64,000 bases of DNA from Polytrichum commune (taxonomy: Eukaryota; Streptophyta; Polytrichopsida; Polytrichales; Polytrichaceae), in assembly GCA_950295325.1 (NCBI GenBank), contig OX485806.1:39804001-39868000 (forward strand), read 5' to 3'. The position numbers were made by a program, and so were the translations under genes. The notes beneath the pieces are model-generated. The model saw nothing but the letters and a program-made list of their open reading frames with translations, searched no databases and was not told the origin of the DNA. Within the stretch, counting starts at the first letter, position 1. Each line of letters opens with the position of its first letter. This document shows, piece by piece, positions 1 to 64,000 of this stretch.

Positions 1-2692
1 TTCTTGAATACATATCCCCATCTCGTCCTCATTACAAAGCATGACACTATTTATGTACTTACCTCAATAGTTAAAGGCACTTTGCTTTCTATTCATGCCG
101 TATCAACTTTCTCACATGTTCCAATCAACCATTGCATGACATGTGGTAACCTCATAATAATGTTGTGTCGTAATTGATAAGATATTGCAACATATTCAAT
201 CACCATGTCGTATGGAACACTTGATGCTACATGACAAGTTAATTTAAGACTATAATTATTGATGTAGCACATAATTTTGATGCCATGCTAAACCAAACAA
301 ATAGTGTATCTTTTGTTTCAGGGGTCCAGACGCCCACCGGTCATCAAAGGCTTAGACAACATAACGAGTATTCTTAAATAAGTCACATTCACTTTCCAAT
401 TGTGAACAGAGGGGATGTTCTCTTCATACCTCATACGAACTACCGTGAGTGTAAAAGGGATACCATAGTAGCAAGGTTAGTTTGTCACTAACTACTCTCA
501 AAAATGTGTGTGTGTGTGTGTGAAAGCATGTTTAATTTTGGAGCCATGACAATGTAGATTTGAGTAACTAACCCTTTAACCTGGAATCAACAAATCAACT
601 ACAATATCATGCTATCTCCATCATTTTTACATGATACTCCATGTTTCAAATTTTATTATGAATTGATCATGGAATTTTGTAGATGTTCAAATAAGCCTAA
701 TGAATTTTGACCAACCAAGTTAATAAATATTTTGTCATTTTAGTGATGAACTAGCCTCGCTCTATGGAGATTTCCATAGCAATAATGTCCATGAAATGGT
801 AGGGTGGAATATGTTTGTAAGACATAAATTTTATATTTCATTTAGATCTACATTAGGCTCCATTATGCATCCACGAGTAGTTTATATAACATCAAGTACT
901 ATGAATTGTGCTAATTTGCTTCTATTTTTTTGGTATAATCTCCTAACAAAAATTGGAGTGATTTACTATTATGTAGGATGTATACATTTAGAGGGTGAGT
1001 TTAGGTATCATATTCAAATTAAATAAATAAAGTCTCAATCCCTGTGGATGAATTTTCAGTCATTGTAGATGAAACAAGAAAACACGAGTTTTTTTGTTAG
1101 GGTTAGAAGCACGTGGAGCTAGTTTTCCCTTTCCATTGTCATTTTGCACAACTTCTTTAGCTACACATCACGCCATCTTCACAGTGCTCAAACGTTATGT
1201 CATTTTACCATGTTTCCTTACATGACAAATATCAACATACAAGGAACTCCACTCCAATACCACAAAGGGAAAAAATGAATCCTTGTTTTTTATAGATAAA
1301 ACAAGGTGCAATTTATTTCCAATTATGGATTTTATAATTACGTCTAGGGTGGAGGACATGGAAATAAGTAGGATTCTCAATAATTATATGGTCCCAAAAA
1401 TATTGAAGACTAATTCAAAGAAGAAGAATTAAGTGTTAGTTAATGTTTAATTGTGGAATTTATAGTGTAACACAAATTTCAAGACATAAATATGAACAAT
1501 ACAAGGTGGCGAACAAGAAAAAAACAAATCAAATAAACATGCGTAATTTATGAGAGTCATGGCGAGTGAGTGTTGATACACCTATCAAGGGGGAGGGAAA
1601 AAGTGAATATATTGATTATTATTGTAGAACTTAGGCATTTCTAATTTTATCTAGTTCAATCCCCTAAACAAAGGCTAGAGGTCCCAAATTAGACTAATGA
1701 GCTTAAATTAATATGAATTGACAATCAACATGGGTACAAGGACATGTTTACTATTATCCCCTTGGCAGGGGTTATGAAACCTAACCCTATCGATGTGGTT
1801 GTAATTCTAGTTATGCTTGACATGAGGAGTCAAGGCTAAGTTGGGGTTTTGACATGCGTAAATCCTTGTACATGATTGGTCTCATTCAGTAAATCAAACC
1901 CAAGGCCTTAACATGATGTAGTGAAGGCCATCCCGTAAAATTCATATCTTAATGAGGTGAAATCAGAGTTTTATGCACTAAATGCATAATATGATACGGC
2001 CTAAGGGAAGAGATTTGAGCTGGACCAAAATGGAAACATGATTGGCTTCCTTTGGGTTGTGTTAGAGCTTCCTCCCTTGTTGGCTTGAATCAACATTTCA
2101 TATGAATTGGTTTCAAATTTTGAAGGTCTTGACCCCTAATGTAAAGCGAACCTTACTTCCATTGCTAATGGAAACCAAAGTTCATAACATTATACACCCT
2201 TCAAAGCACGGTCTTTTCCAAGCCAAGTTGGTCCCATGATTCAAGCATGTAGATTTTATGACATATTGGTTGTGACCCATACATGGGTAGCAAGCCAGCT
2301 AGGCAAGCGACAAGTTAATCTATTTTTAAATTGATAGAAAAGAAAGACGATTCCGATGATATTGCCACTGGCGTGAATTACGGTGTTGCTTCATTTTCGA
2401 GTTGGTTTAGGTGTATATGTAATCTTGAAACGCGCATTACGAGAATTAGAGGCCCCCCGACGACTTTTGAAGGTGAACACCTTCAAGAGACACATACTAG
2501 CTGGATGTTACCTATGTCCCCCAAAGGGCAAGCTCCTAGGTTCTTACGCAATTGGTTGAAAAGAAATCTAGTTCACCAAGACACCTCCACTATGATTGGG
2601 TGGATCACAGGTGGAAGGGTGTATCGGAAATCAAGTGCTAGGAAGGACACTCATCCGAGTAATATTCCAACCTTAGGCAACTTAATCTAGGA
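1..2692. other. AT-rich intergenic DNA without a supported gene
   Basis: Open frames here are short, lack recognisable motifs and several have no ATG. One longer frame at 2331-2690 opens only with TTG and resembles nothing I know. A (TG)n microsatellite lies near 505-522. I see no RNA gene, and no repeat that recurs elsewhere in the window. Confidence 0.6.
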
Positions 2693-2839
2693 CAAAACAT
2701 TATTCAAATCCATAATAGTGTTCCGTGGGACTAACATTGTTCCATGGAATAATTTCATATATCACTCTAAGCGTGGAGAATATTTTGTAGAATATTGTCA
2801 ATTCCATAAAACATTGTTGTGGATCTGAATAATGTTATG
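2693..2839. repeat. Palindromic fold-back element, family G copy 1
   Basis: About 147 bp whose two halves are inverted copies. The left end contains ACATTATTCAAATCCATAA and the right end reads as the complement of ACATTATTCAGATCC. Related to the cleaner copy at 13109-13256, with the same order of blocks (a GTTC-TGGGA block, then an AATATT block). Probably a non-coding fold-back MITE. No clear target duplication is visible, so the superfamily is not assigned. Confidence 0.6.
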
Positions 2840-3070
2840 GAGTTCCGATGGGATTTTAGGTTGGTATATTACATTCAAGTCGCGACTAGGGTTTTGATAC
2901 ATATCCTCATCACTTCAATGTTTTTTTTATTAATGGCCAAGTACCATTAATTAGTAATATGCAATTGCTAATTCTCATGTTGAGTATACTTGAAATGTTG
3001 GGAAAACTCATAATAAAAAGGGCATAATGCCAAGGGGATTCCCGGCCCACGGAACATCGATACACATTGA

Positions 3071-3559
3071 GGGCCACTTCACACACGAGACTGAGAGCCC
3101 ATGACCGGTACACTTCAAGCACTCTCATTGGTGGAAAAGGCGGAGCTGGTCCAAGTTCACTTCACACTACGCTTGAGGGACCAACATTGTATTTGGATGT
3201 AAAGTTTGCTTGGATTCCTACGCGGCATCGAATGGACCATGGTTCATGGTCACTTGGGTTGTTTTCAAAAACCATCTCATGGATGTAAGCCTAACACAAA
3301 ACCGGGAGACCATGGCACTCCGGACGCTCACAACCGTTGGTTTATTCTACTTTATCATGTGCGAGGACCCGCATGAATAGACATTCATTGAAATAACATT
3401 TGGTTGAGGGCCCAGTCACACATGACTTCACACTACACTCGAGGGTCCGTGACCACACTACATGATATTGAAGGTGTGTTGGGACGGCCTTTGGACACTT
3501 TTCTTTTGGGCTCTCACAACATCATGGTCACGGCTCTTGGCTCGTGTGTGAAGTGGCCC
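3071..3559 (+). mobile_element. Harbinger/Tourist-like MITE, family A copy 1
   Basis: A 489-bp non-coding element starting GGGCCACTTCACACACGAG and ending with its exact complement, CTCGTGTGTGAAGTGGCCC. The inverted similarity continues imperfectly for about 35 bp. Three further copies (4752, 41633, 44406) share termini and interior. Those copies are flanked by TAA or TTA duplications, the mark of PIF/Harbinger elements. This copy lacks a clean TWA duplication, probably because its right half was drawn into the tandem array that follows. Confidence 0.8.
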
Positions 3560-4363
3560 CGAGCAATGTGGTCGTGGTGCTAAAGTCAAAGAATGAACAC
3601 AAAAACAAGAACAAAAATCAAACATGGGGAAGATTCAACACGGCCCACGCTCATCTTCGGTCCCATATAAGTGTGACCGTTGGTTTATTCTATTTTATCA
3701 TGTGCAAGGACCTGCATGAATAGACATTCATTGAAATAACATTTGGTTGAGGGCGTGGTCACACATGACTTCACACTACACTTGAGGGTCCGTGACCACA
3801 CTACATGACATTGAAGGTGTGTTGAGACGGCCTTTGGACACTTTTCTTTTGGGCTCTCACAATTTCATGGTCACGGCTCTTGGCTCGTGTGTGAAGTGGC
3901 CCCGAGTAATGTAGTCGTGGTGCTAAAGTCAAAGAATGAACCCAAGAACAAGAACAAAAATCAAACATGGGGAAGATTCAACACGGCCCATGCTCATCTT
4001 CAGTCCCATATAAGTGTGACCGTTGGTTTATTCTATTTTATCATGTGCGAGGACCTGCATGAATAGAGATTCATTGAAATAACATTTGGTCGAGGGCCCA
4101 GTCACACATGACTTCACACTACACTCGAGGGTCCGTGACCACACCACATGATATTGGAGGTGTGTTGGGACGGCCTTTGGACACTTTTCTTTAGGGCTCT
4201 CACAACATCATGGTCACGGCTCTTGGCTCGTATGTGAAGTGGCCCCGAGTAATGTGATCGTGGTGCTAAAAGTCAAAGAATGAACACAAAAACAAGAACA
4301 AAAATCAAACATGGGGACGATTCAACACGGCCCATGCTCGTCTTGGGTCCCATATAAGTGTGA
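3334..4363 (+). repeat. Tandem array, 3 x ~343 bp, built from the right half of the family A MITE
   Basis: Units start at 3334, 3677 and 4020 with CCGTTGGTTTATTCTA and keep a constant 343-bp period. Each unit holds the right ~226 bp of the MITE, including its terminus, plus ~117 bp of unrelated flank ending GTCCCATATAAGTGTGA. The array ends in a G-tract (about 4367-4379). Units differ by only a few substitutions, so the amplification is fairly recent. It probably arose by unequal exchange or replication slippage. Confidence 0.85.
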
Positions 4364-4751
4364 GGGGTGGGGGGGGGGGCTCACCCACCGGGGCAAAAAG
4401 TATGTACTTACATACCTTCACCCCTGGCATTGCCAGGAGTTAGTTAACTTTTGTCAATAACTTTTTTCATTCAGTAGTACTACAAGTTGGATGTAAGCCG
4501 TGGAAAAGTTCGTTGTTGGTGGAATGTTCAACTCTCCTCTTTATTACCGGGGCCATCATCATCTCCGATTCACAAGGACCTAGTCCTATTTTCTCTTTGT
4601 TTTTCTAGGGCACCTCACTTTTACGTAACCTCCCTTGAGCTTCCTTGGAGGGCATTATGCTCTCTCATCACTTCCACTCACCGTGGAAGATCATGTTGCC
4701 ACCGCCTTCAAAGACGCGTGAAAGTTCCAAATAATGGGACCGTGCGTTTAA

Positions 4752-5260
4752 GGGCCACTTCACACACGAGACTAAGAGCCCGTGATCATTATTACACTTG
4801 AAAGCACTCTTGTTGGTGGGAAAGGCGGAGCCGGTCCAAGTTCGCTACTTCACACTATGCTTGAGGGACCAACGGAGTATGTGATTGCAAGATGGATGTA
4901 GAGTCAACGTGGGTTCCTACGTGGCATCGAATGGATCGTGTTTCATGGTCACTCGGACTATTTTCAAAAACCATCTCTTGGAGGGTAGGTCTAACACAAA
5001 ACTGGGAGACCACGGCACTCCGAACGCTCACAACCGTTTGTTTATTTTATTTTTATCATGCATGAGGACCCAATATGAATAGAAATTTGTTGAAATGGCA
5101 TTTGGTTGAGGTCCCAGTCACGTATGGCTTCACATTGCACTCGAGGGTCCGTGACCACGCTAAATGATTTGGGAGGTGTCTTGGGACAACCTTTGGACAC
5201 TTTCTTTTGGGCTCTCACAATTTCACGGTCACGGCTCTTGGCTCGTGTGTGAAGTGGCCC
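4752..5260 (+). mobile_element. Harbinger/Tourist-like MITE, family A copy 2
   Basis: A 509-bp copy with intact GGGCCACTTCACACACGAG termini, flanked directly by TAA (4749-4751) and TAA (5261-5263). The 3-bp TWA duplication supports PIF/Harbinger mobilisation. Open frames inside have no similarity to transposase, so the element is non-autonomous. Confidence 0.85.
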
Positions 5261-5647
5261 TAAGTGTGGTGAGGCCCTCAAGATAGGGCATCCTTGGAAA
5301 TGAGCCCGTCTTTCACTCGGCCTCTTGCCCTTGGAGGGTCTTTGTTTCCGACAATGTCTTGTCTCTCGGGCCTCACCTATTACTAAAACCACCATAGTTT
5401 TACTAACATGCCATTACATATTATGTCGTGTCAAGTGGTGTCCACCCATTAGGGTTTGGGTTTAAGCTTATTTCCATTTGGGTCCAAAGACCAAGGGAAC
5501 TCCAACATTGACCGATCCTATTGTTCAAGTGCAATCTTTTTTACCTAAGTTGTTTACACTGTGGGACTGTTTTTGTGTTTATGTGGTTTTTTTATTTAAA
5601 AAAGAAAACCATTTGAGTGTTTATAATGAGGGTTTCACACTTTTTAA

Positions 5648-5850
5648 TACCGCACTAAATATTGTATTTAGTGTCACCACTTATATTTGCTCACTCAATA
5701 TCAACTGTGAACTAACACTCAATGTAAACCCAACATTATTTGTCATTCCTTGTAAAAATCTTTCGGCACGATAGATTCATGATGTTACAATTATTTTCAC
5801 TTGATAAGTGATTCTTCATCCAGATTTCAATCATCCATGACAATATTTTA
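5648..5850 (+). repeat. Dispersed repeat, family H copy 1 (partial)
   Basis: Opens with CACTAAATATTGTATTTAGT. It shares a long block with 52354-52600, including ATTTCAATCATCCATGACAA and a stretch around CCCAACATTATTTGTCATTCC. The second terminus is not obvious here, unlike the copies at 49359 and 52354, so this copy is probably truncated. Confidence 0.5.
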
Positions 5851-5927
5851 TTTTAGAAATGTTTGGATGAATAATATACCAAACTTTGTTTGCTTGGATG
5901 GACACATTATCATTCGAAAGATTACAT

Positions 5928-5928
<1 letters not shown>

Positions 5929-5958
<30 letters not shown>
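5929..5958. repeat. (GATA)n microsatellite
   Basis: About seven uninterrupted GATA units. Confidence 0.9.
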
Positions 5959-7609
5959 TAAATGCCTAATCCCAAAGTAGAGGAAGCACGAATGAAGAGC
6001 CCCTTTTCATGCAAGCCAAAATCAACCCATAGGTCACGATGAATTGGCTATCGAAAAGCGAGGTTTTGTTTTTATACTATGTTGTTTCTCATGTTGATGA
6101 ATATACCTAGTACGGTCACATGTGCCTAATAGTGTTAGAAACCATTGTGTACCATTTTCTTTCATGATAAAGTATGTCACATCCAACTATGGAGAAAGGA
6201 CTAGAGGGGTTCTCCATGTGAGTTGGGTGACCTAATGTCACGAATGGTATTGAGCTTGAAAGTGAAACCTCTTTCAATCTAAGCCCGTGTGTGAATTGAC
6301 ACTTTTTGTCCGATCGGCATATGCATGAAAGACAACGAGCTACAACGTTTATTTCAATTAGTGTGGATTTCCCTTGGGAGTTCAATAGGTTTATACCTTC
6401 TTACGGTGAATGTACTTTTTCATCACCAAACTTTCGGTGTGTTTTATATAATAAGAATGATCTATTTGTGTTGTAGTTATCATAGTACTATCCACGTAAC
6501 TAATAAATAAAAGCATAGGTATGCCTACTAGTTTACCTTGTAATGTCTTGTTGGTTAACAAATAACCAAGAAATGCTTAATAATATATGCAATCAATTGG
6601 CCTAATAACTTAGATGGCCGAGTCACCAAATGTAAGCGGTTTTGTTTATGTTACTTATGGGAGTTGGACATTTATATTGGAGTGGTGCATAGGTAGGTTT
6701 GACTTGAATGACATGTTTTTAAAAGACATATGATTGAGTGCTTGAGATTCGTTATTTATTCCACGTTCGTTAGTCAACGTATTTGGGAGGTCCTATGTGA
6801 TGGTTATCCATCCAAGCTAAAGATTTTGCACGTGCTTGCTAGGTCACTCCCACTTGATTACCTCACAATCCCAACCCATATACAATGGTTGTTGGGCATT
6901 CAATCTCAAATTTTGACCTTCTACATCCTCCACACCTACTCAACACACATGTTGTAGTGCTAATTAGTGAAGTAGCACCTTGCATACATAATAGGTGAGT
7001 GTCATGAAATCATGCATTTCCCATGGCTTCTCCCACTCCCAAGGATTCTAGTAAACATTTTGAGATTGCAAATGTTTCAAACACTCATAAACCCTTAACC
7101 CATAAACTCTAAATCCTTGTCATAATTCTTCATCTACTTTGAATCCATCATACATGAATACACAGGGATACCAATTATGTGTTTCCTAGGTGTGTGTATA
7201 TATCGTTTAGCCATGCTAAACATAAGAGAAAAACATGAACATGATATTACACAAGTTTATTATGTGAATGCCAAGTATGTTATAATAAAAGACATGAACG
7301 AATGAGAATGTTCATTATGAAAATGAAGTAAAGGTTCATATGAGCTCCAAAAGTTACCAGAAATTACTATGGCACTTCTAGTTATCTCATACAAATTGCG
7401 TGTTTAATATGGCTTATTGGAATAAGTAATGGTTTAAGACACCTCTACCTTTCATACTCTTACACTAAACCAATGGTTAATGCGAGTCCTTGGTTGTCCC
7501 CGCAAAAGTGACTTCACTTGCACATTATGAGAGCCCTTGTGTCCCTCATTAGTATAAGTACCTTTCTAAGACCATCTTCATTTGTGCCTTTTAGCTTACC
7601 CACACTAAG

Positions 7610-8175
7610 AGGAATGCTATCTTGTGAGCGGTGAGCGGTGAGCAGTGAGCCGTGAGCAGAAAATTTGAATTTTTATTCTTCAAATTTTTCAATGAAATGT
7701 ATGATATAGACCCTATGACCGTGGAGAATTTATGGTTTCATTCTATAAAATTTGCATATTATTTAACAAAAATTAATCAAGGTCCTATTTCCTTTTTTGA
7801 GTTTTTGTGGATAAATACTTAAAATTTTAATTTACATTCTTATCCCTTATTTTATGTTCCCTATTATTTTGGAAGTTTTTTTTCTAAATTTTTTTTCGTT
7901 TTCTTCTGTTTCTTTTTATGGATGGTTTTTTCAAAAGTTTATAATTTCTTCCACTCCACGGTTATAGGCACCATCCACAGTTAAATGTATCATCTACTTT
8001 TAGTCATATTTGTAAAGAAACTATATGAAGAGTCCTACTCGGTGTAAGAATTAAGTCAAATATTCTGATTTTTTTTTTAAATCAATTTTTTTTCAAAAAT
8101 TTCAAATTTTCTGCTCACCGCTCGCCGCTCACTGCTCACCGCTCATTGCTTACCGCTCACAAGATAGCGTCGCTG
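7610..8175. mobile_element. MULE-like MITE with long inverted repeats made of GTGAGCG units
   Basis: The left end reads GCTATCTTGTGAGCGGTGAG and continues as near-tandem GTGAGCG/GTGAGCA heptamers to about 7665. The right end (8111-8167) is the inverted counterpart. The ~58-bp arms run on into a shared AAATTTGAA tract. An identical 11-mer, CCCACACTAAG, lies just outside both ends (7599-7609 and 8176-8186). This fits the 9-11 bp duplications of Mutator-like elements, with a few less conserved bases between the 11-mer and the clear inverted repeat. The interior is AT-rich and non-coding. Confidence 0.75.
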
Positions 8176-8189
8176 CCCACACTAAGGGC

Positions 8190-10499
8190 ATGTTTATATT
8201 AGGGACTAAAACAAAGCAACCCTTTTCATTGAGAGTAATATTTTGGACACAATGAGTTCCACTAGGGTATGAGTTCAAAGTATTAAAAAAAAAAAAAAAA
8301 TTGGAAGTAAAGTTAACCGTAAATTGTGGGGAGCAATTGGGGATGATGCCCCCCCCCCCTCCAAAATAAAAAATAGTAGATAGATGTAAACATGGGCTCT
8401 TTGCGGAGCAAGCATGATTGAAGGGCCTCTCCGCTTCCGCTTGCATGCTACTTCACCCTTCAAGGTTGGGCTCTATGTTAATCCCCAAACAAGAAGTGTG
8501 AGCTCAACATGAAAGTCCTAACCCTAATTAGCGACAAATTTGTTAGCAATCCACTAAGTGTGGTGGTTATATCTCAAGCTAGGGGAGTGCCGTGGAGATT
8601 GTATGCCGGGCTAGAGAGATTGTTCAGATTGCAAAACCAAGTTTAGGGTTAAGATGGAGAACAAAATGATCTATGCCGAAAAATGATACTAGAACCAAAA
8701 TTTTATTATTAGTGTTCAATAAAACATGATAGGGGAGCCCCTTCACACAACTGTTGCTTGAATGAGGGGTTGAAACCCATAACTTTCCTTCTTGGGTTTG
8801 GAGAGTTATGACGAACTCTAATGTGACACCACTTTCCCATCAAATCTTATCAGTCGTGACCTGAAAACAATCTTCTAGTTTAAGAAACGAAGGTTTTCAT
8901 ATTTGAGAGTTCAATCTCAAGTCCAGAAGTAAAATGCTTTAAGGAGTGTTAACCACTAAAGTCCTATGTGACCAGAGTATGGTTGTGAGCAGTTCGCTCT
9001 GACCGCTCTGACATTAGTTCAGATGGTTCTTTACTATTTCAACAACTCCTCTTGTTCATGTTCGAGTCTAATGTGTTTTGCCATATGTGTATATTTGATT
9101 CAACATAATTAGCTATTTTTTGATTAATTCAAATATGGGAGTATGCTCTCAATTGGTTTATAGTGGAAACGGTCCATGAACCAAAACTTGGCATTTATCA
9201 CCTCTGCAGTTTAGGGGCAACATATCCTAAACATGTTTTTGGTTGATCCCTATGTGCAAATGATTCCGAATTGATTTGAAAACTTGCATGACACTCAAAT
9301 GCAACACATCTACCACTAGAATTTCTAGTTGGACATGTGTTGGTGGATGTAATCCATGTGGAAGGTGTGCAATTGTGGCATTGCAGCCTCAAATTGCAAA
9401 GCTTCCCAAAAAAATCACAAAATAATGGTTTCAAGATTTGTGAGCCGATTTGAGTAGGTATATTGCCCCTCTTTTGAACGAGGGTAACATTTTGTCATTT
9501 GGAGATGATTTGGGTGGAGGTTCGATCCAAAACCAACCCTAATTGAATTTCTAAAATGTTGCCCCTCAAGACCATTATTGACATTCCTATTATACTCTCC
9601 TACAAAATGGAAGTTCAACGTTTCAATTTTGGATTGTGACTAATTGACTCTAACCTAGGAGCATCTATACAGTTGGATTTGTCAAAAAAAATACAATTAG
9701 ATCTTCAACTACAATTGCTGAAATTGAGGTCACATATTATGGGCATATTTGAGGGAAATTGGGTGTGGGAAGTTAGGGGTTAAGGTATGTTTTGGGACCC
9801 CAAGTTTCTAAGTGCTTAAGGTGTGCATGTGACATTCAAGTTAACTTTCTTAAGCAAACCTCTATATTTGATTGGTGTTATTCAATGAGGATCAAAGAAC
9901 AAAGTTTAAAAGAGGTTGGACTATGTCTTCAAATTCTGATAAATAATGAACACAAATGCAAGGACCCATGTAAGGTCAAGGTATCCATAGTTGACTAGGT
10001 CCATTTAACACCTCACTTGGTCGTGTAATGCTAACATGGATGAGATCTATATGTTTAGCGAACAGAGCTAAGAACATGGTATTCATGAAAATGTCACATG
10101 GCATGTAAGAATGTCATATATGTCGTTTTCTCGAATGCAATGAAGGTTAGCTTGAATTGGTCTTTGGAGGCAACTTTTGCCAACTACAACTTTCCAAAGT
10201 TCAAGTACATTCCACAAGACGAGAAAGTAAACACCACATGTGAATGTGATGTTTTCACGAATACTATGTCTAAGGTTTATGTGATGGCAACTTGTGATTT
10301 ATCACCCTCACAAGAGTTTTGAAAGCTGTTATAGCCAAATACTAGCACTTAGATGAGCAATTATGAATTAGCTTATAGGTCGACTACGTGTTACCCTAAC
10401 TTTACCCTTCTAACTGTTACCGCTTCAAAATTTTGTAACAATTCCCAAATTCATGAAATAATTTGATTTTTATTACACTCTCCTTAGAATTTGTTCCTC
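8190..10499. other. Gene-free interval with repeat fragments
   Basis: No supported gene. It holds a poly-A run and a C-tract near 8285 and 8350, a tRNA-derived (SINE-like) signal at 9001-9075, and a left-half fragment of family E around 9821-9990, recognised by GAGGATCAAAGAACAAA and the following GGACTATGTCTTCAAA. Confidence 0.5.
9001..9075 (+). other. tRNA-derived, SINE-like RNA polymerase III box pair
   Basis: TTAGTTCAGATGGTT (9014-9028) resembles an A box. TGTTCGAGTCTA, about 30 bases further on, resembles a B box, and the spacing is as in tRNAs and plant SINEs. No cloverleaf can be drawn with confidence, so this is more likely a SINE head than a working tRNA gene. Its 3' end and target duplication were not identified. 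Confidence 0.35.
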
Positions 10500-10789
10500 T
10501 TCGCAAGAAATAAAAATCCCATGCTATCACTTCTCCCAAACAAATACAAACTCTCTTATTTTATCAGTTCTAGATGCCTCGACCTGATTCGGTTTAAAAA
10601 TCAACAAACAAACACTTTTGATAACCATAACTAAACAAGGCGAGGTCCGATTTCCGATCCGATTTTTGTCGATGGGTAATCGTAGACTTACTAACGCAAC
10701 ACAAGGCTTTGTTGTGCCCATCTAATCGGTAGAAGTTGGCAAACATGAAGAATGAACCGAATAACACCAAATATACCTTGCCGTATATT
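10500..10789 (+). repeat. Family E repeat, right part
   Basis: Matches the right half of the elements at 24603 and 25830. Shared blocks are AATCAACAAACAAACACTT, CATAACTAAACAAGG, CTAATCGGTAGAAGTTGG and the end AATAACACCAAATATACCT. The left terminus is missing or diverged. Confidence 0.55.
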
Positions 10790-10878
10790 TACCAAACGTT
10801 CTTGAATCCCCCATAAAGCAACCGACATATATAGAATACTATTATCGTTACCTAATAAGTGTTTCGCAATACAGTGTT

Positions 10879-11443
10879 CTCCCACTTAAGTACGCACTTT
10901 GAACCGGAGCCGTTGGTGCGCACTTAACTTAGTCGGTATGTGTGTACTTTGCAGATTTCCATGGAACCAAAAGAAATGAGCGGTTTTTCGAAACATCGAT
11001 GACGCAAACAACAAAGAACATTGTACCGTCATGTTGGAGGACATTGACGAAGTTATGGAAACGATGCAAATTGAAGAAGAACCACCTATTGACGATGAAA
11101 TTCAGCCTATCGAGACATTCGCTAAATCCGAAAGTGCTACCGACTCCAAAGGCTTTGAAGCTTTACACAACACTGTCCTCGACATCGACGATCGACTACT
11201 TTGCTCCGGCGTTCAAACATACGTTGGGCAAATGTACGATGAACTGCGACGATCGTTTGAGACGTTTCAACGAAACGTTAACAAACTGACATTGAATGTC
11301 AAGCATAAAAAAATCCATGCATTCGCGACAACTGACTCTGCATGCATGACATGTTCAAACAATAAAGTATGAACCCTAATTTTTGTCAAAAAAAATTGCG
11401 CACTTAATTAACCGGGATGCATACATACTTATATAAGTGGGAG
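10879..11443 (+). mobile_element. Possible small transposon carrying an open reading frame
   Basis: Inverted 10-mers CTCCCACTTA (10879-10888) and TAAGTGGGAG (11434-11443) bracket a 565-bp stretch. Inside them an 11-bp direct repeat, TGCGCACTTAA, occurs at 10917 and 11397, each copy followed by a related GT/AT-rich tail. No target duplication is visible. The bracketed DNA holds the frame at 11031-11372. It may be an element with captured sequence, or chance. Confidence 0.3.
11031..11372 (+). CDS. Hypothetical acidic, helical protein or captured coding fragment (113 aa)
   Basis: I do not recognise this protein. It starts at an ATG and runs 113 codons. The first third is acidic (METMQIEEEPPIDDEIQPIE), followed by a predicted helical part around residues 45-90 (for example YVGQMYDELRRSF). 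It looks more like coding sequence than other frames in the area: mixed polarity and no low-complexity AT translation. The same frame is open about 25 codons upstream of the ATG to a TGA, with no better start. No promoter elements stand out, and the last residues (HKKIHAFATTDSACMTCSNN) look like read-through into non-coding DNA. It lies between inverted and direct repeats, so it may be an exon fragment captured by a transposon rather than a gene. Confidence 0.25.
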   Translation: MLEDIDEVMETMQIEEEPPIDDEIQPIETFAKSESATDSKGFEALHNTVLDIDDRLLCSGVQTYVGQMYDELRRSFETFQRNVNKLTLNVKHKKIHAFATTDSACMTCSNNKV

Positions 11444-11449
11444 ATTATA

Positions 11450-12420
11450 ATGTAGTGGTATGATGGGTTGACTAAAAGGGTCAAGTGTTGAGTATTGGGT
11501 ACGCTAACTTTAGCCAAGGAGTATACCTACCTTGAATGTCGTGGCTCACTCCAATTTATGTTGACGGCACGTTAAGGAGTACGTCGGTACTTCCATAGCT
11601 CTTGCAGTTCCCCTGACTCAAGGGAATCATTAATAGTGGCCCTGATGTACCTGGGCTGGAGATTTCAGGATGCCTTTAAAGGAATTCAACCATAATGCAT
11701 AGCCCTGAAATCTGCATAGTAACTAGATTCATGTCAGTTTTTAAGGTGGCCCGAGTGATGAGCACACTCATGGTGGACACGTGTCAGTGTTTTCTTTAAT
11801 CCCAATAGTTAGGAATCAGCTATGTATACAGAGAGCTCTTGAATCCCAATACCGGAGCTCTCTAGCCGCTTGGGGGAAAAATGATTAATTTTAAAGGTGC
11901 CTAAATTTTTGGGAAAACAATTTTGTCGAGTGTCGAAAGAAAAAGAAAAAGAAGCATTCAAAGAGTGTTTAAAATCACAAGAATGCAAGTGACATTCACT
12001 AGAAAGTAGCATCAAATCAAAGCAAAATTTGTTGCCAAGCAAAACCTTAACGTACAAGTAAAAAACAAATTTTCAGGCAAGGAATGTTGGTTAAGGGAAA
12101 TGTTCAGGTTAATTGTAGTCGTCAAAGATGAAATTGAGAAAACCACATGAGTTGTAGAAATGGCTTGGATGGATGTCTAACTTGTTTTAAATTACTTTTG
12201 GAATCTTCCCAATTTTAGAATCTTGTTTTATGGTCTGCCTAACTTACTTTTGCACTTTAATTAATTATTACGTAGAAAGGTGCCCAAGCTGCTAGAGAGC
12301 TACGGTACCTAGAATTCATTTCTAGAATGAATTCATTGGCCTAAAGAAGAAGAAAAACCCAAGGGCATGCCTTAAGTTACCATGAACATGCCTAACTAAC
12401 TCAGTTTTGTGTTGATTCAA
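11450..12420. other. Gene-free interval
   Basis: Short chance frames only. No repeat family recognised elsewhere in the window is present. Confidence 0.5.
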
Positions 12421-12424
12421 CAAC

Positions 12425-12780
12425 TATATATATATATATGCCTAAAAAAGGCAGTTCGACCATTCTCTTGTCTTTGTCTTCTCTTCCTCAAAAACAATTT
12501 CATTAAAATCTAATATAACAACATTTCTTTGCCATGGGCCCTTGCCTTTTTCTACTACAACACCTCGTTCGCCTCTCCCATCACAAAACCCATTGGACCA
12601 TGTCAGTGGATAATGTATGCCTTAACATATGTCTCCTAGGGACCTCGAACTCCATGGTGTCTCTGACATGTTTTCCTTGGTGGAAACCGCAGTGGTCCCG
12701 GGACAAGTTCATCAGCCAATCACAAATTTTACAAGGCCTTGGGACGACTTCATGGTCCATGGTGTAAACAACCCTTTTTA
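12425..12780 (+). repeat. Dispersed repeat, family J copy 1, with TATA-like head
   Basis: Begins with (TA)n at 12425-12440 and a pyrimidine-rich stretch (about 12460-12490), then ATGGGCCCTTGCCTTTTTCT. It ends with ATGGTCCATGGTGTAAACAA. The copy at 34640-35020 has the same order at roughly 80-85% identity by eye. Both copies keep an ATG-initiated frame (77 codons here, 105 there) that starts MGPCLFLL, but replacement changes are frequent and I see no domain. It could be a duplicated gene 5' end or, more simply, a transposable repeat. Confidence 0.6.
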
Positions 12781-13108
12781 CTAACCATGTGTTTTGTATC
12801 CTAGCAGGAAGTGGGTTAGTTGGAAAAAGAAATCATTTAAGAAGTCTCGTCTACCTTGTGTCCTCCCTTGTCAAATCATTCAGTGTTCACTGTCCTCTTT
12901 ATCAAGTCACAGTGAATTGGGTTTGTTGCAGTTGAACACTTCAATCGAATCATCATAATTGCCCTTGTAGGCAGCACAGTGCACTTCATCGAGTCTATCT
13001 CACATCTTATTACTCTTTATCTTAAACCCTCGAGATCGAGTCAAAATCGCATAAAAGGGTTCGGACGTATTCGAAATCGGCACCGTTCATTTGGTTGATC
13101 CGACCGTA

Positions 13109-13256
13109 CATAAGATTATTCAGATTCATAACAATGTTCTATGGGAATGACAATATTTCACATAATATTCCTCACATTCAGATTGATATATGGGAAATAT
13201 TATGTGGAATATTGTCAATCCCACAGGACATTGTTATGGATTTGAATAATCTTATG
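13109..13256. repeat. Near-perfect fold-back element, family G copy 2
   Basis: 148 bp: an arm of about 63 bases from CATAAGATTATTCAGATTCA, a loop of about 20 bases, then the inverted arm ending TTTGAATAATCTTATG. The arms pair with only scattered mismatches. If transcribed it would form one long hairpin. The copy at 2693-2839 is more diverged. Confidence 0.8.
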
Positions 13257-13799
13257 CATGGATGGAAGCTTTAGAGAGCAAGGATTGTTCACACAAATTT
13301 AAGCTATCCATGTGTTCAAAATCTTAAATTTTTTTTTGTTTAATTGTAAAACGTGTATACTAATCTTGTGTTTGATGTCATACTAAGAGAAGTGGGTGCA
13401 AGCTTTAAAATGTTTGCTTCTAGGCCTGTCAATTTATGATAAGGTGTAGCGAGCTTCATCATTTTTGATGCCAAGTTATAATCTTCGTGGGGGATTTTAG
13501 TGGGTCTCAAGCGATATAGAATTAGCACATGGCAAGTTTTTTTTCAAGAAACAATTTTTTATAAACCCATTCTTTGCAAAGAGCCCCCCCATAGGCTTCT
13601 CTGCAAAAGATAAGCCACCGTGGACCCACTTCATGTCTTTAGGGTTCACTATGCATGAAGGTTATTCGATGTTTCAAGAATAGATAGGTGCAAGTCTCGT
13701 TTGATTTCGTGTTTGAAGGAGAACAATGCTTGGTAGTTTTTTTGAAGCGTGTAGAAGGTCACTAAGACTTGAAAGAGGGGAAGCAAACTTTCATGGCCG

Positions 13800-14040
13800 G
13801 GTTATTAACTGACATTTATGTATATTTCAACACACCACTTGTCCAAAAATAACAGGGGATGTGTATTTGTGGGGACAAAATATCAAACGACAATAACAAA
13901 AACAATAACACAACAACATTCCATGTTTTCCAACCATCATATTCGTGTAGTCTTGCAATCTAGTGTACGTCATATCAATGGTTGGAATTATCCAAAATTC
14001 CTCCATAAATCCAAACAATCTTAATTCCTAGTTTGTTTCC
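13800..14040 (+). repeat. Dispersed repeat, family K copy 1
   Basis: Shares blocks such as CCACTTGTCCAAAAATAA, GTGTATTTGTGGGGACAAA and CTAGTGTACGTCATATCAAT with the reverse complement of 54800-55090. The match extends about 240 bp in the same order. Termini and class are unresolved. Confidence 0.65.
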
Positions 14041-15515
14041 CCACTGTAAGGATCGACTAGTGAAATTCTCGTTTTTTTTCTTCTTCTTTCTGCACTTGGA
14101 TGATGAAATGGATAAAGGAGTTTAATAAAAATAGGAAAATTACATAATTTGGGATTCACATATTTTGGAATTTAAAAATTTCAAGTTTGAGGTTCATATG
14201 CCTGTTCTAGAGGTGGTCAAAGTTCATTAATTGACCGGGTGATGAGTGTCTCTCATAATGGGCTTCATTGCCAATTTTGAAACATTTTGGGTTGGGGCGT
14301 TACCAACACCACTAAAAAAGGTTGGCCCAACTTAAGAAGTTCACTTTGCAATTGTTGGATCTTCTCAAATTTTAGTCAAATGGAAAGGTTTCTCTTCACA
14401 TATGTTCATAATGGAGTTGCTTTCCACATGCAAGTGGCTAATCGTAAAATATATTGATGACAGTGGGCTGAATTGCCTCAACATGAAGACTAGTATGAAA
14501 GTTCCAAGTTCGTCGGAATGCAACCCACATCAATGCAGGGTTAAAGGCCAAAGCTAGGATTACACTATACAAAGTTATAGGTTTTGAGTCCTTCGTAATG
14601 CATATTATACATGTTATTTAAGTAAAAACTAGATTAAATCCAAACCCATAATTATAACACATTTAATTCTGTCATTGGATCTTACGATAGAATTTTATAA
14701 TAAGACTTTTCTGATAGAATGTGTAGAGTTGATCATGATAGTATTATAGCAATTGTTTTAATTGTGTTTTTACTGCTCATCAAATATTTATACAAATTCA
14801 TCATCAAAGAATAGACATTAGATTTCTCTATCATATTTTAGTAACTAAGGATTCACATATTTAGAAGTGTATCGATAGATCGGCCGATAGAATTGAAACA
14901 ACTAAAAAGTATAGATTTTCAAAGTATGTCCAAATTTACTTAAATATGTCACATAGAGCAACACTTTCATTCTTTCCAACTTACAGGATGATGAGAAAAT
15001 TGAAATTTATCAAGATATGTTGAATTTTAAGGGCATGTGCAGAATCATTGCACACAAATGTACCCCTCATTCATCTACACTTCTACCACTTCAATATGGC
15101 ACTTGATAGTATGACAACCTTGATATAAGTTCACAAATTTGTAAATCAAAAGTTTTAGTTAAAACCTACCTTTATAACACAACCATGACATTTTCAATAG
15201 GACACTCATGGACTCCAATATGTCATATTATAGATGTAATAAATACATATATGATGGACCCCACACATGTATAAGTACATAATTAATATAAAATATATGT
15301 ATCTTTCACATATGAGATGTGGATAATTTTTTAATGTAGAATGATGTTAAAACATGAAAACTAAGGGAAGTAGGTTCTCTATCTCAAAATCTAATGAAGA
15401 GACCCATTAGCTTTTGTCTCTTTTGCAATAGTTTCTCACCTAAACCCTACACCAAGGTGCACGATATGTTTTCAAGCATTTTGAACTCAACAATTATCAT
15501 ATTGCTTTGGTATGC
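14041..15515. other. Gene-free AT-rich interval
   Basis: No supported gene or repeat. Confidence 0.5.
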
Positions 15516-15950
15516 ATATTGTTGGAAAGCTCTTGAAATTTCAGTTATTTGGGTGGTAGTTTTGTGCGATTCTGAGTTGTATTGGCATACTTATGAGCAT
15601 TGGAAGGAAAATTAAGTTTTTGTAGTTAATTTCTAAACAACGATCTATTTTTGCAAATTTTGAGGTTGATTACGATCCAATCTTCTTCATCTACACATTG
15701 TTGAAAGATTGTTGAAATCCCGCTTCTTTTGGTGCTAGTATGCCCAATCTTGAGATGTATTGGGAAAGTGTTGACTGGTTGAAGGTTTTTTGAGCTTTAG
15801 AAGTTGATTTCAAGACATCAATTTTTTTTTGCGCATTATGAGGTCAATATGATCCAATCTTTATGATATGTGTATTGTTTGCAAAAGCTACTAAAATAAC
15901 ACATCATTTGGTGGTAGTTTTTCTCATTCTTGAATTGTTTTGACAGAGGT
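15516..15950 (+). repeat. Degenerate tandem repeat, ~178 bp x 2.5
   Basis: Units start at 15516, 15695 and 15872 (ATATTGTTGGAAAGCT, ACATTGTTGAAAGATT, GTATTGTTTGCAAAAGCT). Each contains a TTTGG-GGTAGT or TTTTGGTGCTAGT motif. The first two units end with GATCCAATCTT. Divergence is high, so the duplication is old. Confidence 0.6.
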
Positions 15951-18366
15951 ATGACAATAATGGTGATGTACAAATTGTGCTTTGATGCTTTTATTCTGGT
16001 TGGGGGTTGTGAATGTCAAGATAGAAGTAGATGAGAAGAGAAAGAAGATAGATTTGACTCTTGAGGTGGCAACATCAGTGGTTTGTTGATTCCTTCTTCA
16101 AGTCTACAAAGATTTCATGAGAAAAATTGCATATTTGTAAAGACATTTTAAAAAAATGTTTATTTATATATGTGGCCAAATATCTAATGTGTGTTTTCAT
16201 GAAGTATCTTGTTATTATGACAAAGAGGTTCAATTTGTCATATTATTGAATATGTGACACCTCAATAGTTTCTCGTTTCCCAAACGTGCCATATTAAAGA
16301 AGTAGGATTGTAATGAAACCACTCAAGTTGACATCAAAATTAGATTAAAAAATCCACATGAGTGTGGGCTGATATTTAAAGACATGGCAAAGGATTAAAG
16401 CTTGTTTAATTTGCCAAAAAGAAAAGAGAAAGGAAAGAGTGTTAAAGACCTGAGTGGAGATCATTTTGAGATGGATTATTCACAAATATGACGAGGATGA
16501 GTTACTATCTTAGTTTGGATGGATGAGAGGCAACCCAATCACAACAATTTTTCTTGACCATTTTATGGTGCTGATTAATTTTGATTTGAAATTATCCCAC
16601 TCTTAGGGTGGTCTCTACACAACTTTGTCAAACAAGCTATTTATTTTGATATTAATATTTGGAAAATACGATTCTCTACGAGGTTTTTGTATTTCTTTAC
16701 AAATAGAAGTTCTTTAGACAATTTTGTTTCAAGCAAATTTCAACAAATCCCCAAATAGTCTAATAGCCACCGAAACTGTCCTAGAATCTTGGTAACTATA
16801 ACATGGTGCATATATCACATTTATTTCCTTCAATTTGTGTTGATAGTGTTGCCAACAAGCTTCGGAATATTATGCTTTGCTTCCCAGTCAATCCCAAAGA
16901 TTCAAGTTAAAGCAATTTCTACTTGTTCATTCAACACTAAATTAGTTCCTAAAATATATGACACTTATGATGGTTCACCAATGCCTCTTTCCTCCTCCCT
17001 TTTTTGCTCACTTATAACTCCGATTTCGTTGGCTTTCATTGGCTTTCGTTGGCAAATACTATAACATGGTGTCACTCACATTGGCTTGGGGTTTGTGGCA
17101 TCTAGTATGTAAAGTCATCCATTTGTGAGTGGAAACAAATCCCCTACAAGGTTGAGGTCACTCACATTTGATAAGTTTGGCCTGCCCCAATTTCCAAAGG
17201 CCATCTGCTTAATTAAGAGGGTGCAGATTGGCTTATTACTACTAGGGCTTCCACCGTCCACGTCGACTTAATAGGACTATGGCGAAGTACTAGTGTTTGG
17301 TGGAGACCTAAGTTATTGATTTAATGTGTCCACCTCATAGGGAAGGTTGCATTCAAGGACTTTAATTCAAATCACGCCACGTTGATAAACACTTGAGTTG
17401 CTTCTCCTTGCCCCGGGCTTAATCACTTCTTCATTTGGTTGGGCCCCGCCCCTTCCATGCTTCCTTCACTGCACGGTCTTCTTATCCGCACTTCCTTGGG
17501 AATTCCTCCTCATTGGGAACCAATGTGACAATACCTGATCATAATTGCAAATATTCAAGTTGACATCACTTTCATTATTCCTAAGTTAATTGATGGAGTT
17601 CCTTCACATGCCAAAGGAGCTAAATGACTTAAGTGATTGGGCACTTAATGGCTTAAGTGACTGGGTATTTTCACATTGGTTACCAACGAGGAAGAGTTCC
17701 TATGCAGGTGCGAGCAAGAAGACCAAACGATGAAGGAGGCATGGGAAAGATGGGCCCAACCGAACGAAGATGTGACCTAACCCGGGGCCTTCTCCTCTTC
17801 CTTACGAATATGTATTAGATTGCACTCAACATCAAACCGAATAGCTTTTTTTTGACTCTTGATGATGGTCGAGACTCGTATCTAATCCTGGGTAAGTTAA
17901 TGCACACATAGTTGAAATTAAAAGTGATGTATCTGCCTGCTGTGTGACAAAACCTACCTCAACAAAACAATAGGATTTTAAGTCACCCTACATAGATAGA
18001 TAGAAAGATAGAAACTCCGGTCCCTTTTTAGCAAGGGGCCGGCGTGAATAAAGTGTCTGTCCGTTCGTCACCCTGCGTACTAACAATGGAGCTCCACATA
18101 GGGGGTAAGTTGGCACTTGACTTTCAAAGGCCCTAGCTACAATGTTTTGTCTAATTAGTGTGGGTGGGAAATTTATGTGGTTTTATGCAATTTTGATGCC
18201 CCTAGATAGGTTCTTTGATACCATTATCGATGTTGATTATCGATACCATGCATTCACCTATATACCAACCCAACATTGGACAAATGCTACCCTCGACAAA
18301 ACCACAACAAAGTTGTAGGCTGCCCCGCGCACAATAATCATGGCGAAGCTTGCTCGTTGTACCCAT
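15951..18366. other. Gene-free interval
   Basis: AT-rich with short frames. A 91-codon frame at 16789-17064 opens with GTG and has no recognisable motif. A short GATA-like tract lies near 17995-18010. Nothing else is supported. Confidence 0.5.
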
Positions 18367-18593
18367 CAATGATCAGGAAGAATTTTGGGCATAATCGGTT
18401 GAGATCCTAGTGTTTGCAAGTCCAACCGGTTACATGTTGACATCCTCCGGTTTTCCTTTATTAAATTGGGGTATATTCTATAAATTCCTCTAATACGATC
18501 GGTAATTTTCCTGCAGTCTCAAACTTCAACCGGTTCATTTCTCAAACTCAACCGGTCCATTTATAACTAACTACCGGTTCTCCCCGATCATTG
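18367..18593 (+). mobile_element. hAT-like MITE, CCGGTT family (B) copy 1
   Basis: A 227-bp element starting CAATGATCAGGAAGAATTTT and ending in the complement of CAATGATCGGGGAGAACC. It is flanked by GTACCCAT (18359-18366) and GCACCCAT (18594-18601), an 8-bp duplication with one mismatch, typical of hAT elements. The interior carries several CCGGTT motifs (around 18427, 18531, 18551 and 18573). Four other copies lie in the window. Confidence 0.8.
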
Positions 18594-18689
18594 GCACCCA
18601 TAGGGGAGGGAAGGGGAGGGAAGTTGAGACTTGACTTTTGAAGGCCAAATGCAAATGCAAATGAAGATGGAGCTTGAATATCCTCAGAG

Positions 18690-20381
18690 CAATTAGATGG
18701 TTAGTGACTTAGTAGTGGTGGGCAATGAATGCCGGGGTAATGGGGGGGTCAGGAAAGGGGCAGGCCCCCTCCACTCTGCCGCCTCCACCAAACTACCTTC
18801 ATTGCACCTCCTCCCTCGCCTCGCCTCGCCTCGCCTCGCTCATCGCCTCTCGCTTGCACCGCTCGAGCTCAACATCATAATCCCTCGCTCCACTTCCCAA
18901 GCCTCCATCGCCATCGCCACTGTCGTCCACGCAGTGCAGCCCAGCCTGCCCTGCCTCTGCACCATCGCCTTCTTGCTGCACCGCTCCCAAAATTTCAAGC
19001 CCCGTAACCTCAGATCGGGTCAGATCAGGCTGGGCGGCGGAGCTGCTGCTCTAGCTTAGTTCGCTCGTTCTCCGCTTCAGATCAAGCGCTAGAGCTCTAG
19101 TAGTCGCCGGGTCCGGAGTCTACGAGGTGTGCGCCAGCTGCATTGCCCTGCTCTGGTTTGAGAGTACTGCTGAGCTTCACGGGTTCAAGGGTGAAGGTCG
19201 CTGGCGACCTGCATTGCCGTCTAGCATGATAGATTAGTCGACCCATTGTGTGTATATACAGGGTGTTGTGTGTTTTCTTGTGTATAGGTTGGAGCTGATT
19301 CAATGGGGCTGCTGCTGCTGCTGCAGCGTTGGCATTGAGGTTTTTGGGGGCTGCAGCTAGCCTGGCTAAGTTGAAGAAGCTATCATGTATTGTGTGTCGT
19401 CGTTGCTGCAGTTGATCATCTTCTTCCTGGCCGTGTTGTTGGTGGAGCTTCTTGCGCCAGTTTCTTCCTGGCCCTGCAGCAGGCTGGCGACCTTTCTCAT
19501 CCGGCGATGCTAGCTCCGGCAGTTGAGGTTAGGTGGTAGTAGTTCAGCGTCGGTGAACTGGTGCGTGCAGGCAGTGACGACGGTTTCTGCATTCGAGCTG
19601 GTCTTTGAGCTCAAGAATGCACTCCTGTTATATATCATGATAGTGGACCGACTCACTGCAGAAGCAGGGGCGGAGGGTTAGGCTAGCTGGCACCCACATC
19701 AACAACAGACTCCTCGACATCATCAGGATAATATTTACAATGACATTATGCATGGAGCTACTTTGACGAGCTGGCTGCAGGTAAATGGAGACGTCGGTGG
19801 CCGCGTCGATGGGTGAGGACTGCAGTAGTACTAGCGACGTCGCATGGAGGTCTTTCTTATCTGGAGAAGTGGATCAGGCGAAGCTACAACATCATCACCA
19901 GTAGGAACTATGTATGTAACAGTCGCCGCAACATCGGCCGCCAACACCGTTTTCTAGGCACTGGAGGGAATGTTGATGTTCAGGTTGAACTGGAAGTTGG
20001 TATACTACTTCGAGTTGGTCTGCATGTAGTTACAGATCATTAACACATTGAAGCAGCATTTCCGGCCTGGTGGACCCAAAGGAAGCTGGGAGCAGCTTGT
20101 CGACAACATCGGGAGGCGCAATATCCATGAAACAGTCGCAACATCCATCTCAGATTACATCGACGTCAGGAGCAGGGGATGAATATTGTTGAGGTTTGAG
20201 GCTATAATATTACGTCAATGAGTGTTGATGCAGACTAGTTGATCAGAGATAGTCGCATAGTTAGTCAATATTGCGTTGCATTGCATTGCACACCTACCCA
20301 AAGGGCGGTGGAGTGTTGTGTTGTGTTAGGGTTTTTTGGTGTGGGGGTAGAGTTGGTTCAGAGAGCTTGGTGTGGTTGACA
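18690..20381 (+). promoter_or_regulatory. GC-richer putative promoter and 5' leader of the ABCG gene
   Basis: Base composition changes sharply from AT-rich intergenic DNA to a GC-richer stretch with a CT-rich block (CCTCGCCTCGCCTCGCCTCG at 18817-18836). CTG-rich runs follow (19306-19330), then the ABCG start codon. A TATATA at 19253-19258 is a possible core promoter. Many upstream ATGs lie between 18697 and 20381, so an unspliced leader over the whole stretch would translate poorly. A start site close to the gene, or 5'-UTR introns, is more likely. A 120-codon frame at 18697-19059 is low-complexity (Ser/Leu/Arg/Ala) and is treated as leader sequence. Confidence 0.45.
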
Positions 20382-22478
20382 ATGGATTTCGAGAGGCGGC
20401 GGGAGGGGCCCCGCAACAACCAGGTGGTGTGTTGCTGCACAGGGGTGTGCACAGGGATAAAGAGTAACCGGCACGGTCATGTGAAAGCATCCCAGGTGGG
20501 GAACTACATGCCAGCAGCCTCATCGCCATCGCCTTCACCCTCCCGCTCGAAATCCTATCTGCTTGAGCTTCGTGACCTGAGCTACAAGATTGTGAACAAA
20601 AAGATGGACAAGGGACAGGCACCAAGAGGTGCATTGGGGCTTTTGAAAGGCGACTCGGCTGCACTGAGCCCCTTCAATGCCAAACCTTCGCAGTACATTC
20701 TGAAGCACATCAGCTGCGAGGCTAGGCCAGGTGAGCTTCTGGCAGTGGCCGGGCCAAGCGGCGCGGGGAAGTCGACATTGCTTGAAGTTCTCGCAGGGAG
20801 GATTAGGCCAAGCTCACCTTCAAGTAGCATTCTGGTAAACGGACAACCGATGGACAGACAACATTTTCGCAGGATCAGTGGCTATGTGATGCAAGATGAC
20901 GCACTCTTTCCCATGCTCACTGTGCGGGAGACTTTGTTGTATTCCGCAAGGCTGAGGTTACCTGCCGCAGTGCCAATGACGGAAAAAATCTCTCGAGTGG
21001 AGGCTTTGATGGCGGAGCTTGGGTTAAGCCATGTCGCAGGGACGAGGATTGGAAACGAAAGTATCCGAGGTGTGTCTGGAGGTGAGAGACGAAGAGTTTC
21101 CATTGGTGTGGATGTGATACATGACCCTGCGGTTTTGATTCTCGATGAGCCAACTTCAGGGTTAGACTCCGCAGCAGCGTTGCATGTGTGCAGCATGTTA
21201 CGAGGGATGGCAGTCTCACATAAGCGCACCATCATCTTGAGCATTCATCAGCCAGGGTACCGAATTTTGCAGCTCTTCCATGCAGTGTTGCTCCTTGCAC
21301 AAGGAGCAGTGGTGCATCATGGCAGCTTGGAGCTTTTGTCGCAGCGGTTGGCCGCTTCAGGACACCATATCCCGCCGCAGGTTAATGTGTTGGAGTATGC
21401 CATCGATTCAATCGACTCACTCGACACTGACCGGAGCTCCATCTTCTCTGTCAGAGGGAAAACCGATTTGCCAGTGCTCACGTTGCAGGAGCTTTTCGAG
21501 CTTGATCCTACAAGAGCTCATGGCCATGTCGATATTGGCGATGGAGGGTCATCACAAGACCTCGAAAGCGCAGGGCAAACTTCACCTTCCCGCAGCAATT
21601 TGGATGACACGGAGAATGATAAGGTGCATTTTGCCAATAGCGGAGGGCAGGAGATTATGATTCTCGGGCATCGGTTCATTAAGAATATCATCCGAACAAG
21701 GCAACTCCTGTTAGCGAGGACGATCCAAGCGGTTGGTGCAGGGTTCGGACTCGGTACCATCTACTTGCACATGGGATATGGAACTCCAGGCATGCAGAAA
21801 CGAGTTGGCTTCCTTGCTTTTACCTTAACCTTCCTCCTCACATCCAGCATTGAAGTCCTCCCAATCTTTCTAGAAGAGCGTAACATCCTTGCTCGCGAAA
21901 CGTCACGAGGAGCCTACAGGGTTTCATCATACGTTCTTTCAAGCACTTTGGTTTTTCTACCCTTCCTCTTCCTGATTGCGGTCATGTACGCAGTACCCGT
22001 ATACTACTTGGTAGGTTTAGCACCGCAAAGCTCAGCCTTTCTTTTCTTCTTGCTCATCATCTGGCTTATCCTCGTCACAGCGAACTCCTTCGTCTCTTTC
22101 TTCTCTGCACTGGTTTCCAACTTCATCATGGGGAACACCATTGTCACAGGGGTCATGGGAGCATTCTTCCTATTCTCGGGCTACTTCATTGCGAAGGATT
22201 ATATGCCGAAGTACTGGCTGTTTTTGCATTACTTGTCATTGTTCAAATATCCGTTGGACTCGTTGCTGATCAATGAGTATTCTTATGTTGCGGATAAGTG
22301 TTTCGGGCCGGACTATGGTGGCCACTGCTTCATCACGGGGCAGAATGTGCTGGAGAGCATGTTTCTGGACAAGGAGAACAAGTGGGTGAACGTGGGGATC
22401 ATGGCAGGGTTTGCCGTTGCCTACCGAATTTTCTGTTTCATTGCGTTGCATTACAAGCTCGTGAAGAGGCGACGGTGA
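20382..22478 (+). CDS. ABCG-family (WBC) half-size ABC transporter, ABCG5-like
   Basis: A 698-residue half-transporter with one nucleotide-binding domain followed by one membrane domain, the ABCG order. It would act as a dimer at the plasma membrane, exporting lipids, cuticle precursors or hormones. Visible motifs: Walker A GPSGAGKS (124-131), Q-loop at Gln171, signature VSGGE (231-235), Walker B VLILDEP with Glu256 (251-257), and the H-loop His289. A Ser/Asp-rich linker (about 345-420) precedes roughly six membrane segments (about 443-463, 475-495, 520-545, 553-575, 583-605, 672-692). All catalytic residues are present. The start is the ATG in GACAATGG, a strong plant context; the frame is open further upstream but has no earlier ATG. 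The gene has no intron, as I recall for Arabidopsis ABCG5, which it resembles most (for example FLFSGYF and VSSYVL). The N-terminus is Cys-rich and variable. The ABCG family is certain; the subgroup is an inference and the substrate is unknown. Confidence 0.95.
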   Translation: MDFERRREGPRNNQVVCCCTGVCTGIKSNRHGHVKASQVGNYMPAASSPSPSPSRSKSYLLELRDLSYKIVNKKMDKGQAPRGALGLLKGDSAALSPFNAKPSQYILKHISCEARPGELLAVAGPSGAGKSTLLEVLAGRIRPSSPSSSILVNGQPMDRQHFRRISGYVMQDDALFPMLTVRETLLYSARLRLPAAVPMTEKISRVEALMAELGLSHVAGTRIGNESIRGVSGGERRRVSIGVDVIHDPAVLILDEPTSGLDSAAALHVCSMLRGMAVSHKRTIILSIHQPGYRILQLFHAVLLLAQGAVVHHGSLELLSQRLAASGHHIPPQVNVLEYAIDSIDSLDTDRSSIFSVRGKTDLPVLTLQELFELDPTRAHGHVDIGDGGSSQDLESAGQTSPSRSNLDDTENDKVHFANSGGQEIMILGHRFIKNIIRTRQLLLARTIQAVGAGFGLGTIYLHMGYGTPGMQKRVGFLAFTLTFLLTSSIEVLPIFLEERNILARETSRGAYRVSSYVLSSTLVFLPFLFLIAVMYAVPVYYLVGLAPQSSAFLFFLLIIWLILVTANSFVSFFSALVSNFIMGNTIVTGVMGAFFLFSGYFIAKDYMPKYWLFLHYLSLFKYPLDSLLINEYSYVADKCFGPDYGGHCFITGQNVLESMFLDKENKWVNVGIMAGFAVAYRIFCFIALHYKLVKRRR

Positions 22479-22521
22479 CGCATGCATGCAGCATTAAAGC
22501 GGCAGTAGCAGTTAAAGTTAC

Positions 22522-22560
<39 letters not shown>
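22522..22560. repeat. (TAG)n / (AGT)n microsatellite in the ABCG 3' UTR
   Basis: About 13 trinucleotide units, starting roughly 45 bases after the ABCG stop codon. Confidence 0.9.
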
Positions 22561-22714
22561 TCAAAGTTGTCGATTGAAAGAAAGAAAGAGAAAGGCAGGT
22601 CGCACAACAAAATCAGTACCGATCATTACCACGAAACAGAATTATCATGATTATCCACTTCTCAATGTGTGTCAGGCTTAACACCCTCAAGGGGTGTCCT
22701 GGTGCGGGATTAGC

Positions 22715-22755
22715 AATAAAGTGTCAATTTGTTCATTTTGTTCAAAAGTAATAAA
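22715..22755 (+). terminator. Polyadenylation signals of the ABCG gene
   Basis: Two AATAAA hexamers, 22715-22720 and 22750-22755, lie 237 and 272 bases after the stop codon, followed by T-rich sequence. They would give a 3' UTR of roughly 260-300 bases. Confidence 0.6.
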
Positions 22756-22819
22756 ACGAAATTCTTCATCCCGGAGCGTCGATCAGACGTGTTGATCGAT
22801 CAAGGTATATTTGTACGAG

Positions 22820-23300
22820 GACTGTATGTAGTTATCCTCAATCCAGCCAAAGGCCTGCAGCATGAGCTCAAACCCTAACTCATAACATACACCCCAGGGC
22901 ATGGATCAAGCCTTGTATGATTATGTTATCCATCAGCCATCGCCATCGCCATCGCCATCGCCATCGCCAGCAGCTTCTTCAATTGCAGCAACTTCAAACG
23001 TCGCAAAACTCATGACTGTATGTTATCCTCTTTCAGCTATAGCCAGTTTCTTCGAAGTTCCCTTGCAACAACTCTCAACCCTAAACCCATAATCTACACA
23101 AAATTGAACTCATGAACTATCCGATCTATGATCGAGTAAGATCGGACGGTGGATTCAGAAGCATCTTCGACCAGGCTTTCCTCTCGGTACCACTACTGTA
23201 TGTTATCCTCAATCCTCCAGGCATAGCCAGCTTCGACTTCCAAGACCAACTCCACCCCTCCCTCACCGCAACTCCAAACCCTAAACCCATAATATACTAG
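22820..23300 (+). repeat. Degenerate duplicated block downstream of ABCG, with (CCATCG)n
   Basis: A segment beginning CTGTATGT(A/T)ATCCTC recurs at about 22820, 23016 and 23198. The last two are followed by ATAGCCAG and by AACCCTAAACCCATAAT before about 23100 and 23295. A (CCATCG)n tract lies at 22937-22968. A 63-codon frame over the tract (22901-23092) translates to Ser-Pro repeats and is not supported as a gene. Confidence 0.55.
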
Positions 23301-23675
23301 CATTGTACACCACAGCAATTTCGTGCAGAATCATCCAATACATGCTCAATCCCTGAAGTGAATGAAAAAGGACATGAAAAAGGACTTGAACCCCAATCGA
23401 GTACCAGGCATACGCATGCATAGCCATGCACATGGAGCCAACCGTGATGGTACTAATCCCAGTGGATGGTTGAAGATGTGAGAGTACCATAACCAAGAGC
23501 GTAATGAATGAACTTGATGGAGCTCAAGTTCTGTGAAGATGTCCACACACCTCCATCACTCCTCGTCAAATTAATGTTCGTGGAGAGGGTGGGGAGGAAT
23601 TAATTGGCCGCATAAGTACTTACACTAAGGTAGACGTGCCTAAATCAAACATAGCATTAATCTGGACACCTACAT

Positions 23676-23898
23676 CAGTGTCCAGGGAGATTTTTGGACA
23701 TGATGGGTCAAGCTCCTAGTGTTTTCAAGTCCAGCCGGTTTACATGACATCTTCGGGTTCTCTTTATTAATTTGAGGTATATTCCATGAAATCCTCCAAA
23801 ATGATTGGTAAGTAGCCCGAGCTCTTAAATTCCACTGGTTATTTCTCAAACTCAGCTGGTTCAACTGTAACCAATGGTTGGTTCTCCCCGTTCCACTG
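23676..23898 (+). mobile_element. hAT-like MITE, CCGGTT family (B) copy 2
   Basis: Starts CAGTGTCCAGGGAGATTTTT and ends in the complement of CAGTGGAACGGGGAGAACC. The flanks ACCTACAT and ACCATCAT match at six of eight bases. The order of internal blocks follows copy 1, but several CCGGTT motifs have decayed to CTGGTT or TGGTTG. Confidence 0.75.
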
Positions 23899-23904
23899 AC
23901 CATC

Positions 23905-24215
23905 ATTTGAGTGGTATATGTTTAGGTGTGTATGTAAGAACACACACGAAAATTATATGTGTTTAAAAAAGATTGGATTATGTGTTTAAAATTGTTAGCC
24001 ATTCTAAGTTCAGTTGTCAACATGATTGGAAACTTGGAGACCTATATAACCGCTTAATGAACACACAAATTTTCACTTTGACAATGAAAACGATCATATG
24101 AGCTCCAAAATTTATGAGGCAAATGGTTACAGGCACGATATGGATTTGTCTGCCGTCTTGCACTTAATGCGCGTACCATATTCTACGAGAAGTGGGTGCA
24201 AGAGAGAAAAAGTAA
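23905..24215 (+). repeat. Dispersed repeat, family F (partial)
   Basis: Shares AAAGATTGGATTATGTG, TTCAGTTGTCAACA, CATATGAGCTCCAAAA and AGAAGTGGGTGCAAGAGAG with other F copies at 27090 and 51827 (reverse) and 29677. Ends are unclear. Confidence 0.5.
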
Positions 24216-24602
24216 CCGAATAACACATGGCGTCTTTACGCGTTCCAATCTTCGCTTGCAGCAGGCTGGAGATTGTGCCGGGCTGGGAATGGCATTCTGT
24301 TTTGCTTTGCTTGCCCAAGTTTACGTCTCATTGATTATGAGAGGGAAAGGCTATGATTTTTTTTTTGTAGGTCCTGCTCCAGAATGGCTCCCCACCCAGA
24401 CTGTCTTGAGTGCCACTGTCGTGAATTATGAGTGGAAAATTACAGCTTTGAGTCAGGGTTGATGCAGGCAGTGGGAAAATGAGGGAGAATCTGACAGCAT
24501 GCACAGACCACTTTGACATGAGACCCCTCACCTCTTTTATAAATTTCAAGCCTGCCACAATTGGACTCAACCTCCAAAAGATTGCCCTCTTTGTGGTAGC
24601 TA

Positions 24603-24975
24603 AGGCATGCAGGTGTTATGTGGTTGCTTTTCTTAATTGGACCCCTAGATTTGACTGATATGTGGTTCGGTGAGGATCGAAGAGCAAACATCATAAAGAC
24701 ACATGTTTCAAAGAGATTGGACCACGTCTTCAAATATTAATAAATTCTCGACACTCAATAGTGAACACAATTGGTAGCATCTATGTGTCCAGTTAAGAAA
24801 TCAACAAACATGTCCTTTTGAATATCATAACTAAAACATGGGAGGTTCAAGTTTCATTCTGGTTTTTGCATATGTTTCATCTTAGATTTGTTATTACAAC
24901 ACGTGTTTTGTTGTGGAAATCTAATCGGTAGAAGTTGGAGAACATGAAAAAGGAACAAATAACACCCACATACCT
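24603..24975 (+). mobile_element. TA-flanked MITE, family E copy 1
   Basis: A 373-bp element starting AGGCATGCAGGTGTTATGTG and ending in the complement of AGGTATGTGGGTGTTATTTG. TA lies at 24601-24602 and 24976-24977. It aligns end to end with 25830-26201. The TA duplication suggests a Tc1/mariner (Stowaway-type) origin. No coding capacity. Confidence 0.75.
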
Positions 24976-25514
24976 TAGTAGGCTTCAATATGATCATGTC
25001 TCAACTAAGCTAGTTACAACTATCTCCACAACTTCAATATCAAAAATTTCAATTAACCTGCAAAGGGTTCAACTGCTTTTGTACTACATGAGATCTAAAG
25101 GTCAACTTGCATCTATTTATCTATCAATCTATCATCTTATAACTTAAAGTGCATTGAGATTATTCCTCAAGTGTTTATTTCATCTGATATCAGGTGATTG
25201 AATGATGTATCTAAGTTGCTTACTAGTGTGTGACCCCCTATTGTAATTTGTGGGCACTTCCAAGTTCAAAGTTCCAATTTCCACAGACATACTTGACCCT
25301 TAAATTGACTTGTAAATTGTCTCATTTGGTTAGCACTTGCAAATCACAAGTATTGTCATTTCAAATTCCATAATCGGAATTCAAATATAAAAGTTATGAT
25401 AAGAGAAACATGAAGATTGTGTTTCTCTTTTGAAGTGTTAGTAACCCAATCCTTCCCAATTACGTTAAAAGTTGAACATAGAGTGGTCAATATCTTCCCG
25501 TCAATGTTTCTAGA

Positions 25515-25541
25515 GTCTATCTATCTATCTATCTATCTATA
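25515..25541. repeat. (TCTA)n microsatellite
   Basis: About six TCTA units running into a short TATATA tract. Confidence 0.9.
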
Positions 25542-25829
25542 TATATTTTGATGATCCAATCTCATTGTACGAAGAGTGATCAGATAAGGCTCACATTTGA
25601 GCCAAAAGATCACAATGTGCTTTTTGGCAATAAAAGAAGAAGTGATGTTATATATATTTCTCTCAAATACAATACAAAACAAAAAAAACAAAAAAAACAA
25701 AAGGTCACTGCATGCACTTGGTGACAAGCCAGCTCAAATGGTGGACTTCAATGTCATCATTGTGCAACCGGTGCAGCTACTATCTCCACTGCAGCTTCAA
25801 TGTCAAATTCCAAAACCCATCATAAACTA

Positions 25830-26201
25830 AGGCATGTGGGTGTTTATTTGGTTGCTTTATTTCATCGGACACTTATGTATCATTGGTGCACGGTTCGGTG
25901 AAGATCGACAAACAAACACCACAAAGAAACATATTCAAAAGAGATTGGACCACCATGTCTTCGAATTTTAGATACTACTCTACATGAAACAGTGAACACA
26001 AGTACGAAACCCTAGGTACTACTCAATTAAGCAATCAACAAACACAGACTTCCAATATCCATAACTAAATAGTGGAAGATCCGATTTTCAATCCGATTCT
26101 TGCGGATGCTTCATCGTAAATTAGTGAATGCAGCACAAAGTTTCGTTGCGTAAATCCAATTAGTAGAAGCTGGGAACGAGCCGAACGACACCTACATACC
26201 T
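25830..26201 (+). mobile_element. TA-flanked MITE, family E copy 2
   Basis: A 372-bp element starting AGGCATGTGGGTGTTTATTT and ending in the complement of AGGTATGTAGGTGTCGTTCG, flanked by TA (25828-25829, 26202-26203). Interior blocks match copy 1 throughout, including GAGATTGGACCAC and AATCAACAAACA. Confidence 0.8.
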
Positions 26202-26203
26202 TA

Positions 26204-27089
26204 GCTGATCCAACAGGTGAACATATGGTCTTCACCATCACACAACTGCACTGACATGTTTGCAGTTGAATGAGATTATTTTATGTGTTACAATCTGTAT
26301 GGTCTGATGTCGAAACAGGCTTGAATCGGGAACGCCTTGAGTTGCGAGTACTACAGATCATAGTAAGTGGGATTTATTACAGTAGGGCAACTAGAGACAG
26401 AAGGTGCATCTTCCATAATGATGGCTGAAATTTGGGAGAAGCGAGGACACCCAATGAGGGAAAAATCGGTGGAAATTGGGTAGGCTAAATGGGTGGTTGG
26501 TCAGCTGGGAATGAATGTTGATTTTCCCAGGGCCTGATAACTTAACTACTCTTTAGGTGAAAGGATTGGCCACATGCCAGCCAGGTACCTTTTGAAGCAG
26601 CCTCTTGATGACCCACTTACAATCGCCTCTTTAAAGCCTGCCACGCACCATTACTCCACCACCCTGGCCGTGAGGACTCGTCGAGGACCCTCTTCACCTA
26701 ATTCTAAAGTGAGTGAGTGAGTGCGTGAGTGAGTGAGAGAGAGAGAGAATACGAGCGTACCTCTCATCCATCCAACATAAAAACTTGCCCTCCCTAGAGG
26801 TTTGTGGTCGATTCATCTCAAATGACTTGGACTAGATTAATGTATCATTTTAACAGATTAATGGTACACATCTGGTATCAAATCAACTAAGAGAAACACT
26901 ATTTGGGATGCATATTATTTCAAGGTTGTTGTGTTGGATGAATGAGAAGTACACTTGTATGCGGTAACTCTCCTCTTTTAGTAATATTGTAAGATCCCCC
27001 TCCACTGATATGACCCAACTTTGAGGTAAGGATATTTTGCGGTCTCTCTTTTCATTAAATCACCGATCATTCAATATCTCATTAAGATA
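26204..27089. other. Gene-free interval with a (GAGT)n/(GA)n tract
   Basis: No gene. A (GTGA)n tract running into (GA)n lies at 26710-26748. Confidence 0.5.
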
Positions 27090-27430
27090 AGGTGACTTAG
27101 ATGTGAATAGGTTAGACACTTTTCTCTCTGCACCCACTTCTAGTACGCTATAAAACACACAAGTAGTGTGAGATGATTAGCAAATTCAAATCGTGACTGT
27201 AGCCATTTTATCTCAATATTTTCGGAGTCCACATGAATATCTTATTTATCATCAAAGTGTTGAATCCCATGCTCCATAAGTGGTCATATAGGTCTTCCCG
27301 ATTATGCTGACTATTGAGCTTAACATAATTCGCATATTTGGAACACGTAGTCCAATGTCTCCAATCCCTCATATAAATACACGCCTTTTTGGGTGTCCAT
27401 TCTTAGATCCATGCCTTTAACCTTAAATGC
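27090..27430 (-). repeat. Dispersed repeat, family F copy (TA-flanked left end)
   Basis: Starts TA|AGGTGACTTAGATGTGA and contains GCACCCACTTCTAG, GTAGCCATTTT and GTAGTCCAATGTCT in the same order as 51827-52219. The right end is indistinct near 27430. Confidence 0.5.
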
Positions 27431-28372
27431 ATCATTTATGAAACGTGTGCAATGCATCCGCTTTGAAATGGTTTGCATGCATTCTTAAAATGAGTTCCAT
27501 AATAAAGTTGCATGATAATGTACAAGACTCCTAAAGTTACATTTTTAAATGAAGTGAATTGCTACATTTTAGAAGATTTTGACCACTTCACAATACGTCA
27601 CCATTTGAGGCTCACATGAGAGTGCAATAATGTTAACCTTGAGGACGGGACTCCCCAAATCAAGGAACTTCTTCTTGGAGACTACCTTTGAGCTTACCTG
27701 AGCCCCATTGACTTTGCTCAAATTTCAACACCCTGTCTCATATTTTCACAATGGTTTCGACTTGAATGAACTTGTGGTGTAAATTAAAGGTTGCGGCTGT
27801 GATTAATGCATTCTAAAATCTCATAAACACAGCAAGAAGCCACCCTCTTCACAAATACTATAGTTGGAGTTCAAAGCAATGAACGGGGAGTATTGAACTT
27901 TAGTTACGAGCTAGCCGAATTTTTTCGGAGATTACCGAATGAGTTCGCAATGATTCAGACGAGGCACCGACTTAAAATTGTTAAGGTCATAAATTGACCG
28001 GTTCAAATGAGAAAAGATCGGCAATATAGCCGGTTGAGGCATCATATTTTAGGATATTTACCAAGCCAATTTTTAAATTTTAGGCAAGTAGCTGAAGGGA
28101 CTAGGGATATGGCGGAAATTTCTGCTAGGGTAATACTAGAGTCATGACTCATAAGGTAAGAACCATGGAGGCTAATTAATTTAGGGTTGGTTCCGTTCAC
28201 TGGGCCGATTAGGGTTTTGAGGCTCTAAGCACCCAAGGACTCTCTCACGAGTATAAGGAGTTTGAGGCCCTTGTGCAAAGTGTCTCACTCCTCTCACTCC
28301 TTTACTGGGATTTCTCTCTGTGCTCTTTCGCTACTGCTCTTCCATTTCTGTTTGTTTCTGCATCCACCTGCG

Positions 28373-28623
28373 GCAATCCACCTGCAATCTAGTTGGAGAC
28401 ATCTGTTTCGGAGGTCTAGTTCGAAGGTCTAGTTCGGTGCAGCGATCCACCTGCGATCCAGTTGGTGACATCTGTTTCGGAGGTCCAGGTTGAAGGTCCA
28501 CTTCGGTGCAGTGATCCACTGCAATCCAGTTGGAGACATCTGTTTCGGAGGTCCAGGGTGAAGGTCTAGTTCAATGCGGCGATCCATTGCGATCCAGTCG
28601 GAGACATTTGTTTCGGAGGTCGT
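28373..28623 (+). repeat. Tandem repeat, ~69 bp x 3.6, inside the hAT element
   Basis: Units carry GATCCACCTGCGATCCAGTT followed by GACATCTGTTTCGGAGGTC. The last unit breaks off after GGAGGTC at about 28620. Internal arrays of this kind are common near hAT ends but may also be a later amplification. Confidence 0.8.
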
Positions 28624-28918
28624 GAATCTCTTGAAATCTTGTAGATAAGTCTTGAAGAGTAGGAAACAAACTTGTGCGGAACCAATGTTCGTCTCCTGGA
28701 TCTCTTGAATCTCTCACAACGATTCTTGAATGTTTTGGATCTCTCACAACGATTCTGAGACTTTACAATGACATCACATTGTAGTTTTGTGCATGGTGTT
28801 GTGAAGTACAGAGCTTCTCTTCTCCGTCTTGTGCATGGCGCCGTGAAGTACAGAGCGTGGGATGAAGTTTAGGGTTTAGGGTTTAGGATTTAGTGTCCAA
28901 AATTTAATAAAAACACGA

Positions 28919-29101
28919 GTGAGAAATGGATTTGGGAGTAAAAATTTGGAAGCTATGCTTAGAATTGCTTTAGAGGGACCAAATGAAAACTTTGATAATG
29001 TTATTGAAGAGGCAATTCCTTTGTGGAAAACTGGAACCAAATACCGGTTTTTATATGTTAATTCTTCACGTTATGTGTCTTCTGCAAGTGATGCATCTTG
29101 A
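28919..29101 (+). pseudogene. Remnant of a hAT-type transposase C-terminus
   Basis: A 60-codon open frame without an ATG translates to a peptide containing LEAMLRIALEGPNENFD and EEAIPLWKTG, then a stop. This resembles the tail that follows the dimerisation region in some plant and animal hAT transposases (…R-I-A-x-E-G-P…, then an acidic stretch and a W-K). Everything upstream, including any DDE residues, is missing or unreadable, so it cannot encode an active enzyme. Its position inside a hAT-terminated element supports the call. The motif match is from memory and was not searched. Confidence 0.45.
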
Positions 29102-29676
29102 TCAGTAAGTTCAACTATGTTTTCTAATTCTAAGGATACGGATGTTTAAAAGTTGCATGTATTGTTGTACTAACTAGCCTCTAAATAATGTATGAATCCT
29201 CTTTGGATTTATATATATTTTTAAAGGCTAAATCCTTGGCCCCAAGTTGGTGGGGGCTTGGCAAGGTTCAAATCCTTCCAAGGATACTTGGATTTTCTAT
29301 CAATACAAATTCACCCCTTTAAAAGCATCACACCAATTTTTTTTTACAATATTTAAAGAAACAAATCCGACATACAATACAAATCTTCGAAAACATACCG
29401 AAATGAAATTCAGAAAGTCGGAAAATTACCGAATGGTAAAGTTAAATATCGGTTTTCTACCGAGAATAAAAATTGGATTTAGGTAGCTTCCGAGCAAAAA
29501 AATAAAAATCTGAATGTCTTTATAAAAGATCCGAAATGTACCGATTTTTGTATAAAACTCCCCGGACTATGGTTCAAAGCGGTAAAATTTGTTGTAAATC
29601 CCATGTAAACCTACTGCTACCTGCCTAAGTTGCATCATCAAGTTTTGAAGTTGGACGGTTTCAAAGGATTCTTGTG

Positions 29677-29965
29677 AGGTAAGCGGGCCTAATTTGGTGA
29701 CTCATCTTAAATGGACACCTATATTTGAGTGGTGAGTGATTGGGTGTGATTTTAATAACGGACACCGTATAGACATGTGTTTAGAAGAGACTGGATTCTG
29801 TGTGAAAAGTTTGTTGATTACTCTAGGCTCAATAGTCAACAATATATAATGCTTGTTTGACGAGACATGGAATCTTCACACTGATAGCGATAAAATATTC
29901 ATATCGGCTTTGAAAATTACGAGGCGAATGGCTGCATCGATGATTTAGATTTGTTGGTCATCGTA
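29677..29965 (+). repeat. Dispersed repeat, family F copy
   Basis: Starts AGGTAAGCGGGCCTAATTTG and continues GTGACTCATCTTAAATGG and ACACCTATATTTGAGTGG. This matches the complement of the right end of 51827-52219. The right terminus was not found. Confidence 0.5.
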
Positions 29966-32900
29966 ACATTATTCAACATAGTAAGGGTCTTCCTACATCA
30001 TCAAATTGACACTGTAGCGTGGAGTGTAAAACTCTACAAAATGTTGTGATTATACTCTTAAGATTATGTGGTCCACCCAACTGAAGGTATGTGTTGACTC
30101 ATGTTATGATCTTGCACTCACTGTGTGCTTCATATGCTACTAGCTAGAAGTAGATGCAGAGCTAAAAATCTCTCTTTAAGGCCTACTTATGTTCATTGAT
30201 GGTTTGAAAAACATTTTCATATTGAAACATTAAAACCCAAGGTAGAGGTTGATGATTACATTTATTGGGGTTTGTGGGTTTCACTGTGAGTACCCTAGAG
30301 TAATCACCCACCTTGGTCCAATGGTCTCTGCTTCGGGTCCCGTTGACTTTGTATGTTATTTGGCCATTGAATGAATTTTGTTTCAATCGATCGCCTCCAA
30401 AATTAAAACAGAAAAACATAAGAAAATGTAGGGGCTGTTGGCAAAGGATATTAAATTGGGGAAAGTCAATAAATACTTTCCATGAAAACTAGGTCACATG
30501 AAGGACATCTGTGGTTACCCACTAGAATCAGAAAGGTTCCTTGTTGCTTTGAGTTTGTCCTGACAACATAACATTGTTCATCTTTAGAAGAAGGTTTGGC
30601 AGGACCAAGAATTTGTCAAAAAAAAGATGCTTGGAAAATTCTATGGAGGTGCAAGAGATTTGAATTTTCAAGTTGAAATTTTGCCTTAACAGTGTGGCAT
30701 TCCACTGGCAATTGTTTATCTCCAAAGTTGCTAAATGTTTAGGGATTGGGAATACCTAGTTTCATGCCTTATCTAGCTTGTAAGTAATTAAGCAACTTTA
30801 GTAGTTGGCTACTATTTGCCCCACCAAGGCTGCCATTGATTCATGGCCAATTCTAGTTGGTTGTCCAAGCTAGGCCAAACTTTGTCTCGTTTCATAAACT
30901 GTCTCTAAAGGCAAAGCGAATGATTTATTGGACTGTGGTTTAGCCACGAAGCAAGCTCATAAAGCCACACTACACAAAATTGATACGGACACAAAAGCAA
31001 CAAGAGATGCATTTATTGTGAAAGCATGACTGACCCCCAAGTAGAGTGATGGAAATCCTACTGCATTTTTATTCATGTGAAGAAATAAAAAAATAAAAAA
31101 GTGCCAATACTAAATTGCTAGAAGGTATACAATTTGCACATGCCAACAAAACACCAAACTCTCATGATGCAACGCCATGAACTAAACTAATCTCTTCCAC
31201 ATTGCTTACCTAAACCCGTAATCTAATATTCTTCAACCATTGACAAATTTTCATCCACAATGTGTGGGACAATGGGAATGTATAAAATATAACCCTTTTG
31301 CAATTTTTGTATAACATGGTATCTTATAAATAACATAAACCTAATTTCATGGAATATATAACACCCTACATTACTTTGAACTCATAGTCACATATTGACA
31401 CTTGAGGCCAATTTTATTTTGAAACCACTTCAATTTTTTTGATATCGTCATCTCAAAAGACCCTATCTTTAACCCCATGTAGTTTCTAATTTTTGGGGAG
31501 TGTTGGCCCCATCATGCTTGTAAACAAAGGATTACATTCTAGTTTGGGCTCTCTTGGATTCAACATGCACTATAGTATGTACTTTAGTGATTATACATTG
31601 GCACATCTTGTGCCAAGGTCGACCTATTGGCTATGAGATGTTTCTTCTGGACAATTTAGCAATAGGTGCTTCCCGACTTTGATTATTTTATGTTGGTTTG
31701 CACTTCAGTCTATTCAACTAGTGGATATGTATTACAAGTTTATTTTTTTAAACCCCACATACACACATGTTCTAAAATTTCCGTCAATAATGTCTCAATT
31801 TCCTTGAAATCATTATGGATGACCATGTTGCTTTGTTTCCATCCTTCCATAATAGGCCCGCCGGGGGGAGGGGGGGGGGGGGGGGAGGGTGGAGGCATGA
31901 TAAAAATTCTTAATCTTGGCCTAGTTTGCTTTGTTTTGTTCGGGGTTTTATTGTTGTTTGATGGGTTTAGGGGTGTGGACTTCATTATATTCTTCATGTT
32001 CTTCATGTTGTATAGGCGGGGAGAGCGTGTGGTTCTTGATTGAGTATCTTCCCCATAGTAATGTTAATCTTTCTAGTAGTATAACAATTTGGTAGCTTCC
32101 CATGTGGTCTTGTATTTGGGCTAGAGGGGGGTGAATTTGGGTCAGAGGGGATGCATTTGTATTATGGTTGATGTGGCTATGATGTCTTTGTCTAGGTTAC
32201 ATTCTTGAGTATGAAGGGTAAGGTATGCGATGTCAAGGTTGGGGCAAACATTTTTTCTATTGCATGATTGATGGGGTTTTAGGTTGTTGAGTTGTTTGTT
32301 TGTTTTTTTTTAAAATATTTTTTTATTTATTTTTAAAAATTAGGTGAGTTTTGTGATGAGTAGTAGGTTGTGTTCATAGAGGATGGTGTTGGGGGTTTAA
32401 GAGTTGTGTTTGTGTGATTCATTTGAAGTGGTTGGTGTGTGGGGTTTGCCAGTGGCAGTGAAATTTATGTGTATGTTGTTTGGCTCCCCATTTTTCTTTT
32501 TTGTGTGTGGATTTAAACCTAGAGATGTATGAGATAGGGTTGCCTAGGGGTTGCATGGTTGTGTTGTATCTTGGGTGTGGGGTAGAATTTGGGGTTGTGG
32601 GGGTGTTGGGTGTGGTAATGTGTGTTGTGGGGGGTGGTGTGTGGTATGTGTTTGGTGGGAAGACGGCAGTGGCTGGTAAAAAAACACTCTATAATAATCT
32701 AGATTTGGTATGGTATTTATCTTGGAAATTGTCAATGATGAGTATGCATGTCTTGGTGCAATCTTAGATTTGGGGTAGGATGGTATTGTTGAAGGAGGAG
32801 AGTCTTTAAGGAATTTCTTTGTATTGGATCTTTGTGGTCGGGTGAGAGCAAGGTTAGATGGGTTTTTGTACTAGTCTTCCAATAGGCGGGGAGTTGTTGA

Positions 32901-33758
32901 GAGGAAAGGTGTTGTCTACGAAGTCTAGATGGATGTTGAAAGGATCTAGTGGTTGGTGGGTCAAAGTCCTTGGGTCTTCCCCCAAGTTTTCATGAAGACT
33001 TCCAACCAACCCATGGAATATTAGTTATGGGGCAAAAGTAACACAAAATAAAATAGCTGCCCACATTAGATTTCTAGAAATATGATTATTGTGCCCATGC
33101 TAGTTTTCTACAATGGCGATGGTTGGTCAACTTTGATGGAGTTTGTCCATGTAAGCTTCCAATGCAAACAATTCATCCTTAAACTTGTTGTGTCGTCGAG
33201 TGGGCGATTTCTTCGGTGCAATCGGGATGGAATAGGGAGGGGGAGATGCATGTTCCTTGATGGACTTTGAAGATGGCAAATCCATGAATTGGGGAGGCGT
33301 GCAAACATTAGGGTTTGCATGGTCAAGCAAAATCATCACACTACTGGCCAGATCGATGTCGCCGCAGGAAACATCCTCCTCCCCATAACTTTAACAACGG
33401 GAATTGGATTGGCAGAAGGGAGACTAGTGGAGAAAAAATCATCCACAACCTCAGCTTCGTACTCACATTGGGGAACCCAACAATCTTTCGTGAACCATTT
33501 GCATGCCATTCCCACCGAAAGCAATATGTCGCTTTTAACCCAAAGAACTTCTTTTAATAGAATGTGAAAATTGAATTAATGTGGTTAATGGAGAAATTGT
33601 AGGAGTTGTTTTTTTCGTGTCCAATCAAAGCCTTGTGAAAGAGAACCCCCTTGCAGATGCTATCCCAATTCAAAGACCTTGCTACCCAAATTTAATTGTG
33701 GACAAGGAACCAATTATGCATGCCTAGAGAGGATGTCAAACGTGAGGTTTTGATCGAC
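29966..33758. other. Gene-free interval
   Basis: I find no supported gene. Frames in the GT-rich part (31861-32700) are long only because that strand is poor in C and stop codons are rare in some frames. Poly-G/poly-C tracts and T-tracts are present (31862-31886, about 32310-32335). Confidence 0.5.
31861..32700 (+). other. Strand-asymmetric GT-rich, C-poor tract
   Basis: Begins with an interrupted G-run (31862-31886). The top strand then stays very poor in C for about 800 bases, with many GGGG and GTGTG runs (for example 32576-32640). It could form G-quadruplexes. The frames at 31666-32043 and 32480-32767 are explained by this composition. Confidence 0.6.
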
Positions 33759-33761
33759 TAA

Positions 33762-34149
33762 GAGCATCACCACCCATCCTACAAAATGCAGGGTGGATCA
33801 TCCTCACAATAAGTTCAAGTCACTCGGTTTGCAAGCCGGGTGACCCACCCATGACTTGTATATAAGGTGATAAAACAAGGAAGAAACAAAAGCAAGATGA
33901 ATCTCATTGGCACCTTGGAAATCGGAGAGGAATATGGAGTTCGTCCTTTGTTGTTTAGGGGGCTCCTTTTTTGTTTTGGGGGCGGAGCTCCGACTTGCAA
34001 AATGACCCCAATTTGCAAGCCAACCTCAACTTCCAAGCCGGCCCTACCAACAAATCATCCATTTTGCAGGATGGGTGGGGCACTTTTGCAAGCCGCCTCT
34101 CACAATATAAGTTGAAGTCATCCGTTTTTGAGGATGGGTGGTGATGCTC
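33762..34149. mobile_element. Tourist-like MITE (Harbinger)
   Basis: A 388-bp element starting GAGCATCACCACCCATCCT and ending in its complement, flanked by TAA (33759-33761 and 34150-34152). Subterminal similarity continues (AAGTT-AAGTCA near both ends). GAGCATC termini with a TWA duplication are typical of plant Tourist elements. It is non-coding and single-copy in this window. Confidence 0.85.
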
Positions 34150-34639
34150 TAAAATCCACTCACTTAGTCATTAGCCACACATTATGCCATTTTCATGTTT
34201 ATGGCAAACCAACCGAGAAGAAGAAGAAGGAAAATAAACAAGCCCATGAACTTATCTGACATTGTATTAAATGATGACCAAAGAAGGAGGTGGAATCAAA
34301 AACAAAATGGCAAAACCAACCACAAAAAGAGCTCAAAGAGACACAGGGAAACCAAGTGACACAAAACTCCATTCAATGAAAGCCAAGACGGTCAGGCAAA
34401 CGAGAATGTTAATAATGAGAACAAATCCGCATCCAATTTGGGAGTAGGAAATCACACGCCTAACCAAAAACAAGAGAAATATGAAACCAAGTGAAGAGAC
34501 ACAAATTTGATGGTTCAACTTCCATGGTACGATTTTTTAAAGAATCAATTTCCAGAGCTTTTGGGTTCCTCACTAGGTGTAAACCGAATGTGGATCAAGA
34601 GGAATGACCATGTACCAAGACGTGAATGTGCTGATTTTT

Positions 34640-35020
34640 TTTAACATATGCCCGAAAAAATAACTCAAGTTTGACCATTCTCTTATCTTCTCTTGTCTTC
34701 ATCTTCTCTTCCCCCAAAAAAAATTTATTAAAAAAATGATAACAATATTTCTTTGTCATGGGCCCTTGCCTTTTTCTACTAGAGCATATCTTTTGCCTCT
34801 CCCATTGCAAAATCCGTTGGACCATGTTAGTGGATAATGTAGGCCTTAAAATATGTCTTTGGGGGACCTCGAACTCCATGGTGACTCTGACATTCTTTCC
34901 TTGGTGTAAACCAAATCAGCATATGTTAAAAAAAAAATGTGGTCCCGGGATGAGTTTAATAGCTAATCACATATTTTACAAGGCCTTGGGACGACTTCAT
35001 GGTCCATGGTGTAAACAACC
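34640..35020 (+). repeat. Dispersed repeat, family J copy 2
   Basis: Matches 12425-12780 from the pyrimidine-rich stretch through ATGGGCCCTTGCCTTTTTCT to ATGGTCCATGGTGTAAACAA. It carries a ~25-base insertion (CAGCATATGTTA plus a poly-A run near 34917-34940) absent from copy 1. A related TGCTGATTTTTTTTAACATATG-like stretch sits just left of the repeat at about 34629. Confidence 0.6.
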
Positions 35021-35186
35021 CCTAAGGGTCACGGTCCTTCCCACTTCGAGGCAAGTTGTGCGCCTCTTAATCTAGCACATGGGGTTGAGATAATTTAACC
35101 CAAGTAAGATTTAATGTGCTAGGTTGGGAGTCCGTCCATTTTTGGGATTGGAACTTCCAAGTGAGGCTAGATAATATTATGAAAAT

Positions 35187-35411
35187 TAGTGTCCGGGGAG
35201 ATTTTGGGGCATAATCGGTCGAAATCCTAGTGTTTTCAAGTCCAATTGGTTACATGTTGGAATCTTTTGGTTTTCCTTTATTATTTTGAGGTATATTTCA
35301 TATATCCTCTTAAACGATTGGTAGTTATCTTGAAGTCTTGAACTTCAACCAACCATTTCTTAAGCTCAACCGGTTCATCTGTAACTAGCGGTCAATTCTC
35401 CCCATTCGTTG
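35187..35411 (+). mobile_element. hAT-like MITE, CCGGTT family (B) copy 3
   Basis: Starts TAGTGTCCGGGGAGATTTTG and ends in the complement of CAACGAATGGGGAGAATT. The interior follows the family order (CCTAGTGTTTTCAAGTCCAA, then GGTATATTTCATATA). The target duplication has decayed. Confidence 0.7.
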
Positions 35412-35793
35412 GACAAAATAACAATAAGCCCTCATTTTTCTAACACCACCCCACAACTACCTACATTGGTATGTGCAAATTAGGTTGCTTTCACAAATAG
35501 GTTGCCTCTGAACACATGCAAATAACCTTGGGTCAGAATGTATTACTTTGCTTATTCATCAATATAGCAACCATAGTAGAATAATAATAATTCTATATCC
35601 AATAGTATGATAGTATGAATTCAAATTAATGTGGAATGTCAATATTTTAGCCTGGGGCAACAACATTAAAACAACTCCGAGATTGAGTTTACACATTTAT
35701 AAATAAGTTTTTTGTAATGTGGAAGAAAATGCTGGGGTAATTTATTAAATGAAAAGAAAGAAACCATTTTATTGCACCCTCCCCCTTCTTCTC

Positions 35794-36137
35794 TTGGGGG
35801 GGGGGGGGTAGTCATTGGTTGGAGTAGCAATATACGTGCGAACAAATGATAGGGTATTTTAAAAACATGGGGGCTACAAATTATAAATGGACTTAAGAGT
35901 AATATAGGGTATCAAAAATGGCACTGGACATCTTTAAAGTACTATAGGGTATGGAATAATAGGGAATTTGGAATTATAAGTAATGCAAGCCATTTTTCTA
36001 TTAACCCAAAGTAGAAATTTACATAATGATAGCATGTGAAAAAAAGAAGAGAATTGAAAGTAATACCCCCCTATAAAATAGTGGTTGTTCGCACCTATAT
36101 CCTTAACTTTTTAACACACTGCCCCCCCCCCCCCGAG
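35794..36137 (+). mobile_element. Element with G-tract termini, family I copy 1
   Basis: 344 bp opening with a G-run followed by TAGTCATTGGTTGGAGTAGC and closing CACTG plus a C-run plus GAG. It is flanked by CTTCTTCTC (35785-35793) and CTTCTTCTT (36138-36146). Outside the homopolymers it differs from 37217-37559 at only about eight positions. Non-coding. Confidence 0.75.
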
Positions 36138-36267
36138 CTTCTTCTTCTTCTTCTAGTCAGAAGTGTTTTTTTGTGTGGGGAGGGGGGGGGATCTCCAATC
36201 TTTATGAAAAATTCAAGAAATTTAATATTAGCCTCCAAAATCTTAATGGCTTGCCCTCAATTCTGCA

Positions 36268-36449
36268 ATTAGTTAAGGAATCAACAAACATGCATTTTCG
36301 TCAACTAAAATTAAAACATGGGAGGTCCAATTTCTAATTTGATATGTGTTGTAGATTCTCTAATCCAACACAAGTTTCGTTGTGTAAACCTAACATGTAG
36401 AAGTTGGAGAACATGTTGGAAAAACAAATCAAATAACACCCACATACCT
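36268..36449 (+). repeat. Family E element, right half only
   Basis: Aligns with the right half of 24603-24975 (AATCAACAAACATGCATTTT, ATGTAGAAGTTGGAGAACAT, end AATAACACCCACATACCT), followed by TA. The left half is missing. Confidence 0.6.
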
Positions 36450-37216
36450 TATGTGGCAGATCCAAACATTGAAACCCCAAGGTCAAGGTAATTTGGAGTT
36501 ATCTTCATTGAAATAGCATTCAAATATAGAAGTAAACAAGAAAAGATAAAGGTTAGTCCAAAAAGGGTTAGATGAGGATAAGAGAAAGTTTTAAGGAAGA
36601 AGAACCACTTTTGAAGGAGTGGTTAGGACTTGAAGTAGGGAAGTTGAAATATGGTGAGAAATTTTATTTAAAGAGGAGAGGGAACAATGATGGGTGTGAC
36701 TTAATCTTGTATGAAGGGTTTGGGTTAGGTGACCATTTTCAAGAATTGTATTAAAGACTTTGGTTAACTATGTGTATCAAGGAATGGATTGTTGGCTATG
36801 TTGAATGTGTTGAATTGAGCGAATGTTAGGATGATAGCATTGCCTCTATTTGACAGATATCCGGTTGTAGTGAAGGGGAGTGGTCAAGTAAATGAGATCC
36901 CAATAAGCTAGCTTAGGAAATGACCACCGTGAGGGTAAGGGATAGTTTGGGAATATGAATTGGAGAATTTTGAATAGTAGGAGATATAGGAAGAACTGGT
37001 AAGGGGTTATACCGCCTAGACAATGACATGAGTACTTAGTAAGGTTCTATGGAATACAATAGTTTAATTACCGAGTGTTTGGAATGTTAGGACTGAAGGA
37101 ATACGACCTTTCACCAAACTTACCGTACTACTAGGATCGTTAGAGTAAGGTTGTTAGGTAAGGAGATGACATTAGGTATCAGTGTTAGGGGTAAGGAAGG
37201 AGCCAGTAGCAACCTC

Positions 37217-37559
37217 TCGGGGGGGGGGTAGTCATTGGTTGGAGTAGCAATATACGTGCGAACAAATGATAGGGTATTTTAAAAACATGGGAGCTAAAAA
37301 TTATAAATCGACTTAAGAGTAATATAGGGTATCAAAAATGGCATTGGACATCTTTAAAGTACTATAGGGTATGGAATAATAGGTACTTTGGAATTATAAG
37401 TAATGCAAGCCATTTTTCTATTAACCCAAAGTAGAAATTTACATAATGATAGCATGTGAAAAAAAGAAGAGAATTGAAAGTAATACCCCCCTATAAAATA
37501 GTGGTTGTTCGCACCTATATCCTTAACTTTTTAAGACACTGCCCCCCCCCCCCCCCGAG
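37217..37559 (+). mobile_element. Element with G-tract termini, family I copy 2
   Basis: 343 bp from TCGGGGGGGGGTAGTC to a C-run ending CCGAG. It is flanked on both sides by AGCAACCTC (37208-37216 and 37560-37568), an exact 9-bp duplication. That length fits Mutator-like elements, but the G-run termini are unusual. About 97% identical to 35794-36137 by eye, so insertion is recent. Confidence 0.8.
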
Positions 37560-37829
37560 AGCAACCTCAAGCACATGATCCTAGTAACTAGATAAGACCA
37601 TATGTGGACCTAATACGCATAGGTCGTTGGTGGTGGTAGTGTCACTAATGGTGCTAATAATATACCGAACCGGTAGCTCGATAGTCGGGTAGGATAGAGA
37701 AAGAGATGCCGGTAGGACTTGAAGAAGAACGGGCTATATAGATAGCATTACGCTACTGCAGAAGAGCCGGTAAAGTGATAGAGGGATAGCAATACAAAGG
37801 GGACATGGCCAAACAAACAAACAAACAAA

Positions 37830-38540
37830 ACAAAGAGAACCGACTGCTAGTTACAGATGAACTAGTTGGGTTTGAAGAATAACCGGTTGAAGTTCAAGAC
37901 TTTGTGAAAATCACCGACCATTTTAGAGGACTCTATGGAATACACCCCAAATTGGTCAAGAAAAACCGAAAGATGCCAACATGTACAGTCCACCCTCTAT
38001 AAATGTTAGGCTCTGGAGTAAAATTTTCCCAACATTTATAGTGAGTTAACATTGTAACAGTTATAAAGGGAGCTTTTTGAATGCTTAACAAATATAAATT
38101 CATTACAATTATGGAGGGAGAGTTTTGCAAAATTATCATATATAAAATATGTGTATCAAATAAATCTTTTGTTTTTATGAAACAAAATAAGAATCAATAT
38201 AGTCCAGATGAATGATTTGATCACAAAAGTCAAATTTGGTGGCTTTTGCCACTTTGAAAGGTTGTGAGTCAATGTAATGGATGTTGTCACACAATATTGG
38301 ATGTATTTTGTAGGTTAACATTTATAAGTGGCAAATTAACAAAGAGGGGAGTAAATTATTGTTAACATTTAACATAGTTAACATTCTAATTAGCAATATG
38401 AGGGGAGTACGATTTTGTTAACAAATATAATGAGTTAACGTTTATAAGTGTAACATTTATCGAGGGTGGACTGTAACCGGTTGGACTTGGAAACACTAGG
38501 GTTTTGACCGATTCCACCCCAAAATCTCCCCAAACACTCG
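37830..38540 (-). mobile_element. hAT-like MITE, CCGGTT family (B) copy 4, split by an insertion
   Basis: Reverse-orientation copy. Its left part (37835-37985) and right part (38474-38540) together make one family B element and are separated by the pogo-like MITE at 37986-38473. The right end reads in complement CGAGTGTTTGGGGAGATTTT. The left terminus has merged with a (CAAA)n run. Confidence 0.75.
37986..38473. mobile_element. pogo/Emigrant-like MITE nested in the hAT MITE
   Basis: A 488-bp element starting CAGTCCACCCTCTATAAATG and ending in the complement of CAGTCCACCCTCGATAAATG, flanked by TA (37984-37985 and 38474-38475). Uninterrupted family B copies read ACATGT-AACC at this point, so only the element plus one TA was added. 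CAGT termini with CCTCTATAAAT recall the Emigrant/Lemi1 group of pogo-type MITEs. AT-rich and non-coding. Confidence 0.85.
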
Positions 38541-38755
38541 GGTTGTTGGCCGGAGTATAAATTGGAGAAGTCAATAAACGATATGCTCTCCATGGCAACT
38601 AGCTAGGTCACAAGTAGGACATCGGTGGCCACCAACTAGTACTGTGGCTTGAAAGTTGGAGAATTCGTCATGAATGAGGAAATCTGGGGTTGAATAAAAC
38701 GTAACAATAATAAGCTATCAATCTTGTGACACTAGTGACTGGCAGCCTCAACTAC

Positions 38756-38821
38756 TATATATATAACAGAGACGTGGGAAGACATTAGACAGGCAGGCTC
38801 CTCGAGAGGAAGGAGAAGATG
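38756..38821 (+). promoter_or_regulatory. TATA-like element and purine-rich leader before an ATG
   Basis: TATATATATAA (38756-38766) is followed at about +55 by GAGGAAGGAGAAGATGG, a start-codon-like context at 38819. The ATG frame closes after 17 codons. A different frame just downstream is open for about 50 codons in the first tandem unit. It may be the remains of a small gene's promoter. No transcript evidence. Confidence 0.3.
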
Positions 38822-38851
38822 GTGCGCCTACCAACAGAGTCTAAGGAAAGG

Positions 38852-40112
38852 ACACTTACACAATCATTCTGAACGAAGGGCCAGTGTTTGTTGGGAACAT
38901 GCATGTGTCGGGAACATGCCCATGTACCTTAACGACCAAGTTAAAGGACGTGTTTCCAATGAGAGCTTGGAGGAAGAGGAATGAGATCAATGTCATAAAT
39001 CATCTATGATTGATTTCCTTTTCCAAATATGTATATCATGTTTGGGTGTACTATATACTTCACACCGATATTCCATGACGAATAAGGTACGTGTATGTGT
39101 GGGTGTTGTTCGCTTCGTTCCTTATATGTGTTCTCTCCAACTTTTATCGGTTTAGATTTTTAGGCAACGTTGCTTGTGTTGCATTAACAAATCTACGATG
39201 AAAACCGGATTGGAGATTGGGTTTGTTCTTATTTAGTTATGGTTACCGTAAGTGCATGTTTGTTGATTTTCTTAACACTTACACAATCATTCTAAACGAA
39301 GGGCCAGTGTTGTTGGGAACATGCCGATGTACTTTAACGACCAAGTTAAAGGATGTGTTTCCAATGAGAGCTTGGAGGAAGAGGATGAGATCAATGTCAT
39401 AAATAATCTATGATTGATTTCCTTTTCTAAATATGTATATCGTGTTTTGGTGTACTATATACTTCACACCGATATTCCATGGCGAATAAGGTACGTGTAT
39501 GTGTGGGTGTTGTTCGCTTCGTTCCTTATATGTGTTCTCTCCAACTTTTATCGGTTTAGATTTTTAGGCAACGTTGCTTGTGTTGCATTAACAAATCTAC
39601 GATGAAAACCGGATTGGAGATTGGGTTTGTTCTTATTTAGTTATGGTTACTATAAGTGCATGTTTGCTGATTTTCTTATCACTTACATAATCATTCTAAA
39701 CCAAGGGCCAATGTTGTTGGGAACATGCCGGTGTCGGGAACATGCCAATGTACTTTAATGACCAAGTTAAAGGATGTGTTTCCAATGAGAGCTTGGAGGA
39801 AGAGGATGAGATCAACGTCATAAATAATCTATGATTGATTTCCCTTTCTAAATATGTATATCGTGTTTTGGTGTACTATATACTTCACAACGATATTCCA
39901 TGGCGAATAAGGTACGTGTATGTGTGGGTGTTGTTCGGTTCGTTCCTTATATGTGTTCTCTCCAACTTCTCTCGGTTTAGATTTTTAGGCAACGATGCTT
40001 GTGTTGCATTAGCAAATCCTACAATGAACCATCGGCGAAAACTGAATTGGAGATTGGGTTTGTCCTTATTTAGTTATATGATTGCTATAAGTGCATATTT
40101 GTTGTTTTCCTT
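38852..40112 (+). repeat. Tandem array, 3 units of ~404-433 bp
   Basis: Units start near 38852, 39275 and 39679 with ACTTACA-AATCATTCT and end with AGTGCATGTTTGTTGATTTT. They are about 95% identical. In units 1 and 2 a frame keeps the peptide TTKLKDVFPMRAWRKR despite small indels upstream; in unit 3 it is interrupted. A second frame in units 2 and 3 (39414-39605 and 39835-40155) is hydrophobic and also unrecognised. A diverged piece of the same unit lies near 49830-49950. Either a satellite-like amplification or a broken, tandemly duplicated gene fragment. Confidence 0.8.
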
Positions 40113-41632
40113 GGTTGTGTGTATAGATCCTACATCCAATTGTGTCCACTATTGAGTATGGTGTAGTTGATGATTTGAAGACATAGTTCAATGCCTTTTA
40201 ATCATGAGTTTTTTTATGTTGTTTGTTCGTGGGGAGTATGTGGAGGTGGAAATTTTGGTATAATTTGTAGCCTTGAGAGTTTTGGGAAGGTGTGGAACAT
40301 GGAACTTGGCTAGTATTCGACTATCTTCAAATGCATTGTTGGTTACTTATTTTGGAATCGCATTCCTAGAGCTATTTAATTACAATTAGCTCAAAAAAAA
40401 TTGGACAAACTATGTTATAGACAAGGATCGCATCCATCATTGGAGATTTATGATTTGGAGAGTACAAAGTTTTGCACCAATTTTTTTCTCTTTTTGCAAG
40501 AATGTAATGTTATCTTATTGCAAGAATCAAGTCCACCTTGTGATCAATTTCAAACAATTTGATTTTTTGTGAGCACATAGCTCATGTGCCATTCCAAACT
40601 AATAGGAGGACTTCCCAAGCATTAAAAACTATTCTAAGTCCCCTTAGTCGGCCTCATTTAGAAACTTCTCATTATATATTTTTTGTTGCCCAAGGGTGTA
40701 AGTTTGACTTCAAACCCCAACTAACATAGATAATGTGGTTGGATTGTCCTAAAATTTTGTGGACATGTACTTAGCTACTTAGTTCTCAACTGGTACAGTT
40801 GAAGCTTTCAAATCCACTTTATATTGGCTTGAAAGAAACAAAGTTTAGAACTGGTCAAGGGGAAAACCCAAAATCAACCAAATTGGACTTGAGCATTTAA
40901 GGGTTAATGCATGAAGATCTAGATCGAAATTTGTCCTCAGAAATGCAATCCCAATGGTTTGCACATCACTTGATACTTATTGACATCATCATTCATTTTT
41001 GCTAAGCAATACGCACCCTTAGAACCATCGTGAGGTAAGAGAGAATCAATGTTGGTACTAGGTATTAGTCACCAATGTGGCTATTTGTCATTCATGGAAA
41101 ACTTTGGTTAAGTTCATTCATAACAACAAGCTTTGTCATATACCACTCAAATATAGGTGTTCAAATAACCCTAAAAGCCCCAAATAATCAAAGAGTGGTC
41201 AATAACTTTTTCAAAAACTTCGTTGCTTTTAATTGTCATGGTCTTTTCATTTTCTAAAGGTTACCACTTAAACTTGCTACACATGGAGGGTTATCTCGCC
41301 ACCTAAGATTGTGGTCTAGTATTTTTTGTTTATAACTCTACATTGTTTGTTTGTTTGTTTGTTCTGAAACCTAAATTAACTCATTCTGGTGTCACTTCAA
41401 CTAGTTAAAAAATAACCTCCATGATGCATACAATTTCAAGGCTTTTATGTTGGATGAATGAGAGACACTCACTCACTCTCAAAGATTGTGTACCCAAATG
41501 AATTTATTTTTATCCAAATTAACCCTAGAATCGGGGTCAGAAAAGTGAACCAATTGAATTGAATTAACAACATAGTTGGGAGGGACATGTTTTAATCGCA
41601 CCTCTAGTGGTAAGTTAACTTAGAGCCACTTC
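40113..41632. other. Gene-free interval
   Basis: No supported gene. A (TTTG)n run lies at about 41346-41362. Confidence 0.5.
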
Positions 41633-42122
41633 ACACACTGAGCCAAGAGCTTTGATCATGAAATTGTGAGAGCCCAAAAGAAAGTGTCCGAAGGCCATCC
41701 CAAGACACCTCCAAAATCATGTAGTGTGGTCACGGACCCTCAAGTGTAGTGTGAAGTCATATATGACTGGGCCCTCAACCAAATGCTATTTCAATGAATT
41801 TCTATTCATGCGGATCCTCACACATGATAAAATAGAACAAACCAACGGTTGTGAGTGTTCAGAGTGCCATGATCTCCCGGTCTTGTGTTAAGCCTACCTC
41901 CAAGAGGTGGTTTTTGAAAACAGTCCAAGTGACCATGAAACATGATCCATTCGATGCCATGTAGGAATCCGTGTAGACTCTACATCCATCTTGCATTCAC
42001 ATACTTCGTTAGCCCCTCAGGCGTAGTGGGAAGTGAACTTGGACCGGCTCCGCCTTTTCCACCAATGAGAGTGCTTGAAGTGTAATGGTCACGGGCTCTC
42101 AGTCTCGTGTGTGAAGTGGCCC
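41633..42122 (-). mobile_element. Harbinger/Tourist-like MITE, family A copy 3
   Basis: A 490-bp reverse-orientation copy from GAGCCACTTCACACACTGAG to GTGTGTGAAGTGGCCC, flanked by TTA (41630-41632 and 42123-42125). The left terminus has two substitutions relative to the other copies. Confidence 0.85.
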
Positions 42123-42125
42123 TTA

Positions 42126-43750
42126 GGTGTTTGTTGTGAAGTGAAATCCTCTTTTATTTTAATAAGCATTCAAGTAGGGACAAACACAAAAGAAGACCTC
42201 ACTGGCAGAATTGAACCCTCGCAACTGCCAACTGACACTCAATCCTTTGCCTCACAGTTCAGTTTTGTTGCAGAGGCCCCACTGACTATTGGTCGGACTG
42301 CCAAAGAAATCAACCAAAGTACGTAACCTCTTTTAAAATAAAAATAAAAAAACCCACTCACCACCTCCGGTAAGAAGGCTGTTTGTTAGAGTGAGAACTT
42401 TCCGTTTCATAACACCTACCGAGGGGTAAAGTAAAGACACGTTTCTTATAGATTGGTTGTTGATTCATCCCACTTTAATTTCACTAGACTAATTCGGGGT
42501 TGTTGTCTCCTGATTTTGGGATTCAATTGGATTCTAATAGAAATCTTTGGGGTGTTGTGAACATCCATTCTTAGAGCAAGGCCATGGAAGCAAAGAAACG
42601 TTTCCACTACACCAAATAGTCATGTTTGACTTTAGTGTGGTTGTAACAGTTGGAATCACATGTTGGTATGATTTTAACTTGAGATTATCACATTCTTTCC
42701 TTAGATAAGAAAAACAACTAGTCTACAAATAACTTGCTTGCTAAGAATTTGACGTTCTTGATAAAAGCTAATAACAACACTTAACTTCATATGATAACCC
42801 ACACTAATAGGACAAATTGGTGTACCTTCGGCTTTTGTCGAAGTTGATTCTATACAATCAATTGATGGATAATGAAAAAAAGTTTTAAAAAAAACACTCT
42901 CATATTCAACTTAGCAAAATCTATTAAATGATCTAATCATGTAGTTCGACATGTTGTGATTTTGGATTGATCCTATTCTACCGAAATACCAATCGCCATC
43001 TCATATGTGCCCATGCATCCATGAATAGTGTAGTGACACAACAATGATAGTTGAGCAATAGTTACAAAGTACCTATCGCCATCTAGATCACGATGCGTTG
43101 AAAACCCTTGAGTGAGACAGACATGAATGCCCAGAAAAAAGAAGCACAAATCACTTACTCATGCACACCCGCCCCCCCGCCCCCCCCCCCCCCCCCCACC
43201 CTTCCCCCTTGACAACCACCCCACAACAAGGTTTTACGTGTATTGATATGAAGTGTTTGGGCTCATATCGGAAGATCCTATCATACAACTCAATATGTTA
43301 TAGTGTTGGGCCAATTTCACTTAACTATCATTCATCATCCCATCGCACCACTCATGCAACAATGAACAATGTGGTGACATAGCAATAGTTGAGCAATAAG
43401 TTACAAAAATATCGACATAGCGATCATAATGTGTAGGAGAACCTCGAGTACATGACATGAATGTTTGTCCATGCAACCTTCCACTCACCAACAAGATTTT
43501 ATGTATGTTGATGTGAAGAGCTTGGGCTACTATCAATAGATCCTATCATATGATTCAACATGTTATCATTTTGGGTCCAATTCTACTTAAAATATACAAG
43601 TCACCATCTCCTCACACCACTCATGCTTTCATGAATGACCAATGTGGTGACATAACAATAGTTGCGCAATAGTTGCAAATAAAAGATCGCCATCTAGATC
43701 GCGACATTGAATGCTACAAGAAATTAAGCTCAATTCACTTCCTCCTGCAC
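42126..43750. other. Gene-free interval with a long C-tract
   Basis: No supported gene. A C-run of about 27 bases with two interruptions lies near 43171-43198. Two blocks around 43010-43110 and 43340-43440 share ACAATGATAGTTGAGCAATA-like and CATGAATG motifs with about 43620-43690, suggesting an old triplication. Confidence 0.45.
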
Positions 43751-43752
43751 TA

Positions 43753-44100
43753 AGTAGGGGTGGCAATTTCCGTCCAAATTTCAGGTGTGCCTAGTTGGGA
43801 TGCTGAAACTTTTTTTTTATAAATTTGGAGCGCTCTGCAAAGCTGGTGCAAGAGCAACTATGAAAAAATCAAAAATTTCCAACATGTTTATGATTTCCTA
43901 CAAATTTTTAGAGGAAACCTTGTAGAGTGACCAACACTCGCACATAGGGTACGTGGTATATCCACAGGGTGGATTTTTAAAACCGACCTCTGGCAGCCAA
44001 TGAAATGTTGGTAGCGCTGTGAACAGTAAAAGCACCTAGATAGGTGCTTCCGACATAGGGGTCGACTTTAGGACCCGCACGGAAATTGCCACCCCTACCT
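43753..44100. mobile_element. TA-flanked MITE, family D copy 1
   Basis: A 348-bp element starting AGTAGGGGTGGCAATTTCCG and ending in the complement of AGGTAGGGGTGGCAATTTCC, flanked by TA (43751-43752 and 44101-44102). It matches 56120-56492 in reverse orientation, including GGTACGTGGTATATCCACAG. Non-coding. Confidence 0.8.
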
Positions 44101-44405
44101 TAGCTAGCTAGCTCACGTCACCGTGACCTTGGTCCAACAAGTACTTTGGGAATCGGAACCGCAACAAATGCTTGGATCGGGTCGTTGTTGGTTAAGTGTA
44201 AACTTGTTCTTAAGTTATTGGCGTGGGTGAAGAGTCCATATCTGCATGGGCATGTGTTTAAGTTACTTGAACCCAAAGGACACACCTAACATTTGCGGGT
44301 GCTCGAGTCGAGGTGGATTTGGGAAGGTGGGGTTTGGTGGAGATTGGGTCGATGACTAACTTTTATCATAGGGCTCCTTTAATTACACCAACAAAACGTT
44401 ACTAA

Positions 44406-44907
44406 GGGCCACTTCACACACGAGCCAAGAGCCGTGACCATGAAATTGTGAGAGCCCAAAAGAAAGTGTCCAAAGGCCGTCCCAACACACCTCCCAAATC
44501 ATGTAGTGTGGTCACGGATCCTCAAGTGTAGTGTGAAGTCATATGTGACCGGGTCCTCAACCAAATGTTATTTCAATGAATTTTTATTCATGGGGGGGTC
44601 CTCATACATGATAAAATAGAATAAACTAATGGTTGTGAGTGTTCAGAGTGCCACGGTCTCCCGGTTTTTCTGTTAGGCCTACCTCCAAGAGATGGTTTTT
44701 GAACATAGTCCAAGTGACCATGAAACATGATCCATTCGATGCCATGTAGGAATGCGTGTAGACTTTACATCCATCTTGCATTCACATACTCCGTTGGTCT
44801 CTCAAGCGTAGTGTGAAGCGAACTTGGACCGGCTCTGCCTTTTCCACCAACGAGAGTGCTTGAAGTGTAATGGTCACGGGCTCTCAGTCTCGTGTGTGAA
44901 GTGGCCC
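44406..44907 (-). mobile_element. Harbinger/Tourist-like MITE, family A copy 4
   Basis: A 502-bp copy from GGGCCACTTCACACACGAG to its complement, flanked by TAA (44403-44405 and 44908-44910). The paralogous site in the second copy of the duplication reads CGTTACTAAGCAGGTACATG with no insertion and a single TAA. That directly confirms the target duplication. Confidence 0.9.
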
Positions 44908-45103
44908 TAAGCGAGTACATGATGCTCTTTTTCAAAAGAAAGAGGTTGTGATTAGACAACTTTGATAATTTACAATTGTTTGTCAAACAATTCACAATAC
45001 ACAACCTAAGTGTTCTCCATAAACAGTTGCCCTAACAATTGCGGTGCTCGAGTTGAGGTGGATTTGGGAAGGTGGGGTTCGGTGGACATCGGGTCGATAA
45101 CTA

Positions 45104-46299
45104 CAGTCTAACCTTGATAATGTCACCCTTGTTAATGGGACACCTTGATACTGTCACCTAAAAGTTTGAAACCGATTTTCTTAGTGTAAAACTCCCTCGT
45201 TATTATCCCTATCACCCTTGTTAATGTCACTATTTTTTTCCAAAATCCGTAGTGTAAATGTGATAATATCAAATATGGATGGATTGTATGTGATGGTTGG
45301 ATGGACATATTGTAGTAGCCAAAAGGGTCATGAGCCACCCCTGTGATAAATGCAATGTTATTCAAAGGGTCATGAGCCGCCTCTGTGCACCAACCCTGAA
45401 CGGTGCTGTCTATACACGGCACTCAAAGGTGTTGTCTTTGACGGCGCTGCCAAGACTTCTTGGCCTCTATGCACCCCACCTTCCGTCACATGTGTTCACC
45501 TATGTGTCTTTGAGGGTTTCAGCTTGTGTGAAGTAATTTAGGATGTTAAGTTCTACGGTTTAGCTGAGCTGGTACAGAGTAGTGTCGACTTAAGCTAAAT
45601 TAGTTCAATTGGTTTGCAATGTAGAAATCTCAAGATATGTGGCACGGTCTTCACTGTTTCTATAGTCAATAGTCGCATAGGAGAATCTAGTAAGATCATA
45701 AGTGTTAGCCGCTCATCCTAAGTGGGCATTCAATTAGGAACAATCTTCTAGACTAGTTAGTCAAGCTCACAAGTAGAAACAATCTTCTAGGTAGGTTAGT
45801 CAAGCTCATAAGTAGAAACAGTCTTCTAGGTAGGTTAGTCAAGCTCATAAGTAGAAACAGTCTCCTAGGTAGGTTAGTCAAGCTCATGGTCGAGCTCACT
45901 TGTATATAATGAACCATTGTTCATTTGGAATTTAAATGCACACTTTCTATCATAGGCTTGTGTTTCTTCATGCAGTGCAGGTGTTCTTCGTTGTGTTGTT
46001 GTTGCTACATTGGAAGCTAGTGATTGGCTGATCTCAATGACACATTGTGATGTGCTCATGTTGTTATTCACAATTTTGAATTATATTTTACATTCAAAAA
46101 CATTGAAGTCTTGTGTTTGTTTTTTTTTTTGTTTTTTTTTTTTTACATTGTAATTTCATTTTGATTTTCTACCTTTTTTTTTTGATAATATCACATTATG
46201 CACAAATCTTCAAAATGTGACATTATCAAATATGTCACACCTTGTTTATATCACACTTTATGGTGAAACGGATGGTGTGATATTATCAAGGTTAGACTG
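45104..46299. mobile_element. TA-flanked Tc1/mariner-pogo-like element, 1.2 kb
   Basis: A 1196-bp element starting CAGTCTAACCTTGATAATGT and ending in the complement of CAGTCTAACCTTGATAATAT, flanked by TA (45102-45103 and 46300-46301). Further GTGACATTATCAA-type subrepeats lie inside both ends. The paralogous copy reads CGATGACTAACTTTTATCAT, an empty site with one TA. It contains no recognisable transposase; the frames at 45132-45541 lack DDE/DDD motifs. A 39-bp tandem array lies inside. Confidence 0.85.
45738..45890 (+). repeat. 39-bp tandem repeat, ~4 units
   Basis: Units read GTAGAAACA(A/G)TCTTCTAGG followed by TAGGTTAGTCAAGCTCATAA. Three units are nearly identical and the first is diverged. 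Located inside the 1.2-kb TA-flanked element. Confidence 0.85.
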
Positions 46300-46470
46300 T
46301 AACGTCTAGATCTTAGAGCCCCGTTACACCAACAAAACGTTACTAAGCAGGTACATGATGTTCTCTTTCAAAAGAAAGAGTTCTCTTGCGATTAAAACAC
46401 TTTGATAATTTACAGTTACTAGTCGAACAATTCACAACAGTCTACATCCTAAGTGTTCCCCATAAACAAG

Positions 46471-47744
46471 ACATCCCTGAATTATGTGATGATTATGCTC
46501 ATGTGATACTTGGTCCCACGAAACACAACCTAGAAAGTGTGTAATGTTATGAACGAACGAGGAGATTTTTGTAGAATAAGTCTCTGAGTGTTGTCATGTA
46601 GGCATCCATGTATAGTTAGGACTTAAGACTTGGGATGCCGTGTGAAGTGGTAAGTCCCAACTTTTATTGCTTTCAATGGCTCAAATTGCACGGATCAACC
46701 TCAAGCAAACTAGGACTTGAGACTTGGGACCCCGTGTGAACTAGCCCTTAGAATCTCTTACTTTATCCCACTCAAATTTTTCCTTGTAGTCAGTCGGTTG
46801 GAACCCATGTTGGTCTAGTAGTACCTCTTTTACGATACCATTTAGGTATCTATAATAAAGGTTTCAAAAAATTTGATATCAGTAGAGTATGAATATTTGA
46901 CATTGTATTTTTTTTCTCGATGTCATTCAGGTCCATTTATCATGCACGAATCTTCACACCTAGGCTAATGTGTTGGGATGAGTGATGGTTGTTGTGTTGG
47001 GCAAAGAGTGGGTAACAATTGACATTGAAAAAACTCAAGCACCTCAAAGAGCATCCTAAATCACGGGGAGGTCACTTCATTGTCAAGTTGACACCACGTG
47101 CGGACAAAGTTTGCTACCCCTATATTACATGCCATACATAATTTTAAAATTTATGATATTTTTTCTACATATACATAACCATTGATAGTATCTTTTTTAT
47201 ATATTTTTGAAAATTTTAGTCATCTTTATTTTTTTAGTAATTGTTTTAGTCCAATTTTGTGTCATTCTAGTTAGAAACGGTATGTTTTATGAAAAAAACA
47301 AATCATCAAATTTAGTTACCACTTTTAACTATGTCATAGGTACTGTGTATATCTACTCATGAAAAAAATTTAATAAAATTTTGACTCATTTTGGTGGTGC
47401 AACTTACCAAAAGAAGATTGTTTTTGGTCGCACGTGGTGTTCAACTTGATAATGGAGTGATCTACCCGTGTCCTAAATAAGCCAACCATCATGCATCGAC
47501 GCCTTAAAACCCCCTCTAAGTCATCCATACAAGTCCTTAAAGCACTTAGAAACAAATTGCACTATAAAACGCAATTGCCAATCAATCAACCCTAAAACCA
47601 CCTCAAAAAATGAAGTAATAGTGTGAAGGGCATAGTCCCAAGTGCACCTCCCACATCTTATACATTTTGCAAGTTCACAAGTCTTACCTTGGTTCTTGTC
47701 CACATAACCACTTAGATTTTTATGAATTGCTCTTTCTGAGCTTC
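46471..47744. other. Gene-free interval
   Basis: No supported gene. Around 46600-46750 two GACTTAAGACTTGGGATGCC-like pieces, one followed by CGTGTGAACTAGCCCTTA, may be ends of a decayed Harbinger-like element related to family A. Confidence 0.45.
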
Positions 47745-47747
47745 TTA

Positions 47748-48244
47748 GGGCCGCTTCACACTATGGCCAAACGTCGAGAGGCCATCGATTTCCACCAACC
47801 ATATTGCAAGAAACCAAGAGTTCGGCCTCTTGATCCTTCACACTAGAGACCAAAGTCTAAAGGCCATCACTCTCCAAAATGCTTACATGGCAATACTTTT
47901 TGACCAAGGCGATAGACTCTCGAAGGAAGTTTGGGTCGAACAGGAATGGAAACCCAAACTTTGGTGGAGAGGCCGTCGATTTTTTTCATTAAAAAATGAA
48001 AAAATTGACAAGATCTTGGTCGTTAGATTGGAGGGGTTGTTTTGGACAAGGAATAAACTGGGATGCTCCTTCTTCTTTGGACTTTGGGCTTGGCCTTTGG
48101 AAGCTTCACACTATGCCCAGCCGAAGGCTCCAATTTCTAAATTTTATTGATTATTTTCAACCCATTTCTTTGGACTCTCAACAAAAGTTTGGCCATTCAA
48201 TCCCACGGCCTCTCGACTTGGATGACCATAGTGTGAAGCAACCC
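47748..48244. mobile_element. Harbinger-like MITE related to family A
   Basis: A 497-bp element starting GGGCCGCTTCACACTATGGC and ending in the complement of GGGTTGCTTCACACTATGGT, flanked by TTA (47745-47747 and 48245-48247). Terminal design and length resemble family A (GGGCC-CTTCACAC), but the interior differs. The frames inside (47830-48150, 47996-48268) are not transposase. Confidence 0.8.
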
Positions 48245-48249
48245 TTATA

Positions 48250-49350
48250 CATTGTGAAAGAAAGATAACATTTCTTTTCTTTGCTACTTGGCCTCTTCAT
48301 GATTGTGAAATATATTGTGGTTGGCATTTGATTATTGCAAAAAAGAAAGAAAAAAAGGTTATTAATCAACCATTCAAGCAAAACTGGTGGTGATGGTTTT
48401 TTTTTTTTTTTAATTTTTTTAATTTTTTAGGAGGTTGAGTCAATGGCAATCTTCAAGAATGAGTGTATGTGTGGACCAATTGCTTCCGGGTTTGCATTTA
48501 AAGAATTTCCAAATGTGTGTTAGGGTGATTCTTAAAGAACAAGGGGGTGTTGCACATTATAAGGTGTGTTATTACAGCAGTATTTTAAGAGTCCTATGAG
48601 AGTTGTCACAAGCGAAACGTTATGAGGCATCATTGAATGACAAAGAGTCAAATCCATGTGGTAAGAGACATTAAAGATTTCAATAAGCAATCCTCTCATA
48701 TTGAATCGGGAAGCAATTTGTTCTTAAATTCAACATAACCACAAGTTTTATTTGATTGATTAAAAGTTGATATGATTAGCTAAAATCGTAAATATCATAG
48801 GGGGATGGGAAGTCACAATACATGTTTTTGGAGTGAATAGTTCATCAAAATATCTTGTTAAGTTGTGAGATTTCAAACCTTTAAGGCTTGAGTGCTTTCA
48901 TCATTCTAAACACAAAACTTTATCTAGACTTAGCTGTATAATTGGGTCATCGCTTTAAGCTGACCCAAATCCAAAGCCTAGTCCTAACTTCTTGGTGTTA
49001 TTTCATAACATGTAGGATATTGAGACTAAGAAATTAGGAGGCGATTGGAACTTAGTTCAAAGATATTTTGTGTGGGACTTTGCTCTCCACCAAACCTTTT
49101 GCTTGGAAGAAGTGGGCCTCAAGAAATGGGACGTGTGTAAAGTGGCCCTTAGCACAAGCTCAAATGTTATCCAAAATCGAAGGCTTCAAGGAACATGTAT
49201 TCTAAGATTGGATGCCAAGTTGCTAAGTAGGAGTAGAGTGAAGAAAAACATCTAATGTAAGAAGGTTCTAGAGCTTGATGACATCCACAACCTCTTAACG
49301 TTTATCCACCACTTTTATACATTACATGTTTTTTTTTGTAACAGGCCTTA
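48250..49350. other. Gene-free interval
   Basis: No supported gene. A T-rich tract lies near 48398-48430. A stretch ending GACGTGTGTAAAGTGGCCCTTA (about 49129-49150) looks like an isolated right end of a family A-type element. Confidence 0.45.
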
Positions 49351-49358
49351 GTGACTAC

Positions 49359-49735
49359 ACTAAATGTTGTATTGTGTCATATGGTATTTTGTGTCACTGT
49401 GGTAACTTATTTAGTGACACTTCTTACAAATATGTTTACAAATATTGTCATCACGATTTACTTTTAGTTCATCCACTTTTAGTATATTTAGCATGCGAAC
49501 ATTTATATAATGAATTATTGTCATGGATGATCAAACTTTGGATGGAAAATCACTTAGTAAGTGATAGTAATTGCATTATTTTGAATCTATAATGTCAAAA
49601 AAAGTTTATAAGGAATGACAAATAATATTAGGTTTACATTTAGTGTCGGTAACACTACATGGGTGGTTTACAATTAGAACTGAGAAAGACAAATAGAATT
49701 GGCAACATTAAATACAATATTTAGTGTCATTTAAA
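49359..49735. mobile_element. MITE-like repeat, family H copy 3
   Basis: Starts CACTAAATGTTGTATTGTGT and ends in the complement of CACTAAATATTGTATTTAAT. The interior shares ATGACAAATAATATTAGGTT-like blocks with the complement of copies at 5648 and 52354. Superfamily unassigned. The 88-codon frame at 49326-49592 is repeat translation. Confidence 0.6.
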
Positions 49736-49829
49736 AGTTTAAACATGCCCTTGGGCTCCCTATTTAGGCAAAAGAGTTATGTGGATGTACCATGTTAGTC
49801 AGGTCATGTTCTCTAACTTCAACCAACGG

Positions 49830-49950
49830 AATCCGTGTTGCATTAGCAAATCTAGAACGAAGCATCAACAAAAATTGATTTGCAAACCGGACTTCACCCT
49901 TATTTAGTTACGATTATCAAAAGTGCATACTTGTTCATGTCTTAACTGAA
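49830..49950 (+). repeat. Diverged fragment of the 38852-40112 tandem unit
   Basis: Shares GTGTTGCATTAGCAAATCT, an ACGAAGCATC-AAAA block and CCTTATTTAGTTACGATTAT with the ends of the tandem units. About 80% identical. Confidence 0.5.
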
Positions 49951-49999
49951 CATAAGCCCTTCCGATTGTGTTCATTATCAGGTGTGGTAACATTTCTTT

Positions 50000-50108
50000 A
50001 AACATGTATGATCTTTATGGTGTTAGTTCTTTGATCCTCGCCGAAACACAAAGCAATCAAACACATGAGTATGATGGAGAAAAGTAACCGAACAAAACTC
50101 GCATACCT
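50000..50108. repeat. Family E remnant
   Basis: Carries the complement of GAGGATCAAAGAACTAACACC-like sequence and ends AACTCGCATACCT before TA. It looks like two end pieces of family E joined by an internal deletion. Confidence 0.4.
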
Positions 50109-50389
50109 TACCATACTAACATGGGTCCTGGTAAGGCTTGGGAGTTATGGCGTATGTGTAAACTTATCCATCGTAGATGAAGGGGCTCTAGTAAAAACGA
50201 GTCCCCTATTTGATTGGGAGCCGATTCATCCTAGCTGATTTGGACAAACCAACCCATACACTCGTTCCTTGTTGAATGCCTAAACCCTTGCCTCCAAGGA
50301 ACGATTGTACAAGTTGTTTCGCCCCAGCCATCCCAACTAGACTTCGTTGCACTATGTTGGGATCTCTAAAACTAGTCATTTACATACTA

Positions 50390-50801
50390 AGGTAGAAATA
50401 CCATAACCCGATAACCACCCTCTAGCCATGCACTAGACCTCCGTCATAATGGTGAAGTGCCATTTCTAAAACCGATCATGGCTTGGCGGCAACTTCAATG
50501 CATGTACACTTAATGTAGCCAACAGGAGTCAAGTGTTAATGTACTCATGAGGTAACCGATTTAGGCGATGTTCCGTATGGAAATGCGGATTACCGTGTTT
50601 GGTATAGGGAGAATCTAGTAAGGGTTTGGACAACTGTCCACTTTGAAAAATTGTAGCATTTTTTGTATAGGCCATAAAAACATGAAACAACTGGCATTCT
50701 TCATGAATCCTTTTCGTCTATCTTGGAAAATATCTCATGAGTGTCGGACTCGATCTTCAATGCGAATCACCTTATTTTCACGCGTTATGGTATTTCTACC
50801 T
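50390..50801. mobile_element. TA-flanked MITE, family C copy 1
   Basis: A 412-bp element starting AGGTAGAAATACCATAACCC and ending in the complement of AGGTAGAAATACCATAACGC, flanked by TA (50388-50389 and 50802-50803). Four copies in the window are roughly 90% identical. No coding capacity. The TA target and ~20-bp inverted ends suggest a Stowaway-type (Tc1/mariner) origin. Confidence 0.9.
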
Positions 50802-51131
50802 TACATTTGATCATTCGCCATGTTTTCACCTATGCAATGGATGAGTGTTTACATAGACACCACGAAATCCGTAGCCTCTTAATAAAGGCTATATATGTCC
50901 CTATGACACCATAAAGAACATCTGCCAAGGTGCCAACCGCACATAGATTGTTATTGTGTGTGGGGACACACCACACGTGAGTCGGCTTTTTATACAAACT
51001 CTTATGATCCCACTCAGGCAGTTGCAATAAAATGAATATTCTGTACCAGGCTCTTCAAGGATACTAACGTAGGCTGACACGTTGAGAATATTCAATGTGC
51101 TTGTGTGTTTTCCATTTCTCACCCTAAGGAC

Positions 51132-51803
51132 CAACCGGGGAGAAAACCGGCCGCTTTATTTGTGTTACAACTTACAAGATGAATCGGTTGAGTTTGAGAA
51201 ATAAGGTAGAAATACCATAACTCGTTAATAACCACCCTCTAGTTGTGCACTAGACTGCCGTCATAATGGTGAAGTGCCATTTCTAAAACCGATCATGACT
51301 CGGCAGCAATTTCAATGCGTGTACACTTTGTGTAGCCAGTGGGAGTCAAGTGTCAATGTACTCATGAGGTAACTGATTTAAGCGATGTTTTGTATGGAAA
51401 TGGGGAATACCATGTTCGGTGTAGGGAGAATCTAGTGAACGAGTAGGGGTTTGGACAACTTTCCACTTTGAAAATTGTAGCGTTTTTTTGTATAGGGCGG
51501 AAAAATATGAAACAACTTGCATTCTTCATGAATCCTTCTCGTCTATCTTGGAAAATTATCTCATGATTGTCAAACCAGATCTTCAATGCGAATCACCTTA
51601 TTTTCACACAGGTTATGGTATTTCTACCTTAACCGGTGGAAGTTCATCAAGATTTCAAGAAGATTACCCATCATTTTAAAGGAATCTATGGAATATACCT
51701 CAATTTTGAATAAGGAAACCCAAAAGATTGTGCCATGTAACCGGTTTGACTTGGAGACACTACAATCTCAACCAAATGTGCTTAAAAGCCTCCCCAGACA
51801 TTG
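51132..51803 (-). mobile_element. hAT-like MITE, CCGGTT family (B) copy 5, split by a family C MITE
   Basis: Left end CAACCGGGGAGAAAACC; right end in complement CAATGTCTGGGGAGG. The two parts (51132-51203 and 51630-51803) rejoin into a ~244-bp family B element around the insertion at 51204-51629. It contains CGGTTGAGTTTGAGAAATA and ACCGGTGGAAGTT, matching the complement of copy 1. Confidence 0.8.
51204..51629. mobile_element. TA-flanked MITE, family C copy 2, nested in a hAT MITE
   Basis: A 426-bp copy from AGGTAGAAATACCATAACTC to the complementary terminus, flanked by TA (51202-51203 and 51630-51631). The surrounding family B sequence resumes directly (GAGAAATA | TAACCGG). The related site at 37874-37884 reads GAATAACCGG, so TA is the target. 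Confidence 0.9.
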
Positions 51804-51826
51804 CTCTTGCCCCTTTGAGAACCATA

Positions 51827-52219
51827 AGGTAACCCGGTCTTAAATGGACCTTTTTTTTTAAGTCATGCACCCACTTCTTGTAGGATTTGAAGCATGTTAT
51901 TTGTGTGAGACAATGAGCAAACCCAAATCATGCATGTAGTCATTTTCCATATAGTTTTCGGAGCTCGTATGATTGTCTCACTCATTGTCAAAGTGAAGAT
52001 TGGTTTTTGTTTTTTTTTTTTGGGGGGGGGGGGCAAATGATCGTATGAGTCCCCTCAACTATATTGATGACCCTAGAATATTAGTTGACAAATTTTGAGC
52101 ATGTAGTCCAATCTTGTTTTAATCTTATTGGTGTTTGGTCTTAGATCCACACCTAATCACACACCACACATGTATAGGTGTTTGTTTGAGATGAGTTACC
52201 AAATTAGGCTCGCTCACCT
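51827..52219 (-). mobile_element. TA-flanked element, family F
   Basis: A 393-bp element starting AGGTAACCCGGTCTTAAATG and ending in the complement of AGGTGAGCGAGCCTAATTTG, flanked by TA (51825-51826 and 52220-52221). The ends are only imperfectly inverted. The interior includes GCACCCACTTCTTGTAGG and a T-run followed by a G-run (52006-52034). It begins 23 bases after the hAT MITE. Confidence 0.6.
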
Positions 52220-52353
52220 TAGATAGAACAGACTGTTTTGAGGTGTGGAGATGTCATGCAATGACTTTTCTTATCCAAACACCTATATTGAATTAGAGTG
52301 TGGTTTGGTGAGGATCAAAGAACAAACACCATAAGGACACATGTTTTAACTAC

Positions 52354-52732
52354 ACTAGATATCATATTTAGTGTCACCAATTTTGATTGTCTTGCTGAAT
52401 ACTAATTATACACCGTGGCATAGTGTCACCAACACTAAATGTTAACCCAACATTATTTGTCATTCCTTTTCAGTTTTTTTGGGGGATTGCAAGTTTACGG
52501 TGTTGCAAATACTGCCACTTACCAAGCGATTTTTCATCCGGATTTCAATCATCCATGACAATATTCCATCGCATGTTGTTGACAAGAGAAGGTAGGGTTC
52601 TGACCAACGGATGAACTCGTCCATCACCCATGACTATATTTGTTCACTTATTCACAAGAAGGTGTCATCCAAAAAGTTACCATAGTGTCATCAAACACCA
52701 CACGACACTAAACACCTTATTTAGTGTACCTC
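52354..52732. mobile_element. MITE-like repeat, family H copy 2, inserted in a family E element
   Basis: Starts CACTAGATATCATATTTAGT and ends in the complement of CACTAAATAAGGTGTTTAGT. Left of it lies the left part of family E (52262-52345, with GAGGATCAAAGAACAAACAC). Right of it family E resumes, so H entered E. Confidence 0.6.
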
Positions 52733-52748
52733 ACACTCCGAATATAGT

Positions 52749-53398
52749 GAATCACACGATTGGGAGGACCTATATATGTAGTATTCAATTAAGAAATCAA
52801 CAAACATACACTTCCAAGAAGCATAACTAAATCAGATCACGGGAAGTTCAATTCTCGCCGATGCTGCATCGTAGATGTCCTAATGCCACACAGAAGTTGT
52901 GTGTGTAAATCTAATGGGTAGAAGCTGCAGAACAACAGAAAACAACAAACAGAATAACACCACATGCATGAATCACACAATTGGGAGGACCTATGTAGTA
53001 TTCAGTTAAGAAATCAACAAACACACACTTCCGAGAAGCATAACTAAATCAGATAACAGGAAGCCCGATTCTCGCCGATGCTACATCGTGGATGTCCTAA
53101 TGCCACACAAGCTCCGTGTGTAAATCTAATGGGTAGAAGCTGCAGAACAACAGAATACAACAAACAGGATAACACCACATGCACGAATCACACGATTGGG
53201 AGGACCTATGTATGTAGTATTCAGTTAAGAAATCAACAAACATGCAATTCCAAGAAGCATAAGTAAATCAGAGCACAGGAAGCTCGATTCTTGCCGATGC
53301 TGCATCGTAGACGTGCTAACGGCACACAAGTTGTGTGTGTAAATCTAATGGGTAGAAGTTGCAGAACAACAGAAAACAACAAACAGAATAACACCACA
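52749..53398 (+). repeat. Tandem triplication of the right half of family E, ~215-221 bp units
   Basis: Units start GAATCACACGATTGGGAGGA at about 52749, 52970 and 53185 and each end with AACAGAATAACACCACA or a close variant. They contain AAGAAATCAACAAACA and AATCTAATGGGTAGAAG, the same blocks as the right half of 25830-26201. Units are about 90-95% identical. Confidence 0.85.
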
Positions 53399-53449
53399 CA
53401 GCTTGAGGTGAGGTGAGGTGAGTGAAGGAGGGTTTCCCTGCTGACTCTC

Positions 53450-53484
53450 TGTCTGTCTGTCTGAGAGAGAGAGAGAGAGAGAGA
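53450..53484. repeat. (GTCT)n followed by (GA)n
   Basis: Compound microsatellite with about three GTCT units and eleven GA units. Confidence 0.9.
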
Positions 53485-53851
53485 TCCAGCAAGCAGTGAG
53501 CCGTGTGATGAGCATTGAATGCGGCACATGATGACTACCAACTCCAAAGAACAACGCCACTACAATCTTCAAGACTCCAGGGTATATAATTTAATCCGTC
53601 CCAGAAGAATGACAATGGTGAAAGTTGTTGACGTAAGGTGTGTGGGCCAGGTTATGTGCCGACTCTTCATTATTGAACACCTTCTTTTATATATATATAT
53701 ATGAGTGGTTTATGGCAAGCTTTGGAGTTGAGAACAGACACTCAAAAGACACGTTTTACAATGAGATTGGGTTATTTTCAAGGTTCAGGTTCTCAATCGG
53801 GAGGGCCGGTGTGGCCGTTTGAAGAGAATGAGAATCTTTATTTTGACCTTA

Positions 53852-54245
53852 GAGCATCCTCAGTCGGTCTAGGTAAAGCTCACTGCAAACCAAGACCTAT
53901 CTTGCTTAAAATTGCTCAAAATTTAGAGGGAGTGCACCAAATCTTGCTTAAAATGGACAGATCCTCCCACACTCCCTCTAAATGTCAAAAATTTGGAGGG
54001 AGTGTGGGAGGATCTTTCCATTTTTAAGCAAGATTTGGTGCACTCCCTCTAAATTTTGAAAATGTGGTGTTTTCAATGAGGGATTTCACCTACGTCAAAT
54101 TTTTACAATTCTTTTTTCTTGAGAAATATCTCACGTTTATTAAGGTGTGCTTCTAATGATGGTAATTTCAGTTTCTAATTTTAGGTCAGTCAGAAGATAG
54201 GTTTTGGTTTGCAGTGAGCTTTACCTAGACCGACTGAGGATGCTC
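53852..54245. mobile_element. Tourist-like MITE with ~48-bp inverted ends and an internal hairpin
   Basis: A 394-bp element starting GAGCATCCTCAGTCGGTCTA. The first ~48 bases are almost perfectly inverted at the other end (one mismatch in GCAAACCAA-ACCTATCTT). It is flanked by TTA (53849-53851 and 54246-54248). GAGCATC termini and the TTA duplication are Harbinger/Tourist features. A second, independent inverted repeat lies inside (53918-54057). High arm identity suggests a recent insertion. Confidence 0.9.
53918..54057. repeat. Internal long hairpin (about 65-bp arms, few-base loop)
   Basis: AAAATTTAGAGGGAGTGCAC… is mirrored by …GTGCACTCCCTCTAAATTTT. The centre is at about 53988 and there are only a few mismatches. 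Fully contained in the Tourist-like MITE. If transcribed it would give a long, nearly perfect double-stranded stem, as in MITE-derived small-RNA precursors. Confidence 0.8.
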
Positions 54246-54248
54246 TTA

Positions 54249-55949
54249 GATGATTTCTACATCTCAACTCCGATTGAAATACATGACATTATTCATATAG
54301 TGCAAGTTGTTCAGTGGGGCCCCTTGTAAGTGGGAATGATTCCCGAATAATGACCACATTTAGTTTGAATGTGGAAGAGACCTGGATTGACAAGGCTTGC
54401 CATAGCTGCCTGGTAGTCCATCTGAATAATGTTATGTAGGCATGATTTGATTTTGCGATTCGATATTGTTAAGCAAATGGACGATTTCAAATCCTCTGCA
54501 ACAAGTGAATTTTGTTTTGTGGAGTTGCAACTGCGCACATAAGGTTTCACATGCCTCGATTGTTTCTCCAAGCGTGCATTGTGGTAGAGGTGCCTATTTC
54601 TGGCACTTTGAGCGATTGAGCATATAGATGCATACATTGATTCAACGTGAGATCGATTTTATTGTGAAAGATAAGTACATGAGGAATCCAAACCCACCAA
54701 GAACACAATCTATGGACCCACAATGGATATATTATGAGTTTTGGAAGGTGAGAAGGACCTATCGAAGTCACATAGGTGCCTCTTAGTCCACCACCTTCAA
54801 GACAACAAACTAAAACTATGTAAGTAACTAGGATTGAAGTATAATCAGATTTATGTATGAAGTTTGGACAATTCCAACCATGAATATGATGTACACTAGA
54901 TCATAAAACTACACAAATCTGGTGGTTGGCGAATATGAAATATACACATTTAAAGTTGTGGTTGGTGTGTTGTTGCTTTTGTTATAGTCGTTTGATGCGT
55001 TTGTCCCCACAAGTACACATCCCTCATTATTTTTGGACAAGTGGTTTGTACAAATATATTTAAATGTCAATTAAGTGGTATCACAAGTTGATTGTGTTGT
55101 TTTTCAACTTGTAGGTGACATGACATGAGAAGCCACATATGTTGACAATGGGTGCATTTATAGCAAACATAATAAGGACCAAGATACTCATGTCACCTCT
55201 ACCATATTTAACATATCTTTTAAGAGTTGCACATCACTCTATTTCCGTGTGGTTGGATTAGATTGGAAAATGCTCCCAAGTTATGAGCTTCCTACATTGA
55301 TTGTGCAATAAATGAAGCAATATTTATTTTAAACTCAAGAATGTGATGAAGTCCAGCTCATGACTCAAAACCAACACAAAATCTAAAATAAACACTACAC
55401 AACTTATTACTTTACGCACTTCACTTGTTGAGAATGAATTTACTTTCATCATACATCAACTTCTTCACATGATCCAACTCACCATTGTGTGACATGTAAC
55501 ACCCTCACTACCTGACAAGCAAAAATATGCATTTCCTATGTGATAGATTTAATGTAAATCTTATTCAAAAATGATATGCTCCCTTAAATAGAGTAGAATT
55601 GTCATGGTCCACCAAATCAACTATCTTGATGAGAAGATCATTCTCGTGCCCACACCATTAATTCTCTTCCAGTGGATGGTCGTATGATCTACTACAATAG
55701 TAGATTTCCAATCCATATTCATAGATTTCAATCCCATCTAATAGAACAAAACTCATGTGGTAAGCAAACCATGATCGCCTTAGTGTTTGATTTGTGTATG
55801 ATCCAATTCTTGAACTCTAAAATAGCGACATTGCTAATATCGGAAACACACTCTTGAACCTGAACTTCAATTAGGGAAAATTGATGCACTAGTACAATGC
55901 CAACCACCCCGCCTGTGCCAGACTTTTGAAGAAGAAGAAAGGCCCAAAA
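54249..55949. other. Gene-free interval with family K copy 2
   Basis: No supported gene. The complement of 54800-55090 matches 13800-14040. The rest is AT-rich with chance frames, including 54311-54637 (-), which lacks motifs. Confidence 0.5.
54800..55090 (-). repeat. Dispersed repeat, family K copy 2
   Basis: Reverse complement of the 13800-14040 block: complement of CCACTTGTCCAAAAATAATG, GTGTACTTGTGGGGACAAA and CTAGTGTACATCATATTCAT, in the same order. Confidence 0.65.
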
Positions 55950-56004
55950 GGACTCGATCCCGAGCCTCCATAAGTTATATAGTGAAGTGCTAGCTAGGAC
56001 AGCC
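55950..56004 (-). other. tRNA-derived, SINE-like RNA polymerase III box pair
   Basis: On the minus strand, CTGTCCTAGCTAGCACTTC (A-box-like) is followed about 25 bases later by GGGATCGAGTCC, close to the B-box consensus GGTTCGANTCC. Pyrimidine-rich and CTGGCACAGGCGGGG sequence follows, as in a SINE body. I could not fold a full tRNA. Confidence 0.4.
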
Positions 56005-56119
56005 GTGATAATTTAGAGTTGGGTTCAAAACCACTTGAATGGAGTCGCGATCGCCTGATGCGACGAGAGATGTACCTCAAGAACATTTAATGTTGGTGGG
56101 ATGCAAAGCTTCATATATA

Positions 56120-56492
56120 AGGTAGGGGTGGCAATTTCCGTGCGGGTCCTAAAGTCGACCTCTATGTCGGAAGCACCTATAAAGGTGCTTTTACCTGGGT
56201 TTACAAAAGCACCTATCAAGGTGCTTTTACCGTTTACAGCGCTGCTAGCATTTCATTGGCTGCCAGCGGTCGGTTTTAGAAATCCACCCTGTGGATATAC
56301 CACGTACCCTATGGTCACTCTACAAGGTTTCCTTTAAAAATTTGTAGGAAATCATAAACGTGCTGGAAAATTTTGATTTTTTCATAGTTGCTCTTGCACC
56401 AGCTTTGCGGAGCGCTCAAAATTTATATAAAAAAAAATCAGCATCCCAACTAGGCACATCTGAAATTTGGACGGAAATAGCCACCCCCACCT
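56120..56492. mobile_element. TA-flanked MITE, family D copy 2
   Basis: A 373-bp element starting AGGTAGGGGTGGCAATTTCC and ending in the complement of AGGTGGGGGTGGCTATTTCC, flanked by TA (56118-56119 and 56493-56494). Opposite orientation to 43753-44100. It has a small internal duplication of AGCACCTAT(A/C)AAGGTGCTTTT absent from copy 1. Confidence 0.85.
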
Positions 56493-56499
56493 TATGCTA

Positions 56500-56920
56500 A
56501 GGTAGAAATACCATAATCCGTTAACCACCTTCTAGCCGTGCACTAGACCGCTGTCATAATGGTGAAGTGCCATTTCTAAAACTAATCATGGTTCGGCGGC
56601 AACTTCAATGCGTGCACACTTAGTGTAGCCAATGGGAGTCAAGTGTTAATGTACTGATGAGGTAATCGATTTAGGCGATGTTCTGTATGGAAATGCGGGT
56701 TACCGTGTTCGGTGTAGGGAGAATCTAGTGAACGAGTAGGGGTTTGGACAACTTTCCACTTTGAAAAATTGTAGCGTTTTTTGTACAGTGCAGAAAAATT
56801 CGAAACAACTTGCATTCTTCATGAATCCTTCTCGTCTATCTTGGGAAATTATCTCATGATTGTCAGACCAGATCTTCAATGTGAATCACCTTATTTTCAC
56901 GGGTTATGGTATTTCTACCT
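56500..56920. mobile_element. TA-flanked MITE, family C copy 3
   Basis: A 421-bp copy with AGGTAGAAATACCATAA ends, flanked by TA (56498-56499 and 56921-56922). Only TGC plus the two TA targets separate it from the family D element on its left. Confidence 0.9.
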
Positions 56921-56922
56921 TA

Positions 56923-58733
56923 CATAGGCAAGGTAGGCCCTCTTGAAGTTCAATTCATCGAGTCCTTTGGCAACGGCAGATGGACATTCTAGCCTTGAAG
57001 GTACGTATACCAACACAAATTCTCAACATCTAAAGTAAGTGCATCCAAACCTGATAGTATAAGTGATGAGGATAATTTTATTACTATTTTTTTTTTATAG
57101 ATATATGTTTTCTTATTCTCAAGATTGAGAGGATTCCGATGTACTAAAGAATACATCATTAGGTCACTGTAAAGAAAAGTTATAAAGGTTTAAAGTTTCA
57201 TTTGTAGGTAAACCTAAAACCAACACCTTATGTCAACTATTCAGATAGTGTACACCTTCATGATTGATATGTACCGATGGTATGGCATTCCTAGGTGTTA
57301 GTTTTAGGTATACTTACCTCAAATGCTTTTGAAGCCTACTTTGGACCTCTATTACATAGAGTATTTTGATATTATACAACATGAATATAGGTTGTGATGT
57401 GACTTTCTGGTAGATAGCGATAGATTATTGTCTTGCAAGGTTAGTTCTCTTGACACTTGGATATAAGTAACTTGGAAAGAGCTTGATGAAGATTTCATAT
57501 TGCACGGTACAAAGAGATAATACACAATTAGTATTGACATGCTAAAAAAGTATAGGGTTAAACCAACATTGTGTACCACAGTCAATTATTTGGGGTTTTA
57601 ACTCCTATTTTTCCAAATGTACCTCAATGGATGAGTTCAATGTAAAATTGAACCATATAGATGTTGGGAGACTATAGTTATGTATGATCATACAATAAAT
57701 ACAAATTGTTGATCATCTCAAGTGCCTTGGATGTTAGTATAATTGTCAATGGATACGCACCAAGAGTGCAATTTTTTTTTTTTGGGGGGGGGGGGGGCAA
57801 TCAATGATTGAATCTATATGCTACTACCATAATTTGACAAAAGAAAATCTCACCAATGTGCATTATGAAGAAACCTATGATGATGCACATCCCGTGCTAC
57901 ATCTCTAGGATTTATGATTTCTTTGAAGAAGCTTGCAACATAGAGAGGTATGTTTGGAGCGTTACAATGCCCTCCACAAACACTTTCTTTCAAACCGCAG
58001 TTTTTTTGAACTGAAGATCCAAACGATAGATGTGCAAGGACATACCCAAGAAGAATGCATGAAAACAATTAAACCAATTGGAACCAATATGAGCCAACCT
58101 TGTTATCCCAAACTTCATTTCCTTGGGTTTTTTACCCTACTTGGTCACATCCACAAACTTGCCTTATCAAGTAGCCCTAGTACATGGGTTGTGAGGGTTG
58201 CCATTTAATCCCCTTTCTTCAATGTCTACCTCAGCATGTCCTATTGGCGCCCACGGTGGATGTATCAACATTCCACTAGGGTACATGTGACATCATGCCT
58301 AATGTGGACAATTGATTTCAAGTCAATGGTCCCTTCAACCAATCCCCAAGCCCATCATGATCCATCAATTTCATCACAAAGACTTTTTTCCCCCTCTTTT
58401 AGGTTGAAAACATTATAATGGGCCATAACCCACTACCACTTGAGCTTCATTTGACCTAGGTAAAATGTTATTTTGCCACCTCATTAGTGAAAAAGATTAT
58501 TCCAAGATATTTGAGCCAACTACTCACCACTAGATGCTTTAAAGGCCAACACCCACCCTCTCAACATGTAATTTTGTGTGTGTTTGTCCGTGATACAAAA
58601 CCCACAAGAGAAGAGGCTCTTCATTCATGCTTGCTTTGCCATGAGCTAGCATTTATAGCTATCTATCTTCAAAACAAGATAATCGGTCTTTCAAGGTCTT
58701 GCTTATTTGCATGTCATTGAACGGACATGACTA
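56923..58733. other. Gene-free interval
   Basis: No supported gene. A T-run followed by a G-run lies at 57771-57797. Frames near 57850-58420 are short and unrecognised. Confidence 0.5.
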
Positions 58734-59154
58734 AGGTAGAAATACCATAACCCGTTAACCACCCTTTAGCCGTGCACCAGACCACCGTCATAATGGTGAA
58801 GTGCCATTTCTAAAACGGATCATGGCTCAGCGGCAACTTCAATGCGTGTACACTTAGTGTAGCCAATGGGAGTCAAGTGTTAATGTACTCATGAGGTAAC
58901 TGATTTACGTGATGTTTTGTATGGAAATGTGGATTACCATGTTCAGTGTAGGGAGAATCTAGTGCACGAGTAGGGGTTTGGACAACTTTCCACTTTGAAA
59001 AACTGTAACATTTTTTATATAGGGTAGAAAAATATGAAACAACTTGCATTCTTCATGAATCATTCTTGTCTATCTTGGAAAATTATCTCATGATTATCAA
59101 ACCAGATCTTCAATGCGAATCACCTTATTTTCACGGATTATGGTATTTCTACCT
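58734..59154. mobile_element. TA-flanked MITE, family C copy 4
   Basis: A 421-bp copy with AGGTAGAAATACCATAACCC ends, flanked by TA (58732-58733 and 59155-59156). The interior matches the other three copies throughout. Confidence 0.9.
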
Positions 59155-59156
59155 TA

Positions 59157-60178
59157 TATATGGAGGTTAACCCCACTGACCAGAGACAAAGACATTGAGA
59201 ATATTTAAATAAATTTATTATTTAAACAATAATTTATTAAACACGCATTGAAGAGCATCGAGTTAATTGAACTGCAACCACTAGAAAGTTTATGAGTATC
59301 AAAGCGTTTCTAAGTGCAGAAATTGCAGGACTGTATGGTTGGACTGCACTTATTTCTTAGCAGATTGATATTGTCACCTCATCCTTCGGTTGCATATCAC
59401 CCTTGCATACAAATGCACAATATTAAGTGGGTAGATTTAACATCTTATGGTAGATGGGCCTTATATGGTCACTCTTCTTGATTGGACGCTTACATTTGAA
59501 TGGTACATGGCAAGGCTGGTCATTACTTATGGACACTAAAGAGACATGTGTTATGATGAAATTGAGTATGTGCTCAAAGTATAGACACCATTCTAGGTTC
59601 AATAGTGAACAAAGTTGGGAGGGTCTCTGATCATTCAAAGAGAAGTGGAATCCTCACATGGACCCTAAGCCCTAAAACTTGAAATGACAATCTTCGAGAA
59701 TCAGAATTGCTAACTGGATGAGCCAATTCCTGATCTGATCCAATGACCAAAATTGTCTATGGAGTTGGAAGTGTCCAGAATAGGGCCACATACTTAACCC
59801 ATATGACCAACATTGTTCAATATATATAAGACATTACTCCCATTGGCATAGGTTTTCAGCATCTGGCTTGCAACTCCTACTAAAAGGGAGAGTTTCTAAA
59901 AGCAAACATTAAAAGAAAAAAAATTGAAAAGACAAGTTTGCACAATAATATACTAGATGATTGACATCACTGTCTAGGGAATCAATTATAAGTGTTGATC
60001 AAGTGAAATGAATGTAGTCTGGTGGTTCATACACAACATCACTGTGACAAAAATACTGATCAAAATGTCATGTCACAGGTGCTTAACCCTCTCAACTCAG
60101 CTATCATACTACAAAGGGATGTCAAGTTCCATCCATTAAGAAGAGTTATCTACATTTGAAGAAGAAGAAGACATTAGC
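59157..60178. other. Intergenic DNA and likely 3' UTR of the glycyl-tRNA synthetase gene
   Basis: Around 59440-59660 there is a degenerate family F-like block (GGTTCAATAGTGAACAAAGT, TGGACACTAAAGAGACATGT). The last few hundred bases before 60178 are presumably the synthetase 3' UTR on the minus strand. I see no canonical AATAAA on that strand close to the stop, so the poly(A) site is undefined. Confidence 0.4.
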
Positions 60179-63100
60179 CTACAAATCAGCCTCCTCTGCT
60201 TCCTCTGCAGCCTCGGCTACAGTAACTAGTTTGAATGTGGCTACAGCATCTTGCCACGAGATGGTGCCATTTGCAAGCTCTTGGACAACTCCAACAAGAT
60301 ACTTGTGTGCAACCCTAATCTGCTGCTTCGAGTCCCTATCTCTCACAGTGACACCATCCTCATTGTAGTCAACAGTGATGGCAAACGGTATCCCAACCTC
60401 ATCGGTTCTCGCATACCTCTTCCCAATTGAGCGGCCTGTGAGATCAATCTTGTTGGAGACACCTGCGCGAGTGAGAGCAGTGGAGATTTTCTTCGCCGAT
60501 GCATTGAGAACCTCACGTTGGAGGAGAGGGAACACAGTGCACTTGATTGGGGCAATGACAGGTGGGAATCGGAAGACGCTCGAAACAGCTTCACCAGGAA
60601 CAATCGGCCGTGTGTAGAAACAGTGTTCGTAGAGGCAATACATAATTCGGCCAATACCAAAAGATGGCTCAATGACAGAGGGAGTGAAGCTCCGGCCACT
60701 TATTTTGACCAGTTCTTTTGAAATAGATACCATATCCTTGGTGAGGTTGTACTCTTGACCTGTCGTGCAAATTTTGTAGGTGGCTTTCCCCTTCGTGTCT
60801 AGTTCTGCTTGCAAGTCCATTGCCTCATTTTCAGTCATTGCCTGGAGAAAGAACTGTATTGTCAGTACCCAAAGAACCTGTCTTACTTGATTCATAGACC
60901 TCTGGAAACATGTACCTACATGATTTACAATCACATTTACATAAAATGAAAAAAACACTTGGACCATCCTGCCATATCTTATTGAGTTTGTAGACAGCTT
61001 CTAAGAGAAAAGTACTGAGGAATCTAAATCTTACCTCAAGAGATTCTGATAAGATCTTGGCTTCTTTCCGGAAGTGTTTACCCAATACAGCCTTGTTTGG
61101 TACAATTGTTAATTTCTGCACACAAATGAAAACAAACCAACCGATGGGCATCAAATGCCAATGTCAATATATCAATATATCCATTGCAACGTGCTGGAGA
61201 GACAATTCTGTAGGGCCACATAAAAATAGGACAATACAGGTTACAATTGATTATAGTCATTACGAAGTAGAAGAGATAATTGACATCAATGATTATAAAA
61301 AAATAAAAAATAAAATAAAAAAGCCTTTGCATGTCATCCAAGGATCATGTGCTTTGACAAGATCAATGTGGTACTTGATGGAATGCTTAATAAGAGATTG
61401 CAAGTTGCTGTGCTCTAGAAAACGTTGTATAAGAAATTCACCTCCACGTCCTTTGGTTTATCGTACTTCTCGTAAGCCACAAGATCGGTACCACTCTTGA
61501 CCTGAATAGACATAGATTGCCAGAGTAAACACAATTGAACTTGGAAAACACATCATAAATCAAAAGTGCATGAGCCCTGATGTTAAAGTGAACCTTAAGC
61601 CATTGAACGACTTGTGCTGTGGATGAAATCTATGTGCAGTAGAAATCAATGTCTTGCAATCCTTGAACATGATTCCAAGTGTAAAAAGCATACCGAATGT
61701 GCCTTCAGGTCAAAAGCAGATCGATCTGCCAAGCCTACACACTCAAACCAGCCATAAGAGCATTCAATTTCCGCATCCCAGCAGTCCTGAGCATAATGAG
61801 CCATTTCATTCTGTAGATGCTGCCGAAATCTTAGGCGTTCCTTGTCTATACCAAGACTAGTGAGAAACAAGTACACCCTTGCGATAAAGTAACCTAGGGT
61901 TTCATTGTCTACAATGCCCTGTAAAACATACAAACAAGAATTGTCAGAACAAGGACAGTGAAACCAAAAGGAATCAATCATCTCAAGGACATCACACTTC
62001 AACAGACAATGTAGACAGAGAAGATAGATTCCACCAAAGTAGTTCAGAAACTCATGTCCAAACTTCATATTGACAACTACAACAAACCTGACATGCTTCA
62101 AGAAAATTTGAACACAAAAGCAAATGGCCACAGCAACTTGGAGAATGAACCAGATTTTTTTTTAAATCCCCCAAAAACCAAAATCCGGAAATCTAAAACA
62201 TGATAGGTTCAAGGCTAAATGCAATCTAAACAACAGTAATGACCATGCATAAGAGGAATCGTTAAAAATTAGAGAAGCAGAGAGGACGGAGGTTGACCTT
62301 GGAAACAGCATCACCAATCCTCATTTTTACATGATCTTGCAATGCAGACTGTTCTGCTCTTGGAAATAAATTAAACTCCAAGTCAGCTACATCCTTGAAC
62401 TTTGGGTGAGACTTGTCATCTGGATTGACAAAATGCTCAATCTCTGCTAGAGTGAACTCCCTTACCCTCATGGGACCTTGACGAGGTGCAATCTGTAGCA
62501 GTAATGCATCACCCAAGAAAAAAGCATAAGAAAACACACCTGATTCCACTCTAGCCGCAACGGAGTATCACCAAAAAGTGAATCACTTGCAAGGAAGTTC
62601 ACATCCAAATAAATTCACTTGTGGACAATGAGTGTGCTTTAAAAACAAAAGCCCAAAACCCTAGACAAATCCTTGTTCACAACAAACAAATATTTCCAGT
62701 GCTTGCAGAAGAGATGATTACAATTCAATTTAAGAATCTGAAAAGTGTCTGCCAGGCGACCTCAATCTGGAAAATGCACATAATCAACACGAAACGGGAG
62801 AGAGTGTTGCACACCTCATTGCGATATGCAGAACCAATCTGAGCAGCAGCAAAGGGCAACTTCTGACCATTCTCGTAGTAGAGGTCCTTAAAGTTGACAA
62901 AAATGCCTTGTGCTGTCTCTGGTCTCATGTAGCTGCAAAAAACTCAATTGCATAAACTTCTGTGAACTGCACTATTCAATCATGTAAATGCACACACCAA
63001 GCCTGCTTGACCATTTGCTCCTCAACACACATACCTAATTCCAGTATGCATAATGACTCTGGTTGAAGATATCCTTGCAAGTATCAAGGTTCCAAAAAAC

Positions 63101-64000
63101 TTACAGATCAAGGTAACCAGTAAACCATAAAATAAGGACCAACAGAAATAGTTAATCCAACGATTTTAGAGTTACATACTCAATACAAAGCTATCAAAAG
63201 GAAACGATACAAAATAAAATGAAATAGAAAGAAAAACACTTGTGCGCCAATAGCCAAGTGGTGGCAAGCCATACAACCAAGGAGCGTCCACTATAGTCTA
63301 TCTGCATGGAAGAAGCCACCTTCAATGATATACCCACTGACTTCATCAGTCCCAACAGTGCATTCTTGTCTTGAGTTTCTGCTATGGATTACCAGAAGTA
63401 ACCAGAAGACTCAAGAATATTGTTGTACAGCATGAGTATTACGACCTAAATTTCAACACAAACCAGGAGAGATAAGACCTAACCCTGTAGGAAAAACATC
63501 AACTGACTCACATTGAAGTCACTTAGGTGGACTGAATCATTAGGTTACAAGTGTCCTTGTGTATAACTGCATCCTACGTTCTTTAATCCTGTAACATATC
63601 AAACTCAACTCCGTGAGAGGTGAAGGATGAAGGGATAAAGGGCTGACATACCCCTTTGCAAGACCTGTTGGGCCAATTGAAGTGGCAAACATGAGGTTGA
63701 AAGGGTAAGGGTCAGATAGGTCGTTGCCAGTATCAGGAGCCTTGATGCCATACTCTTTGATCTTTGCGCCCAATTGTGGACCATCAAATTCGTCAAGACT
63801 CGCAAGGTCCTTCTTCATCTGCTGCTTTTTCTCAGGGGTCAAGGGCTCCCGCTTCTTCTCAGGCACTTTCTTCTCCGCTGATTTCTTCTTGTCCTTCTTC
63901 TCTGGCACCGGAGCCGGAGCCGGAGCATCAAGCATGGCTAAAAGCTTCACATCCTCTTCCAAGGCATTGTTTAAAAAATCTTTCAGCAAATGGTCAGCTC
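60179..64000 (-). CDS. GARS: Glycyl-tRNA synthetase, eukaryotic cytosolic type (3' part, seven exons in window)
   Basis: Charges tRNA-Gly with glycine; class II, homodimeric eukaryotic type. Exons on the minus strand: 64000-63652 (runs off the window), 62932-62815, 62492-62298, 61918-61694, 61501-61442, 61115-61035, 60841-60179, ending in TAG. All introns are GT-AG. Phases are consistent: the first intron splits a Gly codon and the others fall between codons. Recognisable parts in order: [13 protein letters not shown] with [42 protein letters not shown] (class II motif 2 region); [43 protein letters not shown]; the motif 3 segment [11 protein letters not shown]; and the C-terminal anticodon-binding domain with [10 protein letters not shown] and [13 protein letters not shown]. 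The first visible exon holds an unusual Ala/Pro/Lys-rich linker ([20 protein letters not shown], then more Lys/Glu). The start, any WHEP domain and any organelle-targeting peptide lie beyond the edge. The C-terminus is acidic ([12 protein letters not shown]). Family identity is certain. Confidence 0.95.

Follow-up and report, generated by a model that had tools for sequence, protein, structure and literature searches.

A tandem duplication in the moss Polytrichum commune whose two copies show each other's transposon empty sites, and the pogo-like parent of one of the inserted elements

Emigrant and Lemi1 elements have a TA target, CAGT ends and short terminal repeats, and a pogo-like transposase spreads their internal-deletion derivatives; work by Negoua and colleagues in 2013 reportedly dealt with internal deletions of Lemi elements. 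The pogo superfamily, with Tigger, Fot and relatives of CENP-B, is given a length of 1.2–5.2 kb and a catalytic spacing of DD29–56D in the cited part of one survey, where Lemi, from 23 eudicot species, is the only pogo lineage of land plants and no significant amplification is reported among them (PMC7386202). The cited part of a second survey describes two plant transitions of pogo, involving Selaginella and dicots (PMC7325037). Among mosses, PpTc1 and PpTc2 are Tc1-like elements of Physcomitrella, for which related empty sites served as evidence in the cited part of their description (PMC4054914). A search of the open-licence literature found no title on moss pogo elements, which is not proof of their absence.

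In this study, we analysed a stretch of 64,000 nucleotides of the Polytrichum commune genome (the window; assembly GCA_950295325.1, contig OX485806.1, positions 39,804,001 to 39,868,000), in which the two copies of a short tandem duplication are interrupted by different elements, A in copy 1 and B in copy 2. B shares with Emigrant/Lemi1 the TA target, CAGT ends, short terminal repeats and an origin by internal deletion of a pogo-like element, and differs in the terminal sequence that follows CAGT, as well as in its moss host and in the DD42D spacing of its parent. That parent agrees with the pogo superfamily in joining a CENP-B-like helix-turn-helix and a DDE_1 domain in one frame and in its TA duplication, and its length and spacing lie within the published ranges (PMC7386202); its host, however, sets it apart from the land-plant members named in the cited parts of the two surveys, which come only from eudicots (PMC7386202) or from Selaginella and dicots (PMC7325037). 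The moss host, CAGT...ACTG ends, recent copies and the empty-site logic are common to B and PpTc1/PpTc2, whereas the latter are DD34E Tc1-like elements in the cited part of their description (PMC4054914) and the parent of B is a DDD pogo-like element with a Tc5/CENP-B-type helix-turn-helix. With reciprocal empty sites in one locus, no second genome is needed to fix the exact ends and the target duplications of two elements, and at least B is shown to postdate the duplication. The locus itself illustrates known processes cleanly; of greater interest is the pogo complement behind B.

Reciprocal empty sites in a tandem duplication

The assembly searched comprises 408 Mb in 64 contigs, seven of them large (42–78 Mb). 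The window contains no N and lies inside a 59-Mb contig, and an Rfam scan of its 64 kb returned no match at the gathering score. The locus is composed as follows, in positions of the window.

44285–45025, + strand: copy 1 of the duplication, interrupted by A; from alignment with copy 2
44392–45026, + strand: family C in copy 1, its right end truncated by the duplication breakpoint, with A directly after the 11-base left terminal repeat
44403–44405, + strand: TAA target duplication left of A; from the letters, with one TAA in copy 2
44406–44907, + strand: element A, non-autonomous and 502 bp long, whose terminal inverted repeat (about 38 bp, imperfect) starts GGGCCACTTCACACACGAG
44908–44910, + strand: TAA target duplication right of A; from the letters
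45031–46468, + strand: copy 2 of the duplication, interrupted by B; from alignment with copy 1, the left half occurring at these two places only in the assembly
45102–45103, + strand: TA target duplication left of B; from the letters, with one TA in copy 1
45104–46299, + strand: element B, a pogo internal-deletion derivative of 1196 bp, with the 23-bp terminal inverted repeat CAGTCTAACCTTGATAAT(G/A)TCAC
45735–45887, + strand: 39-bp tandem repeats in B, 3.9 units; self-matches are also seen in this region of the full-length element
46028–46030, + strand: internal deletion junction of B, where B 1–927 corresponds to 1–939 and B 925–1196 to 3545–3809 of the full-length element L082, with 3 bp common to both parts
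46300–46301, + strand: TA target duplication right of B; from the letters
46333–46551, + strand: complete family C element (about 215 bp) on the right side of copy 2, extending past the duplicated unit, with ends CATAACATTAC...GTAATGTTATG

Across A, copy 1 reads CGTTAC-TAA-GGGCCACTTCACAC...GTGTGAAGTGGCCC-TAA-GCGAG, and the corresponding site of copy 2 reads CGTTACTAAGCAGG, with no insert and a single TAA. Across B, copy 2 reads CGATAAC-TA-CAGTCTAACC...GGTTAGACTG-TA-ACGTC, and copy 1 reads CGATGACTAACTTTT, with no insert and a single TA. The inserted lengths are 502+3 bases for A and 1196+2 bases for B. After removal of A with one TAA and of B with one TA, the two copies align continuously, with no gap at either junction; A is present only in copy 1 and B only in copy 2. 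Three local alignments with differing penalties contain 231 ungapped columns with 29–30 substitutions and 14 gap columns in five or six runs (K2P 0.139–0.145), a divergence of about 6.3–6.5% changes per lineage. The gap closest to the B junction lies 6 bp right of its TA and the one closest to A about 21 bp left of its TAA, and the alignment shows no excision footprint at either empty site. The local score is 271, compared with a maximum of 29 among 300 shuffles of one copy.

Letters and alignments together bear out a sequence-only reading of the window, which had described a tandem duplication at 44286–46470 with each copy as the other's empty site, a family A MITE at CGTTAC-TAA in copy 1 facing a single TAA in copy 2, and a TA-flanked element of about 1.2 kb after CGATAAC-TA in copy 2 facing a single TA in copy 1. 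The alignment of about 245 bp that it placed at 44286–45030 and 45036–46470 is clean at the junctions as proposed, but the unit measures about 240 bp, at the positions listed above, and has small indels away from the junctions. Its further proposal that one locus fixes the ends of both elements and the TWA and TA target sizes extends to other copies: the ends of B, with TA on either side, recur in all 24 complete 1.2-kb copies examined, and a perfect matching TWA pair flanks 16 of 22 complete A copies, being absent in six (L060, L064, L068, L069, L076 and L079).

The left half of the unit appears to be otherwise unique DNA and the right half a dispersed repeat family, C. Only two places in the assembly, both at the locus, match a 113-base query taken from the left part of copy 1 (two of two candidates scored), and the two copies are read as a tandem duplication because this query matches nowhere else. 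With the joined copy 2 as query, 42 matches were obtained, 40 of the 134 candidates having been scored, and those outside the window fall in the right half of the unit. C, which the sequence-only reading had not reported, is a third, old inverted-repeat family with the make-up of a MITE, short (about 215 bp) and dispersed, with 11-base inverted terminal ends CATAACATTAC/GTAATGTTATG in a consensus of 20 rows. Twenty loci were fetched and 19 were aligned with copy 2, L001 being left out as 99% identical to L002. Most pairs are about 68–81% alike, and at this level of likeness no target duplication was seen by eye in the 20-row alignment. The site of A within C is uninterrupted in 18 of the 19 other aligned copies (L009 has one extra letter), and L004 is unrecognisable there. 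Copy 1 of C ends where copy 2 of the unit starts. By eye, the breakpoints of the duplication show no long homology, which argues weakly against unequal crossing-over between flanking repeats as its mechanism.

Order and age of the events

The ages were compared on the assumption of similar neutral rates for the elements and the duplicated DNA. B differs from a consensus of itself and 24 sisters by 2 changes in 1188 sites (K2P 0.0017), far below the divergence of the duplication (Fisher 6e-10 to 1e-10), and it is well supported that B is far younger than the duplication. A differs by 20 changes in 499 sites (4.0%; K2P 0.041) from a consensus built from A and the 22 copies nearest to it, which is not that of the whole family. 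The difference between this value and the divergence of the duplication is not significant by the Fisher test (0.19–0.26), because the duplicated stretch is short, and reaches 0.013–0.021 in a Poisson test if the duplication rate is taken as exact. The simplest reading is that A inserted once the duplication had occurred, and divergence alone points the same way without settling the order; A is likely to be older than B. The proposal of the sequence-only reading that the segment was duplicated first and received two insertions later is therefore firm for B and, mainly by simplicity, likely for A.

The history that we favour, with a probability of roughly 0.88, is a duplication followed by A in copy 1 and later by B in copy 2, B being a pogo derivative moved in trans. 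An old inverted-repeat element C of about 215 bp would have stood beside otherwise unique DNA, and a segment of about 240 bp, made up of about 110 bp of the unique DNA and the first 130 bp or so of C, would have been duplicated in tandem, after which the copies would have diverged. A would then have entered copy 1 at a TAA adjoining the terminal repeat of C, with duplication of the TAA. Later, B would have entered copy 2 at a TA, with duplication of the TA, probably mobilised in trans by a transposase that its 3.8-kb pogo-like parent encodes.

Some PIF/Harbinger-type elements are known to excise precisely, and an empty site alone cannot separate a site that was never filled from one that was perfectly restored. 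A might accordingly predate the duplication and have been lost from copy 2, the more so as its 4.0% is not significantly under the 6.3–6.5% per lineage of the duplication; this course needs one extra event, however, and neither empty site carries a footprint, and we regard it as improbable. The same course for B, with loss from copy 1, is much less likely still: the age gap of B makes an old insertion followed by precise excision untenable and excludes it in practice.

That the right half of the unit belongs to a dispersed family (134 first-look candidates, 40 of them scored, and 20 loci examined) would also suit two separate insertions of one dispersed repeat. The left half, however, has no further match in the assembly beyond the two copies, and copy 1 of C stops at the start of copy 2 of the unit; two landings of one repeat are ruled out by the left-half query, with its two matches both at the locus, and we attach hardly any weight to this possibility. 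Scarcely credible, finally, is an assembly artefact in which two alleles or reads were joined in tandem. A and B are both high-copy repeats, able to mislead assemblers, with nothing specific beyond that, whereas 29–30 differing sites among 231, together with five or six gap runs, are much for two alleles, and the window is free of N and well embedded in its contig of 59 Mb.

Affiliation of element A

TWA followed by the first 19 bases of A, with at most one mismatch, matches the assembly at 4,228 sites on the forward strand and 4,223 on the reverse strand (8,451), and the reversed control pattern at none. A 3-bp TWA target duplication is a feature of PIF/Harbinger elements and is present in A, in the 16 copies with perfect pairs mentioned above and in the window copy with its empty site; both TAA and TTA are found in A's own orientation. 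By its target duplication, A is suggested to be a candidate member of PIF/Harbinger. It resembles the Tourist-like MITEs of that superfamily in the 3-bp TWA duplication, in its G-rich ends, in a length of about 500 bp and in its thousands of terminal matches, and differs from them in lacking the terminal motif G(N)5GTT, in place of which it reads GGGCCACTT.

A could instead be a member of a different TAA-targeting group, for example the Fot-like pogo elements. Most Fot elements use TAA in the cited part of the pogo survey (PMC7386202), and the motif that A lacks is the one used for PIF/Harbinger elements of Medicago in the cited part of that study (PMC2213677). Consistent with a different affiliation, none of the eight DDE_Tnp_4 matches in the first 15 Mb of contig C1 lies within 5 kb of an A end among the 100 of 8,451 ends listed, all of which fall in that stretch, the nearest match lying about 10 kb from one of these ends. 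Against it, the occurrence of both TAA and TTA in A's own orientation is the usual TWA picture of PIF/Harbinger, and DDE_Tnp_4 genes are abundant in the genome (990 candidates, 150 scored). We consider a non-PIF/Harbinger origin of A rather unlikely, with a minor but real share of the probability. The earlier statement that two superfamilies inserted at the locus is thus firm as regards B, which is pogo by the domains of its parent, and only likely as regards a separate superfamily for A, judged by its TWA target.

Two arrays involving A were also seen. At 3333–4363 of the window there are three 343-bp tandem units (94% matches), each with part of an A element, and a copy of A seems to have become part of a small tandem array. 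On contig C1 near 5.138 Mb, four left ends of A are spaced 222, 222 and 228 bp apart.

The pogo-like complement behind element B and other genes

With the whole interval of B as query, 59 matches in the assembly were obtained, 40 of the 5,850 candidates having been scored. The 25-base terminus of B, TA followed by CAGTCTAACCTTGATAATATCAC, matches the assembly 338 times in forward and 340 times in reverse orientation when one mismatch is allowed, and its control pattern has no match. At a distance of about 0.8 kb from ends of the B type there are several DDE_1 (PF03184) matches, and six full-length elements of 3.6–3.9 kb (L080–L085) were obtained, whose two ends are matched by the two parts of B. 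All six are bordered by TA at either end, although one of the two TAs belonged in each case to the selecting pattern; in pairwise comparison, their longest aligned pieces are 98.0–99.3% identical and their shorter pieces 95.5–99.4%. An open frame of 574 codons is present in four of the six (L080, L081, L083 and L084), L082 has 508 codons and the frame of L085 is broken.

The 571-residue transposase contains a CENP-B/Tc5-type helix-turn-helix (HTH_Tnp_Tc5, PF03221; E 2.1e-14, residues 83–144) and a DDE_1 domain (PF03184; E 2.1e-35, residues 209–391). A DDD triad of D183, D288 and D331 was assigned by eye, D183 preceding the Pfam match. Among solved structures it matches the DNA-binding domains of CENP-B (1hlv; E 4.9e-6) and Abp1 (1iuf; E 3e-4), and four other structure matches are weak (E 0.36 to 0.97) and concern unrelated proteins. 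The TA duplication and short terminal inverted repeats of pogo elements are found in 24 of 24 copies of 1.2 kb and in six of six full-length copies, with a repeat of 23 bp. B is an internal-deletion derivative of this 3.8-kb pogo-like transposon, a derivation that the sequence-only reading had not included; classification as Stowaway/mariner or as Tc1-like is ruled out by the DDE_1 and HTH_Tnp_Tc5 domains of the parent. About 2.6 kb of the parent is missing from B, and its transposase gene is gone except for the last few codons; B would have to be moved in trans.

Deletion classes were mapped on L082 among 39 fetched loci (L021–L059). Class 1, the class of B, accounts for 24 loci (L021–L044), class 2 (1–1039 joined to 3224–3809) for seven and class 3 (1–1019 joined to 2927–3809) for four, and four loci (L048, L049, L054 and L055) are parts of full-length elements. 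One fetched copy each represents class 4 (1–768 joined to 2489–3809; L034 with L086) and class 5 (1–594 joined to 2371–3809; L087, on contig C2 near 28.26 Mb). A frame of 363 codons, the length of class 4, is present in 10 of the 150 scored DDE_1 matches, and one of 397 codons, the length of class 5, in 23 of the 150, two of them with an internal stop; for both lengths the class itself is shown by the single fetched copy. The 397-codon frame spans the nuclease domain. It was considered as a trimmed working transposase and rejected: in L087 a stop immediately precedes the first triad region, and no Met stands between them.

Some insertions lie close together. L034 holds a class-1 and a class-4 member of this pogo family, about 130 bp apart. 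At L053, a class-2 element lies beside pieces of an older relative (85–89% identity), which suggests repeated use of one spot or a nested insertion. An A element lies 55–77 bp from a B-family element in three of the 39 loci (L026, L040 and L041, the last with a 47-bp match to the end of A only), against about 0.1 loci expected by an estimate from the density of A, most loci having been fetched with 100-bp flanks only; a clustering of A and B-family insertions is possible.

DDE_1 has 984 candidates in the assembly, of which 150 were scored, all above the curated cut-off. Twelve further DDE_1 loci were fetched (L102–L113). Six of them (L106–L110 and L112) show 89–92% protein identity to the parent of B over the matched part, L111 shows 51%, and L102, L103, L104, L105 and L113 show 26–34% in their main matches. 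In a scan restricted to TA-flanked ends, CAGT was found at both ends of L102, L104, L105 and L112, at one end of L107–L110, and at no end of L103, L106, L111 and L113. The ends of L104 and L105 read CAGT(C/T)CACCCTCTATAAGTGTTA, which resembles the ends of Emigrant/Lemi.

The 3.8-kb family with open frames, the five deletion classes (two from one copy each) and several further families may represent a diverse, recently and perhaps still active pogo system in this moss, a proposal for which we see the chances as evenly balanced. If true, it would bring bryophytes into the range of the pogo superfamily and conflict with the little amplification published for land plants. A pogo family in a moss is relevant to the history of pogo among plants, and the parent of B is a candidate active transposon for bryophyte work.

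Other genes were noted in the window and in the genome. Two open frames of the window were recognised by eye only, a 735-residue frame resembling ABCG transporters at 20271–22478 (+ strand) and a 262-residue frame resembling glycyl-tRNA synthetase at 60179–60967 (− strand). A light-harvesting complex (LHC) frame (L096) best matches chain 9 of 8htu (396 bits) and of 7xqp (383 bits), which we take to be Lhcb9 of Physcomitrium patens, and then multi-domain chains of 9vfj, presumably Euglena (up to 374 bits, in several stretches), and LHCII from what we take to be green algae (241) and flowering plants (226). An Lhca3 frame (L097) best matches 8htu, 7xqp, 7ksq, 6l35 and 9lut (441 to 433 bits; next chain 398); 8htu, 7xqp and 6l35 are presumably P. 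patens structures. In the cited part of one paper, LHCB9 is called unique to P. patens, moss Lhcb9 structures are cited and 7KSQ is a P. patens structure (PMC11629750). The best matches of a third frame (L100) are CP24 chains, a sign of a land plant but of no narrower group. A chlorophyll a/b-binding gene has fourteen matches of identical score within about 95 kb at 1.75–1.85 Mb of contig C5 (L088–L095 and six more), which form a tandem gene cluster.
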